A DNA stretch of 59,034 nucleotides from Candidatus Coproplasma stercoravium (GTDB lineage: Bacteria > Bacillota > Clostridia > Christensenellales > Borkfalkiaceae). Numbering within the stretch: the first letter of the stretch is position 1; the number at the start of each line of letters is the position of its first letter. The notes beneath the pieces were generated by a model. It was not told the DNA's origin, did not search any database, and was given only the letters and a program-made list of their open reading frames with translations. The DNA is taken from assembly GCA_018713165.1 (NCBI GenBank), contig DVFR01000025.1:1-59034 (forward strand), given 5' to 3'. Positions 1 through 59,034 of this stretch are shown one piece after another. The position numbers were made by a program, and so were the translations under genes.

Positions 1-23
1 GCGGGCGGCAGAATGCCGCCCGC
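1..23 (-). terminator. Hairpin downstream of the esterase gene
   Basis: Ten-base arms (1-10 and 14-23) pair perfectly around a 3-base loop. It lies 21 bp past the esterase stop codon and probably ends that minus-strand transcript. Any T-tract would lie outside the window. Confidence 0.5.
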
Positions 24-44
24 GCCATAAGGCTAAGTTACAAT

Positions 45-968
45 TTAATTATGAATAAGCTCTCCCTTTGCAAACCGCGTTAAAAAGTCGGCTGTGAGGG
101 CGTTGTTCTTTTTTGCCGCGCGCGTGTTCCAGTTGAGCGAAAAACAATGGTTGTCGGCGAGCGTTTTCGTATGGAACTGCTCGAAGTAGACGCCGTTTTT
201 TTGCAGCGCCGCAATCAGCGCCTCCGACTGCCCGCCGCAGAATATATCCTTTTTTGCGTAGGTCAGAAAGGTTGACGGGAAACTGGAACTTATGAGCGAT
301 GGCAAATCGCACAGCTCCCTCCACTCATAGGTCGGCATCTGTTCGGCGGATATGCCCGCAATGTCGCCGAGAATTTTGGGCGCAAGCCCCAGGGGGACGT
401 TTGAACGGAGGAGAATATTCATATCGTACACGCCGCAGTTTAAAACGGCGGCGCCGAATTTAAGGTTTGTATGCGCGCCTATTTTTTGCTGCAGGCCGGC
501 ATTTTCGCAAATACATGCGAGTGCCGCGGCATAATACGCACCCGCGCTGTCGCCCGATACGACCATGCGCGAGAGGTCGAGGTTGAGCCTTACGGCATTT
601 TCGCCCACCCAGTTCAGCGCCGAAACGAGGTGGCGGTGAGGCTCGGGAAACTTGAAGTCGGGGCCGAGTCCGTAGTTTACGTTTACAACGAAATAGCCGA
701 GCAGAGCATGCCAGCACGAGAGCGCGCGGCGGTAGTATTTATCGCCCGCAACGAACCCGCCGCCGTGGACGTAAAACATTACGGGATATTTGCCGCCTGA
801 AGGAACAACGCACGTATCGAGAAGGCACGCCTGAGGGGCCGACCCGTCGTACACGATATCTTTGGATACTTCGTATCCCCTGCCCTGCAATTTTTTGCGC
901 ACGCGCCTGTTCTGCGCGCCGTCCATGAGCTTATCTACGGCTACGAAAAAATGCTTCTGAAAACTCAT
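45..968 (-). CDS. Alpha/beta-hydrolase esterase (acetyl-esterase type)
   Basis: A 307-residue cytoplasmic hydrolase of the alpha/beta-hydrolase-3 (hormone-sensitive lipase) family. The oxyanion-hole motif HGGG is at residues 68-71 and the nucleophile elbow GDSAG at 139-143, with Ser141 catalytic. A YAKKD segment and a DNHCF segment near the C-terminus fit the catalytic Asp and His. There is no signal peptide, so it probably deacylates small esters or acylated sugars inside the cell. The start has a GAGGGG ribosome binding site and a TG-extended -10-like sequence about 35-45 bp upstream. It is a single-gene unit. The natural substrate cannot be read from sequence. Confidence 0.85.
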   Translation of the reverse strand: MSFQKHFFVAVDKLMDGAQNRRVRKKLQGRGYEVSKDIVYDGSAPQACLLDTCVVPSGGKYPVMFYVHGGGFVAGDKYYRRALSCWHALLGYFVVNVNYGLGPDFKFPEPHRHLVSALNWVGENAVRLNLDLSRMVVSGDSAGAYYAAALACICENAGLQQKIGAHTNLKFGAAVLNCGVYDMNILLRSNVPLGLAPKILGDIAGISAEQMPTYEWRELCDLPSLISSSFPSTFLTYAKKDIFCGGQSEALIAALQKNGVYFEQFHTKTLADNHCFSLNWNTRAAKKNNALTADFLTRFAKGELIHN

Positions 969-1065
969 ATCCCCTCTTACGTAAAATTATTTATAAGTAT
1001 ATTTTAGCACATGCGCGCGGCGTTGTAAACAGTAAAATACAAATTGCGCAATGCAATAATTTATT

Positions 1066-1099
1066 ATAAAAAAGCGGGGCGGAAGCTGCCGCTTCCGCC
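1066..1099 (-). terminator. Rho-independent terminator of clpC
   Basis: Arms 1078-1086 and 1091-1099 pair (9 bp) around TGCC. Read on the minus strand a run of six T follows (A run at 1068-1073). It lies 41 bp after the clpC stop. Confidence 0.8.
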
Positions 1100-1139
1100 A
1101 CGCACTTTTAAATTTAAAATTTTATGCCGCAAAATTGCT

Positions 1140-3662
1140 TTACTCGGTCGCCTTGTTCTCCGAACGGAAGGCAAAGGCGCCTTCGGAATTTACGTCTACC
1201 GTGACGAGCTCGCCGGGAAGAACGTTGCCCGCGAGAATTTCGTCGGAGAGTCTGTCTTCGATACGCTTCTGCACAACCCTCTTCATCGGGCGGGCGCCGT
1301 ACTCTTCGGAATAGCCCTCTTCGAGCAATTTGTCCATCGCGGCGGGCGTAATTTTAAGTGATACGTTTTTTACCTTGAGCTTCTGCGCGACGCCCTCTAT
1401 AATCTTTTCGCAGATTTGCCCCTGCTCTTCGCGGGTGAGTTTGCGGAAGATGATTATGTCGTCGAGCCTGTTCAAAAATTCGGGTTTGAACTGCTCGCGC
1501 AGGGCGTCCATAATGTTTTCGCGCATGTCGACGTAGCCGTCGTCCTCCTCAGAACGGAAGCCGAAGTTCGACATCTTTTTAATCTGGCTTGCGCCGACGT
1601 TGGACGTCATTATTATTATTGTATTCTTGAAGTTGATGACCCTGCCCTTGCTGTCGGTAAGGCGCCCGTCGTCGAGAATCTGCAAGAGAATGTTGAACAC
1701 GTCGGGGTGCGCCTTTTCAATCTCGTCGAACAGCACCACGCTGTACGGCTTGCGCCTTATTTTTTCGGTGAGCTGTCCGCCGTTGTTGTCGTCGTAGCCG
1801 ACATATCCGGGAGGCGCGCCTATCAGCTTGGAGACGGTGTGCTTTTCCATATACTCCGACATATCCAGCCTTACCATGAGCTTTTCGTCGCCGAACATGC
1901 ACTCGGCAAGCGCCTTGGCAAGGTCGGTTTTGCCGACGCCCGTGGGGCCTACGAATATGAAGGAGCCTATCGGCTTGTTGGGTTCGCTTAAGCCCGCCCT
2001 TGCGCGGCGTATCGCGCGCGCTACCGCCGAAACGGCCTCGTCCTGGCCGATTATGCGCTTGTGCAGGTTATCTTCGAGGTGCAAGAGCTTTTCGCTCTCC
2101 TGCTCGGTGAGTTTGGTTACGGGAACGCCCGTCCAACTGCTTACGATATCGGCAATTTCGTTGGAGCCGATTGAGGGCGCATTGGTCTGCGTGCCGCCCT
2201 TCCAGTCCTTTTTGGCGGCGTTTATCTCCTGCTGAACGGCGTTAATCTCTTCGACGAGCTTCTGCGCCTGCGAATAATTTTCGTCCTTCGCCGCCTTGGT
2301 CTTTTCCTGGTTGAGGCGTTTTAGCTTGTCTTCGAGTTCCTTTACCGCCGCAGGCGTATTGTAGCTGTTGAGGCGGGCGCGTGAGGCCGCCTCGTCGATA
2401 AGGTCAATGGCCTTGTCGGGAAGGTAACGGTCGGTTATATACCTGTCGGAAAGGGTCGCGGCGGCGATTATTGCCTCGTCGGTTATAACGACTTTGTGGT
2501 GCGCCTCGTACTTGTCGCGCAGACCGCGCAGAATTTCGACGGTGTCTTCAACCGAAGGTTCGTCGACCTGAACGGGCGTGAAACGGCGCTCTAAGGCGGC
2601 GTCCTTTTCGATATATTTGCGGTACTCCTCTAAGGTGGTCGCGCCTATCGTCTGCAATTCGCCGCGGGCGAGCATGGGTTTTAAAATGTTCGCCGCGTCC
2701 ATGTTGCCCTCGCTGGTGGAACCCGCGCCGACGAGCTGGTGAATTTCGTCAATGAAGAGAATGACGTTGCCGTTGGTTTTAATCTGGTTTATGGCGTTTT
2801 TGAGCCTCTCTTCAAAGTCGCCGCGGTATTTTGAACCCGCGACCATGCTCGCAAGGTCGAGCGAGAACACTATTTTGTTCTTGAGAAGGTCGGGAACCTG
2901 GTTGTTTACTATGGCCTGCGCAAGCCCCTCTACCACCGCCGATTTGCCGACGCCCGGCTCGCCTATGAGCACGGGGTTGTTTTTGGTGCGGCGGGAGAGA
3001 ACCTGAATTATCTTGTCTATCTCCTTCTTGCGGCCGATGACGGGGTCAATCTTGCCCTCGCGCGCCTTTTGTGTGAGGTTTGTGCCGTATTTTTCAATCT
3101 CTCCGCCGAGAGATTCGGCCTTGTTCTGCCCGCGCTGGGTCTGGCGGGGCTTTTCGCCCGAGCCGAACACCGAAAAGAACCGGGCGAAGGGATTGCTCTC
3201 CTCCACGCCCTCGTCGTCGTCATTGAGCCCTTCATGGAGCACGACTTCCAGCTTGGCGGCGAGGCGGGTAACGTTTACGCCGAGCGCCTCGAAAATTTTA
3301 ACGGCGAGGCAGGAGGGCTCGCTCATAACGGCATAGAGCATGTGCTCGGTGCCGGCGAGCGCGTCGTCGCCGCCCATGCGCACGGCTATTTCAACCGCCT
3401 GCATAAGCATGTGCTTAGTGCGCGGCGTAAATCCTTTGATGTTGGAATTCTGGTCAATCGAACGGGCGAAGTAGGCGCGGAACGCGGGCTCCTCCACGCC
3501 GCACATTTCCATTACCTTGCACGCCGTGCAGTCGGGAGTGTTGAGCATGGCGTAAACTATGTGTTCGCTGCCTATATAGCTGCTGCCGTAGAGCTCTGCG
3601 GCGCTTTCGGCCTTTTCGATTACTTCAAGGAGATTAGACGTAAATTTTCCGTAGTCTTCCAC
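1140..3662 (-). CDS. clpC: ClpC AAA+ unfoldase of the Clp protease
   Basis: An 840-residue Hsp100 ATPase that unfolds proteins, including arginine-phosphorylated ones, and feeds them to ClpP. Order: two Clp-N repeats (about 1-145), AAA-1 with Walker A GEPGVGKS (234-241), a UVR-like coiled middle region (about 420-480), AAA-2 with GPTGVGKT (about 575), and a C-terminal D2-small domain. The start is GTG, preceded by an AAGGAGG site. It follows mcsB after 141 bp and shares a locus with the arginine kinase that marks its substrates. Length and order match the Firmicutes ClpC family. Confidence 0.97.
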
Positions 3663-3803
3663 TTGATTTTTCCTCCTTATTTTACAGTGTTTTTATATAA
3701 AAATAAAGCGTTGGTTGCAGCATATGTGCCGCCCTTTTGAAAAATTGCAAATTATTATAAATTGATTTTTTGTGCCGGTAATTAAATTATCTTAAAAAAC
3801 AAA

Positions 3804-4826
3804 TTACTGTTTGCCGTCCTTTGCAAGGCGCCTCAGATGCTCCGAAACGTATTCGGCGCGGTATGTGTCGCGCTCGCTTGAGGAGAGGGCGCGCCCCGCC
3901 GCCTTGTTTATGTTATAAGGCTGCATGCGCACCACCAAATCGTCGATTTCGGTGACGTCGTCCACGGGGATATAGCCGAGGCATGCGCCGAGTTTTATGT
4001 CGGCGGCGAGCGATGCGAGTTCGCCCGAGGCGAGAGAAGCGCAGTTGGTGGCAACGCCGTACGCGCGCAGGCACTTATCCTTTACGGAGAGCTTTACAGA
4101 GCCGCTTTTGAGCTTTTCCCTGTCGGCATTTTCGAGCGCGCATATCTTGCGCGCGACTTCGTCTACCTGGGAGATAATCTCGTCCTCCGAAACGCCCAGG
4201 GTCACTTCGTTGCTGACCTGGTACATATACCCCTCGGCGTCGCTGCCCTCGCCGTACACGCCGCGGACGGTGAGCCCGAGGCGGGATATGGAGCGCACCA
4301 CCTCGCGCATGTTGCCGTTTATGGTGAGCGCGGGCAGAAAGAGCATTACCGAAGCCCTGAGCCCCGTGCCGAGGTTGGTGGGGCAGGCGGTTAAATAGCC
4401 GAGCTGTTCGTCGTAGGCAAACTTTATCGACCTGCCTATCTTGCTGTCTATTTTGGAGAGTTTGTCGTACGCGTTTTTGAGGCGCAGCCCCTTTATTATG
4501 CACTGTTCGCGCAGGTGGTCCTCCTCGTTTATCATAACGGAGATGCTCCTGTCGTCGTTAATGAGTGCGGCGGCAAGGCGCTTGCGGGCAATCAGGTCGG
4601 GACTTATGAGGTGGTTTTCCTTTAAGGAATTTGCCTCCCAGTCGGTTATGGCGTCCATATAGTAGAGCTTGAAGTCGTCGAGGCGGTTGAGCCCCGAAGA
4701 TACCAGCCTTATTATCTCTTTCGCCTGTTTTTCGTCCTTTAAGTGCGAGGGGAAGGGATAGCCTTCGAGATTGCGCGCAAGGCGTATGCGGGTGGAAACG
4801 AGGGTGCCGTCGTTTATGTTACTCAT
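3804..4826 (-). CDS. mcsB: Protein-arginine kinase McsB
   Basis: A 340-residue phosphagen-kinase-fold enzyme that phosphorylates arginines on damaged proteins and so tags them for ClpCP. The N-terminal STRIRLARNL segment and the phosphagen-kinase catalytic domain are recognisable. It is slightly shorter than the roughly 360 residues of Bacillus McsB. Its ATG lies inside the end of mcsA (8-bp overlap) with a GGGGAGGGGAG site, so translation is probably coupled to mcsA, its activator. Confidence 0.95.
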   Translation of the reverse strand: MSNINDGTLVSTRIRLARNLEGYPFPSHLKDEKQAKEIIRLVSSGLNRLDDFKLYYMDAITDWEANSLKENHLISPDLIARKRLAAALINDDRSISVMINEEDHLREQCIIKGLRLKNAYDKLSKIDSKIGRSIKFAYDEQLGYLTACPTNLGTGLRASVMLFLPALTINGNMREVVRSISRLGLTVRGVYGEGSDAEGYMYQVSNEVTLGVSEDEIISQVDEVARKICALENADREKLKSGSVKLSVKDKCLRAYGVATNCASLASGELASLAADIKLGACLGYIPVDDVTEIDDLVVRMQPYNINKAAGRALSSSERDTYRAEYVSEHLRRLAKDGKQ

Positions 4827-5316
4827 TGCTCCCCTCCCCGCTCTCGGCGATTTTTTTCCTCACTTCGGATATTCGCGAATTTATAAGCTCCGCGTCGGAA
4901 TACCTGCGCTCGCGCACGGCCTTTTCGAGGTCCTCCTGCAGGCGCGAAAGTTTGCGCGTCAAATCCTGCTCGCGCACGTCCTGTCCGACCTTGCCGACGT
5001 GGACGACTTTGCCCTGTATGCGCTCTATGTACGGCATAAGCTCGTCCTTGAACACGTCGTAGCACGAAGCGCAGCCCAAAAGTCCCGTGCGCTCGAAATC
5101 GGAATACGAGGTGCCGCATACGGGGCAGGTGCGCGCGCGCCTGCGCGTGGACTGGCCGAAGAGCCCCGCGAGAATATCGTTATTTACAGACGAGCTGAAC
5201 GCGCCGAACATCTCGGCATAGCAGTTCTGGCAGAGATGATAGCCGAACTTTTCGCCGTTTATCGTCTCTTCGTAGATAACGGTCGCCTGATTTTTTTTAC
5301 AGCGCTGACAGAGCAT
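4819..5316 (-). CDS. mcsA: McsA, zinc-binding activator of McsB
   Basis: 165 residues. Four CxxC pairs (MLCQRC, HLCQNC, CPVC, GCASC) form the zinc-binding region and a C-terminal UVR coiled-coil motif spans about 120-160. It activates the arginine kinase McsB encoded just downstream. The ATG at 5316 is chosen because AAGGAG lies 6 bp upstream; a start 18 bp further up would place that site inside the gene. It is first in the operon. The ctsR repressor that normally precedes it is not present. Confidence 0.93.
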   Translation of the reverse strand: MLCQRCKKNQATVIYEETINGEKFGYHLCQNCYAEMFGAFSSSVNNDILAGLFGQSTRRRARTCPVCGTSYSDFERTGLLGCASCYDVFKDELMPYIERIQGKVVHVGKVGQDVREQDLTRKLSRLQEDLEKAVRERRYSDAELINSRISEVRKKIAESGEGSNE

Positions 5317-5384
5317 GTTTTCTCCTTTGCGCAACTCCCTTCGGCGCCTTCGGCGCGCGGCAACGGATATAATTGCACACTATA

Positions 5385-5412
5385 ATTATAATACCGTTTT
5401 TATATATGTAAA
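5385..5412 (-). promoter_or_regulatory. Sigma-A promoter of mcsA-mcsB-clpC
   Basis: On the minus strand, TTTACA (5412-5407), 16 bp, then TATAAT (5390-5385). I see neither the CtsR heptad repeat nor a CIRCE element around it. Confidence 0.7.
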
Positions 5413-5536
5413 CACAAAGTTTTGGCGCAGGCTGCAAATTTTTGTGATTTTTTTATGCGTGATTAGCCCCGAGGGAAGTTAAAGCAAACTTTAATAAGGC
5501 GGGAACGCGGCGCGCGCGGCGGTTTACAAAAATTTT

Positions 5537-5556
5537 ACCCGCTTATGCGGGTTTTT
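5537..5556 (+). terminator. Small plus-strand terminator-like hairpin upstream of the scaffold gene
   Basis: ACCCGC (5537-5542), loop TTAT, GCGGGT (5547-5552), then T residues. It lies between two divergent promoters where no upstream plus-strand gene exists. The rest of the 340-bp divergent region (5317-5658) holds only the two promoters. Confidence 0.4.
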
Positions 5557-5569
5557 CGCTCGCAAAATA

Positions 5570-5598
5570 TTGATTAAACGGATTTTTTGTGTTATAAT
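5570..5598 (+). promoter_or_regulatory. Extended -10 promoter of the scaffold/GGGtGRT operon
   Basis: TTGATT (5570-5575), 17 bp, TATAAT (5593-5598), with TGTG just before the -10. Confidence 0.8.
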
Positions 5599-5658
5599 CG
5601 CTTTCGGATAGACAAGCGGGAAACACCCGCCGCGAATTTTTTAACGGAGGAACACACA

Positions 5659-6384
5659 ATGCAATATTCAAAAGACGTTGAAAATATGATTTGCGTTGCC
5701 AAGGGCGTGTCGGGCAGATTTGAACACGGCCCCGCCCCCATTCCCGAAGAAGGACAGTGGATTCAGGCAAAGGAAATCAAGGACATCAAAGGTCTTACCC
5801 ACGGCGTGGGCTGGTGCGCACCTCAGCAGGGCGCCTGCAAACTTACGCTCAACGTTAAAGACGGCGTTATCGAAGAGGCGCTCGTCGAGACCATAGGCTG
5901 CTCGGGCATGACCCACTCCGCCGCAATGGCCGCCGAAATACTTCCCGGCAAAACCATTCTCGAGGCGCTCAACACCGACCTCGTGTGCGACGCCATAAAC
6001 ACCGCCATGCGCGAACTCTTCCTGCAGATTGTATACGGCAGAACGCAGTCGGCGTTCTCCGACGACGGTCTCGTAATCGGCGCGGGGCTCGAAGACCTCG
6101 GCAAGGGACTGCGCTCGCAGGTCGGCACGATGTACGGCACGAAACTCAAGGGCGTGAGATACCTTGAAATGGCAGAGGGCTACGTTATCTCTATCGCGCT
6201 CGACAAGAACAACGAAGTTTGCGGATACAAGTTCGTTTCGCTCGGCAAGATGACCGACTTTATCAAAAAAGGTCTTACCCCCAACGAAGCTTACGAAAAA
6301 TCTATCGGCACCTACGGCAGATATACCAAAGAACAGGGCGCCGTTAAGCATATCGACCCCAGAACGGACAAGGAGGTTGACTAA
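5659..6384 (+). CDS. NifU-like iron-sulfur scaffold-type protein paired with GGGtGRT protein
   Basis: 241 residues. The first part resembles the NifU/IscU N-terminal domain: conserved cysteines sit in GWCAPQQGAC, TIGCSGMTHS and DLVCDA. Such proteins assemble or bind Fe-S clusters, but the natural client of this subfamily is unknown. The ATG at 5659 is chosen for the ACGGAGG site 8 bp upstream and because the promoter -10 ends at 5598, so the upstream in-frame ATG at 5587 cannot be transcribed as a start. It is separated by two bases from the GGGtGRT gene, with which it regularly occurs. Confidence 0.85.
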   Translation: MQYSKDVENMICVAKGVSGRFEHGPAPIPEEGQWIQAKEIKDIKGLTHGVGWCAPQQGACKLTLNVKDGVIEEALVETIGCSGMTHSAAMAAEILPGKTILEALNTDLVCDAINTAMRELFLQIVYGRTQSAFSDDGLVIGAGLEDLGKGLRSQVGTMYGTKLKGVRYLEMAEGYVISIALDKNNEVCGYKFVSLGKMTDFIKKGLTPNEAYEKSIGTYGRYTKEQGAVKHIDPRTDKEVD

Positions 6385-6386
6385 TC

Positions 6387-7388
6387 ATGGCACTTTTCGA
6401 AGGATACGAGAGAAGGGAAGCAAAAATTCTTGCCACCCTTAAAGAATACGGTATAAACAGCATCGAAGAATGCAGGGACATCTGCCTTGAAAAGGGCGTC
6501 GACTGCGACAAAATCGTGCGCGGCACCCAGCCCATATGCTTTGAGAACGCCGTTTGGGCTTACACCGTGGGCGCGGCAATCGCAATAAAGAAGGGCTGCA
6601 CAAAGGCGGCAGACGCTGCGGCGGCAATCGGCATCGGTTTGCAGAGCTTCTGCATTCCCGGTTCCGTTGCGGAGAACAGGAAAGTAGGTCTCGGACACGG
6701 CAACCTCGGCGCAATGCTTTTGCACGAAGACACCGACTGCTTCTGCTTCCTTGCAGGCCACGAATCGTTCGCGGCGGCCGAAGGCGCGATAAAGATTGCA
6801 GAAAACGCTAACAAGGTGCGCGTAAAGCCCCTCCGCGTAATACTCAACGGCCTCGGCAAAGACGCGGCTTATATAATTTCGAGAATCAACGGCTTCACGT
6901 ATTGCAGGACGCAGTTCGACCCTTACACCGAAACGGTTAAGGTTACCGACAGCGTTGCCTTCTCCGAGGGCAGCAGGGCAAAGGTTAAGTGCTACGGCGC
7001 GGATTCCGTTCCCGAAGGCGTTGCAATAATGCAGCTTGAGAACGTTTCTGTTTCTATCACGGGCAACTCGACCAACCCCACCCGTTTCCAGCACCCCGTT
7101 GCAGGCACCTACAAAAAATGGTGCATCGAAAACGGCAAGAAGTATTTCTCGGTTGCTTCCGGCGGCGGCACGGGCAGAACGCTCCACCCCGACAACATGG
7201 CGGCAGGCCCCGCAAGCTACGGCATGACCGACACTATGGGCAGAATGCATTCCGACGCGCAGTTCGCAGGTTCCTCCTCCGTTCCCGCACACGTTGAAAT
7301 GATGGGTCTCATCGGCATGGGCAACAACCCCATGGTAGGCGCAACGGTAGCCGTTGCAGTTGCCGTTCAGCAGGGTATGACCAAGTAA
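6387..7388 (+). CDS. GGGtGRT protein
   Basis: 333 residues. It carries the name-giving motif GGGTGRT near residue 260, in a glycine-rich C-terminal half, and belongs to a conserved anaerobe family with no established biochemical function. AAGGAGG lies 10 bp before the ATG, and the gene starts two bases after the scaffold-like gene, so the two are co-transcribed. Association with an Fe-S scaffold-like protein suggests a role with a metal cluster or an oxygen-sensitive cofactor. That part is inference. Confidence 0.9.
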   Translation: MALFEGYERREAKILATLKEYGINSIEECRDICLEKGVDCDKIVRGTQPICFENAVWAYTVGAAIAIKKGCTKAADAAAAIGIGLQSFCIPGSVAENRKVGLGHGNLGAMLLHEDTDCFCFLAGHESFAAAEGAIKIAENANKVRVKPLRVILNGLGKDAAYIISRINGFTYCRTQFDPYTETVKVTDSVAFSEGSRAKVKCYGADSVPEGVAIMQLENVSVSITGNSTNPTRFQHPVAGTYKKWCIENGKKYFSVASGGGTGRTLHPDNMAAGPASYGMTDTMGRMHSDAQFAGSSSVPAHVEMMGLIGMGNNPMVGATVAVAVAVQQGMTK

Positions 7389-7421
7389 TTGCAGATTGTA
7401 TTAAAAACCGGTTTTAGTTAG

Positions 7422-7459
7422 AAAGCGGCTTTGGCGATTTGCCAAAGCCGCTTTAAATT
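7422..7459 (+). terminator. Terminator after the GGGtGRT gene
   Basis: Perfect 14-bp arms (7422-7435 and 7441-7454), loop GATTT, followed by AAATTTTT. Confidence 0.85.
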
Positions 7460-7516
7460 TTTCGGAACAAAACTCTCCTTGCTGTAAAAATTACAATTTC
7501 ATTCTTATTTAACCGA

Positions 7517-7550
7517 TAAAGCTGCCGCACAACAGAGTGCGGCAGCTTTA
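7517..7550 (-). terminator. Hairpin downstream of fucO
   Basis: Perfect 14-bp arms (7517-7530 and 7537-7550) around AACAGA, 30 bp past the fucO stop. The T-tract is poor, so it may act as a 3' stabilising stem or weak terminator for the minus-strand operon. Confidence 0.6.
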
Positions 7551-7579
7551 TAGGAATTTAAGGAGAAAAAAGAAGGTAA

Positions 7580-8728
7580 TCAAAGTAATGATTTATAGAG
7601 TGCGATAATATCATCCTTGGTGGGGTCTTTGGGGTTGCCGGGGCGGCAGGCGTCGTCCATTGCCGACTGTGCAAGGAAATCTATATCCTCCTCCTTTACT
7701 ATGCCCTTGAGATTTTCGGGTATGCCTACATCTTTAGAGAGCTGCGCTACCGCGTCGCAGGCGGCTTTGCGCGCCTCGTCCAATGTCATTTTATCGACAC
7801 CCTCAACGCCCATTGCCTTGGCGATATCGCGATACTTTCCGCCCGTCGCCTCCGCATTGTAGCGCATTACCGTGGGCAGAAGAATGGCATTTGCCACGCC
7901 GTGGGGAGTATCGTAAACTGCGCCGAGCGCATGAGCCATGGAGTGTACTATGCCGAGGCCGACGTTTGAAAAGCCCATGCCCGCAATGTACTGGCCGAGA
8001 GCCATTCCCTCGCGCCCATCCTTTTCACCCTTTACCGCCGAGCGGAGAGAACGGGAAATTATTTCAATCGCCTTTAAGTGGAACATGTCGGTCATCTCCC
8101 ACGCGCCCTTGGTGATATAGCCCTCGATTGCATGTGTGAGCGCGTCCATACCCGTCGCGGCGGTCAGGCCCTTGGGCATTGTGCTCATCATGTCGCTGTC
8201 GACGACTGCAACTACGGGAATATCGTGAACGTCCACGCAGACGAACTTGCGCTTCTTTTCCACGTCGGTTATGACGTAATTTATGGTAACTTCCGCCGCG
8301 GTGCCGGCTGTCGTGGGTACGGCGATTATAGGAACACACGGCTTTTTGGTGGGAGCAACTCCTTCCAGAGAGCGCACGTCCCCGAACTCGGGGTTGGCGA
8401 TTATTATGCCTATCGCCTTGGCGGTATCCATCGACGAGCCGCCGCCTATGGCGATTATATAGTCCGCGCCGCTCGCCCTGAATGCGGCAACGCCCGTCTG
8501 CACGTTCTCTATCGTGGGGTTGGGTTTTATATCCGAATACAGTTCGTAGTCGAGCTTGTTATCGATTAAAACATTTAAAACCTTATCCGTAACCCTGAAC
8601 TTTACGAGGTCGGGGTCGGAGCAGACGAAGGCTTTATGTAAGCCGCGCCTTGTAACTTCGCCGGGGATTTCCTTTATGGCTCCCGCGCCGTGGTAACTTG
8701 TTTCGTTGAGTACTATTCTGTTTGCCAT
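7580..8728 (-). CDS. fucO: Lactaldehyde reductase, iron-dependent alcohol dehydrogenase
   Basis: 382 residues, group III Fe-dependent alcohol dehydrogenase, closely similar along its length to E. coli FucO. It reduces L-lactaldehyde to 1,2-propanediol with NADH during fucose or rhamnose breakdown. The NAD-binding GGGS segment, the TTAGTAAEVT segment and the metal ligands (ATGMDALTHAIEGY, VHSMAHALG, DTPHGVAN) are intact. It is last in the operon after galM. The partner aldolase gene rhaD, at the head of the operon, is truncated, which leaves the source of lactaldehyde uncertain. Confidence 0.92.
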   Translation of the reverse strand: MANRIVLNETSYHGAGAIKEIPGEVTRRGLHKAFVCSDPDLVKFRVTDKVLNVLIDNKLDYELYSDIKPNPTIENVQTGVAAFRASGADYIIAIGGGSSMDTAKAIGIIIANPEFGDVRSLEGVAPTKKPCVPIIAVPTTAGTAAEVTINYVITDVEKKRKFVCVDVHDIPVVAVVDSDMMSTMPKGLTAATGMDALTHAIEGYITKGAWEMTDMFHLKAIEIISRSLRSAVKGEKDGREGMALGQYIAGMGFSNVGLGIVHSMAHALGAVYDTPHGVANAILLPTVMRYNAEATGGKYRDIAKAMGVEGVDKMTLDEARKAACDAVAQLSKDVGIPENLKGIVKEEDIDFLAQSAMDDACRPGNPKDPTKDDIIALYKSLL

Positions 8729-8751
8729 ATTTTTACTCCTTTTTTATTGAT

Positions 8752-9726
8752 TTAAGTAAAACTGAATTGATAGCGTATTGAATACATTTTTTCAGTTCCG
8801 GCGGGCAGAAGGGGAGCCTCGAACCCTTCGGCATTGACTGCGTCGGGATAATATTGCGGCTCCAGACAGAACCCGCTCCCTCCGCCTTTTCCTTTAAATG
8901 CACACGGATTGCCGACATAAAACTGCAGGCCGGGGAAATCGGTAAAAATTTTCATTGATATGCCGCTCTCTTCGCCGACGGCTGCCGCCGCAAACTCTTC
9001 TTTAAGGCAATAATTATGGTCGTAAGTTCCACCGCCAAGTTTTGCATAGTCTGCGCCAATCGCTTTGAACGAGGTAAAATCCAGCGGAGTATTTCCGACG
9101 CTCGCCTTCTTTCCGAGAGGAATAAGAAAGCTGTCGGCGGGGGTATAGCTGTCGGCGTTGATTTTAAGCAGGTTTCCCATAACGTCTCCGCCGCCGTTCA
9201 TATTGAAATAGGCATGACAGGTCGGAGAAAAGAGCGTGGTTTTATCGCTTACGCCGCTGTATTTTATCGTAAAGGTTCTCCCCTCGAGAATAAACTCCGC
9301 TTTGAATTTTAACGTTCCCGGAAAACCCATGTCGCCGTCGTCGCTTACGAGAAAAAGCGCGAGCGCGTCGTCCTTTGTTTCCGCCGCATAAAACCGCTTA
9401 TCAAAGCCGAGAACGCCGCCGTGCAGGCAGTTGCCGTTTTCATTTGGCGATAACTTATACTCCTTTCCGTCAAGACAGAATTTTGCCCCCGCAATACGGT
9501 TGGCCACTCTGCCCACGGTAGCGCCCACATACCCGCCGCATTGAAGATATGCCTGCACGCAGTCGTAGCCGAGCAGTATGTTTTTTTCGCCGCCCGAAGT
9601 TTTTATCTTTATAAAGTTAAGAATGCCGCCGAAATCCAATATACCGACGGATATCTCCGCGTTCGATATTGTGTACAGATGAACTTTCTTTCCTTCATAT
9701 ACGTCGAACAAAGTTTTTGTTATCAT
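8752..9726 (-). CDS. galM: Galactose mutarotase (aldose 1-epimerase)
   Basis: 324 residues. It interconverts alpha- and beta-galactose so that galactokinase receives its anomer. The catalytic His is in SPTCHAYFNM, a substrate His in NCLHGG, and the catalytic Glu in CLEPQYYPDAVN. The ATG at 9726 forms an ATGA overlap with the galK stop, so coupled translation decides the start against an in-frame codon 45 bp upstream. Part of the galT-galK-galM Leloir set. Confidence 0.93.
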   Translation of the reverse strand: MITKTLFDVYEGKKVHLYTISNAEISVGILDFGGILNFIKIKTSGGEKNILLGYDCVQAYLQCGGYVGATVGRVANRIAGAKFCLDGKEYKLSPNENGNCLHGGVLGFDKRFYAAETKDDALALFLVSDDGDMGFPGTLKFKAEFILEGRTFTIKYSGVSDKTTLFSPTCHAYFNMNGGGDVMGNLLKINADSYTPADSFLIPLGKKASVGNTPLDFTSFKAIGADYAKLGGGTYDHNYCLKEEFAAAAVGEESGISMKIFTDFPGLQFYVGNPCAFKGKGGGSGFCLEPQYYPDAVNAEGFEAPLLPAGTEKMYSIRYQFSFT

Positions 9727-10838
9727 AATTCTTTTACCGTGATGCCGTCTGAAATATCGGCGTCGTAACATTCGGCCATGTAGCCCGTCTCGCGCTCATA
9801 TTTTTTTAAAACGAAACTTTTAAAATCTTCTGCGGCGGCAGTTTCAACAAGCGATATGGTGCACCCACCGAAACCTCCTCCCGTCATGCGCGAGCCGGCG
9901 CACGCGGGGTGAATCTGAGCGGCATGCACAAGCGCGTCGACCTCGCTTCCGGTCACTTCGTACAGTTTCGACAGAGATTCGTGGGACTGGTTGAGCAACG
10001 CTCCCAGCTCTTCCATATTGCCCGCTTTCATGGCGGCGGCCGCAAGCCGTACCCTTTCGCACTCGGAAACGACGTGACGCGCCCTGTTTCGTATAGTCCC
10101 GCCCAGCACGCCGCACCATCTTTCGAATTCGTCGGGCGACATATCGGCGAGGCAGTCTATTTTTACGTGTTTTTGCAGGATTTTCAAAGCCTCCTCGGTC
10201 TCTGCGCGCCGCTCGTTATACTTGCTCGATGCAAGAGCGTGCGGCTTTTTGCTGTTTATGATGACGAGCGAATACCCGTTAAGAGATACGGGGATGTATT
10301 GCCTTTCAAGAGTTTTGCAGTCAAGTAAAATAGCGTTGTCTTTTTTTCCGCATGCAGAGGCATACTGGTCCATTATCCCGCAATTCACGCCCATATATTC
10401 GCGTTCCGCCTGCTGGGCTTTTAAGGCCACGTCCACCCTGTCGAACTCTTCGTTTGCGACTGCGGCGAGAGCGGCTATCGTGCTGACTTCTATCGCCGCC
10501 GAGGACGAAAGCCCGCTGCCGAAAGGTACGCTGCAATCCTGCAACATATCGCAGCCGATAATTTTATGTCCGGCACGCTGCCATACAAACGCGCTTCCCG
10601 CCTGATAATTTCCGTATTTCAGCCCCGTGTAGCTTCCGAGCCTGTTTATGTCGAGACAGACCGTATCGGGCAAAGTCGTCCAGCTTATATTTATTTTATC
10701 CGTACCGTTCGGGCGGATATATACTGTATTTTTTAAAGAGAGCGCCGCAGGCAGCACCTTTCCGCCGCAATAGTCTATGTGTTCGCCTATTATGTTTATC
10801 CTGCCGGCCGCAGTTATTTTATATTTGTATCCGAGCAC
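9723..10838 (-). CDS. galK: Galactokinase
   Basis: 371 residues, GHMP kinase family. It phosphorylates galactose to galactose 1-phosphate. The galactokinase signature GRINIIGEHIDYCGG is at the N-terminus, the ATP-binding motif PFGSGLSSSAA is near residue 95-105, and MTGGGFGGC is near the C-terminus. It overlaps the end of galT by 25 bp and galM by 4 bp, so the three are tightly coupled. Confidence 0.95.
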   Translation of the reverse strand: MLGYKYKITAAGRINIIGEHIDYCGGKVLPAALSLKNTVYIRPNGTDKINISWTTLPDTVCLDINRLGSYTGLKYGNYQAGSAFVWQRAGHKIIGCDMLQDCSVPFGSGLSSSAAIEVSTIAALAAVANEEFDRVDVALKAQQAEREYMGVNCGIMDQYASACGKKDNAILLDCKTLERQYIPVSLNGYSLVIINSKKPHALASSKYNERRAETEEALKILQKHVKIDCLADMSPDEFERWCGVLGGTIRNRARHVVSECERVRLAAAAMKAGNMEELGALLNQSHESLSKLYEVTGSEVDALVHAAQIHPACAGSRMTGGGFGGCTISLVETAAAEDFKSFVLKKYERETGYMAECYDADISDGITVKEL

Positions 10839-12205
10839 AACCTGAACCCCAAATCATTTAAAAATTTTACCGTCTGCCGTTTGTCCTTGAACACGGCCGT
10901 ATTTTCAAGTATACGGAAACATATACTGCCGAGTTCTGCTTTCATGGCTTCGCGCGCGCCGACGCCTTCCCTTAAACAGATTGCCTTCGTTTCGTCATAT
11001 ATAAGCCTGAACGCGGTGTAACCGGGAAGAAGGGGCGCGTTTTCGTCTATCATTTTTTCAACCGCCGCAAGCTCTCCGCTGAGTCTGCCGGGAAGAATGA
11101 ATAAACCCTGCGCCTCTATGAGCCCTATGCTCTCCTTTTTTATAACGTGGTATTCGGGATGAGCATGGAACACCCCGTCGGGGAGCATGCTGCTTGTTAT
11201 ATTCGAACGCAGTATTACGTTCATTTCGTAGCCGCGCTCCGTCTTTCGCACTGTAGGCGAAACCGCATTGTGCACGCCTTCGTTATCCTCGGCAATTATA
11301 CCCGATTTTATATCGCTGTATTTTACCCATTTTTTATTGATTACCCCGCATATATCCCCGATTGAACGGCGATTTTCAGAAACCACCCTGATCACCGTAC
11401 CGGGCCAGTCGACAACTTCGGCTAAAGCGTCGGGATAGTCGTCGTGCCTTAAAATATATGCGGCTTTTGCCGTATGAACGGGCAGTATCTCGCCGCCGCC
11501 CTGATAGTGGTCGTGCGAAAGGACGCTCCCGCCGATACGGGGTAACGGCGCATTGCAGCCTATAAAATAATGGGGAAACATATCGGCAAAATCCATAAGC
11601 TTTGTAAACGTACTTCCGTCGATATGCATGGGAATATGGCTGCAATTGACCGCTATGCCGTGCTCGTTGAAGTAGCCGTACGGCGAATACTGCCAGAACC
11701 ACTTTTCTCCGCCGAGCCTGATATCGACCGTGCGCAGATTGCGCTTATTCCTTGCGCCGAACCCCTCGTTTTCACGGCAGATTACGCATTTGCAGAACCC
11801 TCCCTCCACGCTGTTGCCGACCCTCGCCTTTTGCGGGTCGCGGAATTCGGGTTTGGCTTTATTTATCGTAATTATCAGCCCGTTCGATTCAAAGCGCGGG
11901 TTCTTGTCGAGCACGTCTTTTTTAACATATCTGTTATGTACGCAGTAACTGTAAAACCAGTCGGTTGCGGCCTTGCTTCCGCACGAATGAAGTATGTTAT
12001 CGAACCGCCTGTTGAGCGCAGAGGGCAGCAGCGAAAGAACGGCAAATATCTCGTCGGTTTCCTGCTCGTCCGGCTCAGACCCGTCGCATTTCTGCAATAT
12101 TTCGAGCAGACGGTTTTTAATATAAATTTCATCCCGTTCGTCAAGTTCCAGATACTGCTTTGCATAGGCGGTAAGTTCCTCCGCCCTGTTGGTTATATCG
12201 TTCAT
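10814..12205 (-). CDS. galT: UDP-glucose-hexose-1-phosphate uridylyltransferase, Firmicutes type
   Basis: 463 residues, the long GalT2 type typical of Gram-positive bacteria rather than the roughly 350-residue E. coli type. It exchanges UMP between UDP-glucose and galactose 1-phosphate. Recognisable blocks include the Cys pair KCVICREN, and VLSHDHYQGG, which carries the catalytic-type histidines. The ATG at 12205 is taken as the start. A TTG two codons earlier (12211) overlaps the rhaD-remnant stop as TTGA and is a possible alternative. No good ribosome site is visible, so translation is probably coupled to the upstream reading frame. Confidence 0.93.
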   Translation of the reverse strand: MNDITNRAEELTAYAKQYLELDERDEIYIKNRLLEILQKCDGSEPDEQETDEIFAVLSLLPSALNRRFDNILHSCGSKAATDWFYSYCVHNRYVKKDVLDKNPRFESNGLIITINKAKPEFRDPQKARVGNSVEGGFCKCVICRENEGFGARNKRNLRTVDIRLGGEKWFWQYSPYGYFNEHGIAVNCSHIPMHIDGSTFTKLMDFADMFPHYFIGCNAPLPRIGGSVLSHDHYQGGGEILPVHTAKAAYILRHDDYPDALAEVVDWPGTVIRVVSENRRSIGDICGVINKKWVKYSDIKSGIIAEDNEGVHNAVSPTVRKTERGYEMNVILRSNITSSMLPDGVFHAHPEYHVIKKESIGLIEAQGLFILPGRLSGELAAVEKMIDENAPLLPGYTAFRLIYDETKAICLREGVGAREAMKAELGSICFRILENTAVFKDKRQTVKFLNDLGFRLCSDTNIK

Positions 12206-12207
12206 AT

Positions 12208-12516
12208 TCAAAGGTCAAGAAAATCTTTACGGTAGTTTTTTACTCCGAAAAGTTCCAGAAGCTTCAACATATCCTCGTCCTTTATGGTGTTTATGCGGGG
12301 CAGGTGCGCGGTGAGCATGTAAATCTGCGCCGCCTTTTCAACCGTTTCTATGAGGCCGAAGGTTTCGTCCAGCGTCTTGCCCGCGCCATATATGCCGTGC
12401 ATTGCCCATACGACGAGGCGGAATTCCTTCATCTTCTTTGCCGTGGCAACGCCGATTTCGGTTGTGCCGCACAGCATCCAAGGAAGCACGCCTACGCCCT
12501 CGGGGAATACCACCAT
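12208..12516 (-). pseudogene. rhaD: Truncated rhamnulose-1-phosphate aldolase (C-terminal 102 residues)
   Basis: The reading frame matches RhaD from VVFPEGVG to the natural C-terminus, including the zinc-ligand region MHGIYGAG and TLDETFGLIETVEKAAQ. The full protein has about 270 residues. Everything before VVFPEGVG, including the other zinc histidines and the catalytic Glu, is missing. Upstream of 12517 the frame encodes unrelated residues and stops at 12540. The remnant cannot be active. Its stop overlaps the alternative galT start, which shows that rhaD once headed this operon. RhaD and FucO are consecutive steps (lactaldehyde release, then reduction). Confidence 0.9.
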
Positions 12517-12517
12517 T

Positions 12518-13312
12518 CTTGCATATGAGCGCGATTCCTATCCCTTTTACAACAATATGATTGTATATTACGGCACGCACGACGGGGAAATGATACGCGG
12601 CAAAAGGGACGGCGAAATAACCGCCGACGAACTGCGCGCGGCGCTTGACAGGGACGACATTTTAATAATCCCGCACGACACATATCATCTGTCTGCGGGG
12701 GCAGACCTCGGCACCATTCCCCCCGGTTTGCTCACCCCGCTGATAGAGATATATTCGCGCGGGGATGCGACGGAATATATGGGCAATCCCGCAAACGAAA
12801 ACGATTCGATGTGCCGCGGAGGATTCTGGCAGGACGCGCTTGCAAGGGGCGCCCGTATGGGATGCATTGCAGGCTCCGACGACCACTTCTGCAAAAACGG
12901 AGTTATACTCGGCGACGCGCCGTACCCTTTCAACTACCCCGGGCTTACGGGCGTATGGGCGAAAGAAAACACGCTGGAGAGCATATTCGAAGCGCTCAGG
13001 GCAAGGCGGTGCTACGGCTTTATGGGCGGCAGAATAACGATAGATTTCAGAATAAACGGGCATTGGATGGGCGAAGAATTTGAGGCCGGAAAAGACGATG
13101 AACTTACGATATGGTACAACATCGTTGCCGACGCACCGATAAAGAGGGTCACCGTAGTAAAGAATTTGCGCGATTACTGCATAATAAAGCATCCTTCGGC
13201 GCTGTTTTTCGACTATAAGCACGAGAAGCAGGAGGACTGCTACTACCTGCGGCTGGAACTCTGCGACGGACGTTTCGCATGGACGAGTCCCGTATGGGTA
13301 AAAATTAAATAA
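12518..13312 (+). pseudogene. 3' half of a DUF3604/PHP-like metallohydrolase gene
   Basis: About 264 residues, from ILAYERDSYPFYNN to a natural-looking end. IIPHDTYHLSA and GSDDHFCKNG resemble the late metal-binding motifs of DUF3604 (PHP-superfamily) proteins, and the C-terminal beta-rich region is also typical. The N-terminal half, with the first metal-binding histidines and any signal peptide, is absent. Homology begins within a few bases of where the opposite-strand rhaD homology ends. Read alone, the frame runs back to 12350, but that part is antisense to rhaD and has no family similarity. Family assignment is by motif only. Confidence 0.7.
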
Positions 13313-13323
13313 CAAAATAAAAA

Positions 13324-13415
13324 AATCACCTTATCGCTTTTCCGTAGCAGCTACGGAACCCGGGCGGAAACGGCTTGAACGGTTTCAGGCTACCCTTTGT
13401 TGCGTTAAGGTGATT
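13324..13415. terminator. Large bidirectional stem-loop with internal hairpins
   Basis: Outer arms 13324-13333 and 13406-13415 pair perfectly and continue with three more pairs inside. Oligo-T follows on both strands. The roughly 70-nt interior contains a further hairpin, CCGTAG/CTACGG (13342-13356). It lies between the convergent DUF3604 remnant and the YolD-like gene. The loop is long for a simple terminator and I do not recognise it as a known RNA family. Confidence 0.6.
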
Positions 13416-13444
13416 ATTTTTTTGTTTTTGAAATGCTCTGCGGT

Positions 13445-13852
13445 TTATTTGTCCGACAGGGCGAGCGAAGAGATGTCGGATACGTTTATCTCCGTTCCGT
13501 CGTCGAATACAAGCCGCCGCCTTACCGCGTCGACCCGCTTCACCCTGCCCGTGCGTGTGACGTATGCGCCGCCCTCCTTTTTTTCGTCGGGCACGAAGTA
13601 AGTTGCCTCCACCTGCGGGCGCCCGCCTATGCGCGCAAGCACTTCCGAAAGAGCCGCGTCGAGTTCGGCAAGCTCCGCCTCACCCGGCTCGGGGCGGTCG
13701 CAGGTCAAGCGGCGCGTTTCGTCTATCGCGTCGCCATACCCCGTTAGCGCGGCGAACGGCGCAAACTGCGCGGCGCGGTCGTGAACCGACATGTGCGGGC
13801 GCTTTGCCGACTGGTGGTGCGGCAGATTGATTATATCGTCGTACTTTCCCAT
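13445..13852 (-). CDS. YolD-like protein, partner of the Y-family polymerase
   Basis: 135 residues. The opening MGKYDDIINLPHH, followed by HMSVHDRAAQFAPFAAL, is typical of the YolD-like proteins found beside UmuC/DinB-type polymerases in Clostridia. The function is not established; a polymerase accessory role is assumed from context. The ATG at 13852 is chosen for the GGAGGT site 9 bp upstream. An in-frame start 42 bp further up lies inside the dispersed GCATATATGC repeat. It follows the polymerase gene by 56 bp. Confidence 0.8.
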   Translation of the reverse strand: MGKYDDIINLPHHQSAKRPHMSVHDRAAQFAPFAALTGYGDAIDETRRLTCDRPEPGEAELAELDAALSEVLARIGGRPQVEATYFVPDEKKEGGAYVTRTGRVKRVDAVRRRLVFDDGTEINVSDISSLALSDK

Positions 13853-13875
13853 ATGCGATTCACCTCCGTTAGTTA

Positions 13876-13895
13876 CGGCATATATGCGGGTCAAT
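13876..13895 (+). repeat. Dispersed palindrome-core motif, copy 1
   Basis: CGGCATATATGCGGGTCAAT, between the UmuC-like and YolD-like genes. One difference from copies 2 and 4 over the 24-bp unit. Confidence 0.8.
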
Positions 13896-13908
13896 CGGCA
13901 AAAACTCT

Positions 13909-15408
13909 TTAAGCCTTGTGCCCGCCTATCTGTTCGTTCCTGCTCTTTGCGGTGGCGCCCTCCTCCAGACTTACGCCCTTTAACACGGCGTTTTTACCGT
14001 ACTTTTCGCGTATTTCGAGCACCGCTTTCTGCCGCTTTTTCTCTCTTTCGTTTTCGGCTTTGAGCTCTTGCATGCGCCTGTTCTCCTCCTCATAGTCGGT
14101 AAACAGGTCGAGCTGCTCCGGCATTTCGGTGCCCGCCTCTTCCTCGCGGACGACCTTTGTCGCCGTGATATAGATGCGGCGTATGAATAATTTTTTGTTT
14201 ATTATTCTGTCGAACAGTGCGAGCGCCGCGCCGCGGATAAGCCTGCCCGAGGAAGTCTTTATCTCTAAGTTGTAGGTGCCGTGCGCGTGCTTCGGTATCT
14301 TTCTGCCGTACCTGTCGGTACTGTATTCGCCCTTGTAGCCCTCGTTTTCGACGTCGTAGCCGACGGTCATCACAATCTGGTCGGTGACCAGCCCCTTTGC
14401 GACGAGGTCGAGCGCGAGCGCGTCCGCCATTTCGGTGACGACGAGCTTAGCCTTCCGGTATGTGTACGGCTCCTGCAAGACCTGCCCCGAACCGAGACTG
14501 TTCGACTCGGGCTTATACGACTTTATGTCGGCAATAGTGCACGGCTCCCAGCCCCAGGCGTGGTCAATCAGCAGCTCGGCGTTTATGCCGAACATGCGGT
14601 AGAGCAAATCTTCGTTATAAATTCCCCCATCGCCGCCGAGCGAACAGCGGGCGATATCGCCCATGGTAAAGAGCCCGTGCGCTTCGAGTTTTTCGGCATA
14701 CCCCCTGCCCACGCGCCAGAAATCGGTGAGCGGGCGGTGCTCCCACAGCGTGCGGCGGTAGCCCGTTTCGTCGAGTTCGGCAATTCTCACGCCGTCCTCG
14801 TCTGCGGGGACGTGCTTTGCAACGATGTCCATAGCCACTTTACACAGATAGAGGTTGGTGCCTATGCCTGCCGTGGCCGTTATGCCCGTTTCGCGCAAAA
14901 CGTGCTTTATCATTTTCATCGCGTATTCGCGCGCGGTGCAGCCCGCCGATTTTAAATAGTCGGTGACGTCTATGAACACCTCGTCTATCGAATAGACGTG
15001 AATGTCCTCGGGCGCGGCGTAGTTTAAATATATGCTGTAAATGCGCGTGCTGTACGCCATGTAGTGCGCCATTCGCGGCGGGGCGACGATATAATCAAGT
15101 TCGAGCGAGGGGTCTGCTTTCAGCTCGGAGTCGAGGTGCGATTTGCCCGCAAACTTTTGCCGCGGCGCGTTTTTTCTGCGCGCGCGGTTGACCTCCCTCA
15201 CCTTTTGCACCACCTCGAAAAGGCGCGCCCTGCCGGGGATTCCGTAGGATTTGAGCGACGGCGACACGGCGAGGCAGATGGTCTTTTCCGTACGGCTCTC
15301 GTCGGCGACGACGAGATTTGTATCCATCGGGTCGAGCCCGCGCGCTATGCACTCCACGGAGGCGTAAAACGATTTTAAATCTATCGCGACGTACATGCGG
15401 TTCTTCAA
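13909..15408 (-). CDS. Y-family translesion DNA polymerase (UmuC-like)
   Basis: 499 residues. Catalytic motifs are visible: AIDLKSFYASVEC (first metal Asp), the dNTP-binding Tyr/Arg region, and SIDEVFIDVTDYL (the acidic pair). A helix-hairpin region and little-finger domain follow. The C-terminal 60 residues are charged and coiled-coil-like. It copies damaged DNA. The start is TTG at 15408, supported by GGAGG 8 bp upstream; the ATG four codons later is too far from it. An imperfect palindrome AAACATTTGTTT at 15426-15437 could be a degenerate LexA-type operator, but this is weak. Confidence 0.92.
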   Translation of the reverse strand: MKNRMYVAIDLKSFYASVECIARGLDPMDTNLVVADESRTEKTICLAVSPSLKSYGIPGRARLFEVVQKVREVNRARRKNAPRQKFAGKSHLDSELKADPSLELDYIVAPPRMAHYMAYSTRIYSIYLNYAAPEDIHVYSIDEVFIDVTDYLKSAGCTAREYAMKMIKHVLRETGITATAGIGTNLYLCKVAMDIVAKHVPADEDGVRIAELDETGYRRTLWEHRPLTDFWRVGRGYAEKLEAHGLFTMGDIARCSLGGDGGIYNEDLLYRMFGINAELLIDHAWGWEPCTIADIKSYKPESNSLGSGQVLQEPYTYRKAKLVVTEMADALALDLVAKGLVTDQIVMTVGYDVENEGYKGEYSTDRYGRKIPKHAHGTYNLEIKTSSGRLIRGAALALFDRIINKKLFIRRIYITATKVVREEEAGTEMPEQLDLFTDYEEENRRMQELKAENEREKKRQKAVLEIREKYGKNAVLKGVSLEEGATAKSRNEQIGGHKA

Positions 15409-15572
15409 TTTTATCGCCTCCCTGTAAACATTTGTTTGATATTATTTTATCACGCGGGAAGAATTTTGTCAATGCGAAAAAGTTCAATTATTCACACAAT
15501 ATTTTGCGCAGATAGTGCCTTGATATCCCTGCTTTAAATCGGGTTCGTATTAATCCCTTACAGTATACAAAA

Positions 15573-15605
15573 AAGCCGCCCGCACGCGGCGCGTGCGGGC
15601 GGCTT
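15573..15605 (-). terminator. Terminator of the fakA-degV-acyltransferase operon
   Basis: Perfect 15-bp GC-rich arms (15573-15587 and 15591-15605) with a 3-base loop. On the minus strand oligo-T follows (A run 15569-15574). Confidence 0.85.
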
Positions 15606-15645
15606 AAATAATTTTTTAGTGCGGCTGTCGGCGGATAAAAAGTTA

Positions 15646-15669
15646 ATTGACCCGCATATATGCCGCAAC
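15646..15669 (-). repeat. Dispersed palindrome-core motif, copy 2
   Basis: Reads GCATATATGCGGGTCAAT on the minus strand, three bases after the acyltransferase stop codon. Identical to copy 4 over 24 bp. Confidence 0.85.
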
Positions 15670-15672
15670 CAA

Positions 15673-16395
15673 TCACTTTTTTTCGTCAAACTCGCCGGCC
15701 TCTATGCGGTGGTAGAGCGCGTTTACTTTAAAGCGCATCGCCTCCGCCACCTCCTCCTTTTTCGCAGCCCCGAAATCGGAGAGAAAACACTCCTCTCCAA
15801 CTACTATCAGCCGCTTTTTCTTGTGGTAGTACACGGGGCGCATGGGGATATCCTTTCCCTGCGCCTTTTTATATCCCTTTGCGACGAGCACGAACCCCGG
15901 GAAAAAATCGGTGAGTTCGTCCTTATACCCTTCGTCGGAATTTTCGGGAAAAATCATGAGCGAGATGTCCGCTCCGAGGAGTTCCACGCTCTTTTTCACC
16001 GTCCGCGCCAGCCTGCCGTCGGTATAGGTGGGCAAAAGCTTCATTCCGCGGTACACGAACTGGGAAAAGAAAGCCTCGAAAAACGCGCGGAACGACGCCA
16101 TTGCGCGACCCGTGCCGTTCTTTTTGATATACAATATGTCCCTTAAATATCTGTACCTTTCTCTGTAATTTCCGAGCATCTGGCTTGCGCCCCAGTTGAC
16201 GTGATATACGGGAAAGAACATGCTGTATATCATAGGCCCCATTTTGTTGGCGTGGTTGGCAAGGTACAGGCAGGGTTCGGAAAGCTCGCCGCCGAGCGTT
16301 ACCGTGCGCACTTTCCGCACAAAAATGCGTAAAAGCGCCTTGAAGCAGGCGTATACGGGCTGTTTTTTGCGGGGTGGTTCGTACTCTATCCTCAT
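15673..16395 (-). CDS. PlsC-like acyltransferase with non-canonical motif
   Basis: 240 residues, lysophosphatidic-acid acyltransferase fold. Motif I reads NHANKMGP, so the His is kept but the Asp of the usual HX4D dyad is a Gly. Motif III is FPENSDEGY rather than FPEGTR. It overlaps degV by 4 bp (ATGA) and is last in the fatty-acid kinase operon, so it probably uses fatty acyl groups supplied by that route. With the dyad changed, it may use another acceptor or mechanism. The membrane association usual for this family is plausible; no clear transmembrane segment is seen. Confidence 0.75.
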   Translation of the reverse strand: MRIEYEPPRKKQPVYACFKALLRIFVRKVRTVTLGGELSEPCLYLANHANKMGPMIYSMFFPVYHVNWGASQMLGNYRERYRYLRDILYIKKNGTGRAMASFRAFFEAFFSQFVYRGMKLLPTYTDGRLARTVKKSVELLGADISLMIFPENSDEGYKDELTDFFPGFVLVAKGYKKAQGKDIPMRPVYYHKKKRLIVVGEECFLSDFGAAKKEEVAEAMRFKVNALYHRIEAGEFDEKK

Positions 16396-17300
16396 TTATT
16401 CTGCGCCTCGCTCGCGCGGTAGGTTACTTCCTTGCCGTAGCAATACACGGCGAGCGTGCCGGGCCCCGTCGTCGCGCCGATTATAGGGCCTATGCCCGCG
16501 GTGATAACCTCCACTCCCTCCTCGGGCATGCGCTCCTTTACGAGCGTCTTAAGCTCCTCCGCCGCCTCTGGCGCGTCGGCATGACCTATGCAGATGCGCT
16601 GGTGCGGGTTTGAACGGTATGTTTCTTTAAAGAGGTCGGCAAGGCGCACCAGCGAATTTTTGCGCCCCTTAACCTTCTCCACCGCTACGTTCTGCCCGTC
16701 GGCGTCGGAGATGATTATCGGCTTCACCTGCAAAAGTCCGCCGAAAACGGCGCTCGTAGTGCTCACCCTGCCCGCGCGCTTTAAGTAGTTTAAACTTTCG
16801 ACCGTGGCGAACTGGTTTACCTCCTGTTTGTGCGCCTCTATGTACTGCGCAGTTTCGTCAATGCTCTTGCCTTCGGCGCGCAGCTCTGATGCCGTCATGC
16901 AAATCATTCCCAGCCCGAGGCAGGCGTTGCGGCTGTCTATGCAGACTATCTTGCCGTCGGGGCGCTCCTGCGCGAGCATATCGTGCGCCATTAAACTGCT
17001 CTTGTATGAATTTGAAAGGGCGGACGAACAGGCGATATACATAACGTCCTTACCCTCGTCGAGATACTTCGAAAACGCCTCTTTGAACTCGTCGGCGTTT
17101 ATCTGCGCGGTGCGCACGCGCACGCCGCCGCGCATCATATCGTAAAATTCTTTGGGCGATATCTTCTCCCAGTCGAGGCTGGCGGGAATGTCGGTATCGC
17201 CGAAAATTATGCGCATGGGGATATACTCTATCCCGTATTTTTTGCGCAGGTCGGCGTCAAGGTCGCAACAGGAATCGCTTAAAATAACGTAATCTCTCAT
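16392..17300 (-). CDS. DegV-family fatty-acid-binding protein (FakB)
   Basis: 302 residues. The N-terminal ILSDSCCDLDADLRKKYGIEYIPM and the central FATVESLNYLKRAGRVSTTSA are characteristic of DegV/FakB proteins, which hold a fatty acid while FakA phosphorylates it. The neighbouring fakA gene 72 bp upstream supports a FakB role. Downstream it overlaps the acyltransferase. Which fatty acid is bound cannot be told. Confidence 0.9.
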   Translation of the reverse strand: MRDYVILSDSCCDLDADLRKKYGIEYIPMRIIFGDTDIPASLDWEKISPKEFYDMMRGGVRVRTAQINADEFKEAFSKYLDEGKDVMYIACSSALSNSYKSSLMAHDMLAQERPDGKIVCIDSRNACLGLGMICMTASELRAEGKSIDETAQYIEAHKQEVNQFATVESLNYLKRAGRVSTTSAVFGGLLQVKPIIISDADGQNVAVEKVKGRKNSLVRLADLFKETYRSNPHQRICIGHADAPEAAEELKTLVKERMPEEGVEVITAGIGPIIGATTGPGTLAVYCYGKEVTYRASEAQNK

Positions 17301-17372
17301 TTTAACCCTCGTTTGAAAATTTTTATTATACCGCGTGCGCGCAGTTTAACGCAAAAACGCGCGCGCGTTTTT

Positions 17373-19043
17373 TTATTGAAGCACTATTATAAAGTCGTAC
17401 GTCTTCTGCCCGCCGTCAATCTCGTAATATTCGGCTGAGGGGAACGCACGCTCCATCTTTGCGCGGCAGCTCTCCCTCTCCTCCTTCGTCGCGTCTTTGC
17501 CGCAGAAAACTATTATAAAGTCGCGCCCGTCCGCACCCAGAATTCTGGCAAGTTTGACAGCGGCTTCCGTTTTATCGGGCGAGGCGCAGAGAATTTTTTT
17601 GTTGGTTATTGCTATGTAGTCGCCCTCGTTTACTTCCACGCCGTTCATTGCGGCGCCGCGCACCGCGCGCGCAACCGCTCCGCCCGCCGAACGGGAGACC
17701 TCGGCATTCATGCCCGCAAAAATCTCATCGTCGTCGCCGCTCCCGCAGTCGAGCGCGGAGAGTGCGACGTAGCCCTCGCCGAGGGTGTGCGTGGGGAGAA
17801 CGCGGACTTCGCAGTTTTTGCAAAGGCGCGCGGCTTCCTCCGCCGCGCCGACGACGTTTTTATCGTCGGGAAGCAGGAACACGCAGTCGGCGTTGACCGC
17901 CTCCACCGCCTCCATAAAGAGCTCCACCGACGGATTGCCGTATATATCAGAATCGATTACGATATCGGCGCCGAGCTCGCGGAAGGCGCTGCAAAGCCCC
18001 CCGCCCGCGCCTACGGCGACTATACCGTACGGCTTGTGAGCGGCGTGCCTTTTAAAGACGGGCGCGGCAGTTTCGCGGCGGCGGACTTCGCTGTGCTGAA
18101 TGTTCATATTCTCTATTTTAAGCGTTAAAAATTCGCCGAACTGCTGGGCGTATTTAAGAACGCGCCACGGCTCCATTACGTGGACGTGCACCTTTACTAT
18201 GCTGCCCTGCATGAACGCAACGACGGAGTTTCCGAGCGCGTTAATATTCTTCCGGAATTCGTCCATCGAAAAGGCGCTTATATCCGTCTTTTTGTGCGTG
18301 AGGCGTAAAAGAAATTCCGTGCAGTAGCCGAAAGTGAGTTCGCTGTCCTCCGAAAAGAGAGAGATGTCGGGCGCGCCGCTTTTGATATCCTCAGCCGCAG
18401 CCTCGTCCTGCGCGGCAATTTCGGCGCTCTCCCCGCGAATTGCGGCGAGAAAACCGCGGACTATGCTGAGGAGCCCCGCGCCGCCGCTGTCTACCGTGCC
18501 CGCTTCCTTTAAAACGGGAAGGAGGTCGGGAGTTTTTTCTAGCGCGAGCGCCGCCTCCCTTTCGTACAGCGAAAAATATTGCTCTATCGTGCCGCCTGCG
18601 GGGCAATTCTTTCCCGCATACTCCGCCGCAAGGCGCATGACTGTGAGTATAGTGCCCTCTACAGGGTCGGAGAGCGAGGAATACGCCTGCTCCACGCCCT
18701 TTGAAAAAGCAGCCGAAAGCGCTGCGGCGTCTGCGCGTTCCCTGCCGTAAAGCCCCTTTGCGACGCCCTCGAACATCTGCGAAAGAATTACGCCCGAATT
18801 TCCGCGCGCGCCGAGCAACATTCCGCGCGCGGCGAGCTCCGCCGCCTCTCCTATGCCGCCCGTGCAGTCCGCCGCAAGGCGTACGCCGCCCGAAAGCGTA
18901 GACACCATGTTGTCGCCCGTGTCGCCGTCGGGAATGGGAAAGACGTTCAGCTCATTGATGCGGTCGGCTTGCGACTTTAAAAAGGCAAGTCCGCCGCGGA
19001 GCATGGCCGCAAATCCGGCCCCGCCAATCTCTCTCGAATTCAT
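17373..19043 (-). CDS. fakA: Fatty acid kinase subunit FakA (YloV, DAK2 domain)
   Basis: 556 residues, the usual family length. The N-terminal DAK2 nucleotide-binding domain has FPIPDGDTGDNM (about 36-47) and ARGNSGVILSQ. A middle region and a C-terminal DAK1-related domain that interacts with FakB follow. With DegV/FakB it makes acyl phosphate from free fatty acids, for phospholipid synthesis. The ribosome site is weak, but a strong promoter lies about 80 bp upstream. First gene of a three-gene operon. Confidence 0.93.
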   Translation of the reverse strand: MNSREIGGAGFAAMLRGGLAFLKSQADRINELNVFPIPDGDTGDNMVSTLSGGVRLAADCTGGIGEAAELAARGMLLGARGNSGVILSQMFEGVAKGLYGRERADAAALSAAFSKGVEQAYSSLSDPVEGTILTVMRLAAEYAGKNCPAGGTIEQYFSLYEREAALALEKTPDLLPVLKEAGTVDSGGAGLLSIVRGFLAAIRGESAEIAAQDEAAAEDIKSGAPDISLFSEDSELTFGYCTEFLLRLTHKKTDISAFSMDEFRKNINALGNSVVAFMQGSIVKVHVHVMEPWRVLKYAQQFGEFLTLKIENMNIQHSEVRRRETAAPVFKRHAAHKPYGIVAVGAGGGLCSAFRELGADIVIDSDIYGNPSVELFMEAVEAVNADCVFLLPDDKNVVGAAEEAARLCKNCEVRVLPTHTLGEGYVALSALDCGSGDDDEIFAGMNAEVSRSAGGAVARAVRGAAMNGVEVNEGDYIAITNKKILCASPDKTEAAVKLARILGADGRDFIIVFCGKDATKEERESCRAKMERAFPSAEYYEIDGGQKTYDFIIVLQ

Positions 19044-19127
19044 ATTTCTATCCGGTATAATTTATTCAAAGCGCCAAAAAATGACGCCGCATGCGCGAAA
19101 ATTGACCGATGACATAAGGTCTTGTAT

Positions 19128-19156
19128 ATTATAACACATTTTTATCGTCGTTTCAA
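19128..19156 (-). promoter_or_regulatory. Extended -10 promoter of fakA
   Basis: Minus strand TTGAAA (19156-19151), 17 bp, TATAAT (19133-19128), preceded by TGTGT. Confidence 0.8.
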
Positions 19157-19265
19157 CAATAAAATTATAAAAATGCCGCATTCCGCGCGCATACGCGCCG
19201 TATTATAAACGGCTTGTATAAACAGCACATAAATTACGGCGAAAAATTAAAAATAAACGCGGCAT

Positions 19266-19307
19266 AAAGAGTGCGGCGCGCGGAATTTTCCGCGCGCCGC
19301 ACTCTTT
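19266..19307 (-). terminator. Long perfect hairpin ending the sugar-phosphorylase operon
   Basis: 20-bp perfect arms (19266-19285 and 19288-19307) around TT. A second small hairpin lies at about 19331-19351. The 368-bp gap between pgmB and fakA holds only these, the repeat copy and the fakA promoter. Confidence 0.75.
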
Positions 19308-19372
19308 ACAGAAATATAGGAGGGGATATACCGCCGTTTAAAAACGGCGGAAGTTATGAAAACGCTTGGTTA

Positions 19373-19396
19373 ATTGAACCGCATATATGCCGCAAC
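19373..19396 (-). repeat. Dispersed palindrome-core motif, copy 3
   Basis: One mismatch to copies 2 and 4. It sits 15 bp after the pgmB stop codon. Confidence 0.85.
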
Positions 19397-19411
19397 GAAC
19401 GGCATTTTTTG

Positions 19412-20053
19412 TTAAAGGGCAACTTTTAAAAGGTCGGAAAAAGTCGATATGGGGTAGGTGGTATAGCCGCTCTTTGCCGCCTCGCCTATGCCCGCGACCT
19501 TAAAGCCGCCCGCATACCCCGCCTGCGCGCCCGCGGCGGCGTCCTCCACCACAAGGCACTCGGAGGGTTCGAGCGAGAGCATCTCCGCCGCCTTTAAAAA
19601 GACTTCGGGGTGCGGTTTGGAGTGCGTTATGCAGTTGCCGTCGGCAACCGCGTCGAAGTAGCCGCCCAGCCCCAGCCGCGACAAAATCGCGGGCGTGTTT
19701 TTGCTCGACGAGCCTATGGCGAGTTTGAGTCCGCCCGCACGCAGCTTATCGAGCGTGGTTTTAACCTCTTCCGAGAGGTCGGCAGGCGACATATTTACAA
19801 GCATTTTTTTGTAAATTTCGTTCTTTTCGTCGGCGAGGGCAAGTTTTTCCTCGTCGGTGAATTTTTTATCGCACTTCTCGAGCACGACTTCGAGGCTCTC
19901 CATGCGCGAAACCCCGCGCTGACGCTTGTTGTCCTCACGCGTGAAAGTCGTTATGCCGAGCTTTTCGGCGAGCGCCTTCCATGCCATGTAGTGATATTCG
20001 TCGGTCGAACAGATTACGCCGTCGAGGTCGAAAATAACTCCTTTGAATTTCAT
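19412..20053 (-). CDS. pgmB: Beta-phosphoglucomutase
   Basis: 213 residues, HAD superfamily. The nucleophile Asp9 and acid/base Asp11 are in FDLDGVICS. The helical cap carries the substrate-specificity loop, and the SSKNTP and EDAAAGAQAG motifs follow. It converts beta-glucose 1-phosphate, the product of inverting GH65 phosphorylases, to glucose 6-phosphate. Its ATG overlaps the stop of the upstream GH65 gene (ATGA). Confidence 0.93.
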   Translation of the reverse strand: MKFKGVIFDLDGVICSTDEYHYMAWKALAEKLGITTFTREDNKRQRGVSRMESLEVVLEKCDKKFTDEEKLALADEKNEIYKKMLVNMSPADLSEEVKTTLDKLRAGGLKLAIGSSSKNTPAILSRLGLGGYFDAVADGNCITHSKPHPEVFLKAAEMLSLEPSECLVVEDAAAGAQAGYAGGFKVAGIGEAAKSGYTTYPISTFSDLLKVAL

Positions 20054-22149
20054 TTTTTCTCTCCTTGTGTAACAGAAAAATCGCGGTAGTTTTTGCCGTC
20101 GTACGCCTTGAAGCGCATACCTTTTATATTTTCGGGCAGCCGGGGACTCACCTTCGGCACGCTGCCTTCAAAGCTGAGCCCGCCGAAGCCGGTAACTGCC
20201 GTGAGCCACGCGCCGCCGCTCGCCGCGGGGTGCGTTCCGCCGATATACACCTCCCCCGCCCACTGTTTGCCGCCGCCGTTCAAATCAATTTCGGCGGAGC
20301 TTAAAAAGTCGGCATATGCACCCGCCGATTTGCCCGTTCTGCACGCGGTGAGCGCGTACGAACAGCGCGACAGCGACGAGCCGTGCTCGGTGTATTTTTC
20401 GTAAAATTCGTAGTTTGCCCGCTGGATACCGAGGGGGAACAGGTCGGGAAACAGATTGAAAATCATGATGACGTCCGCCTGTTTTATAACGCGCGTGGCG
20501 GTTGCCACGCCGCCCGAGCCGCCCCAGTATTCGCGCGGGTTCACAAGCCGCGCGCGCACGCCGTCGACGGAGATGTCCTCGAGCGAGAAATAGCCGTCGA
20601 ACTGCTCGATAACGCCGTCTTTATTCGGCGCGGGCAGATAAAGTTTTTCCGCCCACCCGCGCAGATTTTCCACGATATTTTCGGGAAGGCGGGCGATAAT
20701 TGCGGCATATTCGCGGGGGAATTTATTTTTCAGCCGCTCTGCGCAGGCAACTCCCTCCGTCGCTATTTTATAGAACGCGTAGTTTGTGAACGCGTTGTTG
20801 TTCACGCGCTCGTGATATTCGTCGGGGCCTATTACGTCGAGAATTTCGTAACGCTTTTTTATATGGTTGTAGTAGCTGTAAGTTCTGCCGAACTCGGCGC
20901 ACATAAGCACAGTTTCCAGTCCGCCGCCGAGCATTAGCTCATCGTCGCCCGTGCGGGAATAATAGAGCAGAACGGCATACGCCACGTCCGCCGAGATGTG
21001 CACCTGCTTATCTTTGAAATAGGTGCGCACGGGGCGGTGGGTGAACACGTCGGTGACGTTGAAGTCGGTGCAGGCGTCGGCGCCGTTCTGGCTCTCCCAC
21101 GCGTAAAACGCGCCGCCGTAGCCGTAGTGTTCCGCCTTTTTTACCGCCTCGGGCAGCGTTTTTATGCGGTATTCCACGAGGTTTTTTGCACATTCGGGCA
21201 GGGTGGCAAGGTAGAAGGGCAGCATGAAAATTTCGGTATCCCAAAACACCGCGCCCTTGTACGTCTGCCCCGAAAGCCCGCGCGCGGCGATGGAATATTC
21301 GCCCTTTGGAGCGAGAATGAGGAGATGATATATGCTGTACGCCAGCGCGAAGTCGGCGCGTTCGTCCCCTTCTGTTTCAACCCCGCACTTGTCCCACATG
21401 GCGCGCCATGCGGCAAGGTGTTCGCCGAGCGCCTCGTCATAGCTCTGCCAGACGGGGCTGTCGCCGCCAACGACCACGTTTGCAACGCGGTCGAGCGTGA
21501 AAGTTTCGCCTGCGTAAAGGCTTAAATTGATTTCGCCAGAAAAGTCGGACGAAACGGCGTTTATCGGCGTCGAATAGCGGCACTCAACGGATACGGGAAT
21601 ATCCGCCTCCTGCGTGCGCGCGCTCACGCGCATGAAGTTTTCGCCGCATTCGCAGTTTACGCCCTTATAGTGCGGGCCGTTGAGCTCCCATACGTCGGGG
21701 TCGACGGCAACTTTCAGCAAAAGCTGCAGGTCTGCGTTTGCGCTGATACAGGTGCGCGAACAAATCTGCGTGCGGTGTGCGGAACTTAAAAAGCGCGACG
21801 AGATTAAAGTTACCTCCGCCTCCCCGACCCCGAACACCGTTTTGCGGGTGAATATACCCGAGTACAGGTCGAGGCTGACCTCGTGCGAGAGCACGTTCTC
21901 CCCGCGCGCGTCGAGCGCGCTTTCGCCGCAGAACAGGGCGAGATACAGGGGATTGAAGGCGTTTATGTTTTCGCGCCACTTGCCCGCAACGCCGTCGTAC
22001 ACACCCGCCACGTTTATGCCGACGCACTCCGTCTTTTTAAATTCGTCGAGGGTGCCGCGGCAGCCGAGATAGCCGTTGCCCGTGAGATATTTGTTGCCGA
22101 ATTCGACTATTTTTGAATTATCGAACCCGCTGTCGGTTAAAATTTTCAT
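20050..22149 (-). CDS. GH65 family disaccharide phosphorylase (second copy)
   Basis: 699 residues. The (alpha/alpha)6-barrel motifs FWDTEIFMLPFYL and GPDEYHERVNNN are intact; Glu444 is the predicted general acid. It phosphorolyses an alpha-glucoside with inversion to beta-glucose 1-phosphate. GH65 includes maltose, trehalose, kojibiose, nigerose and glucosyl-rhamnose phosphorylases, and linkage cannot be set from these motifs. It is diverged from the neighbouring copy (GPDEYH against GPDEFQ), so the two probably act on different linkages. 4-bp overlaps on both sides. Confidence 0.92.
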   Translation of the reverse strand: MKILTDSGFDNSKIVEFGNKYLTGNGYLGCRGTLDEFKKTECVGINVAGVYDGVAGKWRENINAFNPLYLALFCGESALDARGENVLSHEVSLDLYSGIFTRKTVFGVGEAEVTLISSRFLSSAHRTQICSRTCISANADLQLLLKVAVDPDVWELNGPHYKGVNCECGENFMRVSARTQEADIPVSVECRYSTPINAVSSDFSGEINLSLYAGETFTLDRVANVVVGGDSPVWQSYDEALGEHLAAWRAMWDKCGVETEGDERADFALAYSIYHLLILAPKGEYSIAARGLSGQTYKGAVFWDTEIFMLPFYLATLPECAKNLVEYRIKTLPEAVKKAEHYGYGGAFYAWESQNGADACTDFNVTDVFTHRPVRTYFKDKQVHISADVAYAVLLYYSRTGDDELMLGGGLETVLMCAEFGRTYSYYNHIKKRYEILDVIGPDEYHERVNNNAFTNYAFYKIATEGVACAERLKNKFPREYAAIIARLPENIVENLRGWAEKLYLPAPNKDGVIEQFDGYFSLEDISVDGVRARLVNPREYWGGSGGVATATRVIKQADVIMIFNLFPDLFPLGIQRANYEFYEKYTEHGSSLSRCSYALTACRTGKSAGAYADFLSSAEIDLNGGGKQWAGEVYIGGTHPAASGGAWLTAVTGFGGLSFEGSVPKVSPRLPENIKGMRFKAYDGKNYRDFSVTQGEKK

Positions 22150-24365
22150 ATTTCAAATACGGTATCGCCCGAGAGCACAACGTTTTTGCCGCATACCACC
22201 GCGGGAACCTCGCCGTCGCAGGAAATTTCTGCCCTGCCGCGCGTAACCTTCACCGCAATATTTGCGCCGCGGTAGTTGAGCTTAAACGAGTAGCCGCGCC
22301 AGATTTCTGGTATGGAGGGATTGATATTGAGCACGCCGTCGAAGTTGCGCACGCCGCCGAAGCCGTACACGATATTCAGCCACGCCGCCGCAATCGAGGT
22401 GGTGTGCAGCCCCTCGCAGGTGTTGCGGTTGTAGTCGTCGAGGTCGAGCCTCGACGCGAACCCGAAGAAGGAGAGCGCCTCGTCGTGCTTTTTGAGCTCG
22501 CTCGCGAGTATCGAGTGAACGGACGGCGAGAGCGACGATTCGTGGATACAGCGGGGCTCGTAATATTCGTAGTTTTTAAGTTTCTGTTCAAAGGTGAAAT
22601 CTCCGCCGAAGAGCAGCATGAACATTAAAACGTCGGGCTGCTTTATCATGTCGTTGCGGTAGATTCTGTCGTAGCTCCAGTGGTGATAGAGCGGAAAATC
22701 GGTTATGGGAATTTTCTTTACGTCGACGTGCGGAAGCCTGAAAAAGCCGTCGTGCTGTTCAAAGAGTTTGCTCTCTTCGTCGTAAGGGATATACATATCG
22801 CGCGCGCACGCCGCAAACGCCGCCTTCTCCTCCTCCGTCGCGCCCAGCTCCTTCGCCCTTCCGGGGTATTTTTCAAAGGTGGCGAGCGCATACTCGAAGG
22901 TCTTTTTCGCCATATAGTTGGTGTAGCAGTTGTGGTTTACCATCATCTGGAACTCGTCGGGGCCCATCACGCAGAAGTAGCCGAACCGCCCGTCGGCGCC
23001 GTATTCCCCGCGCGAGCGCAGAAAACGGCAAATTTCCAGCAGCATCTCCATGCCGTATTCGGGCAGGAACTGCTCGTCGCCCGAAATTTCGACGTACTGC
23101 CTTATGCCGTACGCCACGCCCGTGGAGGGCTGGAATTGAAGGCTTGCGTGCTGCCACAAATCGCACGCCTCGTTGCCGTTGAGCGTTGCGATGGGATAGC
23201 AGGCGCCCTCGCAGTCGAGCTCCTTCGCCCTCTCCTTCGCCTTGCCGAGAGTGTGATAACGGAACAGGAGCAAATCCTTTGCCGCGTCGAGGTTATTGAA
23301 CAGGAAATAGGGCAGGCAATAAGTTTCGGTGTCCCAGAACGCGTGCCCGCTGTACGCCTCGCCCGTAAGCCCCTTCGCACCGATATTGTCGGTGGGGGAA
23401 ATGCCGTGGTAGGTCTGCTGGAGCTGGAATATGCAGAAGCGTATGCCCTGCTGGTTTTCGTCGTCGCCTTCGATTCCGATATCGCTTTCCGCCCAGAACT
23501 TTTCGTAATATTTTTTGTTGGCGGAGAGCGCTTCGTTAAAGGATATATCGGGGGCAACCGCCTTTTCGGCACACTTTACCCCGAACTCGCCGCTCTTGTC
23601 GGCATAGAAATTTACGCGCTTTTCGAGCGTGAACGAGCCGTTTACGACGGCGGTGACTTCCACTCCCGCCGCGTTCTTTTCTTCACGCGGGGCGAGCGTG
23701 CCTGCGGAGACAATCACTTTCTGCGCGCAGGCGAGGTACTGCCCCGTGGACTGCGTTTTGCCGACAATCTTCGCCACGCCCCCTTCTGCGGAGGAATATA
23801 CCGTTTTCCACCTGCCCTTCTTTCCGCCGTGCGTCACGTTGAAGTCGGTCGCGGCATAAATTTTTATCTCCGCGGGATAGTCCGGTTCAATCTCTATCTT
23901 CTGATAGAGGTTGTGCACGTCGGTCATGGAGAGAAAGCGCGAAAAGGCAAGTTTTACCTTACCGCGCGCCGTTTTAACGGTGTAGGAGCGCAGATACAGC
24001 CCCGATTTGAAATCGAGCGAGCGGTAAAAACCGCTTACGTTTTCAGCCGCCATATCCACCCTTTCGCCGTCGATAAACAAATCGGCGCGCACGGGGTTTA
24101 CGGCGTTCACCATATAGTGCCCGCGCTTTATTATACCCTTGTAGGCAGTTTCGTTGGCCTTTTTGGCCCATTCGTATATGCCGTTGAAGTAGCAGCCCTG
24201 CAAGCCCTGCGCCGCGCTGCCCTCTTCGGCATAGCCGCGCACGCCGCAGTATTCGTTGCCTATGGAAAACAGCGATTCCGAAACGGCGTTGCGCCCTGCA
24301 TGAAAGCCCTCTTCCACGATGCTCCACGGCATTGTCTTTATGTATTTTTCCGCCTGCTTTGCCAT
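22146..24365 (-). CDS. GH65 family disaccharide phosphorylase (first copy)
   Basis: 739 residues. N-terminal beta-sandwich domain, then the barrel with FWDTETYCLPYFLF, GNEACDLWQHAS and GPDEFQMMVNHN (Glu471 predicted general acid), and a C-terminal beta domain. The His usual after the DEY of GPDEYH is replaced by Gln. No signal peptide, so it acts on imported sugar. It starts the enzyme part of the operon, after the permeases, with an AGGAGG site. Substrate not determined. Confidence 0.92.
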   Translation of the reverse strand: MAKQAEKYIKTMPWSIVEEGFHAGRNAVSESLFSIGNEYCGVRGYAEEGSAAQGLQGCYFNGIYEWAKKANETAYKGIIKRGHYMVNAVNPVRADLFIDGERVDMAAENVSGFYRSLDFKSGLYLRSYTVKTARGKVKLAFSRFLSMTDVHNLYQKIEIEPDYPAEIKIYAATDFNVTHGGKKGRWKTVYSSAEGGVAKIVGKTQSTGQYLACAQKVIVSAGTLAPREEKNAAGVEVTAVVNGSFTLEKRVNFYADKSGEFGVKCAEKAVAPDISFNEALSANKKYYEKFWAESDIGIEGDDENQQGIRFCIFQLQQTYHGISPTDNIGAKGLTGEAYSGHAFWDTETYCLPYFLFNNLDAAKDLLLFRYHTLGKAKERAKELDCEGACYPIATLNGNEACDLWQHASLQFQPSTGVAYGIRQYVEISGDEQFLPEYGMEMLLEICRFLRSRGEYGADGRFGYFCVMGPDEFQMMVNHNCYTNYMAKKTFEYALATFEKYPGRAKELGATEEEKAAFAACARDMYIPYDEESKLFEQHDGFFRLPHVDVKKIPITDFPLYHHWSYDRIYRNDMIKQPDVLMFMLLFGGDFTFEQKLKNYEYYEPRCIHESSLSPSVHSILASELKKHDEALSFFGFASRLDLDDYNRNTCEGLHTTSIAAAWLNIVYGFGGVRNFDGVLNINPSIPEIWRGYSFKLNYRGANIAVKVTRGRAEISCDGEVPAVVCGKNVVLSGDTVFEI

Positions 24366-24478
24366 GATGTAAAATTATCCTCCTGCGATATATAAAAGTG
24401 TAAGTTCATTTCCCCGCAGAGGCTGCGCGTATTTTTTGCGCCCTGCAGGGGCGGGTAATTTTTTATACCGGGCTACGG

Positions 24479-25372
24479 CTATTCCTTTACCGCGCCCGCG
24501 GCGCTCGAGCCCGTTATCTGCCGCTGGAAGATTGCAAATATTACTATCTGCGGCAGAATGGAGATTGTTAAAATCATAAGAAGTTTGTCGGGGCCGAAAC
24601 CCTGAACGCTGCCCATGGTCGTCTGCAGGTTGTATATCTTTACCATGACGGTCATCATGCTGTCGTCGTTTAAAACGAGATAGGGCAGAAGGAAGTCAGA
24701 CCATGCCGCCGTCATCGTGAATATGGCGACGACGCCGATTATCGGGCGCGACATGGGCACGACAACCGTGAAGAAGGCTTTGAACTTGCCGCACCTGTCC
24801 ATCTCGGCCGCCTCGAACAGCGCCTTGGGGAGCGACTCGAAGTAGTTTTTGAACATTATGAGGTAGTAGGCGTTTGCGCCGAACATGAACCACAGCGGGA
24901 CGTAGCTGTTTATCATGCCGAAGTTTATTATCTGCGTATACAGCGGCACGATTGAGGTTACGGCGGGTATCATGTAGCTGCCCAGAACGAGCCCGTAGAA
25001 TATCTTCCAGCCCTTGGGCTTTACGATGGCGAACGTGTAGGCGAGCAGTCCGTTGAAAAATACCGAACATATCACGGCGCCGACAACCACGATTATGGTG
25101 TTTAAAAAGTACTTGCCGAAATCGAGCATGTTCCACACCTCCACCAATTTTCCCAAATCGAACGCGTCGGGAAAGAGATGGTAGGGCGTGGACGTGAGCT
25201 CCTCCGCGTCTTTGAACGAGGAGATGAACAGCCACAGTATGGGCGTTATGGCGGTGAGAACGGCCACGAAGAGAATGAAAATTATTATCCAGTAGAGCAC
25301 GCGGAAGCGCACCTTTTTATAGTCGGCGGCGGTTAAAATGCCGCTTGATTTATTCCTGAGCCGCTTTAACAT
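24479..25372 (-). CDS. Sugar ABC transporter permease, MalG/UgpE type
   Basis: 297 residues with six expected membrane segments. The EAA loop reads EAAEMDRCGKFKAFFTVVVP, which docks to the ATPase. An AGGTGG site precedes the ATG, which overlaps the other permease by 23 bp. It forms the channel together with the MalF-like subunit. Confidence 0.93.
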   Translation of the reverse strand: MLKRLRNKSSGILTAADYKKVRFRVLYWIIIFILFVAVLTAITPILWLFISSFKDAEELTSTPYHLFPDAFDLGKLVEVWNMLDFGKYFLNTIIVVVGAVICSVFFNGLLAYTFAIVKPKGWKIFYGLVLGSYMIPAVTSIVPLYTQIINFGMINSYVPLWFMFGANAYYLIMFKNYFESLPKALFEAAEMDRCGKFKAFFTVVVPMSRPIIGVVAIFTMTAAWSDFLLPYLVLNDDSMMTVMVKIYNLQTTMGSVQGFGPDKLLMILTISILPQIVIFAIFQRQITGSSAAGAVKE

Positions 25373-26318
25373 ATTTTTTCCACCTGTTTGAAACCTTGTC
25401 TTTCCTCGGGCGGGAGAGGCGAAGATATATCACCGTGAGCACTATTATGATGAGTGCGAGTATTACGCCCACCGCCGCGCTTGCGCCCGCGTCGAACGAC
25501 TGGAACGCATATTTGTAGCTTAAAAGAAGGAGCGAAACGCTTGCGCCGTCGGGACCGCCGTCGGTCATGACGAGCGGCTCGTAGAACACCTGGAACACCG
25601 AGATAATCTGCAGGATGAAGAGCATCTTTATCGTGGGCAGAATGTGCGGGAGCGTTACGTGGATGATGCGGGAGAATGCGCCCGCGCCGTCCATGCGCGC
25701 AGCTTCGTACTGGGAGTTATCGATGTTCTGCAGCGCAGAGAGATATACGAGCACCGTGCCGCCCGCGCCGCGCCACGTCATGGTTACTACGATGAGCGGA
25801 ATGGTGAGGTCGGGGTCGGACAAAAACTGCGAGGCAGGTATGCCGAAGAGCGACAAAAGCTGGTTTAAAACGGCGCCGGGGTTGGGGTCGAACAGATACG
25901 ACCACATTATAACCACAGCCATGCCCGAAACTATCGAAGGAAAGTAAATTCCAAGCCTGAAAAGCGACTTTAAGTGCACTACCTCCGAAAGCAGCAGGCC
26001 GAGAATAACGGGCAGAAGGAAGCCGATTATAACCGACCAGAAGATGTATTTGAAGGTGTTGCCGAGCGCCTGCAAAAACTGCGGGTCCTCGAATACCCGG
26101 ACGTAATTTTCAAAATTGTTGAAGCCCGCGGGCTCGAAGCCGACCGTGTCGCTGAACGAAAGGATTATGTTCTGCACGAGCGGCGCCCACACGAAGAACA
26201 TGAACAAAAGCAGCCCCGGCAGCATCAGGAGCCAGCCGACCCAGTTGCGCCGCACCAGCCTCTTTGCCTTATACGACTTCGAAGAGCGGTCGTCGGGCAT
26301 GGTTACAGTCTTTTTCAT
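25350..26318 (-). CDS. Sugar ABC transporter permease, MalF/UgpA type
   Basis: 322 residues, six membrane segments, EAA loop YEAARMDGAGAFSRIIHVTLP. The ATG at 26318 is used because the ribosome site GGAGGGG lies just before it; a GTG at 26330 would put that site inside the gene. It starts 17 bp after the binding-protein gene. Confidence 0.93.
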   Translation of the reverse strand: MKKTVTMPDDRSSKSYKAKRLVRRNWVGWLLMLPGLLLFMFFVWAPLVQNIILSFSDTVGFEPAGFNNFENYVRVFEDPQFLQALGNTFKYIFWSVIIGFLLPVILGLLLSEVVHLKSLFRLGIYFPSIVSGMAVVIMWSYLFDPNPGAVLNQLLSLFGIPASQFLSDPDLTIPLIVVTMTWRGAGGTVLVYLSALQNIDNSQYEAARMDGAGAFSRIIHVTLPHILPTIKMLFILQIISVFQVFYEPLVMTDGGPDGASVSLLLLSYKYAFQSFDAGASAAVGVILALIIIVLTVIYLRLSRPRKDKVSNRWKKYVKAAQE

Positions 26319-26335
26319 TTTCCCCTCCACTTCGA

Positions 26336-27751
26336 TTAAAGTTTATCGAGATAGTTGCGCTGGAACTGACCGTTAGCAGTATCGAGGAGCGCCTGCGGGT
26401 TTGCCGTGCCGGGGCGCGAGATTACGTTCTGCAGCGCCGTGTCGAGCAGCTTATACATATCCTGGCAGTTGTTGGGCTCCTCGGAGCGCTTCATGGTATC
26501 TATCGAATCGAAGAAATCCTCGTAATAATAGTAGTTGACGTTCATATACTGCTGTTCGAGAGCTTCGGCCACTTCGAGATAATCCTCGTTTACCCATGCC
26601 TTTATGGTGGGTATTATGGGCATGCCCTTGGACTGGGCGGTCTGGTGTCCGCGCTCCATTGCGGTGACGGAGACTTCGTCGGTTTCGGGCGAGCGGCCCA
26701 TGTATTTGAGGAAGAGCAGCGCGCCCATTATCTCCTCGTCGGTGGCGTTTGCCGCAAACACGTAGGGCGTGCCGCCGTACAGCGAATAACGGCTCTCGCC
26801 GTCGCCGGTGGGCATGGGAACGAAGGCTATGTCGTCTTTATTGAAGTTGAACGTGGTAACGGGGAGCGTGAGCGCGTCGCTGCCGCAGAACGCCATAGCC
26901 ACGTTGTCCGAACCAATCTTCGCATACCAGTCGTTATAGGAGAGCGACGCATCGGGATAGATGAGCCCCTCGTTTGCCATCTCCTGTATCCACGTGAGGG
27001 CGTCTACCGCGCCCTGGTCGTTGAGGTTTGCCGTCCACGAGCCGTCGGAATTTTCTATCTGCATCGCCTCGCAGCCGAAGTTCCACGCCATGTTGGAGAA
27101 CTGCCAGCCGCCGTTGCCGTTTGCAGAGAGCACCACAAGCCCGTAGGTGTTGTCGTAACTATCGACGATGAGACGCGAAACCTCCTCAATCTCTTCAAAA
27201 GTAGTGGGATAGAGGGGCTCGCCGTTTTCGTCGTGGAGAACGTAATTCCCGTCAGAGTCCTTGTCAATCACGCCCACGTCGTAGAGCATGGAGAGATTGA
27301 GAAACAGCCCCAGGCCGTAGCCGTCGCGCGGGACGCCGTAGCACCTGCCGTCGGCAGATACCGCCTCGCGCATGCTCGGGTCCATCTTGTCGAGCCAGCC
27401 GAGCTCGGTGAGCTGGTCGGTTATGTCGGCAATCCAGCCGTTGCTTATAAGTTTCTGCGGCTCGGTGAAATATGTCTGGAAAACCGTGGGAAGCTGTCCC
27501 GCGGTAGCTTTTGCGGTTATCGTGTCGGCGCTGTAATCGTACCTGTCGGCGACAATGTCGTACTGGGAATAGTCGGCTTCGAACTGCGCCTCCCACTCCT
27601 CATACATCGCAACGTCGGCAGTCTGGGTATTGTCGGGCCACATGCCTATCTTTACCTGTATTCTGCCGTCGCCGTCACCGCACGCCGCCATAGGGAGCAC
27701 GGCGGCCGTACCCATGAGTGCCGCAAACGCGGCGCAGAGCCATTTTTTCAT
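26336..27751 (-). CDS. Sugar-binding lipoprotein of the ABC transporter
   Basis: 471 residues, extracellular solute-binding protein family 1. A lipoprotein signal ends in the lipobox MAAC with Cys24 as the lipidation site. The mature protein is exported and membrane-tethered. Acidic and aromatic-rich stretches are typical of oligosaccharide binders. First gene of the operon, with an AAAGGAGG site. The operon lacks an ATPase gene. Confidence 0.93.
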   Translation of the reverse strand: MKKWLCAAFAALMGTAAVLPMAACGDGDGRIQVKIGMWPDNTQTADVAMYEEWEAQFEADYSQYDIVADRYDYSADTITAKATAGQLPTVFQTYFTEPQKLISNGWIADITDQLTELGWLDKMDPSMREAVSADGRCYGVPRDGYGLGLFLNLSMLYDVGVIDKDSDGNYVLHDENGEPLYPTTFEEIEEVSRLIVDSYDNTYGLVVLSANGNGGWQFSNMAWNFGCEAMQIENSDGSWTANLNDQGAVDALTWIQEMANEGLIYPDASLSYNDWYAKIGSDNVAMAFCGSDALTLPVTTFNFNKDDIAFVPMPTGDGESRYSLYGGTPYVFAANATDEEIMGALLFLKYMGRSPETDEVSVTAMERGHQTAQSKGMPIIPTIKAWVNEDYLEVAEALEQQYMNVNYYYYEDFFDSIDTMKRSEEPNNCQDMYKLLDTALQNVISRPGTANPQALLDTANGQFQRNYLDKL

Positions 27752-27794
27752 ATAAATTTTTCCTCCTTTACATAGAGTTTTTTATTCTGCTTAA

Positions 27795-27857
27795 ATTATA
27801 AAATAAACCCGTCATTTAATAAATAGGGTAAAACAGCAAAAAACGGGGTAAAACTGC
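27795..27857 (-). promoter_or_regulatory. Sugar operon promoter with tandem GGGTAAAAC boxes
   Basis: A minus-strand TATAAT (27800-27795) has no good -35. Just upstream lie two direct repeats, GGGTAAAACAGC (27826-27837) and GGGTAAAACTGC (27846-27857), exactly 20 bp apart. Two-turn spacing beside a weak -35 is the pattern of an AraC-type activator site. The YesN-like regulator encoded at 30.7-31.9 kb is the obvious candidate. Confidence 0.6.
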
Positions 27858-27864
27858 CCAAGTG

Positions 27865-27893
27865 TTGCAAGCTAACATTTTTTGTGATATACT
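27865..27893 (+). promoter_or_regulatory. Promoter of the Cache-protein gene, giving a leaderless transcript
   Basis: TTGCAA (27865-27870), 17 bp, TATACT (27888-27893). The expected transcription start, 6-8 bp on, coincides with the ATG at 27900. Confidence 0.6.
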
Positions 27894-27899
27894 GCAGGT

Positions 27900-28832
27900 A
27901 TGTTCAGTAAATTAGGCAGAAGCATATATTTCCCCGTAATGCTGATTGCGGTGGCTTTAATACTGTTTATAGACGCGTTTGCAATAATTATGTTTGCCGA
28001 CACCGTTGAGGACGCCTATACGGGCAGCGGGCAGAGCAGGGCGGCAAGGGCGCTCGATTTGTGCACGCTGTATATAAATTCGGTATCGGCGAACACGTAT
28101 AACCTCGCCGCGGACGAGGAGATTATCGCCGAACTCGAAAATCCGACGGGGCGGACGATAATAAGCAAGCTCGACGCGGTGTGCAACTATACCCTTAAAG
28201 TGGACGGGGTGTGCATATACTCGAAAAGCGGCGCAGTTTACACCTCATCGGAGATGGCGGAGCCGCCCACGCTCGACGAGCTGAAAAGAAGCGAGGGCAT
28301 AGCGCAATTCGCCGAGGACGACAGCCAGGCGTACGTTTCGCTGAGAACGGAGAACATCGCCGACATATACCACAACGTATCCTATCCCGACGAACTGGGC
28401 GTGGTTACGTGCTGCCGCAAAATATACGGCGAAAGCGGCGACGTGGTAGGACTGATATTCGCCGACATACTCCCCTCCAACCTCTACGACTACGCCCTTT
28501 CGGGGAGCGCGTTCGACGGGGCGACGGTGTTTATCTCTTCCGAAAACTTTTTCTTCGGCTACGGCGGTAACGAACAGAGCGAAGAACTGCTTACGGGCGG
28601 CGGAAATTATTTCAGGTTCGAGGCTTCGTCCGACGAACTGCCGCTTACCGTAACCGTTTTCGACGACAAGGGCGAATACAACGCCATGGTGTGGACGCTT
28701 ACGGGAGCGCTGGGAGGAGTTTCGGTTGTGCTTATAATAGGCGTGCACTTTGCCGCAAAGAGGACGGCAACGGCATTCACCTCCCACCTGGACAAGCTCG
28801 CCGCAAAGATGAACGCGCAGAACATACCATAA
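27900..28832 (+). CDS. Kinase-less membrane sensor protein with extracellular Cache-like domain
   Basis: 310 residues. A transmembrane segment at about 10-33, an extracellular region of about 225 residues with Cache-like spacing, a second transmembrane segment at about 262-285, then a roughly 25-residue HAMP-like stub that ends. No histidine kinase, GGDEF or methyl-accepting domain follows. It resembles the sensor half of the YesM-type kinase encoded nearby. It is divergent from the sugar operon and shares its regulatory region. It could be a co-sensor for that kinase or a truncated kinase. No ribosome site is visible. Confidence 0.75.
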   Translation: MFSKLGRSIYFPVMLIAVALILFIDAFAIIMFADTVEDAYTGSGQSRAARALDLCTLYINSVSANTYNLAADEEIIAELENPTGRTIISKLDAVCNYTLKVDGVCIYSKSGAVYTSSEMAEPPTLDELKRSEGIAQFAEDDSQAYVSLRTENIADIYHNVSYPDELGVVTCCRKIYGESGDVVGLIFADILPSNLYDYALSGSAFDGATVFISSENFFFGYGGNEQSEELLTGGGNYFRFEASSDELPLTVTVFDDKGEYNAMVWTLTGALGGVSVVLIIGVHFAAKRTATAFTSHLDKLAAKMNAQNIP

Positions 28833-28880
28833 AACAGTATCGATAAATTTGCGGAAATAAAACTTATACTGTAAGAGAAT

Positions 28881-28926
28881 AAAACGGTGCGGGCGGCGCA
28901 AATCTGCGCCGCCCGCCACCGTTTTT
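28881..28926. terminator. Bidirectional terminator between the Cache gene and the histidine kinase
   Basis: A long GC-rich stem (left 28881-28900, right 28905-28926, one bulged base) flanked by A and T runs on both sides. It serves the convergent genes. Confidence 0.85.
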
Positions 28927-28969
28927 GCCCCCATTATGCGACGGATGGATTCCCCGCCGCAAAAAGCGA

Positions 28970-28993
28970 ATTGACCCGCATATATGCCGCAAC
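28970..28993 (-). repeat. Dispersed palindrome-core motif, copy 4
   Basis: Identical to copy 2 over 24 bp. It lies 10 bp past the histidine-kinase stop codon. Confidence 0.85.
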
Positions 28994-29003
28994 GAATTGC
29001 ATT

Positions 29004-30701
29004 TTAAATGCTTTCGGGAGGCAGTTTTTTAAGGCGAACGATAACCAGAGTGCCCTCCCCTTTTTTAGAGCTTACGGTAAGGCCGTAGCCGTCGCCGTAC
29101 TGCAACCTTATGCGTTCGTTCACGTTTTTAAGCCCGTAGCCGCCCTCCATGCTCGGCCTTATTTCGAGCACGTCGTCGGGTACGTCGAAGCCCTCGCCGT
29201 CGTCCTCGACTTCGAGTATTATATCCTCGTCCTCGGTGCGGGCGCGGATATATATGTTTCCGTTTTTAGAGGCAAAGGCGTATTTTATGCAGTTTTCGAT
29301 TATTGGCTGGAGTATGAGTTTTAAGATATATTCGTGGGAGGCTTCCTCCTCCACTTCGTCGTGCACGCTGACTCTCCCCGGAAAGCGGATTGCATCGATT
29401 TCGAGATAGCTTTTAACCATCTCCACCTCGTCGGCGACGGTTACGAACTTATCGCCGCCGTGCAGAAAGAGGCGGAAAAATTTTGCGAGGTTCATAACCA
29501 GCCTGTCTATTTCGGGCTGTTTTTTTATGCGCGCCATCCAGGAAATTGCGTCGAGCGTGTTGTACAAAAAGTGGGGATTTATCTGCATATATAAGCTTTC
29601 GAGCTCGAGCTTGCGCTGCAACAGCATATCCTCCTTGCTCTTTTCGACGAGGTTGAATATGCGGTTCATCATCTTGTCGTAAGTCCGTTCGAGCTGGGTG
29701 AGCTCGTCGCCTTCGCTTAAAACGGAGGGCGGCGCGGGCGCAAGCTGGTTTGCCGAGCTTATTTTGCCGCTTAAAAGCACGAGCGGACGGGAAAGTTTGC
29801 GCGCGCGGACAACGGCGGTAACTGTTGCCGCCGCGAGCGCGGCAAGGCATACCATAGACACTATCAGAATCATCATATCCATGTCGCCGAAATAATACTC
29901 GTAGTCGAGCACGCTTACGAGCACGCTGTCGAACCCGTAGCGCGTATTTAAAAGCTCGGTGCGGCCGGTGACGATTATGCTGCGCACGCCGTCGAGCACG
30001 GCTGTCTTGTATTCGGGCGCGGCGGCGGGATTATACAGGTCGCTGTACACCACCACCCTGCCCACGAGCGAGGAATCGACGTGCGACACGATATAGCCGT
30101 CGGAACGCATTAGAAATGAGTAGCCCTCGCCTGCGTTTGCGGGGTTGCACATCTGGTTTATGCGGGCTTCGTCCATATAAAAGAGGAAATAACCCGAAAA
30201 ATCGGCCACGCCGCCCGACGAGTATATTCCCATTATTATGCTGCCGCCTGAACTTTCGAGAAAGAGCATTCTGTTGCGGTTTGAGCTGAGATACTCGAGG
30301 TCTGCCGACGAGGGGACGTCGCCGCCGCCAATCGAAAAATAGGAATCCCCGGCAATGAGCGCGAGGTCGTTGAAGTATTCGCCGTCGGCGCCCGTGCGGG
30401 CACACAGCTCGGCAAAGCTCTCTTCCCTGCGTTCGTCCGGAAGAGAACTGTCGGCAATTTCATTGAGGAGCGTTACGTTGGCGGTGGAAACCAGCCTGCC
30501 GTACAGATACGCGCTCTCGTTGACGACTTCGGTTACGGCGCCGTCGAGCTCGCCCTGGAGGGAATAGCAGTCTTCGCGTATATAATTGTTCATCGTGACG
30601 CGGAAACCGATATACAGCACGGCCATGAGCACGGCAAACACCGCCGTTAAAATTCCGACGAATGCAAATATGAACTTTGTCGAGATGTGTTTAAGCTTCA
30701 T
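29004..30701 (-). CDS. YesM-type sensor histidine kinase
   Basis: 565 residues. N-terminal membrane segment, extracellular Cache-type sensor, second membrane segment near 275-295, HAMP linker, then the His_kinase domain with MQINPHFLYNTLDAISW and a GHKL ATPase domain (NCIKYA, DDGEGF, GGYGLKN). It phosphorylates the response regulator whose gene it overlaps by 4 bp. Such pairs usually control carbohydrate transporters, which matches the adjacent ABC operon. Confidence 0.93.
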   Translation of the reverse strand: MKLKHISTKFIFAFVGILTAVFAVLMAVLYIGFRVTMNNYIREDCYSLQGELDGAVTEVVNESAYLYGRLVSTANVTLLNEIADSSLPDERREESFAELCARTGADGEYFNDLALIAGDSYFSIGGGDVPSSADLEYLSSNRNRMLFLESSGGSIIMGIYSSGGVADFSGYFLFYMDEARINQMCNPANAGEGYSFLMRSDGYIVSHVDSSLVGRVVVYSDLYNPAAAPEYKTAVLDGVRSIIVTGRTELLNTRYGFDSVLVSVLDYEYYFGDMDMMILIVSMVCLAALAAATVTAVVRARKLSRPLVLLSGKISSANQLAPAPPSVLSEGDELTQLERTYDKMMNRIFNLVEKSKEDMLLQRKLELESLYMQINPHFLYNTLDAISWMARIKKQPEIDRLVMNLAKFFRLFLHGGDKFVTVADEVEMVKSYLEIDAIRFPGRVSVHDEVEEEASHEYILKLILQPIIENCIKYAFASKNGNIYIRARTEDEDIILEVEDDGEGFDVPDDVLEIRPSMEGGYGLKNVNERIRLQYGDGYGLTVSSKKGEGTLVIVRLKKLPPESI

Positions 30702-31876
30702 TGACGCCTTTGTTCAGAAAATTCGCTCGGAGTGCAGCCGAGATAGTCCCTGAATACCTGAGAAAAATATTTTACGTCGTTATACCCGACGGCGTAAGCC
30801 ACTTCGCCCACGCGCATATCGCCCTTTATTAAAAGCTCCTGCGCCTTTTGCATGCGGTATTCGGTGAGCACCTCGTTGAAAGTTTTTCCGAGCTGGCTCT
30901 TGAATTCGTGCATGAGATGGCTCTCGGAAGTGTAGAGCTCGTATGCGACCGAGCGGACGGAGATTTTTTTGTTGTAGTCGCGCTCTATAACGGCGAGGGC
31001 GTCGCGCACGAGCTTTTTTATGGAGGCATTGCCAGCCTCCGTTATAACGGTGTTCACCGCGGCGAAAACGCTGTTTTCGTTGAGCGACTGCGCCTTGCGG
31101 TAAGCCGCGCCGACAGAGCCGGAAAAGGCGCACGCCGAAACGGTGAAACGGGCGTCGGAAATTTTTAAACTGCTCGCAAGCAGCGAATTTATGCGCCCGG
31201 CCGCCTCGTCCTGCGCGGCGGAAGTTATGATTACGGCCTTGCCCGAGAGCTCCTCCCACACCGAATATGCGGGCGCGAGCGCGGCGAGCACCCGCTCGGC
31301 AAAGGCAGAAAGTTCGGAGGGATTGTTGGAGGTTACGTATATAACCGTGCCCGCCGCAGGCGGGCACGAGCCGAGCAGACGCAGTTGCTCGGCTGCCGCT
31401 TCTTCGCCCTCGCCGTCTTTGAGCAGCAGCTCGAACTGCTGCTTTTTTACAAGCGGTATGTTTGTTATAAACTGCCCGAGCATGGCGCTCTCTTTGCGCT
31501 TTTCGTGCAGGCGGGCAAGAACCTCTTTTACGCGCGTTAAAAGTTCGCCCTCCTCTATCGGCTTCAATAAAAAGCCGGCGACTCCGCTGTCGAGCGCGCG
31601 GCGCGCGTTTTCAAAATCTTTGTAGCCGCTGTAAACAATCACCGCGAGGTCGGCGCCCTCGTCGAAGAGCGTTTTCGCCATCTGCAACCCGTCGATTCCG
31701 GGCATGCGCACGTCGGCAATGATGAGGTCGGGGCAAAGCTCTCTCGCCTTTTCAAGCCCCTCGCCCCCGTTTTCGGCCGTTCCGACGACTTCAACGCCCA
31801 CGCTCTGCCAGTCTATGGCCATGCGCAGCCCCTCCCTTACGAGGTAATCGTCGTCAACTATCAGCAGTTTGTCCAT
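30698..31876 (-). CDS. YesN-type response regulator with AraC DNA-binding domain
   Basis: 392 residues. Receiver domain with phospho-acceptor Asp55 (IIADVRMPGIDG), a variable middle section, and a C-terminal pair of AraC helix-turn-helices (SESHLMHEFKSQLGKTF and VGYNDVKYFSQVFRDYLG). Likely activator of the sugar operon through the GGGTAAAAC boxes. A TGTGCTATAAT extended -10 lies at 31894-31899, about 20 bp upstream. Confidence 0.93.
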   Translation of the reverse strand: MDKLLIVDDDYLVREGLRMAIDWQSVGVEVVGTAENGGEGLEKARELCPDLIIADVRMPGIDGLQMAKTLFDEGADLAVIVYSGYKDFENARRALDSGVAGFLLKPIEEGELLTRVKEVLARLHEKRKESAMLGQFITNIPLVKKQQFELLLKDGEGEEAAAEQLRLLGSCPPAAGTVIYVTSNNPSELSAFAERVLAALAPAYSVWEELSGKAVIITSAAQDEAAGRINSLLASSLKISDARFTVSACAFSGSVGAAYRKAQSLNENSVFAAVNTVITEAGNASIKKLVRDALAVIERDYNKKISVRSVAYELYTSESHLMHEFKSQLGKTFNEVLTEYRMQKAQELLIKGDMRVGEVAYAVGYNDVKYFSQVFRDYLGCTPSEFSEQRRQ

Positions 31877-31893
31877 TATTTATCTCCGTAATG

Positions 31894-31899
31894 ATTATA
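31894..31899 (-). promoter_or_regulatory. Extended -10 of the two-component operon
   Basis: Minus strand TGTGCTATAAT; the -35 is weak. Confidence 0.55.
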
Positions 31900-31951
31900 G
31901 CACAATACCGGCCGCTAATAAAGCCGATATCATTTATTTAATTAAATTTAT

Positions 31952-31983
31952 AAAAAGCAGACCGCCTGAATAAGGCGGTCTGC
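31952..31983 (-). terminator. Terminator of the surface-protein gene
   Basis: 11-bp perfect arms (31957-31967 and 31973-31983), with TTTTT following on the minus strand. Confidence 0.85.
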
Positions 31984-31999
31984 CTGATTTTACGGCGTA

Positions 32000-34921
32000 T
32001 TATTCGCCTTTGGAGTTCTTACGTTTTACCAGAACTACCGCAACGACTACTGCCGCAACGACGACAACAGCGCCTATCACTATACCTGCGATAGCTCCGC
32101 CGCCGAGTCCTTCGGGTTCGGGTGCGGGTTCAGGGTCGGTGCCGGGGTCGGTCGTACCTGCGGATACGGTTATCTGAATGGTATCGGAAGCCTCGTTGCC
32201 CGCAGCGTCGCGCACGGTGACGGTTACGGTGTAAACGCCCTCTTCGGCAGTGAACGAGCCGTTCGTAAGGGTAACTGCGGAGCCGTCTTTGGTCACGGAT
32301 ATCGTAACGTCGAGGTCGGCGGTCGCGGTGATGTTATCGCTTGCCGTATAGGTTACGTTTACCGTGTCGCCCGCGGTCGCCGTCGTGGCGGTGCTTATCG
32401 ATACGGTGGGGTCGGTATTGTCGAGATAGTTATCGAACAGACCCATCTGCTCTTCGTAGTAGGGAGCAAGATAGTCCACAAGCGGCGTATAGGTTATCTC
32501 TTCCATGGTGAAGGGGCCTGTAAGCGTGCCTGACGAGTGAATGTGCATTGCGCTGAACGACGAGGAAAGTCCGCTTGCAACGAGGTCGATGGTGACCTCC
32601 ACGGGAGTGCCGGCAACAATTCCTTCGGAGGTGAGGAATTCGCCGAGGGATACGCCGCTCGAAGTGATGAGCGTGCCCTGCTCGTTTTCAAACGCCCAGT
32701 ATGTGCCCGCGCCTGCAAATTCAAAGCGCAGGTCGGTGGCGGTGAAGCCTTCGCCGGGAGTGAGCGTGAACGAAAGCTGACCGTATTTATTTGCAGCAAC
32801 GTCGATTCCGTCTACACATACATAGCCATCGGTCGTCGGTACGAAGTTCACCGTCTTGTCTACGGTGACGGCATTCTCGGTATCGAGAGCGATTGCCTCG
32901 TCAACGGGGGTCGAGGTGTGCAGAGATAAATTATCGAGGACAAATCCGCCTATACTCTCTCTGTGAACATGAATATGTTCGAACGCTCCCTCTATTCCGC
33001 TTGCCGCAAGGTCGATTTCAACGTGCGTAGGCTGACCCGCCGTGTAGGTGAGCTGGTCGAGCGTTTTGCCTTCGGTTGTTTTAAGCGTGCCCTGGTCGTT
33101 CGTGCTCGCCCAGAATGTGCCGACGCCCTGGAACTCAAGCCTCAATTTGCTTATATCGAAGTCTGCCGCGTCGGGGGTTATGTCGAAGGAAAGCGTTGTG
33201 CCGTGGCCGTCGCTGTTATCGGCGTACATATATGCATATGCGTAGTCGGTCGTTGCGTCGAGGTCGAGCACGGCGTCTGCATATGCGTTGTCAGCCTCAA
33301 TATTGGGGACTTCCTTGGCGTTTGCAAAGAATATGCTGTCGATGCTGAGTTTGCCCGTGCCGCCCCAATAGATATCGAGGCCGCTGTAGCCCGTTTCCGA
33401 AACCGCGAAACCGCTCTCTTCGATATCAATAACAACATAATACCAACCGTCGTCGGTTACATAGGGGTTGGACGAATCGAGCGCGGCTATGGGAAGCTGA
33501 ACGCCCGCGTTCATATCGCGCGTCCAGATTATGTCGCCGTAGGCGTCGTCGGGGTCGCCGAGAGCAAAGCGGAAGCCTGAAAGGTCGGCGCCCTCCTCTC
33601 CCTTAACTTTAAGCACGACATAATCGCCCTGCACGGAGCCGAGAGATTTAAACTTGAAGTTGATATAGTCGTCGGCCGCGAGATTGGTTCCGTCGAACAC
33701 GAGCGCGCCGTCTTTGATTTCGACCTTGTCGCCGTTATTGTACGAAAGTCTGTACTCCATCCCCGCGGGTTCAAGCTCGGGACGGGTGCTCATATCTTCC
33801 CACACACCGGTGAAACCGGACTGCGAAACCGAGAAATCGTCCAGAAGGTCGGCGGTAGTCGCGTCGAGTACGGGGATATAGGTATCGGGAACGATAACTT
33901 CGAGGTTGGTGAGGTATATGCGCTTTACGGTTGCGCCCGTCTCGCCCGTGTAGCCGAACTTAAAGCCCTTCTCCTCTCCCGTAAGGGTTACGGAATAGCC
34001 GTCGTATGCGGCGGGCGTGCTCCACGTCGTGCCGTCGGTCGTGGTCGAAACGGTGAGGCCGGTCGCGTCGCCGTCGACTTCGATAACGGCGTATTTATAA
34101 TCGCCCACCGCGGTGTCTTTAACTACGGAGAACTCGCCGCCCGTCGTCGTTACGGTGCGTTTTACAACCGTGCCGTAGGTTGAACCGGCCCAGTAGAAAC
34201 CGGCGTCGGCAACTCTTCCGGTGGCGTCTACCGTATCGCCGCCCGTGAAATTGTTGAGGTATGACGTGTTGTACATTACCGACGCAATATCAATCGTGCC
34301 GGTTTCGCCTTCATCGGCAAAGATATGGATAGCCGCAAGGTCAACCGCAGTTACGGCGAAGTCGGTGCCGGGATAAACCTCGTCGGACTCATAGCTTGTA
34401 GAAAAACTTATAACGTAGTCCTGCCACTCGGTCGTAAGTTCGGGAAGGCTCTCGCCGTCGGCGTCGAAGAGTTCGTCGAAGCCCCTGGCATATACAGCCG
34501 AGTCGCTGTCGGCGCTGGGAGAACGCACGCCGAAATTGAGCTCGGAGAGCGAAACGTCGCCTTCGGGGGCGCGCATTCTCAGCGTTATCGTGCCGCCGCC
34601 GCTTGCAACGGTTGCAAGGCTGCCCGAACCCTGTTTGAATATCTGGCTAACCTTGTCGGCAACGGCGGTATCCGCCGTGATGGCGTCGTACGTTACGGAG
34701 AGATAAGGTTTTTCGCCGATATCGACGCCGTCGGCGTCAGCCGTTACGGTATCGGATATATCGGCCCTGTCGAAGTCCTCGAAAACGACGTCGTTGCGCG
34801 AGTCGAAAACGTGGTCCTTCGTTGCCTCGTCGGCAGATGCGGCGAGAGCTACGCCCGCCGTGAGCGAGCTCGCCATCATTACCGAGAGGGCCGCTACGAG
34901 AAACTTTCTTGAGTATTTCAT
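32000..34921 (-). CDS. Large membrane-anchored modular surface protein
   Basis: 973 residues, function unknown. A Sec signal peptide covers about 1-30 (cut near ALAASADE). Several beta-rich modules resembling carbohydrate-binding domains follow. Two tandem modules of about 110 residues near 590-830 share LRLEFQGVGTFWA / LRFEFAGAGTYWA, then HIHVHRE / AMHIHSSG. An Ig-like domain (about 840-935) contains VTYTASDN and VTVRDAAGNEASDTI. It ends in a P/E-rich linker, a transmembrane helix and KRKNSKGE, so it is anchored by a tail helix, not LPXTG. No catalytic domain is recognisable. The ATG at 34921 follows AAAGGGGGA. Proximity to the beta-helix lipoproteins suggests glycan capture. Confidence 0.75.
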   Translation of the reverse strand: MKYSRKFLVAALSVMMASSLTAGVALAASADEATKDHVFDSRNDVVFEDFDRADISDTVTADADGVDIGEKPYLSVTYDAITADTAVADKVSQIFKQGSGSLATVASGGGTITLRMRAPEGDVSLSELNFGVRSPSADSDSAVYARGFDELFDADGESLPELTTEWQDYVISFSTSYESDEVYPGTDFAVTAVDLAAIHIFADEGETGTIDIASVMYNTSYLNNFTGGDTVDATGRVADAGFYWAGSTYGTVVKRTVTTTGGEFSVVKDTAVGDYKYAVIEVDGDATGLTVSTTTDGTTWSTPAAYDGYSVTLTGEEKGFKFGYTGETGATVKRIYLTNLEVIVPDTYIPVLDATTADLLDDFSVSQSGFTGVWEDMSTRPELEPAGMEYRLSYNNGDKVEIKDGALVFDGTNLAADDYINFKFKSLGSVQGDYVVLKVKGEEGADLSGFRFALGDPDDAYGDIIWTRDMNAGVQLPIAALDSSNPYVTDDGWYYVVIDIEESGFAVSETGYSGLDIYWGGTGKLSIDSIFFANAKEVPNIEADNAYADAVLDLDATTDYAYAYMYADNSDGHGTTLSFDITPDAADFDISKLRLEFQGVGTFWASTNDQGTLKTTEGKTLDQLTYTAGQPTHVEIDLAASGIEGAFEHIHVHRESIGGFVLDNLSLHTSTPVDEAIALDTENAVTVDKTVNFVPTTDGYVCVDGIDVAANKYGQLSFTLTPGEGFTATDLRFEFAGAGTYWAFENEQGTLITSSGVSLGEFLTSEGIVAGTPVEVTIDLVASGLSSSFSAMHIHSSGTLTGPFTMEEITYTPLVDYLAPYYEEQMGLFDNYLDNTDPTVSISTATTATAGDTVNVTYTASDNITATADLDVTISVTKDGSAVTLTNGSFTAEEGVYTVTVTVRDAAGNEASDTIQITVSAGTTDPGTDPEPAPEPEGLGGGAIAGIVIGAVVVVAAVVVAVVLVKRKNSKGE

Positions 34922-34958
34922 AGGATTTCCCCCTTTAAAAATTTTCAAAGATATTCAC

Positions 34959-34991
34959 AAAAATTTAGTCCTGACCGAGAACTAAATTTTT
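34959..34991. other. AT-rich inverted repeat in the surface-protein upstream region
   Basis: 11-bp perfect arms (34959-34969 and 34981-34991) separated by 11 bp, 38 to 70 bp before the start codon. It could be a 5' leader hairpin or an operator. Confidence 0.45.
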
Positions 34992-35109
34992 CGTGATTTT
35001 CAGGGACGCCGTCCCTCTTGCCGCGAGATTAAGCGCCCTCATTTTTATAATCGCGGCAATTCACCCTGCTGAGGCGCAGGTATGCGCAAATTGGGTCGCG
35101 CTATCGCAG

Positions 35110-35307
35110 GACGAATGAGCCATTTCATAGCACAATGGACACCCATTGTGCGTGGCGAAATGAGATGAGCAAACGCATATGTAAGCGCGTTTGCGGTGAC
35201 CGAGCTGCCATGCCATTACTTTAATGGCGGCGAGACACCCTGCTTGCGCACATTATTTATTTTTAGTTCACGAATTTATCGCGCCGGTGGAGCACGATAA
35301 ATTCCGT
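35110..35307 (+). repeat. Multi-hairpin element alpha, copy A
   Basis: Conserved linkers GACGAA, AGATGAGC, GCGGTGACCGAGC and GCGAGAC separate hairpins CACAATGG/CCATTGTG, AAACGC/GCGTTT-like, GCCATT/AATGGC and a terminal GAATTTATCG/CGATAAATTC stem. The second copy at 47.9-48.1 kb has the same linkers but different stem sequences that still pair. Strand of action is unknown. The rest of the 34.9-35.8 kb gap contains other hairpins and no gene. Confidence 0.7.
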
Positions 35308-35488
35308 AAGTTTGAGGAACCCGGCTCCATTGTGTAAAGGGAGCTGGATTGCAAGGCATAAGCCGAAGCAAGACTGAGGGATTGTGACACATTATAATCG
35401 CGCTGTTTTTGCGGCGCATATCTATCCCCCTTTAATCCCACTTAAGCAAAGGGGGACAAGTGGGCACGCATATGCTCGCCCGCCACAG

Positions 35489-35546
35489 CGTTACGCAACG
35501 CGCAACTCATCACGCGGCAAAGCCGCTCATCGTTTATCACGTTGCG
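35489..35546. repeat. Hairpin element beta, copy A
   Basis: CAACTCATC, then the hairpin GCGGCAAAGCCGC and another CTCATC. A related sequence occurs inverted at 47618-47666. Confidence 0.55.
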
Positions 35547-35587
35547 CATGGCGCAACTTTTAACTCTTTTACAATCCCCCCTTAGTC

Positions 35588-35805
35588 CCCCCTTTACACA
35601 AGGGGGCTTGAGAGTGCGTTCCCCCTTTACACAAGGGGGGCTTGAGAGTGTGTTCCCCCTTTACACAAGGGGGGCTTGAGAGTGCGTTCCCCCTTTACAC
35701 AAGGGGGCTTTGAGTGCGTTCCCCCTTTACACAAGGGGGCTTGAGAGTGCGCTCACCCTTTAAACAAAGTGGCTTGAGAGTGCGTTCCCCCTTTACACAA
35801 GGGGG
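35588..35805. repeat. Tandem array of seven palindromic hairpins
   Basis: Unit CCCCCTTTACACAAGGGGG plus a linker close to CTTGAGAGTGCGTT, period about 32-34 bp. Units start at 35588, 35621, 35655, 35689, 35721, 35753 (degenerate) and 35787. The last lies 31 bp from the stop codon of the downstream-facing beta-helix gene. Confidence 0.9.
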
Positions 35806-35836
35806 CTTGACCGTTGCCCGTCGTCTTGCCTGACTA

Positions 35837-38470
35837 TCAGACCTGTGTACCGTAAACGTAGAGCTCGGAGAGCTGCGCGCCGTAGCGCGTGGAGCTGTTC
35901 GACGACCACGTGAGGCGAACGTACCTCGCCTGCACGGGAGTTTCGAGCGTGATGGAATTTACGCTGCCCGTCGAAGGGTCGAAGGTGTATTCCGTGCTCT
36001 CTACAATCGTCGTCCAGTCGGTGCCGTTGAGGCTTACTGAGATTTCTATCTGCTGGGTGCGCACTTCCCACGTAAGCAGGGGCGGCAGATGCATTACTAT
36101 GTTTGATACCGAATACTCACCGGCAAGGTCCACGATAAGGAACGCGCCGTCGCAATCGGAGGGAGCAGTTTCCCAATAGGTGTTTACGTTGCCGTCGACG
36201 AGGTTTGTAGGCCCGTATACATCGAAGTATTCGGTGGAATCTATTACCGCCTTGTTTGTCGAAAGCGAGCAGGGATATATTTCGATTTCAGAAATTTCGA
36301 GCGTCTCCTGACCGGTCATGCCGTCTACGCGGAAGAAGCGGAGCTGAAGCGCGGAGCTTACGAGGGTTGAAGAGAGCCTGATATCGAAGTAGTTGCCCGT
36401 TGCGGGGGTTGCCGTGTAGCTTGCCGCGGATAAGCTGCGCGCGAAGTTGCCGCCCTCTTCCCTGCGGTTGAACACGCTCACGCTCAAATCATAGACGTAT
36501 GCATTGTCCTCTGCGAGGTAAATTCTCACAACGCTCACCGCGCCCGCTTCGAGCTGCTCGCCGAAGTCGAGAGTGACCGCCGCAAACTCGTCCTCCTCGC
36601 CCGTCCAAGTCTTGGCGGAGAAAACAGTCGATTTGTCGCCGTCGAAGGCGTTGGATATGGGATTCTCTTCGCTGTCGAAGGGGCCGCTGCCGTCGTCGTA
36701 GGGGTCGGTCGCCCTAGTGCCCGCGCCGTGGGTTACGGAAGCGGTTACAGTGCTCAAATCGCGGGCTTCGCCCATGTAAGCTTCCTGTATGTCAAGAATG
36801 GCGAAGTCGGGAACTTCGAGTCCGTGCTGAACCTTGGTTTCAACGACTGTCTTTTCAACGTCCTCCGTAGTGAGCGCAAGGTTGTAGGGCAGAGCCACGC
36901 CCGCTCCGAACAGCTCGTACTGAGCTTTTTCAACGGTGACGCCGCTGACGTACGTGTTGGTGGAAAGGCTGATATCCTCCGCGCTCTCCGCCTGCGCGCC
37001 CTCTATTTCAAGTCCGCGTATGGTTACATCCGAGATATTCTTTTCGGCGCTCTCGCCGTTCATGCGGCAGACTACGCTGTCCGCCATGGAGAGAACGCGG
37101 ATATTTTCGAACAGAACGTCAGAAATTGTGCCGCGCTCCTCAGATTCCGACCAGTCGGCGTTGTAGGCAATCGTCATGTCGATGAGATAGTCCTCCAGCC
37201 CGTCGAGCTGGTTGTCGCCGAGGGTGCGGGCGTCCTCCACCGTTATGCTCTGGTAGGTTACGTCGGATATGTCGGCGTCGTCGGCGTTGTGGATGCTCAT
37301 AACCGCCTTGTGGTATGCGTGAACGACGGTTATATTTTTAAAGGTTATGCCGCTCATCGTCTCGCCGTTGGTTTCGTACCCGACCTCCATGCTCTGGGCG
37401 AGGTCTGTCCATACGACCACGTTGTCGAATGTGATATCCGAGGTACTGCCGCGGTCGTTGTTCTTGACTACGAGCGTATCGTCCCACGTGCGGACGAAGC
37501 CGCCCTTTACGTTTACGTTGGAGCACGACTGAACGGAGATGCCGTCGCCGTTGCCGCGCGCGGTGATTATTTTGAGGTTGTTTATGTTGACGTTTTCGCT
37601 GTGGTAGAGCGTAACCGCCCAGCCTGCAGGGTCAAGGAGGGCAATACCCTCTATCGTGACGTTGTTGCAGTAGCGTATTTCGATGGGGAGCGTGTATTCG
37701 GAGTCGCTGCGCCTGTCGTAAATTTCGCCGCTGATTATGCCCCTGCCGCGTATCGTTATGTTTTCGAGACTCTCGGCGCGAATCTGGCCGTAAACGTATG
37801 CGCCGCCCGCAAGATACAGAGTCTGTCCGCTCTGCATGGGAATGGCGCTCGCCGAATATACGCCGGGACCTATATATATGGTGTCCTCGGGGACGTTGTC
37901 CTCTGTTATGGGGTCTTCCTCGATGGGGTTCGCGAAGATATGAAGGGCGTTGTCGGCCGCGTCCTCCACCGTCCCGTCGTTGTATTCGAGCACGTAATTC
38001 GCGGAGTATTCGAGGTCAAACTCAATCACGTTGCCGTTTACTTCGGGCTCAACGCCGTAGGAGAGCGGGCGCACCACCACGTCGGTAAGGCTGGTCGCGC
38101 CGTTAATTTCAACGCGCATGTGCACAGTGCCCTCGAAATCGAAGGATACGACCTGGTTGTAGTCCTGCGAATAGGTGAAACTGAAAATGCGGTTGTTGTT
38201 TACGCGGGTGTCGTAAACGAACAGTTCCTCGTCCTCGACGTAGGCGTTGAGTTTGGAGGAGCTCTCCATAAGTCCGGGGCCCTCGTACACGGTAAGCTTT
38301 GTTTCGGTTACCGTTCTTTCGGGCTGTTCAATCGTCGGAGCGTCGGTCGAAGGGTCGGTCCCCGGATTGGAGTCGGGGCCGGGCTCGTCGGGGCCGCACG
38401 CGCCGAAAACGAACGTGCCGCAGAGGGCAGCGGCCGTGAGTAAACTTGCGATAATGCGTTTGAATTTCAT
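35837..38470 (-). CDS. Beta-helix (GH28-like) lipoprotein with two discoidin domains
   Basis: 877 residues. Lipoprotein signal with Cys25 (FVFGAC). A beta-sandwich (about 60-190) precedes a right-handed parallel beta-helix (about 195-530) with GNGDGISVQS and RTWDDTLVVKNN, matching two of the GH28 acidic motifs (NTDG, DD). The usual GHG histidine motif is replaced by SMEVGYET. Two F5/8 type C (discoidin) modules follow, about 590-740 and 740-877. It is tethered outside the cell and probably binds and cuts a plant or mucin polysaccharide. AAGGTGG precedes the ATG. Paralog of the next gene upstream. Confidence 0.82.
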   Translation of the reverse strand: MKFKRIIASLLTAAALCGTFVFGACGPDEPGPDSNPGTDPSTDAPTIEQPERTVTETKLTVYEGPGLMESSSKLNAYVEDEELFVYDTRVNNNRIFSFTYSQDYNQVVSFDFEGTVHMRVEINGATSLTDVVVRPLSYGVEPEVNGNVIEFDLEYSANYVLEYNDGTVEDAADNALHIFANPIEEDPITEDNVPEDTIYIGPGVYSASAIPMQSGQTLYLAGGAYVYGQIRAESLENITIRGRGIISGEIYDRRSDSEYTLPIEIRYCNNVTIEGIALLDPAGWAVTLYHSENVNINNLKIITARGNGDGISVQSCSNVNVKGGFVRTWDDTLVVKNNDRGSTSDITFDNVVVWTDLAQSMEVGYETNGETMSGITFKNITVVHAYHKAVMSIHNADDADISDVTYQSITVEDARTLGDNQLDGLEDYLIDMTIAYNADWSESEERGTISDVLFENIRVLSMADSVVCRMNGESAEKNISDVTIRGLEIEGAQAESAEDISLSTNTYVSGVTVEKAQYELFGAGVALPYNLALTTEDVEKTVVETKVQHGLEVPDFAILDIQEAYMGEARDLSTVTASVTHGAGTRATDPYDDGSGPFDSEENPISNAFDGDKSTVFSAKTWTGEEDEFAAVTLDFGEQLEAGAVSVVRIYLAEDNAYVYDLSVSVFNRREEGGNFARSLSAASYTATPATGNYFDIRLSSTLVSSALQLRFFRVDGMTGQETLEISEIEIYPCSLSTNKAVIDSTEYFDVYGPTNLVDGNVNTYWETAPSDCDGAFLIVDLAGEYSVSNIVMHLPPLLTWEVRTQQIEISVSLNGTDWTTIVESTEYTFDPSTGSVNSITLETPVQARYVRLTWSSNSSTRYGAQLSELYVYGTQV

Positions 38471-38598
38471 AAAACCACCTTATTCCTTAAAAATTTTTTA
38501 TGGGCAGTCGCTTATGCCGTGGAGAAGTTTGCCGATTTTTATTATCTTGTTCTGCGCGGGGTGTGCCGCCGTTTGCCGTTCGGGGGATTGCCGCGCCG

Positions 38599-40275
38599 CT
38601 ATTTTGCGGAAACTATTTCAACCGCTATATCGTCGCCGAACTGCGAGAGATATTCGTCGGTGCGGCTCGATACGAAGCTTGCGCCCGTGACGGTGAAACT
38701 TTCGTCCTGAACGAAAGTGAAGTTTCGAAGGTATTCTTCACCCGTGGACGTAAAGGAACATTCCTCCTCCGTAGGGCGGCCGCCCGCGAGGGCTATGTTT
38801 TTTACCGTTACGTTGTCTACGTAGCGGTTGCTCTCGAAGCCTATGCGCGAATCGTAGCACCCGCCCATCACGGCGGTAAACCTGCGCGCAGATATCACGT
38901 TTACGTTTTCCACCGTAACCCCGTCGACGTTGCCGAGCGGGGTCGGGTCGGTGTGCTGGTCAGACCACGTGGGGGAATACAGCACGCGGAAGTCGATTAT
39001 TCCCGCGCCGTCGGCGGCGTTTCTGCCGTCCTCTACCGTTATGTTGCGCCATACGACGTTCTTTATTTCGGCGTTGTTGGCGTTGTGTATGCTCATCACC
39101 GCAAGGTTCATGGCGTGAAGCACGGTTATGTTGTCGAAGGTTATATTTTCAAACTTTTCGCCCACCGTTTCGTAGCCGAGTTCCATGCTCTGAGCAAGGT
39201 CTGTCCACACGGTGCAGTTCGTGAACGTTATGTTTTCCGTTTCGCCGTAAACCGTTCTGTCGTCCCAGCGGGGATAATTTTTAACGACGAGCGAATCGTC
39301 CCAACTGCGCACAAAGCAGCCGTCTACCTCTATGTTTTTGCACGATTGCAGAGAGATTCCGTCGCCGTTCGAGCGCGAGGAGATTATCTTTACGTCGTCA
39401 ATCTTCGAATCTTCGATAAAGTAGAAATTTACGCACCAGCCTGCGGGGTCGAGCACAAAAAACTGCTTTAAAATAACGTTCGAGCAGTAGTTGAACTCGA
39501 GGGGAACGGTTACCGTGCCCGCGTTTGCGTCGCGCTCGAACGCGCTGCCGTCTATCACGCCCCTGCCCGCTATCATGATATTTTCGGCATTGTTTGCCGA
39601 AAATTTTGCACGGACTACCGCGCCGTCCTCCAGATATACGAGGGTGTCGGACGAGAGGGTTACGACGTTATTATCCGAAATGCGTTCGTCGTTTTCGGCG
39701 GTATGCAGCCCCGCTTCGAACACCATTACGTTTTTATAGCCCGAAATATCGGCCGCGCCGTCTGACTCGTCGTAGTCGCTGACAAAGAAGTGAATGGCGT
39801 CGTACGCCTCGCCGTTGATTTCGAGGACGTATTCGCCGGCGCTTGAAAAGGTGAAAGTGAGCTCGTTTTCTTCGATGTTTGCAATGGGGGTTATCTTTGC
39901 CGAAAGCGGACGGACGACGGAGGAATAGTTTATCTCCGTCTGAGGCCTGACGGTAACGGTTGCCGTGCCGTCGAGCTCCAGAAGGCACACGCCGTTTTGC
40001 ACCCTGCGATAATTGTTGGCCGTCCAGCTCTGCGAGGTGTTCACCATAACCGAATATACGGGAATTTCTTCGCCGTTTATATAAACTTCGGCGCCCGAAT
40101 AGCGCTCGACGCCCTCGGGTATATCGTAAACACGCACTCTGTTGGTTTTTGCCGTGCCCGTCACGTCATCCCCGCCATCGCCGGGCGTGCCGCCTTCGGC
40201 ACACCCGGCAGCCATGGAGAATATGGAGAAACATATGACTAAAATCGAAATTAATATTTTTTTAAAATTTTTCAT
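38599..40275 (-). CDS. Beta-helix (GH28-like) lipoprotein, shorter paralog
   Basis: 558 residues. Lipobox MAAGC with Cys25. The same layout as its neighbour, up to the end of the helix: NGDGISLQS, RSWDDSLVVKN, DLAQSMELGYET and MSIHNANNAEI. It lacks the discoidin modules. The ATG at 40275 opens a clear lipoprotein signal, while the longer frame adds 13 unrelated residues. The ribosome site is poor (AAGG). The 128 bp to the next gene hold nothing recognisable. Substrate unknown. Confidence 0.82.
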   Translation of the reverse strand: MKNFKKILISILVICFSIFSMAAGCAEGGTPGDGGDDVTGTAKTNRVRVYDIPEGVERYSGAEVYINGEEIPVYSVMVNTSQSWTANNYRRVQNGVCLLELDGTATVTVRPQTEINYSSVVRPLSAKITPIANIEENELTFTFSSAGEYVLEINGEAYDAIHFFVSDYDESDGAADISGYKNVMVFEAGLHTAENDERISDNNVVTLSSDTLVYLEDGAVVRAKFSANNAENIMIAGRGVIDGSAFERDANAGTVTVPLEFNYCSNVILKQFFVLDPAGWCVNFYFIEDSKIDDVKIISSRSNGDGISLQSCKNIEVDGCFVRSWDDSLVVKNYPRWDDRTVYGETENITFTNCTVWTDLAQSMELGYETVGEKFENITFDNITVLHAMNLAVMSIHNANNAEIKNVVWRNITVEDGRNAADGAGIIDFRVLYSPTWSDQHTDPTPLGNVDGVTVENVNVISARRFTAVMGGCYDSRIGFESNRYVDNVTVKNIALAGGRPTEEECSFTSTGEEYLRNFTFVQDESFTVTGASFVSSRTDEYLSQFGDDIAVEIVSAK

Positions 40276-40306
40276 AACCTTAAATATAAACAATAGCTCA
40301 ATTGAC

Positions 40307-40328
40307 TGCGGCATATATGCGGGGCAAT
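40307..40328 (+). repeat. Dispersed palindrome-core motif, copy 5
   Basis: TGCGGCATATATGCGGGGCAAT, in the gap between the ABC ATPase stop and the beta-helix gene; orientation opposite to copies 2-4. Confidence 0.75.
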
Positions 40329-40361
40329 TTAAACTTTATCCGCAATTTAAGCCGTAAGGAG

Positions 40362-42446
40362 TTACGAGATTTTAATTTCCAGCTTTTTATCGTACACGGC
40401 AGATTTTGTGAGGTCTATGCCGAAGCTGACCGTATTTTCGCCGCCCTTATAGGGTACGGCAATCTCCTTGCCGCAGAACGAACATACCGCAAATTTGCGC
40501 CTGCCGTAGTCGCATACCCTTATTATGTCTGCGGTGAAAGTATCTTCGTCGGTTACCGAGAACTCGTAGAATTTAAGTTCCATATCTTCGCCGAAAATCT
40601 TTCTGTCGCTCGCGCCGAGCAGGCGCTTGAGTACGGGATAGGGGCAGGTTATCTTGGTTCCGCCCACGTCGATGTCTATGTCGAAAGCTCTCTTTTCCTC
40701 TTCCGGAAGAGCTTCGCGCGATTTTTTGTCGAGCGGGCGCTTTATGAGCTTTACGTCGACGACGTTCTCCGTGCTGAGGGCGGAAACCTCCTCCGCGCCC
40801 TTAAACGTCGCCATATGCCAGTCGATATCGATATCGGCGTATCCGCCGACCTCTTCGGCAAACAGCGCGTAGAATTTTACGCCGCCGACCTCTATGCGCG
40901 CAAGGTATCCCTCTTTGAGCTTTTCACACTCGAGCACCTTCGCCCTCTGCGTGCCGCCGGGCAATACGGCGTATGAAGGGAGCACCATATCGTACCCGCC
41001 CGCAAGCGATGAGAGAGCGGGCGGAAGCGCGAACTCCGCCGTGCCGATTTGCAGTTTGCCGCCCTTTGCGACAACGGGGATGTCGTTGTACGAAACATAG
41101 CGGTTTGAGATGCATACCTCCGTTTCCTTGTCGAAGTAGTGCACCTTGTTAAAATTAATGGTTACCTTTATTTTGTCGCCGCTCACGTAAGGGCTTGCGC
41201 CCTCGGTTTTGATGACTGCGGGATAAATTCCGTTTTCGTAGTCGGTTGCGCCGTTCACCGCAAAGTCGCAGTACAAAAGCGTTTCGCGGCCGAGCATTTC
41301 GGTGTTGGTTATCACGCACTCCGCGCCTTCGTCCGATATTACGAAATCTTCGGGACGGACGCCCATTGTGACCGTTTTGCCGAGATACTTCTTTTCAAAC
41401 TTCTTTACATCTTCCGCCGAAAATTCAAGTTTCAGCCCGCCCGCGAACGTTACGGAGGCAGTTTCGCCGTCGACGTTTACAACCGCGTCGAGGAAGTTCA
41501 TCGAGGGCGTTCCGATAAAGCCTGCGACGAACAGATTTGCTGGATATTCGTAGAGGTTGGCGGGCGTATCAATCTGCTGAATCGTGCCCTTTTTCATGAC
41601 GACGATTCTGTCGCCCATGGTCATAGCCTCTACCTGGTCGTGTGTTACGTATATAAATGTCGTCTTTAACCTGTTGTGGAGCTTGGTTATTTCGCTGCGC
41701 ATCTGCGTGCGGAGCTTTGCGTCGAGGTTCGACAATGGCTCGTCCAGAAGGAACACCTTGGGATTGCGAACCATCGCCCTGCCGAGCGCCACCCTCTGCC
41801 TCTGGCCGCCGCTCATCGCGCCGGGTTTTTTGCCGAGGTACTCTTCGAGCCCCAGAATTTTTGCAATCTCTATCACGCGGGTATAGATGCGCTCGCGCTT
41901 GGTTTGCCAAAGCCTTACAGGCCATAAAAGCGAGTTAAAAAAGGGCGTATTGAAGTTGAAAATCTTTTTTAGCCTGTGCTTAAAACCCTTTTTGGAATTT
42001 TTACCCGATGTTACGGCTTCCTTTACCTCTTCGGCCTTTTCCGCCTCTTCGTTCTTCTCTTCGGTAAGCTTTTTGCGGGGATAAACTTCTTCGGCGCGGC
42101 GCCTTATTTCGGCCTTCTCTTCCTTGGTGAGTTTGGTCATTTTGAGGGGGAAAGCCATATTGTCGGCAACGGTCATGTGCGGATAGAGCGCATAGTTCTG
42201 GAAAACCATGGCGGTATCGCGCAGTTTGCAGTCGATATCGTTTACTACGACGTCGTCTATTTTAAGTTCGCCCGCGGAAATCTCCTCGAGCCCCGCAATC
42301 ATGCGCAGCACCGTCGACTTGCCGCAGCCGGAGGGGCCGACGAACACGATGAACTCCTTGTCGTCAATCTCCATAGAGAAGTCGTTCACCGCCTTGGTGC
42401 CGTTTGGATAAACTTTATAAATATTCTTTAAACTCAGACTTGCCAT
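40362..42446 (-). CDS. MsmK/UgpC-type sugar ABC transporter ATPase with insertion and long tail
   Basis: 694 residues, nearly twice the usual 370. Walker A GPSGCGKST (37-45), Q-loop Gln83, signature MSGGQ (211-215), Walker B VFLLDEP (231-237) and the H-loop in YVTHDQ are intact. About 75 extra residues lie between Q-loop and signature: a charged coiled stretch, then a basic/aromatic stretch (KKGFKHRLKKIF, LLWPVRLWQ). The MalK-type TOBE region ends near 460. About 230 further residues of unknown fold follow, with a CSFC near the end. Probably powers the ABC permeases at 24-26 kb, which lack an ATPase. The ATG at 42446 follows GAGGAA. Confidence 0.88.
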   Translation of the reverse strand: MASLSLKNIYKVYPNGTKAVNDFSMEIDDKEFIVFVGPSGCGKSTVLRMIAGLEEISAGELKIDDVVVNDIDCKLRDTAMVFQNYALYPHMTVADNMAFPLKMTKLTKEEKAEIRRRAEEVYPRKKLTEEKNEEAEKAEEVKEAVTSGKNSKKGFKHRLKKIFNFNTPFFNSLLWPVRLWQTKRERIYTRVIEIAKILGLEEYLGKKPGAMSGGQRQRVALGRAMVRNPKVFLLDEPLSNLDAKLRTQMRSEITKLHNRLKTTFIYVTHDQVEAMTMGDRIVVMKKGTIQQIDTPANLYEYPANLFVAGFIGTPSMNFLDAVVNVDGETASVTFAGGLKLEFSAEDVKKFEKKYLGKTVTMGVRPEDFVISDEGAECVITNTEMLGRETLLYCDFAVNGATDYENGIYPAVIKTEGASPYVSGDKIKVTINFNKVHYFDKETEVCISNRYVSYNDIPVVAKGGKLQIGTAEFALPPALSSLAGGYDMVLPSYAVLPGGTQRAKVLECEKLKEGYLARIEVGGVKFYALFAEEVGGYADIDIDWHMATFKGAEEVSALSTENVVDVKLIKRPLDKKSREALPEEEKRAFDIDIDVGGTKITCPYPVLKRLLGASDRKIFGEDMELKFYEFSVTDEDTFTADIIRVCDYGRRKFAVCSFCGKEIAVPYKGGENTVSFGIDLTKSAVYDKKLEIKIS

Positions 42447-42477
42447 AGCCGTTCCTCGCACTCACATTTATAGTTAC

Positions 42478-42506
42478 ATTTTAACAATATTTGTTAATTT
42501 CTTCAA
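42478..42506 (-). promoter_or_regulatory. ATPase promoter with palindromic operator in the spacer
   Basis: Minus strand TTGAAG (42506-42501), 17 bp, TAAAAT (42483-42478). The palindrome TTAACAA-TAT-TTGTTAA (42481-42497) fills most of the spacer, as expected for a repressor operator. Confidence 0.65.
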
Positions 42507-42642
42507 TGCGGTAAAACTGTTAAGAGGTTGGAAAAACTGCTATTGAATTATCGATTGGAGCGTATCAATGCGAAATTTTGGTGACAGATGATGTCGCGCT
42601 ATGGTGGAATCGGCAAAAAATTTGCGTGAAATACATAAAATA

Positions 42643-42662
42643 ACGCCGCCCGCAGGCGGCGT
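42643..42662 (-). terminator. Terminator of the bile-salt-hydrolase-like gene
   Basis: ACGCCGCC (42643-42650), loop, GGCGGCGT (42655-42662), then TATTTTAT on the minus strand. Confidence 0.7.
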
Positions 42663-42710
42663 ACGCTATATAATATGGTAAAAAACAAAACAATTTTTGC
42701 CTGTTAATTT

Positions 42711-43694
42711 TTAACAATCGCGGCGGTTGAGAGAAAGTATCGCCTGTCCGCCGTCTGCCGAAAAGCGGAGCAGTTTTTCGCCTTCCGCCTCCTCCGCAAA
42801 CAAATTTACGGCGGCGGGTGCGCGGCGCGAACGCGTTACGATATAGTAATTGCCGCCGCAGGCGTCCATACAGCAGGAATAGCGGGTGTAAAAGCCGCCG
42901 TTTTCCGTTCCGCACGCGCCGCGCGGAACTTCGACGGAAGAGAGGACGTCGAAGAACATTCCGAGCGCCTCCTCCCCTTCGAGCGATGCCGGGGCGTTGC
43001 CGCGCACGAACGCCGCCCGCACGAAGCGCGACTGCGGCGAAAAATCGCCCGGAAGCCCGAAGGCGCCCAACCCTGCGCCGTATGGCGAGAGAGAAAGCCC
43101 CTTTGCAAAGTTGTTTTGCGGCGGGCGGGCAGAGAGAGACATATAGTTTGCAAGATTTTGCATGTGGTATAAAAAGGGCGGGTTGTTGGTGAGAACGCCC
43201 GCGGGATTTTCGTACACATTCAGCCCCGAGGATGTGCACTCCACGGTGAGCGTGCGGGAACCGTCGGCGATTAGCCAGTGCAGTTCGGCGGGCGGAAGGT
43301 CGGGCGAGAAACTTTCGGGAGTGATATTTATATTTTCAAGCGCGGCCGCCGCCTCGTCGGCGCTTGCAAAGCTCCCGAGAACGTACGGAATAAATTCGAA
43401 CTGTGCAAGGTTGGTTTTGCCGCTCTTCGCGGGAAAGTAGTGCGCGTTGCCGATAAAATTTAGTCCCGCGGCGCACAAACCCCTTTCGTTCATGCCGTCG
43501 AAAAAGAGCGGATAGCCGCCGGAAACAATCGCCGCGCCCACGACGGCATATTTGCGGATTGACCCACGGATATACCGCAACGAAAGGGGAAATTTGCGCG
43601 GCATTACCACCACTTCCGCGCCGTAATCGCGGTCGGCGTCGAGCGTGCGCCCGAAGAAAAAAGTTTTTGCATTATATGCTATCGCAGTGCACAT
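42711..43694 (-). CDS. Choloylglycine-hydrolase family amidase (bile salt hydrolase / penicillin V acylase type)
   Basis: 327 residues, Ntn-hydrolase. The start is set by chemistry: removal of Met1 exposes the catalytic Cys2 (MCTAIAY). Arg16 and Asp19 (GRTLDAD), the Asn of AGLNF, the Asn of VLTNNP and the Arg of PQSRFVRA match the active-site set. It hydrolyses amide bonds, either of conjugated bile salts or of N-acyl compounds; the choice cannot be made here. No signal peptide. There is no ribosome site, and a -10-like CATACT lies 6 bp before the ATG. A stretch encoding about LRYIRGSI matches the dispersed repeat (20 of 24 bases). Confidence 0.88.
   Translation of the reverse strand: MCTAIAYNAKTFFFGRTLDADRDYGAEVVVMPRKFPLSLRYIRGSIRKYAVVGAAIVSGGYPLFFDGMNERGLCAAGLNFIGNAHYFPAKSGKTNLAQFEFIPYVLGSFASADEAAAALENINITPESFSPDLPPAELHWLIADGSRTLTVECTSSGLNVYENPAGVLTNNPPFLYHMQNLANYMSLSARPPQNNFAKGLSLSPYGAGLGAFGLPGDFSPQSRFVRAAFVRGNAPASLEGEEALGMFFDVLSSVEVPRGACGTENGGFYTRYSCCMDACGGNYYIVTRSRRAPAAVNLFAEEAEGEKLLRFSADGGQAILSLNRRDC
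43558..43581 (-). repeat. Degenerate dispersed motif inside the amidase gene
   Basis: 20 of 24 bases match copies 2 and 4. A weaker resemblance occurs at 43749-43774, upstream of the same gene. Confidence 0.4.
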
Positions 43695-43780
43695 AAAAAC
43701 AGTATGCGCAAGATAAAAAATTTTTTTTGAGTTTATATTTATTTTTTTAATTGCACCACACATAAGCCGCGACGGAACAA

Positions 43781-43822
43781 AAAAATGGCGCCGCATTGCG
43801 TTTGCAATGCGGCGCCATTTTT
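43781..43822. terminator. Bidirectional terminator after the membrane amidohydrolase
   Basis: 19-bp perfect arms (43781-43799 and 43804-43822) with A and T ends. Confidence 0.85.
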
Positions 43823-43847
43823 ACTGACGAAAATTTATTTTACCGGC

Positions 43848-45104
43848 TCAGCCGAGAGATGTAAGCTTGCCCGTATTGAGGTCATACTGCCATATTGCGG
43901 AAGGATCGTCGAAATTTTCGTTGGCAACCCAGAGTACCGTTTTTTGGGTGAGGTTGTAAACGGCGCTGTGCACGGTTACGCCGCCACCGCCGTTCCACGT
44001 TCTCCTGCCTACCGCCTGCAATATATCCATCGCCGCCTGTTCGTCCTTCACAACTCCGCTGACCGCCGAGAGTTGCGAATTTATATAGTCGTACCTGTCG
44101 GCGCCCTGCGCCGCGTCGTCGGACTCGCCGTCGTAATAGCCGGGCGTTATAATGAAGTTTGTGATTGTCTGGAAGTTGAAATCGGAACCTTCGAGCAGTT
44201 CGTCGTACATGGGGTCGTCGTTATAGATGACGTTGAGCGTGCGCGCGGAACCGTCGTTGTCCTCAGAGTCGGTCACGCCCTCGGCGGGCACCCACTCCAA
44301 AATGCCGCTCCTGCCGCTCGCGTCGGCTATCATATAGTGGAAAGAGGTGTTCGCCGAATCGTGGAGGTTATAGTTTTGTATGAGCTCCACCGCCTCGTCC
44401 ACGTCGTCGGCATAGTCGAGCACGAGGCGGAGCATGGTCGTGGAAGTAATGTTATCCTTAGCCGCGTCCTGCTGGTTCGTGGATACGGTGTCCTTACCCT
44501 GGTAGGACATATATATGCCGCAGCTTACGCCCGCGTCGTTTATCCCGTCGAGCGGGGCATAGGGCGAAGCAAGGCAGGTCACTTTGTCTAAAAGCCCCTC
44601 CACGTCGCCGTTTATATCAACGCCCACGTAGTTCAAATCTACAGTGGAGAAAGATTTGTGCCTGCCCTCGCCGGGGTCGCATATGGTGAGGCATACGTTG
44701 GTTTTGTTGAAGTCGTAGTTTCTGGCGAAGAGTATGTCGCCGTTTTCGGCCTTTGCAATGAAGGAAGAGCAGCCGATGTCCGTTTCGCCAATCTCCATAT
44801 TTATAAGACCGCGTGTAATGTTGCCCGTTATAAAATCGATAAGCTCGCTGTCGCCCGAAGCTCCGCCCTGCGCGAGGAACTCGTCGAAATAGAAATCGCC
44901 CATAACCTCCATGCTGTAAACAGAGCCCTCTTTGTTGTCGTCGTTGCGGGCGCGCAGGTGCGTGAACGTGCGCAGAGTTTCAATCTCGTACGCCCATTCC
45001 CACGCGAACGCTATGCCGAGGCAGCCGAGCGCGAAAATAATTACCGCGAGCACTATGCACAGCACGCGCCACCAGATTCTGCGTTTTTTCTTTGTCGTTT
45101 CCAT
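43848..45104 (-). CDS. Membrane-anchored C45-like linear-amide hydrolase
   Basis: 418 residues. One N-terminal transmembrane anchor (about 13-35), so the catalytic part faces outside. The putative nucleophile is Cys112, in ETDIGCSSFIAKAENGDILF, matching the acyl-CoA:6-APA acyltransferase / N-acylethanolamine amidase group (Ntn fold). That fold would require cleavage between Gly111 and Cys112 to activate it. NYDFNK and LDGINDAGVSCGIY resemble the substrate-pocket motifs of the family. Substrate unknown. Confidence 0.8.
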   Translation of the reverse strand: METTKKKRRIWWRVLCIVLAVIIFALGCLGIAFAWEWAYEIETLRTFTHLRARNDDNKEGSVYSMEVMGDFYFDEFLAQGGASGDSELIDFITGNITRGLINMEIGETDIGCSSFIAKAENGDILFARNYDFNKTNVCLTICDPGEGRHKSFSTVDLNYVGVDINGDVEGLLDKVTCLASPYAPLDGINDAGVSCGIYMSYQGKDTVSTNQQDAAKDNITSTTMLRLVLDYADDVDEAVELIQNYNLHDSANTSFHYMIADASGRSGILEWVPAEGVTDSEDNDGSARTLNVIYNDDPMYDELLEGSDFNFQTITNFIITPGYYDGESDDAAQGADRYDYINSQLSAVSGVVKDEQAAMDILQAVGRRTWNGGGGVTVHSAVYNLTQKTVLWVANENFDDPSAIWQYDLNTGKLTSLG

Positions 45105-45199
45105 TGACCTTTTTTGTTCTCCTTAAAAAATAAAATTTACCCCGCGAAAGGCTATCCCCGGCGGGTCATTCATGAGGGCGCAAAACCGCGCGCCCCGAT

Positions 45200-45643
45200 T
45201 TACCTGCCGTTTTTTATAAGCCCTTCGTAATACGTTTCGAGGTTGGAGGCGATTGAATAGAGCGATTTATAGAGAATAATCCTTTCGGGCTCCGTCAAAT
45301 CTTTGCCCGCTGCGCTGACTGCCGCCGCCGCGCGTACGTTTATGAATCCGCACAGCTTTTTCCCCTCGTCGGTGAGCCGGATTTCGGCATTATACGCCCC
45401 CGCGGGATAGGTAATATATCCCTTTTCTTTGAGAAGGGAGAGCGCGCGGGAAATTGCCGCCTTGTCTTCGGAGGTGAGCCTGCACAGCTCCACCGCCGTT
45501 ACGGGCGAAAGCCCCGCAAAGTATATGCACATGACGTGAATGGCTTTTAGGCCGTACGACTCCATCTCGAACAGCTTTATCTTTTGAACGAGCTTGCCGA
45601 GCTTTAAAATCGTAACGGTGAAATTTTCGAACCTGCCGTCCAT
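45200..45643 (-). CDS. MarR-family transcriptional regulator
   Basis: 147 residues. The winged helix is visible: AVELCRLTSEDKAAISRALSLLKEKGYI, then a beta-wing with TYPAGAYNAEIRLTDEGKKL. It probably represses its own gene through two TTGA-N4-TCAA sites. It may also control the two amide hydrolases downstream (gap of 95 bp to the next gene), but this is inference. The ribosome site GGAGCGG lies upstream of the ATG. Confidence 0.9.
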   Translation of the reverse strand: MDGRFENFTVTILKLGKLVQKIKLFEMESYGLKAIHVMCIYFAGLSPVTAVELCRLTSEDKAAISRALSLLKEKGYITYPAGAYNAEIRLTDEGKKLCGFINVRAAAAVSAAGKDLTEPERIILYKSLYSIASNLETYYEGLIKNGR

Positions 45644-45675
45644 ATCTTCCGCTCCTTTTGCAAATGCAGGTAAAA

Positions 45676-45745
45676 TTGATTAATCAACATCGGAGATTAT
45701 AGCCGCTTTTTTTGCGCTTGTCAAATAAAATCGTTGATAACTCAA
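45676..45745 (-). promoter_or_regulatory. Consensus promoter of marR with two operator sites
   Basis: Minus strand TTGACA (45724-45719), 17 bp, TATAAT (45701-45696). Palindrome TTGATTAATCAA (45676-45687) covers the transcription start region and TTGATAACTCAA (45734-45745) lies just above the -35. The centres are 58 bp apart. Confidence 0.85.
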
Positions 45746-45790
45746 CAAATTTCACATTTAAATCCGTGCGGCGAAAAGATAAAAAATAAA

Positions 45791-45826
45791 TCCGTCCGCG
45801 GGCTCCTTTAAGAGCCCGCGGACGGA
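45791..45826 (-). terminator. Terminator of mgsA
   Basis: 15-bp perfect arms (45791-45805 and 45812-45826), T-rich on the minus strand. The next 100 bp hold nothing else recognised. Confidence 0.85.
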
Positions 45827-45924
45827 CGATAAATTTATGTTATTTAAGGGATATATGGGCATCAATTAAGTTTTTATCAAGAAAATAGTTTACAATATTT
45901 TGCAGCTTGCGCGCTGAAAAAAGT

Positions 45925-46311
45925 TTAATTAAATGCCCTGTCTATGTCTGCGGCGAGCACGCAGTCGGCAGTGGACTTATTTGTGGCGATGGGTACGTCG
46001 TATACCACCGCTATGCGCAGAAGCGCGCGCACGTCGGGGTCGTGCGGGAGAGCGGTGAGCGGGTCGCAAAAGAAGATTACGGCGTCTATCTTTCCCTCGG
46101 CAAGGTGCGCGCCAATCTGCTGGTCGCCGCCGAGCGGGCCCGAAAGAAAGCCCTTTACGTCAAGCCCCGTCGCCTCGGAAACGCGGCGGGAAGTCGTGCC
46201 CGTGCCGCAGATGTCGTATTTTGCGAGCACGTCTTTGCGCGAGAGCGCCCATGCAACCATTTCGTCCTTCTTGTTGTCGTGCGCGATGAGCGCAATGGTC
46301 TTTTTTGCCAT
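45925..46311 (-). CDS. mgsA: Methylglyoxal synthase
   Basis: 128 residues. It converts dihydroxyacetone phosphate to methylglyoxal and phosphate, an overflow valve when sugar phosphates accumulate. ALIAHDNKKDEM, GTGTTSRR, SGPLGGDQQIGA (catalytic Asp) and DPLTALPHDPDV are all present. Its length is near the shorter Firmicutes forms. Single gene. Confidence 0.95.
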   Translation of the reverse strand: MAKKTIALIAHDNKKDEMVAWALSRKDVLAKYDICGTGTTSRRVSEATGLDVKGFLSGPLGGDQQIGAHLAEGKIDAVIFFCDPLTALPHDPDVRALLRIAVVYDVPIATNKSTADCVLAADIDRAFN

Positions 46312-46367
46312 AATTTTATACCGCCGTAATTATATTTTTTTGCAAGCCATACAGGGCTATGCGTATA

Positions 46368-47402
46368 TCAGAACCCCGAGGAAATTTCAGTATATTCGGA
46401 GAGGTCTTCGGGAAGGTCGTCAGCAGCTTTGTCTGAGAACAAAAACCAGCTTTCGTAGTCTATGTTGAGGGCAAAAGATACATCTACCCCGTCCGCTTCC
46501 ATACTGAAATCTGTGCTTACATCCGCCACACTGCCGTAGCCGAGGAGCAGGCCGCTGTCTTTATCGAAATTAAGATATAAATCATAGCAGCGGAAGCGCA
46601 TACTGTCGAGAATATCGTCCACCGTAACGCCTGTTTCGGCGGTCATTTCAGCGAAAAGCTCTTCGTTCATTCCCGCCCAGGCATTCACGTCGAGCGAAAT
46701 TTTTACTTTAAACGTTTCGCTGTCGTCAACATATATGGCGGCGCCCGCCTGACCGAGAGCATCGAGTATGGGACTGAGGTCGGCAAAACCGCTGCCGCTC
46801 TCTATAACCAGACTGCCGAAAAGGTCGGAAAAGTCGGTTCTGAACTTGCCTGAAAATGTGTTTTCGGCCTCACCGACCGACATACGCGCCGAACCGTCTA
46901 TGTAGAAATAATTATTGTCGTTATAGCAGGAGCCGTCGAACCGTTGAGTTACGGTAACGGCATCGGACGAAGACGACGTGGGAGCCGTCATTGCATACGA
47001 GAGGTCGTAATACATTTCTCCGCTTCCGCGCAATGAAGGCGATTCGGGGGTGCCGTAAAGCGTCATTATATGGTCGAACCTGACGTCTGTATCAGCGCTC
47101 AACATATAATTTACGGGAACAGAGTTTTCTGTGCCTGTGGCGCTTATACTGAAATCGATATTACCGTCTGCATAAAAGCGGGCGTTATAGCTCCAATCTT
47201 CCGACGATGTATCGCCGAGCGCCGTATCGTAACTTGCCTCCGACAAATATTCGCGCACCTCGGTTACCTGTTCTGCGGTGGCTTCGGTTGTAAAGTCGCC
47301 GTCTATCATATTGCCGTCGCCGCAGGCCGAAAGGGCTGCAAGCGAAAAAGTAAAGCCTACGCACAGCGAAAGAGCCGCGCATACCTTTGCAAATTTTTTC
47401 AT
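46368..47402 (-). CDS. Lipoprotein of unknown function
   Basis: 344 residues. Signal peptide with lipobox LSAC and Cys27, then an acidic Ser/Thr-rich beta-type protein. No recognised domain. Its composition (long alternating strands, FDHIMTLYG, LSLDVNAWAG) suggests a lipid- or ligand-binding surface fold, but that is a guess. Two bases separate the stop-proximal end from a short unmarked gap before mgsA. Confidence 0.75.
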   Translation of the reverse strand: MKKFAKVCAALSLCVGFTFSLAALSACGDGNMIDGDFTTEATAEQVTEVREYLSEASYDTALGDTSSEDWSYNARFYADGNIDFSISATGTENSVPVNYMLSADTDVRFDHIMTLYGTPESPSLRGSGEMYYDLSYAMTAPTSSSSDAVTVTQRFDGSCYNDNNYFYIDGSARMSVGEAENTFSGKFRTDFSDLFGSLVIESGSGFADLSPILDALGQAGAAIYVDDSETFKVKISLDVNAWAGMNEELFAEMTAETGVTVDDILDSMRFRCYDLYLNFDKDSGLLLGYGSVADVSTDFSMEADGVDVSFALNIDYESWFLFSDKAADDLPEDLSEYTEISSGF

Positions 47403-47617
47403 AATCAGCCTCCTTATCTCGTTTTGCCGAAAGGGCGGGCACGCGGCCGCGCTATGGCAACGGCCCGTCGGCGGGAGCCATCGCCTTCGGCAATTACATT
47501 ATAGTATGTATGCAACAATTTGTCAATAAGCGAAATCGAAGGCGCAGCGCGCAAAAAAAGCGGCGCGCCCCAGCGCGCCGCCGCATCAGTTATGAATTGC
47601 TTTTGGACACAATTAGT

Positions 47618-47666
47618 GATGAACGGGCTTTGCCCGCGCGATGAGTTGCCTTGCGGCAACGTTACG
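47618..47666. repeat. Hairpin element beta, copy B
   Basis: Inverted relative to copy A; shares CAACTCATC and a GGGC/GCCC hairpin. Lies in the 932-bp gene-free stretch 47403-48334. Confidence 0.5.
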
Positions 47667-47720
47667 GCTTACACCGCAATCAACCCTTGGAGATGCGAGC
47701 TTTTTTCTACCATTCCCTAC

Positions 47721-47741
47721 CCTCCCCTAAGCAAGGGGAGG
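47721..47741. repeat. Single hairpin of the CCTCCCC/GGGGAGG type
   Basis: CCTCCCC, 7-base loop, GGGGAGG followed by CTTG. Related to the tandem array at 35.6 kb. Another stem-like copy lies at about 48169-48206. Confidence 0.5.
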
Positions 47742-47937
47742 CTTGCTGGGGTTGAGATTTCTCCGTGCGTTCCCTTCGGTCACTTAGTCGAAATGACAAT
47801 TATTATTAAAAATAATTAACGGCGCAAGGCGAATTTAGTTCGCCGTTAAGCGCGACCCAATTTGCAGCGAAAGCTGGCTCACTGGAAGTGAATTCGCGCG
47901 ACTTTATATTCGTGGGGCCCAAGAAGTCGCGCGAAGA

Positions 47938-48119
47938 GACGAACATTGCAGTTCTTCAAACAGCGGGCACCCGCTGTTTGTGCAATGCGAGATGAGCGAG
48001 GGCAAATCATAGCCCGAGCGGTGACCGAGCGCGGCGGTTTATATACCGCACGCCGCGCGAGACCTTAGTTTCTCAAACTCACGGAATTTTTCGGGCGCGA
48101 CCCGCACGAAAAATTCGTG
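47938..48119 (+). repeat. Multi-hairpin element alpha, copy B
   Basis: Same linkers as copy A in the same order, with stems AAACAGCGGG/CCCGCTGTTT, GGGC/GCCC, GCGGT/ACCGC and GAATTTTTCG/CGAAAAATTC. An additional 10-bp stem lies just upstream (47895-47904 with 47924-47933). Confidence 0.7.
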
Positions 48120-48334
48120 ATTACGTTACGGGTTCAGAGAAGCAAGCACTATCCCTCCGTCTTGCCTTTGGCAAGCCACCTCCCTTATAGCTAAAGCGAT
48201 AAAGGAGGCAAGTCGGCGAACGCGGAACGCCGTGAAGGAGCTTACAAAGACGTAAGTGACTGAACGGAACCGTAAGCGCGACAAAGTAATGCGAAGCATA
48301 TACGAGGTCAAGTGGAGTAAATTTGAAATAGGAA

Positions 48335-49765
48335 TCAGTATGCGCGGGCGAAGATGACCACATGCTCCGCCTTTTTGCCGCATACGGCGCAGGTTTCGGC
48401 AGTTTCGCCCTCGGCATACACGCGCGCGGTGGCGGCGGTTTCGGCCTTTATTTTATCCTCGCACTCGCGGCAGCCGCACCAGCCCGCCTTTACGAAGTTG
48501 CCTCCCTCTACGCCCTTCAGAATGCCCGCCACGTCGTTTGCGTAGACGATGCGCCTGTCGCGCCTTGCCCTTGCCGCTTCGAGCATATCCTTCTGCACTG
48601 CGGAGAGCAGGTCTTTTACGGCGGCAACTATGCCGTCCAATGCGTATTCGCCCTTTTCGAGCTTGTCGCGGCGGAAGACGAGCGCCTTGCCCGCCTCTAT
48701 GTCGCGGGGGCCGAGCTCTATGCGCAGGGGCACGCCCTTCATCTCCCATTCGTTGAACTTCCAGCCGGGGGAGTTATCGGAATCGTCGAGTTTTACGCGT
48801 ACGCCCGCGTCCCCGAGCAGTTTTTTGACCTCGGCACACTTTTCCATTACGCCCGCCTTTTTTGCGGCGATGGGTACGATTACAACCTGAACGGGCGCGA
48901 CGACGGGCGGCAGGCAGAGCCCGCGCTGGTCGCCGTGCGCCATGATAAGGGCGCCTATCAGCCTTGTGGATACGCCCCAGCTCGAGGTGTATGCGTATTT
49001 CAAAGCGCCGTCTTTATCCAGAAACTTTATGTCGAACGCCCTGGCAAAATTCTGGCCGAGATAGTGCGAGGTGCCCGCCTGCAAGCTCTTGCCGTCGTGC
49101 ATCATCGCCTCCATGCCGAAGGTCGCAACCGCGCCGGCGAACTTCTCCTTTTCGGTCTTTTTGCCCGTTATAACGGGAATGGCAAGGCAGTTTTCGGCGA
49201 ACTCCTTATAGACGTTCAGCATCTTTATGGTCTCTTCGAGCGCCTCCTCCTCGGTGGCGTGGGCGGTGTGCCCCTCCTGCCACAAAAATTCGGAGGTGCG
49301 CAGGAAAGGTCGAGTCGTCTTTTCCCAGCGCATTACGTTTGCCCACTGGTTCATGAGCACGGGCAAATCGCGGTACGACTGTATCCACTTTGAATACATG
49401 TTGCCGAATATGGTTTCGGACGTGGGGCGTATTACGAGCGGTTCCGAAAGTTCCTCGCCGCCTGCGTGGGTGACCACCGCCACTTCGGGCGCGAAGCCCT
49501 CGACATGCTCCTTTTCTTTCGTCATGAAGCTCATGGGAATGAGGAGCGGGAAGTATGCGTTTTCGTGTCCCGTCTCCTTAAAGCGCCTGTCGAGCTCCTT
49601 CTGAATGTTCTCCCATATGGCGTATCCGTAGGGGCGGATTACCATAGTGCCCTTTACGGGGCCGTAATCTACCAGCTTGGTCTTTAACACCACGTCGGTG
49701 TACCACTGGGGGAAATCGCTCTCTATATCTGCAATCTGAGCTACAAACTGATTGTCATTTGCCAT
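48335..49765 (-). CDS. proS: Prolyl-tRNA synthetase, archaeal/eukaryotic type
   Basis: 476 residues. Class II motif 2 region (NVMRWEKTTRPFLRTSEFLWQEGHTAHAT) and a C-terminal zinc-binding-like domain (CGCRECEDKI, CAVCG). It charges tRNA-Pro. It lacks the large editing insertion of the bacterial type. The ATG at 49765 follows AGAGG; the in-frame start 48 bp upstream is rejected. Confidence 0.95.
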   Translation of the reverse strand: MANDNQFVAQIADIESDFPQWYTDVVLKTKLVDYGPVKGTMVIRPYGYAIWENIQKELDRRFKETGHENAYFPLLIPMSFMTKEKEHVEGFAPEVAVVTHAGGEELSEPLVIRPTSETIFGNMYSKWIQSYRDLPVLMNQWANVMRWEKTTRPFLRTSEFLWQEGHTAHATEEEALEETIKMLNVYKEFAENCLAIPVITGKKTEKEKFAGAVATFGMEAMMHDGKSLQAGTSHYLGQNFARAFDIKFLDKDGALKYAYTSSWGVSTRLIGALIMAHGDQRGLCLPPVVAPVQVVIVPIAAKKAGVMEKCAEVKKLLGDAGVRVKLDDSDNSPGWKFNEWEMKGVPLRIELGPRDIEAGKALVFRRDKLEKGEYALDGIVAAVKDLLSAVQKDMLEAARARRDRRIVYANDVAGILKGVEGGNFVKAGWCGCRECEDKIKAETAATARVYAEGETAETCAVCGKKAEHVVIFARAY

Positions 49766-49801
49766 GCAAAAAAACCTCTGGTTATCGTAAACTATGCAAT
49801 G

Positions 49802-49807
49802 ATTATA
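49802..49807 (-). promoter_or_regulatory. Extended -10 of proS
   Basis: Minus strand TGTGCTATAAT, same form as the two-component promoter. The -35 is weak. Confidence 0.55.
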
Positions 49808-49892
49808 GCACAAGCGCCGTTAAGCCGCAAATGATTTAAAGAGGGCAAAAAAATTAAAATGCGCGCGGGGCAAATATTTTTTGCGAATATAC

Positions 49893-49921
49893 TTGTGTTC
49901 GGGCGGCTAAAAATGTATAAT
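49893..49921 (+). promoter_or_regulatory. Promoter of the phosphohexomutase gene
   Basis: TTGTGT (49893-49898), 17 bp, TATAAT (49916-49921). Transcription would begin about 3-5 bases before the ATG, so the mRNA is nearly leaderless. Confidence 0.65.
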
Positions 49922-49931
49922 GTAATAGAAT

Positions 49932-51437
49932 ATGGCAGATATGGATATCAGAAAACTTAAAAGCGGAACGGACGTGCGCGGCGTTGCCTCGCCCATACTC
50001 GGCAGGAAAGTTACTTTAACCTGCGACGCGGCGGAGCTGATTGCGCGCGCCTTCTGCACATGGCTTGCACGCAGGACGGGAAAAGATACCCTTAAAATAG
50101 CCGTCGGGAACGACAGCAGAATTACCGCGGGCGAACTTGTGGCGGCATTTGAAAAGGGCGCGGCGGAGAGCGGCGCCGAGGTGTTTTACACGGGGCTTTC
50201 GTCCACCCCCTCCATGTTCATGATTTTGCAGGACAAAGGCAGGGCGTACGACGGCTCGGTTATGGTGACGGCCTCGCACCTGCCCGCAGACAGGAACGGA
50301 CTTAAATTTTTTACGCCCGAGGGCGGGCTCGAAGGCGGCGACGTCGACGAGATACTCGAAATTGCGGCGAAAGGCGTATTTACAGAAGGAAAGGGCGGCG
50401 TGCACGGCGACTATTTCATGGACGAATACAGCGCGCAGCTTGCAGAGCGCGTGAGAAAGGCGTGCGGCAGCGAAAAGCCGCTTGAAGGCAAGAAGATTAT
50501 AGTCGACGCGGGCAACGGCGCGGGCGGATTTTTTACCGAAAAGGTTTTGAAGCCGCTGGGCGCGAACACAGACGGCAGCCTATACCTCGAACCCGACGGA
50601 ACGTTCCCCCACCACGCGCCCAACCCCGAAGATAAGGTTGCGATATCGGCGCTTAAAAAGGCCGTGCTCGAAAACCACGCCGACCTGGGCATAATATTCG
50701 ACACCGACGTCGACCGCGCGGGCGCCGTGGACGTAAAGGGCGAAGAGATAAACAGAAACAGGCTGATAGCGCTCGTTTCGGCAAGGCTGCTCGAAAAGAG
50801 GCCGGGCACTATTGTAACCGACTCGGTGACGAGCGACGGGCTTACGAAATTCATCGAAGAGCGAGGCGGAAAACACCACCGCTACATGCGCGGATACCGC
50901 AACGTGATTGACGAGTGCAAGAGGCTGAACGACGCGGGCGAATACTCGCCCCTCGCCGTGGAAACTTCGGGGCACTGCGCCTTTAAAGACAACTACTTTT
51001 TAGACGACGGGGCGTACCTCGTAACCGAAATACTGATAATACTTGCAGAGCAGCTTAAAAAGGGGCAGCGGCTTGCCGACCTTATAAAGGGGCTGGAAGA
51101 GCCCGCCGAGGCGGCGGAGATAAGGCTGCCGATAAACTGCGACGACTTCCGCGAATACGGAAAAACAGTGCTCGAAAAGGTGGCGGAAAGCGCGCCTGCG
51201 ATAAGCGGCGCGAATGTTGCGCCGAACAACTACGAGGGCGTGAGGATAAACTTCGACAAGGAGCACGGCGACGGCTGGATACTTATAAGGCTGAGCCTGC
51301 ACGAGGCGATAATGCCTATCAACACCGAATCGAACGAAAAGGGCGGCTGCGAAAAGATGGCGAAAGCCCTGCTTGAAATTATATGCGGGTTTGAAAAGCT
51401 CGACTGCGCCGCGCTTGAAAATTTTATTTCAAAATAA
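49932..51437 (+). CDS. Phosphomannomutase/phosphoglucomutase family enzyme
   Basis: 501 residues, alpha-D-phosphohexomutase superfamily. Phospho-Ser115 is in TASHLP (the usual Asn is Leu), the magnesium loop is DTDVDRAG, and the sugar loop is ETSGHCA. It interconverts hexose 1- and 6-phosphates for glycan precursors. No ribosome site precedes the ATG. A second in-frame Met lies three codons on. Mannose or glucose specificity is not resolved. Confidence 0.88.
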   Translation: MADMDIRKLKSGTDVRGVASPILGRKVTLTCDAAELIARAFCTWLARRTGKDTLKIAVGNDSRITAGELVAAFEKGAAESGAEVFYTGLSSTPSMFMILQDKGRAYDGSVMVTASHLPADRNGLKFFTPEGGLEGGDVDEILEIAAKGVFTEGKGGVHGDYFMDEYSAQLAERVRKACGSEKPLEGKKIIVDAGNGAGGFFTEKVLKPLGANTDGSLYLEPDGTFPHHAPNPEDKVAISALKKAVLENHADLGIIFDTDVDRAGAVDVKGEEINRNRLIALVSARLLEKRPGTIVTDSVTSDGLTKFIEERGGKHHRYMRGYRNVIDECKRLNDAGEYSPLAVETSGHCAFKDNYFLDDGAYLVTEILIILAEQLKKGQRLADLIKGLEEPAEAAEIRLPINCDDFREYGKTVLEKVAESAPAISGANVAPNNYEGVRINFDKEHGDGWILIRLSLHEAIMPINTESNEKGGCEKMAKALLEIICGFEKLDCAALENFISK

Positions 51438-51577
51438 GAAGGGCGGCTTTGCCGCATACTTGATAAAAAGGGCGCGCTGCGGCCGCATAATTTACCGAAA
51501 CCATTCCGCAAGGCTATACGCTTTGGGAAAAACATAAACCAAAAGCTTTAAAAAATACATTCAAAGGAGATTTTATT

Positions 51578-53602
51578 ATGTCTGTTCAGCAGAAAAGCGT
51601 AGACACGATAAGGATTATTTCTTCCGAGGCTATCCAGAAAGCAAATTCAGGACACCCCGGCATTTGCATAGGCGCGGCGCCTATAGGCTTCGAACTTTTC
51701 AGCGATTTTTTGAGATTCAGCTACAAAAACCCCAAGTGGGACAACCGCGACAGGTTCGTGCTTTCGGCAGGTCACGGCTCGATGCTGCTTTACAGCCTTT
51801 TACACCTCTTCGGATACGACCTGACGATGGACGACATAAAAAATTTCCGTCAGCTCGGCTCCAGAACGCCCGGTCACCCCGAATACGGCAAGACCGCCGG
51901 CGTCGAGACTTCGACAGGCCCCCTCGGACAGGGACTTGGCAACGCAGTCGGCTTGGCCGTTGCCGAGGCATACCTTGCAGCTAAATTCAATAAGCCCGAG
52001 TTCCCCGTGGTCGACCACTTCACCTACTGCCTCTGCGGCGACGGCTGCTTAGAGGAGGGCATAGGTTACGAGTCGTGTTCGTTTGCGGGAGCGCAGAAGC
52101 TGGGCAAGCTTATTTTATTGTACGACAGCAACAACATGACGATTGAGGGCAACATAGACTGCACCTTCAGCGAGGACATCCCCACGAGATTTGCCGCACA
52201 GGGCTGGCAGGTGCTGCGCGTCGACGACGCCAACAACCTCCTCCTTCTCCGCGCGGCGATAAAGAAGGCGCAGAGCGATTTGACGCGCCCCACCGTTATC
52301 ATATGCAAAACGGTTATCGGCTACGGCTCGCCCCTTGCAGATTCGCCCGACGTGCACGGCGCGCCCATGGGCGAAGAAAACCTTGCAAAAACCAAGGAAT
52401 TTTTCGGCTGGAAGGAAGAGCCCTTCACCGTGCCCGCGGACGTTAAGGAATACTGCAAAAAAATTGCCGACGAAAAACTTAAATACGAGGAAGAATGGAA
52501 CGAGCTGTTTGCAAAATACGAACAGGCTTATCCCGAACTCGCCGCAGAATACAAGAGATTTATGGGCGGCATCGAACCCGACTTCAAAAAGATTGAGGGA
52601 CTGTTCGACTACTCCGCGCCCGAGGCAACCCGCGCGAGCGGCGGCAAGGCGCTTGCTAAAATTTCACAGCTCATGCCCAACATAATGTCGGGCTCGGCCG
52701 ACCTCGCCCCCTCCACCAAGACCGAACTTAAAGGCGCGGGATACTTCTCGCCCGAAAACAGGCTGGGCAGGAACATACACTACGGCATACGCGAGCACGC
52801 AATGGCGGCGATATGCAACGGCATTCAGTTGCACGGAGGGCTTCAGGCGCTCTGCTCCACATTCTTCTCCTTTGCAGACTATATGAAGGCGGGCATAAGA
52901 ATGAGCGCGCTGATGAACATACCCGTGATATACGTTATGACGCACGACTCGATAGGCGTCGGCGAGGACGGGCCCACCCACCAGCCTATGGAACAGCTCA
53001 TATCGCTGCGCTCCATACCCAATATAAAGGTATTCCGCCCCTGCGACGGCAGGGAGACGGCTGCGGCTTACGTTTCGGCGCTCACGCAGTCCAACCCCAC
53101 CGCCATCGTTCTCACGAGGCAGAATCTGCCGCAGTACCCCGGCACGGGACTCAAAGCCCTGCTCGGCGGATATGTTTTAAGCGACTGCGAGGGCACGCCC
53201 GACGTTATACTCATCGGCACGGGCTCGGAGATAGAGCTGTGCATGGGCGCGAAGGACATACTTGCCTCAAAGGGCAGGAAAGTCAGGGTCGTTTCCATGC
53301 CCTGCATGGAGGAGTTCGAGAGGCAGACGCAGGAATATAAAGACAGCGTTCTTCCCCCCGCGGTAAAGGCGCGCGTATGCGTTGAAGCGGCTTCGCACTT
53401 TGCATGGTACAAGTACAGCGGCGACTGCGGAGAGGTTATAGCGATGCACTCCTTCGGAACCTCCGGCCCCGCAAAACAGCTCTTCGAATATTTCGGCTTC
53501 ACCAAAGAAAACGTTGCCGAAAAGGCAGAACTTTCGATAAGCAAGGCCGCGGCGCAGTTCAACGCGTATGCGGCGGCTGTTAAAGCATCTGAAAAGAAAT
53601 AA
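51578..53602 (+). CDS. tkt: Transketolase
   Basis: 674 residues. The thiamine diphosphate motif GDGCLEEGIGYESCSF, the pyrimidine domain HDSIGVGEDGPTHQPMEQ, and a C-terminal domain are all present. It moves two-carbon units in the pentose phosphate pathway. AAAGGAG precedes the ATG. The 140-bp gap upstream holds no clear promoter. Confidence 0.96.
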   Translation: MSVQQKSVDTIRIISSEAIQKANSGHPGICIGAAPIGFELFSDFLRFSYKNPKWDNRDRFVLSAGHGSMLLYSLLHLFGYDLTMDDIKNFRQLGSRTPGHPEYGKTAGVETSTGPLGQGLGNAVGLAVAEAYLAAKFNKPEFPVVDHFTYCLCGDGCLEEGIGYESCSFAGAQKLGKLILLYDSNNMTIEGNIDCTFSEDIPTRFAAQGWQVLRVDDANNLLLLRAAIKKAQSDLTRPTVIICKTVIGYGSPLADSPDVHGAPMGEENLAKTKEFFGWKEEPFTVPADVKEYCKKIADEKLKYEEEWNELFAKYEQAYPELAAEYKRFMGGIEPDFKKIEGLFDYSAPEATRASGGKALAKISQLMPNIMSGSADLAPSTKTELKGAGYFSPENRLGRNIHYGIREHAMAAICNGIQLHGGLQALCSTFFSFADYMKAGIRMSALMNIPVIYVMTHDSIGVGEDGPTHQPMEQLISLRSIPNIKVFRPCDGRETAAAYVSALTQSNPTAIVLTRQNLPQYPGTGLKALLGGYVLSDCEGTPDVILIGTGSEIELCMGAKDILASKGRKVRVVSMPCMEEFERQTQEYKDSVLPPAVKARVCVEAASHFAWYKYSGDCGEVIAMHSFGTSGPAKQLFEYFGFTKENVAEKAELSISKAAAQFNAYAAAVKASEKK

Positions 53603-53616
53603 AATTTACGCTGTTT

Positions 53617-53644
53617 AAGGGGCGGGCGCGTGCGCCCGCCCCTT
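53617..53644 (+). terminator. Terminator of tkt
   Basis: A 14-bp GC-rich inverted repeat with short T-tail. Confidence 0.8.
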
Positions 53645-53676
53645 TATTAAATTATATAACCGAAAAAGGGGAAATT

Positions 53677-54210
53677 ATGGATATTGAAAAACTCTATTTA
53701 AAGAGGCAATCCACAAGGAAATATTCGTCCGAAAAGGTGACCGACGGGGAACTTGAAAGAATTTGCAGGCTGGGGGCTTTGGCGCCCTCGGCGAAAAATT
53801 CTCAGCCGTGGAAAATGTTTGCCGTAAACGGCGAAAAAGCAAAAGAATTTTCTGCCTGCGTGCAGATGCTCGGCGCGAACAAGTGGGCGAGCGGCTGCCC
53901 CGCCTTTATCGCGATAGAGCTCAACCGCAGCAAGTTCGACGAAAAGATTGCCGAGCGCTTTACCTTTGCCGACTTTGCGGGCAACGATATAGGCCTGCTC
54001 ACGGCGTATATCACGCTCGCCGCGGAGGACATGGGCTTGCAGACGTGCATCCTCGGCATACGAAACGAAAAGGAAATCGCCGGATTTTTGGGCGAACCCG
54101 AAGGCTCGCGCTTTCCGCTGGTGATTGCCGTGGGACACGCCGAAGAGGGATACGAAATACGCCCCAAAGACAGAAAGCCGTTTGAGGACGTGTTTAAGCT
54201 TATAAAATAG
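53677..54210 (+). CDS. Nitroreductase-family flavoprotein
   Basis: 177 residues, small FMN-dependent type. RQSTRKYSSEKV and APSAKNSQPWKMF are FMN contact motifs. It would reduce nitro or quinone compounds with NAD(P)H as a homodimer. An AGGGG site precedes the ATG. Natural substrate unknown. Confidence 0.9.
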   Translation: MDIEKLYLKRQSTRKYSSEKVTDGELERICRLGALAPSAKNSQPWKMFAVNGEKAKEFSACVQMLGANKWASGCPAFIAIELNRSKFDEKIAERFTFADFAGNDIGLLTAYITLAAEDMGLQTCILGIRNEKEIAGFLGEPEGSRFPLVIAVGHAEEGYEIRPKDRKPFEDVFKLIK

Positions 54211-54253
54211 GCAGAAAAGCATTTTGATATACTTAAATATTGAATATAAACCG

Positions 54254-54294
54254 GCCGCGAGCGCAAATTTTGCGCCCGCGGCTTTATACGTTTT
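54254..54294 (+). terminator. Terminator of the nitroreductase gene
   Basis: Arms 54254-54265 and 54271-54282 with one mismatch, then TTTATACGTTTT. A second hairpin (54347-54372) sits at the end of the convergent gene. Confidence 0.7.
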
Positions 54295-54373
54295 GCCCGA
54301 TTAAATTATTTAAAATATGCCTATATGCGCGGCTGCGCACACTTTCAGCCGTGCACCGACGGTGCCACGGCTT

Positions 54374-55657
54374 TTATTCGGCCTTGGAGGCGTTTTCGCG
54401 GGCGGTTGCCAGCATCAGCTTGATTCTGTTCTCCTGGTTTACGCGCGTTGCCGAAGGGTCGTAGTCCACCGCCACGATGTTCTCGTTCTGATAGAGATTT
54501 TTGAGCGTACGGATTGCACCCTTGCCCGCAATATGGTTGGGCAGGCAGCCGAATGGCTGGGCGCACACGATATTCTCCGTGCCCGTTTCGGCGAGCGCCG
54601 CCATCTCGGCGGGAATGAGCCAGCCCTCGCCCATCTTTACACCCTGGTTTAAAACCTTGTCGGCGCACCTCCTAAGATGCTCGAAGTCGTGAATGGGCTC
54701 GAATGTGCCCTCCCTTTCAAACAATTTTATAATATTTTTCTGCATACGGTGCAGAATTGAATACAAAATTTTGTTCGCCGCGTAAAAAAGACCCTTTTTG
54801 CCGTAAAGGTCGCCGTCGTTGATGTTGTTGACCACGCAATAGAGCACGTAGTCCATCAGCACGGGCACGACGGGCTCGCAGTCCTCGGAGAGCAAAAATT
54901 CCTCCAGGTGGTTGTTGCCCAGCGCCGAATACTTTACGTAAATTTCGCCGACGATGCCCACCTTTACCTTTTTGATGTTTTTGCGGGGCACGGCGGCAAA
55001 CGCCGCGATAATATGCCCGATGACCTTTTTGTAGCGCGCGTAGCCGCCCTTTTCAAACTTCGAGAGCACATAGTCCATGAGCTCGTCGCGCACCTTGTCT
55101 GCGGCGCCCTCCCGCTCTTCGTAAGGTTTGGTCTGGTTGTAGCACCACATAATCGCGTCGCCGTAGAACACGGCAAACGCAAGCTTTAAAAGAAGCTTTA
55201 CCCCTATCGGGAAGGACGAATCTTTTTCCAGACCCGAAAAGTTGAGCGACATTACGGGCACCTGCGGGAACTCGGCTTTTAGCGCCTTGCGTATAAGCGG
55301 GATATAGTTGGAGGCGCGGCAGCCGCCGCCCGACTGGCTCATGATAACCGCCGTGCAGTTTACGTCGTATTTGCCGCTTTTGAGCGCGTCGATATACTGC
55401 CCCACCGTGCACAGGCAGGGATAGCACGTATCGTTGTGCACGTGCTTTAACCCCTCGTCGATAACCGCGCGCGAATCGTTTTTGAGCACCTCCACGTCGT
55501 ACCCCTCAAGCTTTAAAAGCCTTTCGATGAGCGCAAAGTGCCAGGGGAGCATATCGGGAATGAGTATTTTATAGCTGTCTTTCATCCACGGCTGCCAGCG
55601 GGGGTAATCGTCGCGGAAGTCGACAGTGTTTTTCTGCTGTTCGTTCTTTTTCTTCAT
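54374..55657 (-). CDS. HgdB-like 2-hydroxyacyl-CoA dehydratase-type protein
   Basis: 427 residues. Cysteines in NDTCYPCLCTVGQY and SGGGCRASNY resemble Fe-S ligands of the dehydratase D family. In many species this segment is the C-terminal part of one large activase-related protein; here it is separate, 77 bp after the activase. Likely partners with it. Whether it dehydrates a hydroxyacyl-CoA is unproved; these pairs also occur without such substrates. Confidence 0.82.
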   Translation of the reverse strand: MKKKNEQQKNTVDFRDDYPRWQPWMKDSYKILIPDMLPWHFALIERLLKLEGYDVEVLKNDSRAVIDEGLKHVHNDTCYPCLCTVGQYIDALKSGKYDVNCTAVIMSQSGGGCRASNYIPLIRKALKAEFPQVPVMSLNFSGLEKDSSFPIGVKLLLKLAFAVFYGDAIMWCYNQTKPYEEREGAADKVRDELMDYVLSKFEKGGYARYKKVIGHIIAAFAAVPRKNIKKVKVGIVGEIYVKYSALGNNHLEEFLLSEDCEPVVPVLMDYVLYCVVNNINDGDLYGKKGLFYAANKILYSILHRMQKNIIKLFEREGTFEPIHDFEHLRRCADKVLNQGVKMGEGWLIPAEMAALAETGTENIVCAQPFGCLPNHIAGKGAIRTLKNLYQNENIVAVDYDPSATRVNQENRIKLMLATARENASKAE

Positions 55658-55734
55658 AGTTTTATTTACAATATTTTTGAATTATAAGCGTAAAAATAAA
55701 GTTTTATTTGCATAAATCTCTTATTTTGCAAAAT

Positions 55735-58671
55735 TCAGTTTGCGGACTGCGGCTTATTCTTCTTGCTCTCCTCTATAGCTGCGAGCATGCTCCTTAAACG
55801 TATTTTAACCACGCCGAGGTTGTTTATCTCGTCAATCTTTATCTGCGTATAGAGCCTGCCGTTCTTTTCCATTATGGAGCGCACCTCGTCGGTGGTTATG
55901 GCGTCGAGCCCGCAGCCGAAGGAGACGAGCTGGACGAGGTTTACGTCGGAATGCCTGCACGCATACTCAGCCGCGCGGTACAGCCTTGCGTGGTACGTCC
56001 ACTGGTTGAGCACGTTTACCTTTACGAGGTCTGCCTCGTCGAACACCGCGTCCTCTGAGAGCACGGCAAGGTTTAAAGAGGTTAAAAGCTTGTTTATGCC
56101 GTGGTTTATCTCGTTGTCGACGTGATAGGGGCGGCCTGCGAGGATTATTATCTGCTTGCCCTGCTCCCTCGCCTTTTTAATTATTTCGGCGCCCTTTGCG
56201 CGCACGTCGGCGTGGTATTTATCGAAGCGGGCGAAGCCCTCTTTGAGCGCGGCGGCAGCCACCTTTTTCTTTATATTATATTTTTTGAGCGCGGCGCACA
56301 GCCTTTTTACGGCGTTTTCGCGCTCGTTGAGGTCTATGTACGGCATTATGAAATTATCGTCATTGAGCCGCTCGTTGTTTGCCTTTAAAAGCTCGGGATA
56401 GTAGGCGACTATCGGGCAGTTGTAGTGGTTTACCGAGTCGTGCTCGTCGAGGTTGTAGCTCTCGCAGGGCATGAATATGAAGTCTACGCCCTTATCGAGA
56501 AGGCTTTCGATATGCCCGTGAATGAGCTTTGCGGGATAGCAAGCAGTATCGGACGCGACGGTGTGCTGACCTAAAAAGTACAGCTCGCGCGAGGACTTGT
56601 CGGAGAGCACGACCTCGAAACCGAGGCTCTCGAAGAAGCCCGCCCAGATGGGGAGCTGCTCGTACATACCGAGCTGAAGGGGAAGCCCCACCCTCACTTT
56701 GCCCGCGTTTGCGCCAGTTATCACCTGCGGCAGGCGCTCCTGCTTATAGGAATATATGTCGAGGTCGGCAGAGGCGGGTTTGCGCCCCGCGCCCCTCTCG
56801 CACTTGTTGCCCGAGATGTAGCGCGAACCGTCGGCAAAAGTGACTATGTTTACGTTGCACTTTGAAGTGCAGCCGCGGCACACGGTGGAGGCCGACTTAT
56901 AGGAGAAATTCTCAAGCTCCTCCCCGCCCATTGTCGTCGACTCGCCCGTGCTCATCTCTTTTGCATACAGAGCCGCGCCGAAGGCGCCCATGAGCCCCGC
57001 GATGCCCGGACGGATGACGTTTTTGCCCGTCTCCCTTTCAAAGGCGCGGAGCACCGCGTCGTTTAAGAAGGTGCCGCCCTGCACGACGATATTGTCGCCG
57101 AGTTCGTCGGCGCTCGCCGCGCGTATTACCTTGTATATCGCGTTCTTTACAATGGATATCGAGAGCCCCGCGGAGATATCCTCAACCGACGAGCCCTCCT
57201 TCTGCGCCTGTTTTACGGCGCTGTTCATAAACACAGTGCAGCGCGAGCCGAGCTCTACGGGATGGGGAGCGAACAGGCCGAGCTGCGAGAACTTGTCTAT
57301 CTCCATGCCCATGGCGCGCGCAAAAGTCTGAATGAACGAGCCGCAGCCCGAGGAGCACGCCTCGTTGAGCATTATGGAGTCTATCGCGCGGTTCTTTATT
57401 TTAAAGCACTTTATGTCCTGACCGCCGATATCTATTATGAAGTCGACGTTGGGGTTGAAGTGAAGCGCCGCCTTGAAGTGCGCGACCGTTTCGACGATTC
57501 CGAAATCGGCCTTTATCGCCGCCTTGATAAGGTCCTCGCCGTAGCCCGTGACCGCGCTGCCGCGGATATGTATTCTGCCGCCCGCAAGCTTATAGATTTC
57601 TTTGAGCTTTTCGACGATTATATCCACGGGCTGGCCGTTATTGGACTGGTAGTGCGAATAGATTATGCGGCAGTCGGGAGTTATGAGTATGAGTTTGGTC
57701 GTCGTGGAGCCGCTGTCTATGCCGAGGTACGCGTCGCCCTCGTAGGTGGCGATGTCGGCAAAAGTGAGGTCGGTGGCGCGGTGGCGCTTTACGAACGCGG
57801 CGTATTCGTCCCTGTCCTTAAAGAGCGGCTCGCCCGTTACAACCTCGTCGGTGCCCTCGGCGTGCTCTATCGCCGAGATAATGTCGTCTATCGGCATGGG
57901 CTTTACGCCCGCCGAGTGGAGCGCGGCGCCTATCGACATGAAGCAGGGCGCGTTTTCGGGGAACACTGCGTTCTCTTCCGAAAGTTTAAGCGTGCGCACG
58001 AACGCGCGGCGCAGACCCTTTAAAAAGTAGAGCGGCCCGCCCAGAAAGAGCACTTTGCCCTTTATTCTCCTGCCCTGCGCAAGACCCGACACCGTCTGGT
58101 CGACCACCGCCTGGAAGATTGAAGCGGAGATATCCTCCTTTTTGGCGCCCTGGTTAATGAGCGGCTGGATATCCGATTTCGCGAAAACGCCGCAGCGCGA
58201 GGCGATGGGATAAATTTTTTCGGCTTTGAGTGCGAGTTCGTCCATCTCCTGCACAGAGATGTTTAAAAGGGTTGCCATCTGGTCGATGAACGCGCCCGTA
58301 CCGCCCGCGCACGAGCCGTTCATGCGCTGTTCGGTGCCGCCCGTTATAAAAATAATTTTGGCGTCCTCGCCGCCGAGCTCAACCGCCGCGTCGGCGTCGG
58401 GATAAAAATTGCGTATGGCGACGAACGCCGCCTGCACTTCCTGGACGAAGTTTATGCCGCTGCGCTGCGAAAGTCCCAGCCCCGCGCTGCCCGTGATTGA
58501 GGCGCAGAAGTCGCCGCCGAACTGTTCCTTTATTTTTTTGAGCTCGCTCAAAACTGTTTCGCGAACCTGCGCATAGTGCCGTTCGTACGATTTGTATAAA
58601 ACCTCTCCGCCGTCAACGACGGTAACTTTTACCGTGGTCGAACCGACGTCTATACCCATTAGTTTTGCCAT
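55735..58671 (-). CDS. Two-domain acyl-CoA dehydratase activase (BcrAD/BadFG type) with DUF2229
   Basis: 978 residues. Two ASKHA ATPase domains (MGIDVGSTTVKV near 5 and YLGIDSGSTTTK near 315), each with its Fe-S cysteines (NGSCAGGTG and SRCGVF; NEACSSGCG and SRCTVF). A DUF2229 domain covers about 640-880. ATP-driven electron transfer to a dehydratase is the family role. The ATG at 58671 is set by the promoter, whose -10 overlaps the upstream in-frame start. Confidence 0.9.
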   Translation of the reverse strand: MAKLMGIDVGSTTVKVTVVDGGEVLYKSYERHYAQVRETVLSELKKIKEQFGGDFCASITGSAGLGLSQRSGINFVQEVQAAFVAIRNFYPDADAAVELGGEDAKIIFITGGTEQRMNGSCAGGTGAFIDQMATLLNISVQEMDELALKAEKIYPIASRCGVFAKSDIQPLINQGAKKEDISASIFQAVVDQTVSGLAQGRRIKGKVLFLGGPLYFLKGLRRAFVRTLKLSEENAVFPENAPCFMSIGAALHSAGVKPMPIDDIISAIEHAEGTDEVVTGEPLFKDRDEYAAFVKRHRATDLTFADIATYEGDAYLGIDSGSTTTKLILITPDCRIIYSHYQSNNGQPVDIIVEKLKEIYKLAGGRIHIRGSAVTGYGEDLIKAAIKADFGIVETVAHFKAALHFNPNVDFIIDIGGQDIKCFKIKNRAIDSIMLNEACSSGCGSFIQTFARAMGMEIDKFSQLGLFAPHPVELGSRCTVFMNSAVKQAQKEGSSVEDISAGLSISIVKNAIYKVIRAASADELGDNIVVQGGTFLNDAVLRAFERETGKNVIRPGIAGLMGAFGAALYAKEMSTGESTTMGGEELENFSYKSASTVCRGCTSKCNVNIVTFADGSRYISGNKCERGAGRKPASADLDIYSYKQERLPQVITGANAGKVRVGLPLQLGMYEQLPIWAGFFESLGFEVVLSDKSSRELYFLGQHTVASDTACYPAKLIHGHIESLLDKGVDFIFMPCESYNLDEHDSVNHYNCPIVAYYPELLKANNERLNDDNFIMPYIDLNERENAVKRLCAALKKYNIKKKVAAAALKEGFARFDKYHADVRAKGAEIIKKAREQGKQIIILAGRPYHVDNEINHGINKLLTSLNLAVLSEDAVFDEADLVKVNVLNQWTYHARLYRAAEYACRHSDVNLVQLVSFGCGLDAITTDEVRSIMEKNGRLYTQIKIDEINNLGVVKIRLRSMLAAIEESKKNKPQSAN

Positions 58672-58759
58672 AGTACCTGCCGTATTTAAAGCGCGGGAAC
58701 ACCGCCCGCACCCCGCCGCGATATTATTTTGCGGCGCGAATAGTATTATTTCATTGTGC

Positions 58760-58788
58760 ATTATAACACAACGGCGCGCAATTTACAA
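58760..58788 (-). promoter_or_regulatory. Extended -10 promoter of the activase
   Basis: Minus strand TTGTAA (58788-58783), 17 bp, TATAAT (58765-58760) preceded by TGTGT. Confidence 0.75.
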
Positions 58789-58915
58789 ATTTATGCGCAG
58801 TTAAATAATGTTAAATTTCCGTGTAATATTTTAACCTGCCATTATGAAATTTATATAAACACAAAGCGGTAAAAATAAAACAACAAAACCATACCCTGCC
58901 GCAAATAGTAAAGAT

Positions 58916-58942
58916 CCCCCACTAAAGTGGGGGCTTTATTTT
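58916..58942 (+). terminator. Hairpin in the right-hand gene-free end
   Basis: CCCCCAC (58916-58922), TAAA, GTGGGGG (58927-58933), then CTTTATTTT. Further nested hairpins lie at 58944-58988. Nothing else is seen to 59034. Confidence 0.5.
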
Positions 58943-59034
58943 AGCCCTATAAGGGCACTATACCGGCAACCGCTCAAGCGGTCACCGGTACGCTAAAGCT
59001 AACGACCGCGCTCCTGTTGCCTCAACCCTTAAAA

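Follow-up and report, generated by a model that had tools for sequence, protein, structure and literature searches.

A MarR-family regulator, its operator and a predicted membrane-tethered Ntn hydrolase: a candidate lipid-acyl regulon in Candidatus Coproplasma stercoravium

Related systems and the locus

A gene of the choloylglycine-hydrolase superfamily in a gut genome is readily taken to code for a bile-salt enzyme. The tethered hydrolase analysed here (TETH) shares its catalytic fold with the bile-salt hydrolases and penicillin V acylases (BSH/PVA, PF02275); with C45/AAT, NAAA, and acid ceramidase it shares both the pro-segment and the catalytic fold. A further related system is the FabT regulon of streptococci and enterococci. 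In the excerpt available of PMC13046290, FabT is a MarR-type regulator heading a fatty-acid operon, as the MarR gene here is the first gene of a fatty-acid-related operon; it controls synthesis genes, and FakAB and PlsX lie outside its control. The FabT palindrome ANTTTGACTGTNAAATT has a TTTGA half-site, which resembles the operator described below (PMC8406281, excerpt). However, the present operator stands at FakB-type, aldehyde, and hydrolase genes; the acyl-binding proteins thus regulated appear to have a dedicated regulator, whereas FakAB uptake in enterococci and streptococci is described as constitutive (PMC13046290, excerpt).

The window, i.e. the whole stretch of DNA analysed, comprises 59,034 nt (GCA_018713165.1, contig DVFR01000025.1). 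Three genes of its ORF list are the subject here; all are real, lie on the minus strand, and code for a MarR regulator, TETH, and a BSH-like enzyme. A first-pass annotation had named the same three genes, with correct limits except for the 5' end of the BSH-like gene. The features are:

45790..45827, minus: terminator between the upstream methylglyoxal synthase gene and the MarR unit (-36.9 kcal/mol, z -7.4)
45733..45746, minus: operator 1, GTTGAGTTATCAAC, immediately upstream of the -35 box
45696..45724, minus: promoter-like TTGACA-17-TATAAT (12/12 consensus matches)
45676..45688, minus: operator 2, GTTGATTAATCAA, where transcription is expected to start; the two operators are 58 bp apart
45200..45643, minus: MarR-family regulator gene, 147 aa, first of the unit (ORF; profile match to MarR/SlyA structures)
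43848..45104, minus: TETH, membrane-tethered Ntn hydrolase, predicted zymogen, 418 aa (PF02275 41.0 and PF03417 28.2 bits, above the cut-offs)
44997..45089, minus: predicted transmembrane helix of TETH, residues 6-36 (helix in the model; basic residues ahead)
44772..44969, minus: pro-segment of TETH, about residues 46-111, the alpha chain after predicted self-cleavage (structure alignment)
44769..44771, minus: codon of the nucleophile Cys112, preceded by Gly/Ala/Asn
43778..43822, minus: intrinsic terminator between TETH and BSH (-34.9 kcal/mol, z -7.4, 19-pair stem, T-run)
42711..43694, minus: BSH-like gene, 327 aa, Cys2, apparently outside the regulon (5hke match; no operator ahead)

With the terminator at 45790..45827, the MarR unit is shielded from the upstream gene for methylglyoxal synthase. 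A second terminator, between MarR and TETH, was considered and dropped: the hairpin in this gap is weak (-8.7 kcal/mol), with no excess of structure (z +1.3). Read-through from MarR into TETH was therefore assumed. The MarR protein scores 26.4 against Pfam as a single sequence, just under the cut-off of 27, but a profile search recognises it clearly, with E 3e-12 for the top MarR/SlyA chain of the PDB. In that search the FabT structure 6jbx was a weak match (E 2.8e-4) that ranked after about 50 other members of the MarR family; an assignment as FabT orthologue was considered and dropped.

The operator and its genes

The operator of the MarR regulon is GTTGA-N4-TCAAC, with the core TTGA-N4-TCAA. 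All counts given in this work are uncorrected for the relatedness of genomes. The core was found in 80 of 159 distinct MarR/TETH upstream regions; each of 11 other palindromes with permuted half-sites was found in 0-3 of the same 159. Although the search pattern leaves out the outer G and C, 95% and 90% of the 140 distinct sites have them. Of 93 genus genomes, 32 contain paired sites, compared with one for the reversed control; the most frequent spacing is 58 bp. Two of the 36 paired-site places, G272:C70 and G291:C68, have no tagged gene behind them.

The core operator stands ahead of all 27 genus TETH units whose genome has MarR, and of none of the five TETH units of MarR-less genomes in the genus sample. 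The survey of MarR presence covered genomes other than those of L059, L060, and further loci without a nearby MarR. In the MarR-linked TETH units the site lies ahead of MarR (16/16). In the 11 units with MarR elsewhere in the genome, it lies in the TETH promoter (nine) or ahead of the operon head (two). MarR and TETH also co-occur (Fisher p 1.3e-5). Among 52 further TETH loci, 22 had no site in the stretch examined. The operator and the gene order support the claim of the first-pass annotation that TETH is under putative MarR control.

The operator is also present ahead of DegV (FakB-type) genes and of iron-alcohol dehydrogenase (Fe-ADH) plus class-3 aldehyde dehydrogenase (ALDH) genes. Matches found by the pattern only led to DegV-DUF2229-HGD-D(-BcrAD) and FeADH-ALDH operons, and some operons contain genes of YhhN, a lysoplasmalogenase family. 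The gene after MarR was DegV in 30/52 and TETH in 12/52 (75 loci, 72 from the genus). The same-strand neighbours within 4.5 kb of the 52 further, non-repeating TETH loci included MarR (18), ALDH (17), Fe-ADH (16), DegV (7), and YhhN (5). In a separate tblastn comparison of partner genes, matches with <35% coverage and <60 bits were removed. For the ALDH partner, human fatty aldehyde dehydrogenase is a match (4qgk, E 6e-115), and two YhhN partners score 75.8 and 82.9 bits against PF07947 (cut-off 25.6). Three DegV partners all contain the TIGR00762 DegV domain and score 112.7-126.6 bits against NF038249 FakB1 (cut-off 350); a FakA-like gene scores 385.7 against FakA (cut-off 975). Since these scores are below the cut-offs, a FakAB function is assigned by family only and stays putative.

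In the genome of the window (1.70 Mb, 94% complete), operator matches occur at 17 places, compared with 13 for the reversed control, and most of those outside the regulon are likely chance. A DegV gene of this genome has TTGACAAATCAA in a promoter-like position; among 30 loci with this DegV type, an operator within 300 bp was found solely at this gene and at L120. An ALDH homologue (C15) in this genome is without the operator, and no lipid gene adjoins TETH. A match at C41 (L114), ahead of a lipoprotein-like gene, was not retained as a regulon member; since the -35 box itself reads TTGACA, the match may have arisen by chance. FakA (YloV-type) and DegV genes follow TETH or BSH in L042, L062, L067, L068, and others. 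This adjacency was not used as main evidence, because in that clade TETH lies among proS, mgsA, yloV, and degV, and the order may be plain synteny.

Fold and maturation of the tethered hydrolase

The AlphaFold2 model of TETH (mean pLDDT 89.6) has the architecture of an Ntn hydrolase zymogen, with one predicted transmembrane helix, a pro-segment, and then Cys112. The best second-look PDB match of the model is the precursor of acyl-CoA:isopenicillin N acyltransferase (IAT, 2x1c, Z 24.4), and NAAA and acid ceramidase match with Z 20.1 and 20.0. Among the matches listed, IAT, the NAAA precursor, and acid ceramidase are those reaching residues 54-62 of the model; the BSH/PVA matches (Z about 20-24, identity 11-24%) begin at residues 109-112, at or just before Cys112. 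The pro-segment thus matches that of autoproteolytic precursors. The first-pass annotation had suggested activation by cleavage; the structural likeness favours it, with self-cleavage before Cys112 as a prediction.

A scan confirmed 276 relatives of TETH, and the best 80 of these were analysed; cultured carriers named in the scan are Anaerocaecibacter muris and Traorella massiliensis. In all 80, basic residues and then 19 hydrophobic residues lie close to the N-terminus, suggesting an N-in topology with the catalytic domain outside. Cys112, R128, D131, N295, and R337 are each conserved in 58/58 members, and Cys112 aligns with Cys2/Cys1 of mature BSH/PVA, in agreement with the nucleophile that had been proposed for an anchored enzyme. 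The conserved R, D, N, and R presumably have the catalytic role of their BSH/PVA counterparts. C45/AAT, NAAA, and acid ceramidase also have the nucleophilic Cys after a small residue and the conserved R, D, N, and R. TETH differs from them in being bacterial, in its N-terminal membrane anchor, and in its lipid-regulon setting. All 58 members match PF02275 and PF03417, and also NF040521 (C45_proenzyme, C45 acyltransferase/hydrolase) at E 0.001 or better; the TETH of the window was not filed as NF040521 because its score of 75.8 bits is under the cut-off of 85. Its score against NF038245 (BSH) is 23.2 bits (cut-off 350).

The BSH-like neighbour and the candidate substrates

The BSH-like gene is listed as an ORF at 43796-42711, which is over-extended at the 5' end. 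The start was set at 43694 because the Pfam CBAH match begins at residue 36 of the long ORF, the 37 homologues examined all begin with Met-Cys (one with a GTG start) where residues 35-36 align, and the extra codons overlap the preceding terminator. With this start, the Cys2 predicted earlier follows Met. The protein matches PF02275 over its full length (265.4 bits, cut-off 20.4) and Lactobacillus salivarius BSH (5hke, E 8e-81); apart from it and TETH, the genome has no PF02275 match. Against NF038245 it scores 349.2, under the equivalog cut-off of 350; of three homologues in a like position, L063 (364.7) and L042 (358.5) pass and L062 (335.3) is below.

The first-pass annotation had proposed that one amide, a bile salt or N-acyl signal, is processed by the two enzymes from either side of the membrane, with a single MarR gene over both. 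Both belong to the choloylglycine-hydrolase superfamily, BSH adjoins TETH in 7/32 genus TETH loci (the window, L042, L062, L063, L067, L068, and L072), and in one locus, L077, BSH directly follows MarR. However, the terminator separates the genes here, and a hairpin with a T-rich tail lies between them in 5/6 other adjacent pairs; a single MarR-TETH-BSH operon was dropped on account of this terminator. The operator is absent from 37/37 upstream regions of BSH homologues and from that of the window copy, which removed BSH from the candidate regulon. BSH is a same-strand neighbour within 4.5 kb at 0/52 further TETH loci, and in the family sample the two match types lie on different contigs in 21/23 genomes with both, among the matches listed. 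The enzymes differ in maturation type, and the other partners of MarR are fatty-acid and aldehyde genes. Co-regulation of the two enzymes is thus not supported, a shared amide is highly improbable, and the BSH-like gene appears to be a separately transcribed, unlinked neighbour.

A MarR-run scavenging or remodelling of lipid acyl chains, in which TETH acts outside the cell on an acyl amide, or possibly an ester, and releases its fatty acid, is considered reasonably probable. MarR and TETH would form one transcription unit, with MarR acting, presumably as a repressor, at the two GTTGA-N4-TCAA operators flanking the promoter. The operator would govern a lipid-acyl programme across the genus and other gut Clostridia, comprising DegV/FakB-type proteins, Fe-ADH and class-3 (fatty) ALDH, a YhhN protein, and in some cases also plasmalogen-synthase-like genes (DUF2229/HGD-D/BcrAD). 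TETH would be made as a membrane-anchored zymogen and self-cleaved before Cys112; the mature enzyme on the outer face would then act on an acyl lipid, in all likelihood an N-acyl amide, and free its long-chain fatty acid. The chain would pass to a FakB-type protein, be phosphorylated, and be reused in phospholipids, and ALDH/ADH would oxidise or reduce the aldehydes derived from lysoplasmalogen. MarR itself probably responds to an acyl derivative as its ligand.

The lipid partners are compatible with more than one bond type for TETH. Cleavage of acyl esters, i.e. phospholipase B/A-like deacylation of plasmalogens or phospholipids, would give the YhhN-ADH-ALDH-DegV set its missing first step: YhhN would receive lysoplasmalogen, ALDH/ADH the aldehyde, and FakB the fatty acid. 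Phospholipase-B-like Ntn enzymes exist; their absence among the structure matches listed for TETH excludes nothing. The substrate of YhhN proteins is lysoplasmalogen, not plasmalogen (PMC9052158, excerpt), as such a step would need. However, PF02275 and PF03417, matched throughout the 58 members, are amidase/acyltransferase families, and YhhN is near just 11/80 TETH loci, which makes ester cleavage rather unlikely. The IAT match and the NF040521 matches would also suit an acyltransferase, or an enzyme in the synthesis or removal of N-acyl amides that serve as signals (quorum or host mediators), feeding no acyl chains to the cell. This is quite improbable, since the loci examined revealed neither a synthase nor a receptor for such signals (systematically for the tagged families), the outer face would presumably lack acyl-CoA, and FakB-type partners suggest acyl uptake. 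MarR regulators often sense phenolic or bile compounds in stress cassettes, and PVA structures match TETH with Z about 23, which would fit a drug or bile stress cassette detoxifying an amide antibiotic. The recurring lipid partners and the weak TETH-PVA sequence match (best E 9e-5, profile) make this scarcely tenable.

If lipid-acyl scavenging is the function, the TETH group would be lipid-acyl hydrolases under lipid control, not bile-salt enzymes, and the substrate question becomes directly testable. Gut Clostridia would gain regulated access to the acyl chains of host signals and membrane components, namely N-acylethanolamines, N-acyl amides, or plasmalogens. More tentatively, a MarR repressor might switch on a surface self-activating Ntn hydrolase together with FakB-type carriers, lysoplasmalogenase, fatty aldehyde/alcohol dehydrogenases, and enzymes resembling plasmalogen synthase. 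A single programme would then cover the release, capture, and conversion of acyl chains from N-acyl lipids (or plasmalogens) of the host or of bacteria. No published description of this MarR/TETH regulon was found in the literature searched; a regulated lipid-salvage system with the GTTGA-N4-TCAAC operator may be so far undescribed.

The plasmalogen-synthase-like genes have 2-hydroxyacyl-CoA dehydratase-type parts in common with plsA-plsR of Clostridium perfringens, whose products we take to carry exactly the DUF2229/HGD-D/BcrAD Pfam domains. They differ in being three split genes behind a DegV gene, and the likeness is one of domain type. PlsA/PlsR are named HAD/BCR family in the excerpt available of PMC12838417. 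DUF2229, HGD-D, and BcrAD_BadFG are present in L227, and clustered homologues were found in L055 and L091, and in L228 by eye.

Gene trio, operator and regulator co-occurrence

The window contains three minus-strand genes, encoding a MarR-family regulator and two Ntn hydrolases, exactly at the positions given in the first-pass annotation. The start of the third gene was set to 43694 instead of 43796.

45643-45200, minus strand: MarR-family regulator (MarR)
45104-43848, minus strand: membrane-tethered Ntn hydrolase, 418 aa, nucleophile Cys112 (TETH)
43694-42711, minus strand: bile-salt-hydrolase-like enzyme (BSH)

A perfect TTGACA-17-TATAAT promoter-like sequence is located upstream of MarR, flanked by GTTGAGTTATCAAC and GTTGATTAATCAA. 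The TTGA-N4-TCAA form, a putative MarR operator, is recurrent upstream of the MarR homologues, where pairs are mostly spaced by 57-60, 34-38 or 20-21 bp. It was found in 80 of 159 distinct MarR/TETH upstream regions, compared with 0-3 for each of 11 other permuted half-sites. Of 140 distinct sites, 95% have the flanking G and 90% the flanking C, neither of which was part of the search pattern. The paired operator pattern occurs in 32/93 genus genomes (reversed control, 1/93), and 34 of the 36 paired-site places stand before MarR, TETH, DegV (FakB-type family) or Fe-alcohol dehydrogenase (FeADH) genes.

Full-length TETH is present in 32 and a MarR orthologue (>110 bits) in 50 of the 93 genus genomes. 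The two occur together in 27 (Fisher p 1.3e-5); these genomes are MAG-rich and interrelated, and all counts are raw, uncorrected for phylogeny. MarR lies upstream of TETH in one cluster in 16 genomes, all with the operator before MarR. In nine of the 11 TETH genomes with MarR elsewhere, the TETH promoter carries between one and three operators; in the other two, operators precede the DegV or aldehyde dehydrogenase (ALDH) gene heading the operon. None of the five MarR-less genomes (G082, G090, G144, G184, and G229) has an operator within 300 bp of TETH. The exact probability of 27/27 versus 0/5 is 5e-6, with relatedness ignored; four of these five show similar identity to the query (57-59%) and may represent one single lineage. 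Clustered GntR-like genes (assigned by eye) and ABC-transporter-like genes were seen near TETH in three loci of MarR-less genomes (L044, L045, and L046; clusters c15 and c6), perhaps a sign of substituted control. G149 holds a 33rd TETH match directly behind a MarR gene (locus L076; G149:C1:194359-194538). It is a decayed remnant (39% identity, two stops), which suggests that TETH was lost from the MarR unit.

Partner genes and the putative acyl-salvage programme

Partner genes were counted in 75 loci chosen for holding MarR, TETH or a paired site (72 of the genus, three of other genera in the family). The gene after MarR (52 cases) is DegV in 30, TETH in 12, ALDH, FeADH or YhhN (lysoplasmalogenase family) in four, BSH in one, and none tagged in five. 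A second set of 80 TETH loci (best 80 of 276 relatives) came from a scan of named genomes, mostly MAGs, of Coproplasma, Anaerocaecibacter, Gallimonas, Faecousia, Gemmiger, Traorella, Eubacterium, Ruminococcus, and a Treponema MAG. Their same-strand neighbours within 4.5 kb include MarR (33), ALDH (28), FeADH (26), DegV (16), YhhN (11), FakA-like (5), and BSH (5). As 28 of these loci duplicate proteins of the first set, 52 are non-repeating; their neighbours are MarR (18), ALDH (17), FeADH (16), DegV (7), and YhhN (5), with BSH and FakA-like genes in none within the same distance and strand. At least one operator site occurs in 30 of these 52. Operator sites are followed within 300 bp by a tagged gene in 98/104 cases (75 loci) and 42/47 cases (52 non-repeating loci).

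Gene orders at selected loci; the last three were newly reached via the paired-site pattern
L207, L208, L213, L217: MarR-FeADH-ALDH-TETH
L189: FeADH-ALDH-TETH-YhhN-DegV
L181: MarR-DegV-TETH-YhhN-FeADH-ALDH
L227: DegV-DUF2229-HGD-D-BcrAD, paired site
L228: DegV-DUF2229-HGD-D, paired site
L229: FeADH-ALDH, paired site

Since ALDH (E 1e-40) was found in 19/41 relatives, with one or two matches in each genome, its chance adjacency should be rare. The partner ALDH is of class 3, matching human fatty aldehyde dehydrogenase (E 6e-115). Bacterial and human YhhN proteins convert lysoplasmalogen to fatty aldehyde and a glycerophospho-base (PMC9052158). In the window's own genome, the pattern search reveals a regulon of MarR-TETH plus a single DegV gene, which lies on a different contig and carries TTGACAAATCAA in a promoter-like position; the search found no operator site at the ALDH gene.

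Most likely, MarR represses, rather than activates, an acyl-salvage programme in response to a putative ligand, and TETH is most likely its surface hydrolase. The bond cut would be an amide, judged from the enzyme family, with an acyl chain suggested by the partners, among which DegV might act as FakB. The nearest analogue of this regulon is FabT, which governs synthesis, with FakAB and PlsX outside its control (PMC13046290); profile comparison gave a distant resemblance between the two regulators.

Some loci have further arrangements. A single 1083-aa polypeptide at L076:3583-6834 (G149) joins YhhN, FeADH, and ALDH domains, a possible fusion of lysoplasmalogenase and aldehyde-processing activities. 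A flavin-reductase-like ORF (by eye) lies upstream of the MarR-DegV pair at L232 and L233, and a 4HBT thioesterase gene sits between MarR and DegV at L238.

Predicted zymogen form of TETH

The AlphaFold2 model of TETH (mean pLDDT 89.6) has a single long N-terminal helix (residues 6-36) and a complete Ntn domain. A hydrophobic stretch near the N-terminus, preceded by basic residues, is found in all 80 homologues (best 80 of 276 relatives), and the enzyme would face outward from the membrane. The top structural match from a second-look aligner was the isopenicillin-N acyltransferase precursor 2x1c (Z 24.4, rmsd 3.4, 271 residues); with Z scores of 20.1 and 20.0, the NAAA precursor and uncleaved acid ceramidase were also among the matches listed. 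Among the 50 matches listed, alignments with these three types start at TETH residue 54-62, and those with BSH and PVA at 109-112; thus, residues ~46-111 resemble the pro-segments of self-cleaving enzymes. This match to self-cleaving precursors supports the earlier proposal that cleavage is needed to expose Cys112, and such cleavage would presumably take place.

Cys112, R128, D131, N295, and R337 are invariant in 58/58 homologues, and the residue preceding the Cys is Gly (37), Ala (15) or Asn (6). Every one of the 58 matches the three families PF02275, PF03417, and NF040521 with an E value of 0.001 or lower. The window TETH scored 75.8 bits, below the NF040521 cut-off of 85, and is therefore not assigned to that family, though it probably works like the C45/NAAA enzymes.

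BSH and the MarR unit

Both enzymes match PF02275 (Pfam) and are the only such matches in the 1.70-Mb genome. BSH scored 349.2 bits (NCBIfam cut-off, 350) and matched the L. salivarius BSH (E 8e-81); it appears from its sequence to be an ordinary enzyme of its kind. The first-pass annotation had suggested joint MarR regulation of both hydrolases. The evidence argues against this: TETH and BSH are separated by a terminator with a 19-pair stem (-34.9 kcal/mol), and the operator was found in 0/37 BSH upstream regions examined, nor was it found in front of the window BSH gene. A hairpin with a T-rich tail also separates the two in 5/6 other adjacent pairs. One locus (L077), with BSH directly after MarR, counts against separate control.

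BSH adjoins TETH in 7/32 genus TETH loci. Among 301 family genomes, at least 23 hold both high- and low-scoring PF02275 matches (classes assigned by reading of scores; the low-scoring class may contain other subfamilies), adjacent in two of those listed. The TETH-BSH adjacency is therefore a clade trait.

Two further genes were noted in the window.

40362-42461: UgpC/MalK-type ABC ATPase, 699 aa, with an ATPase domain that harbours a long insertion and is followed by a long C-terminal extension (placed by eye)
38599-40314: GH28-family protein whose N-terminus looks lipoprotein-like by eye, encoded downstream of the ABC ATPase
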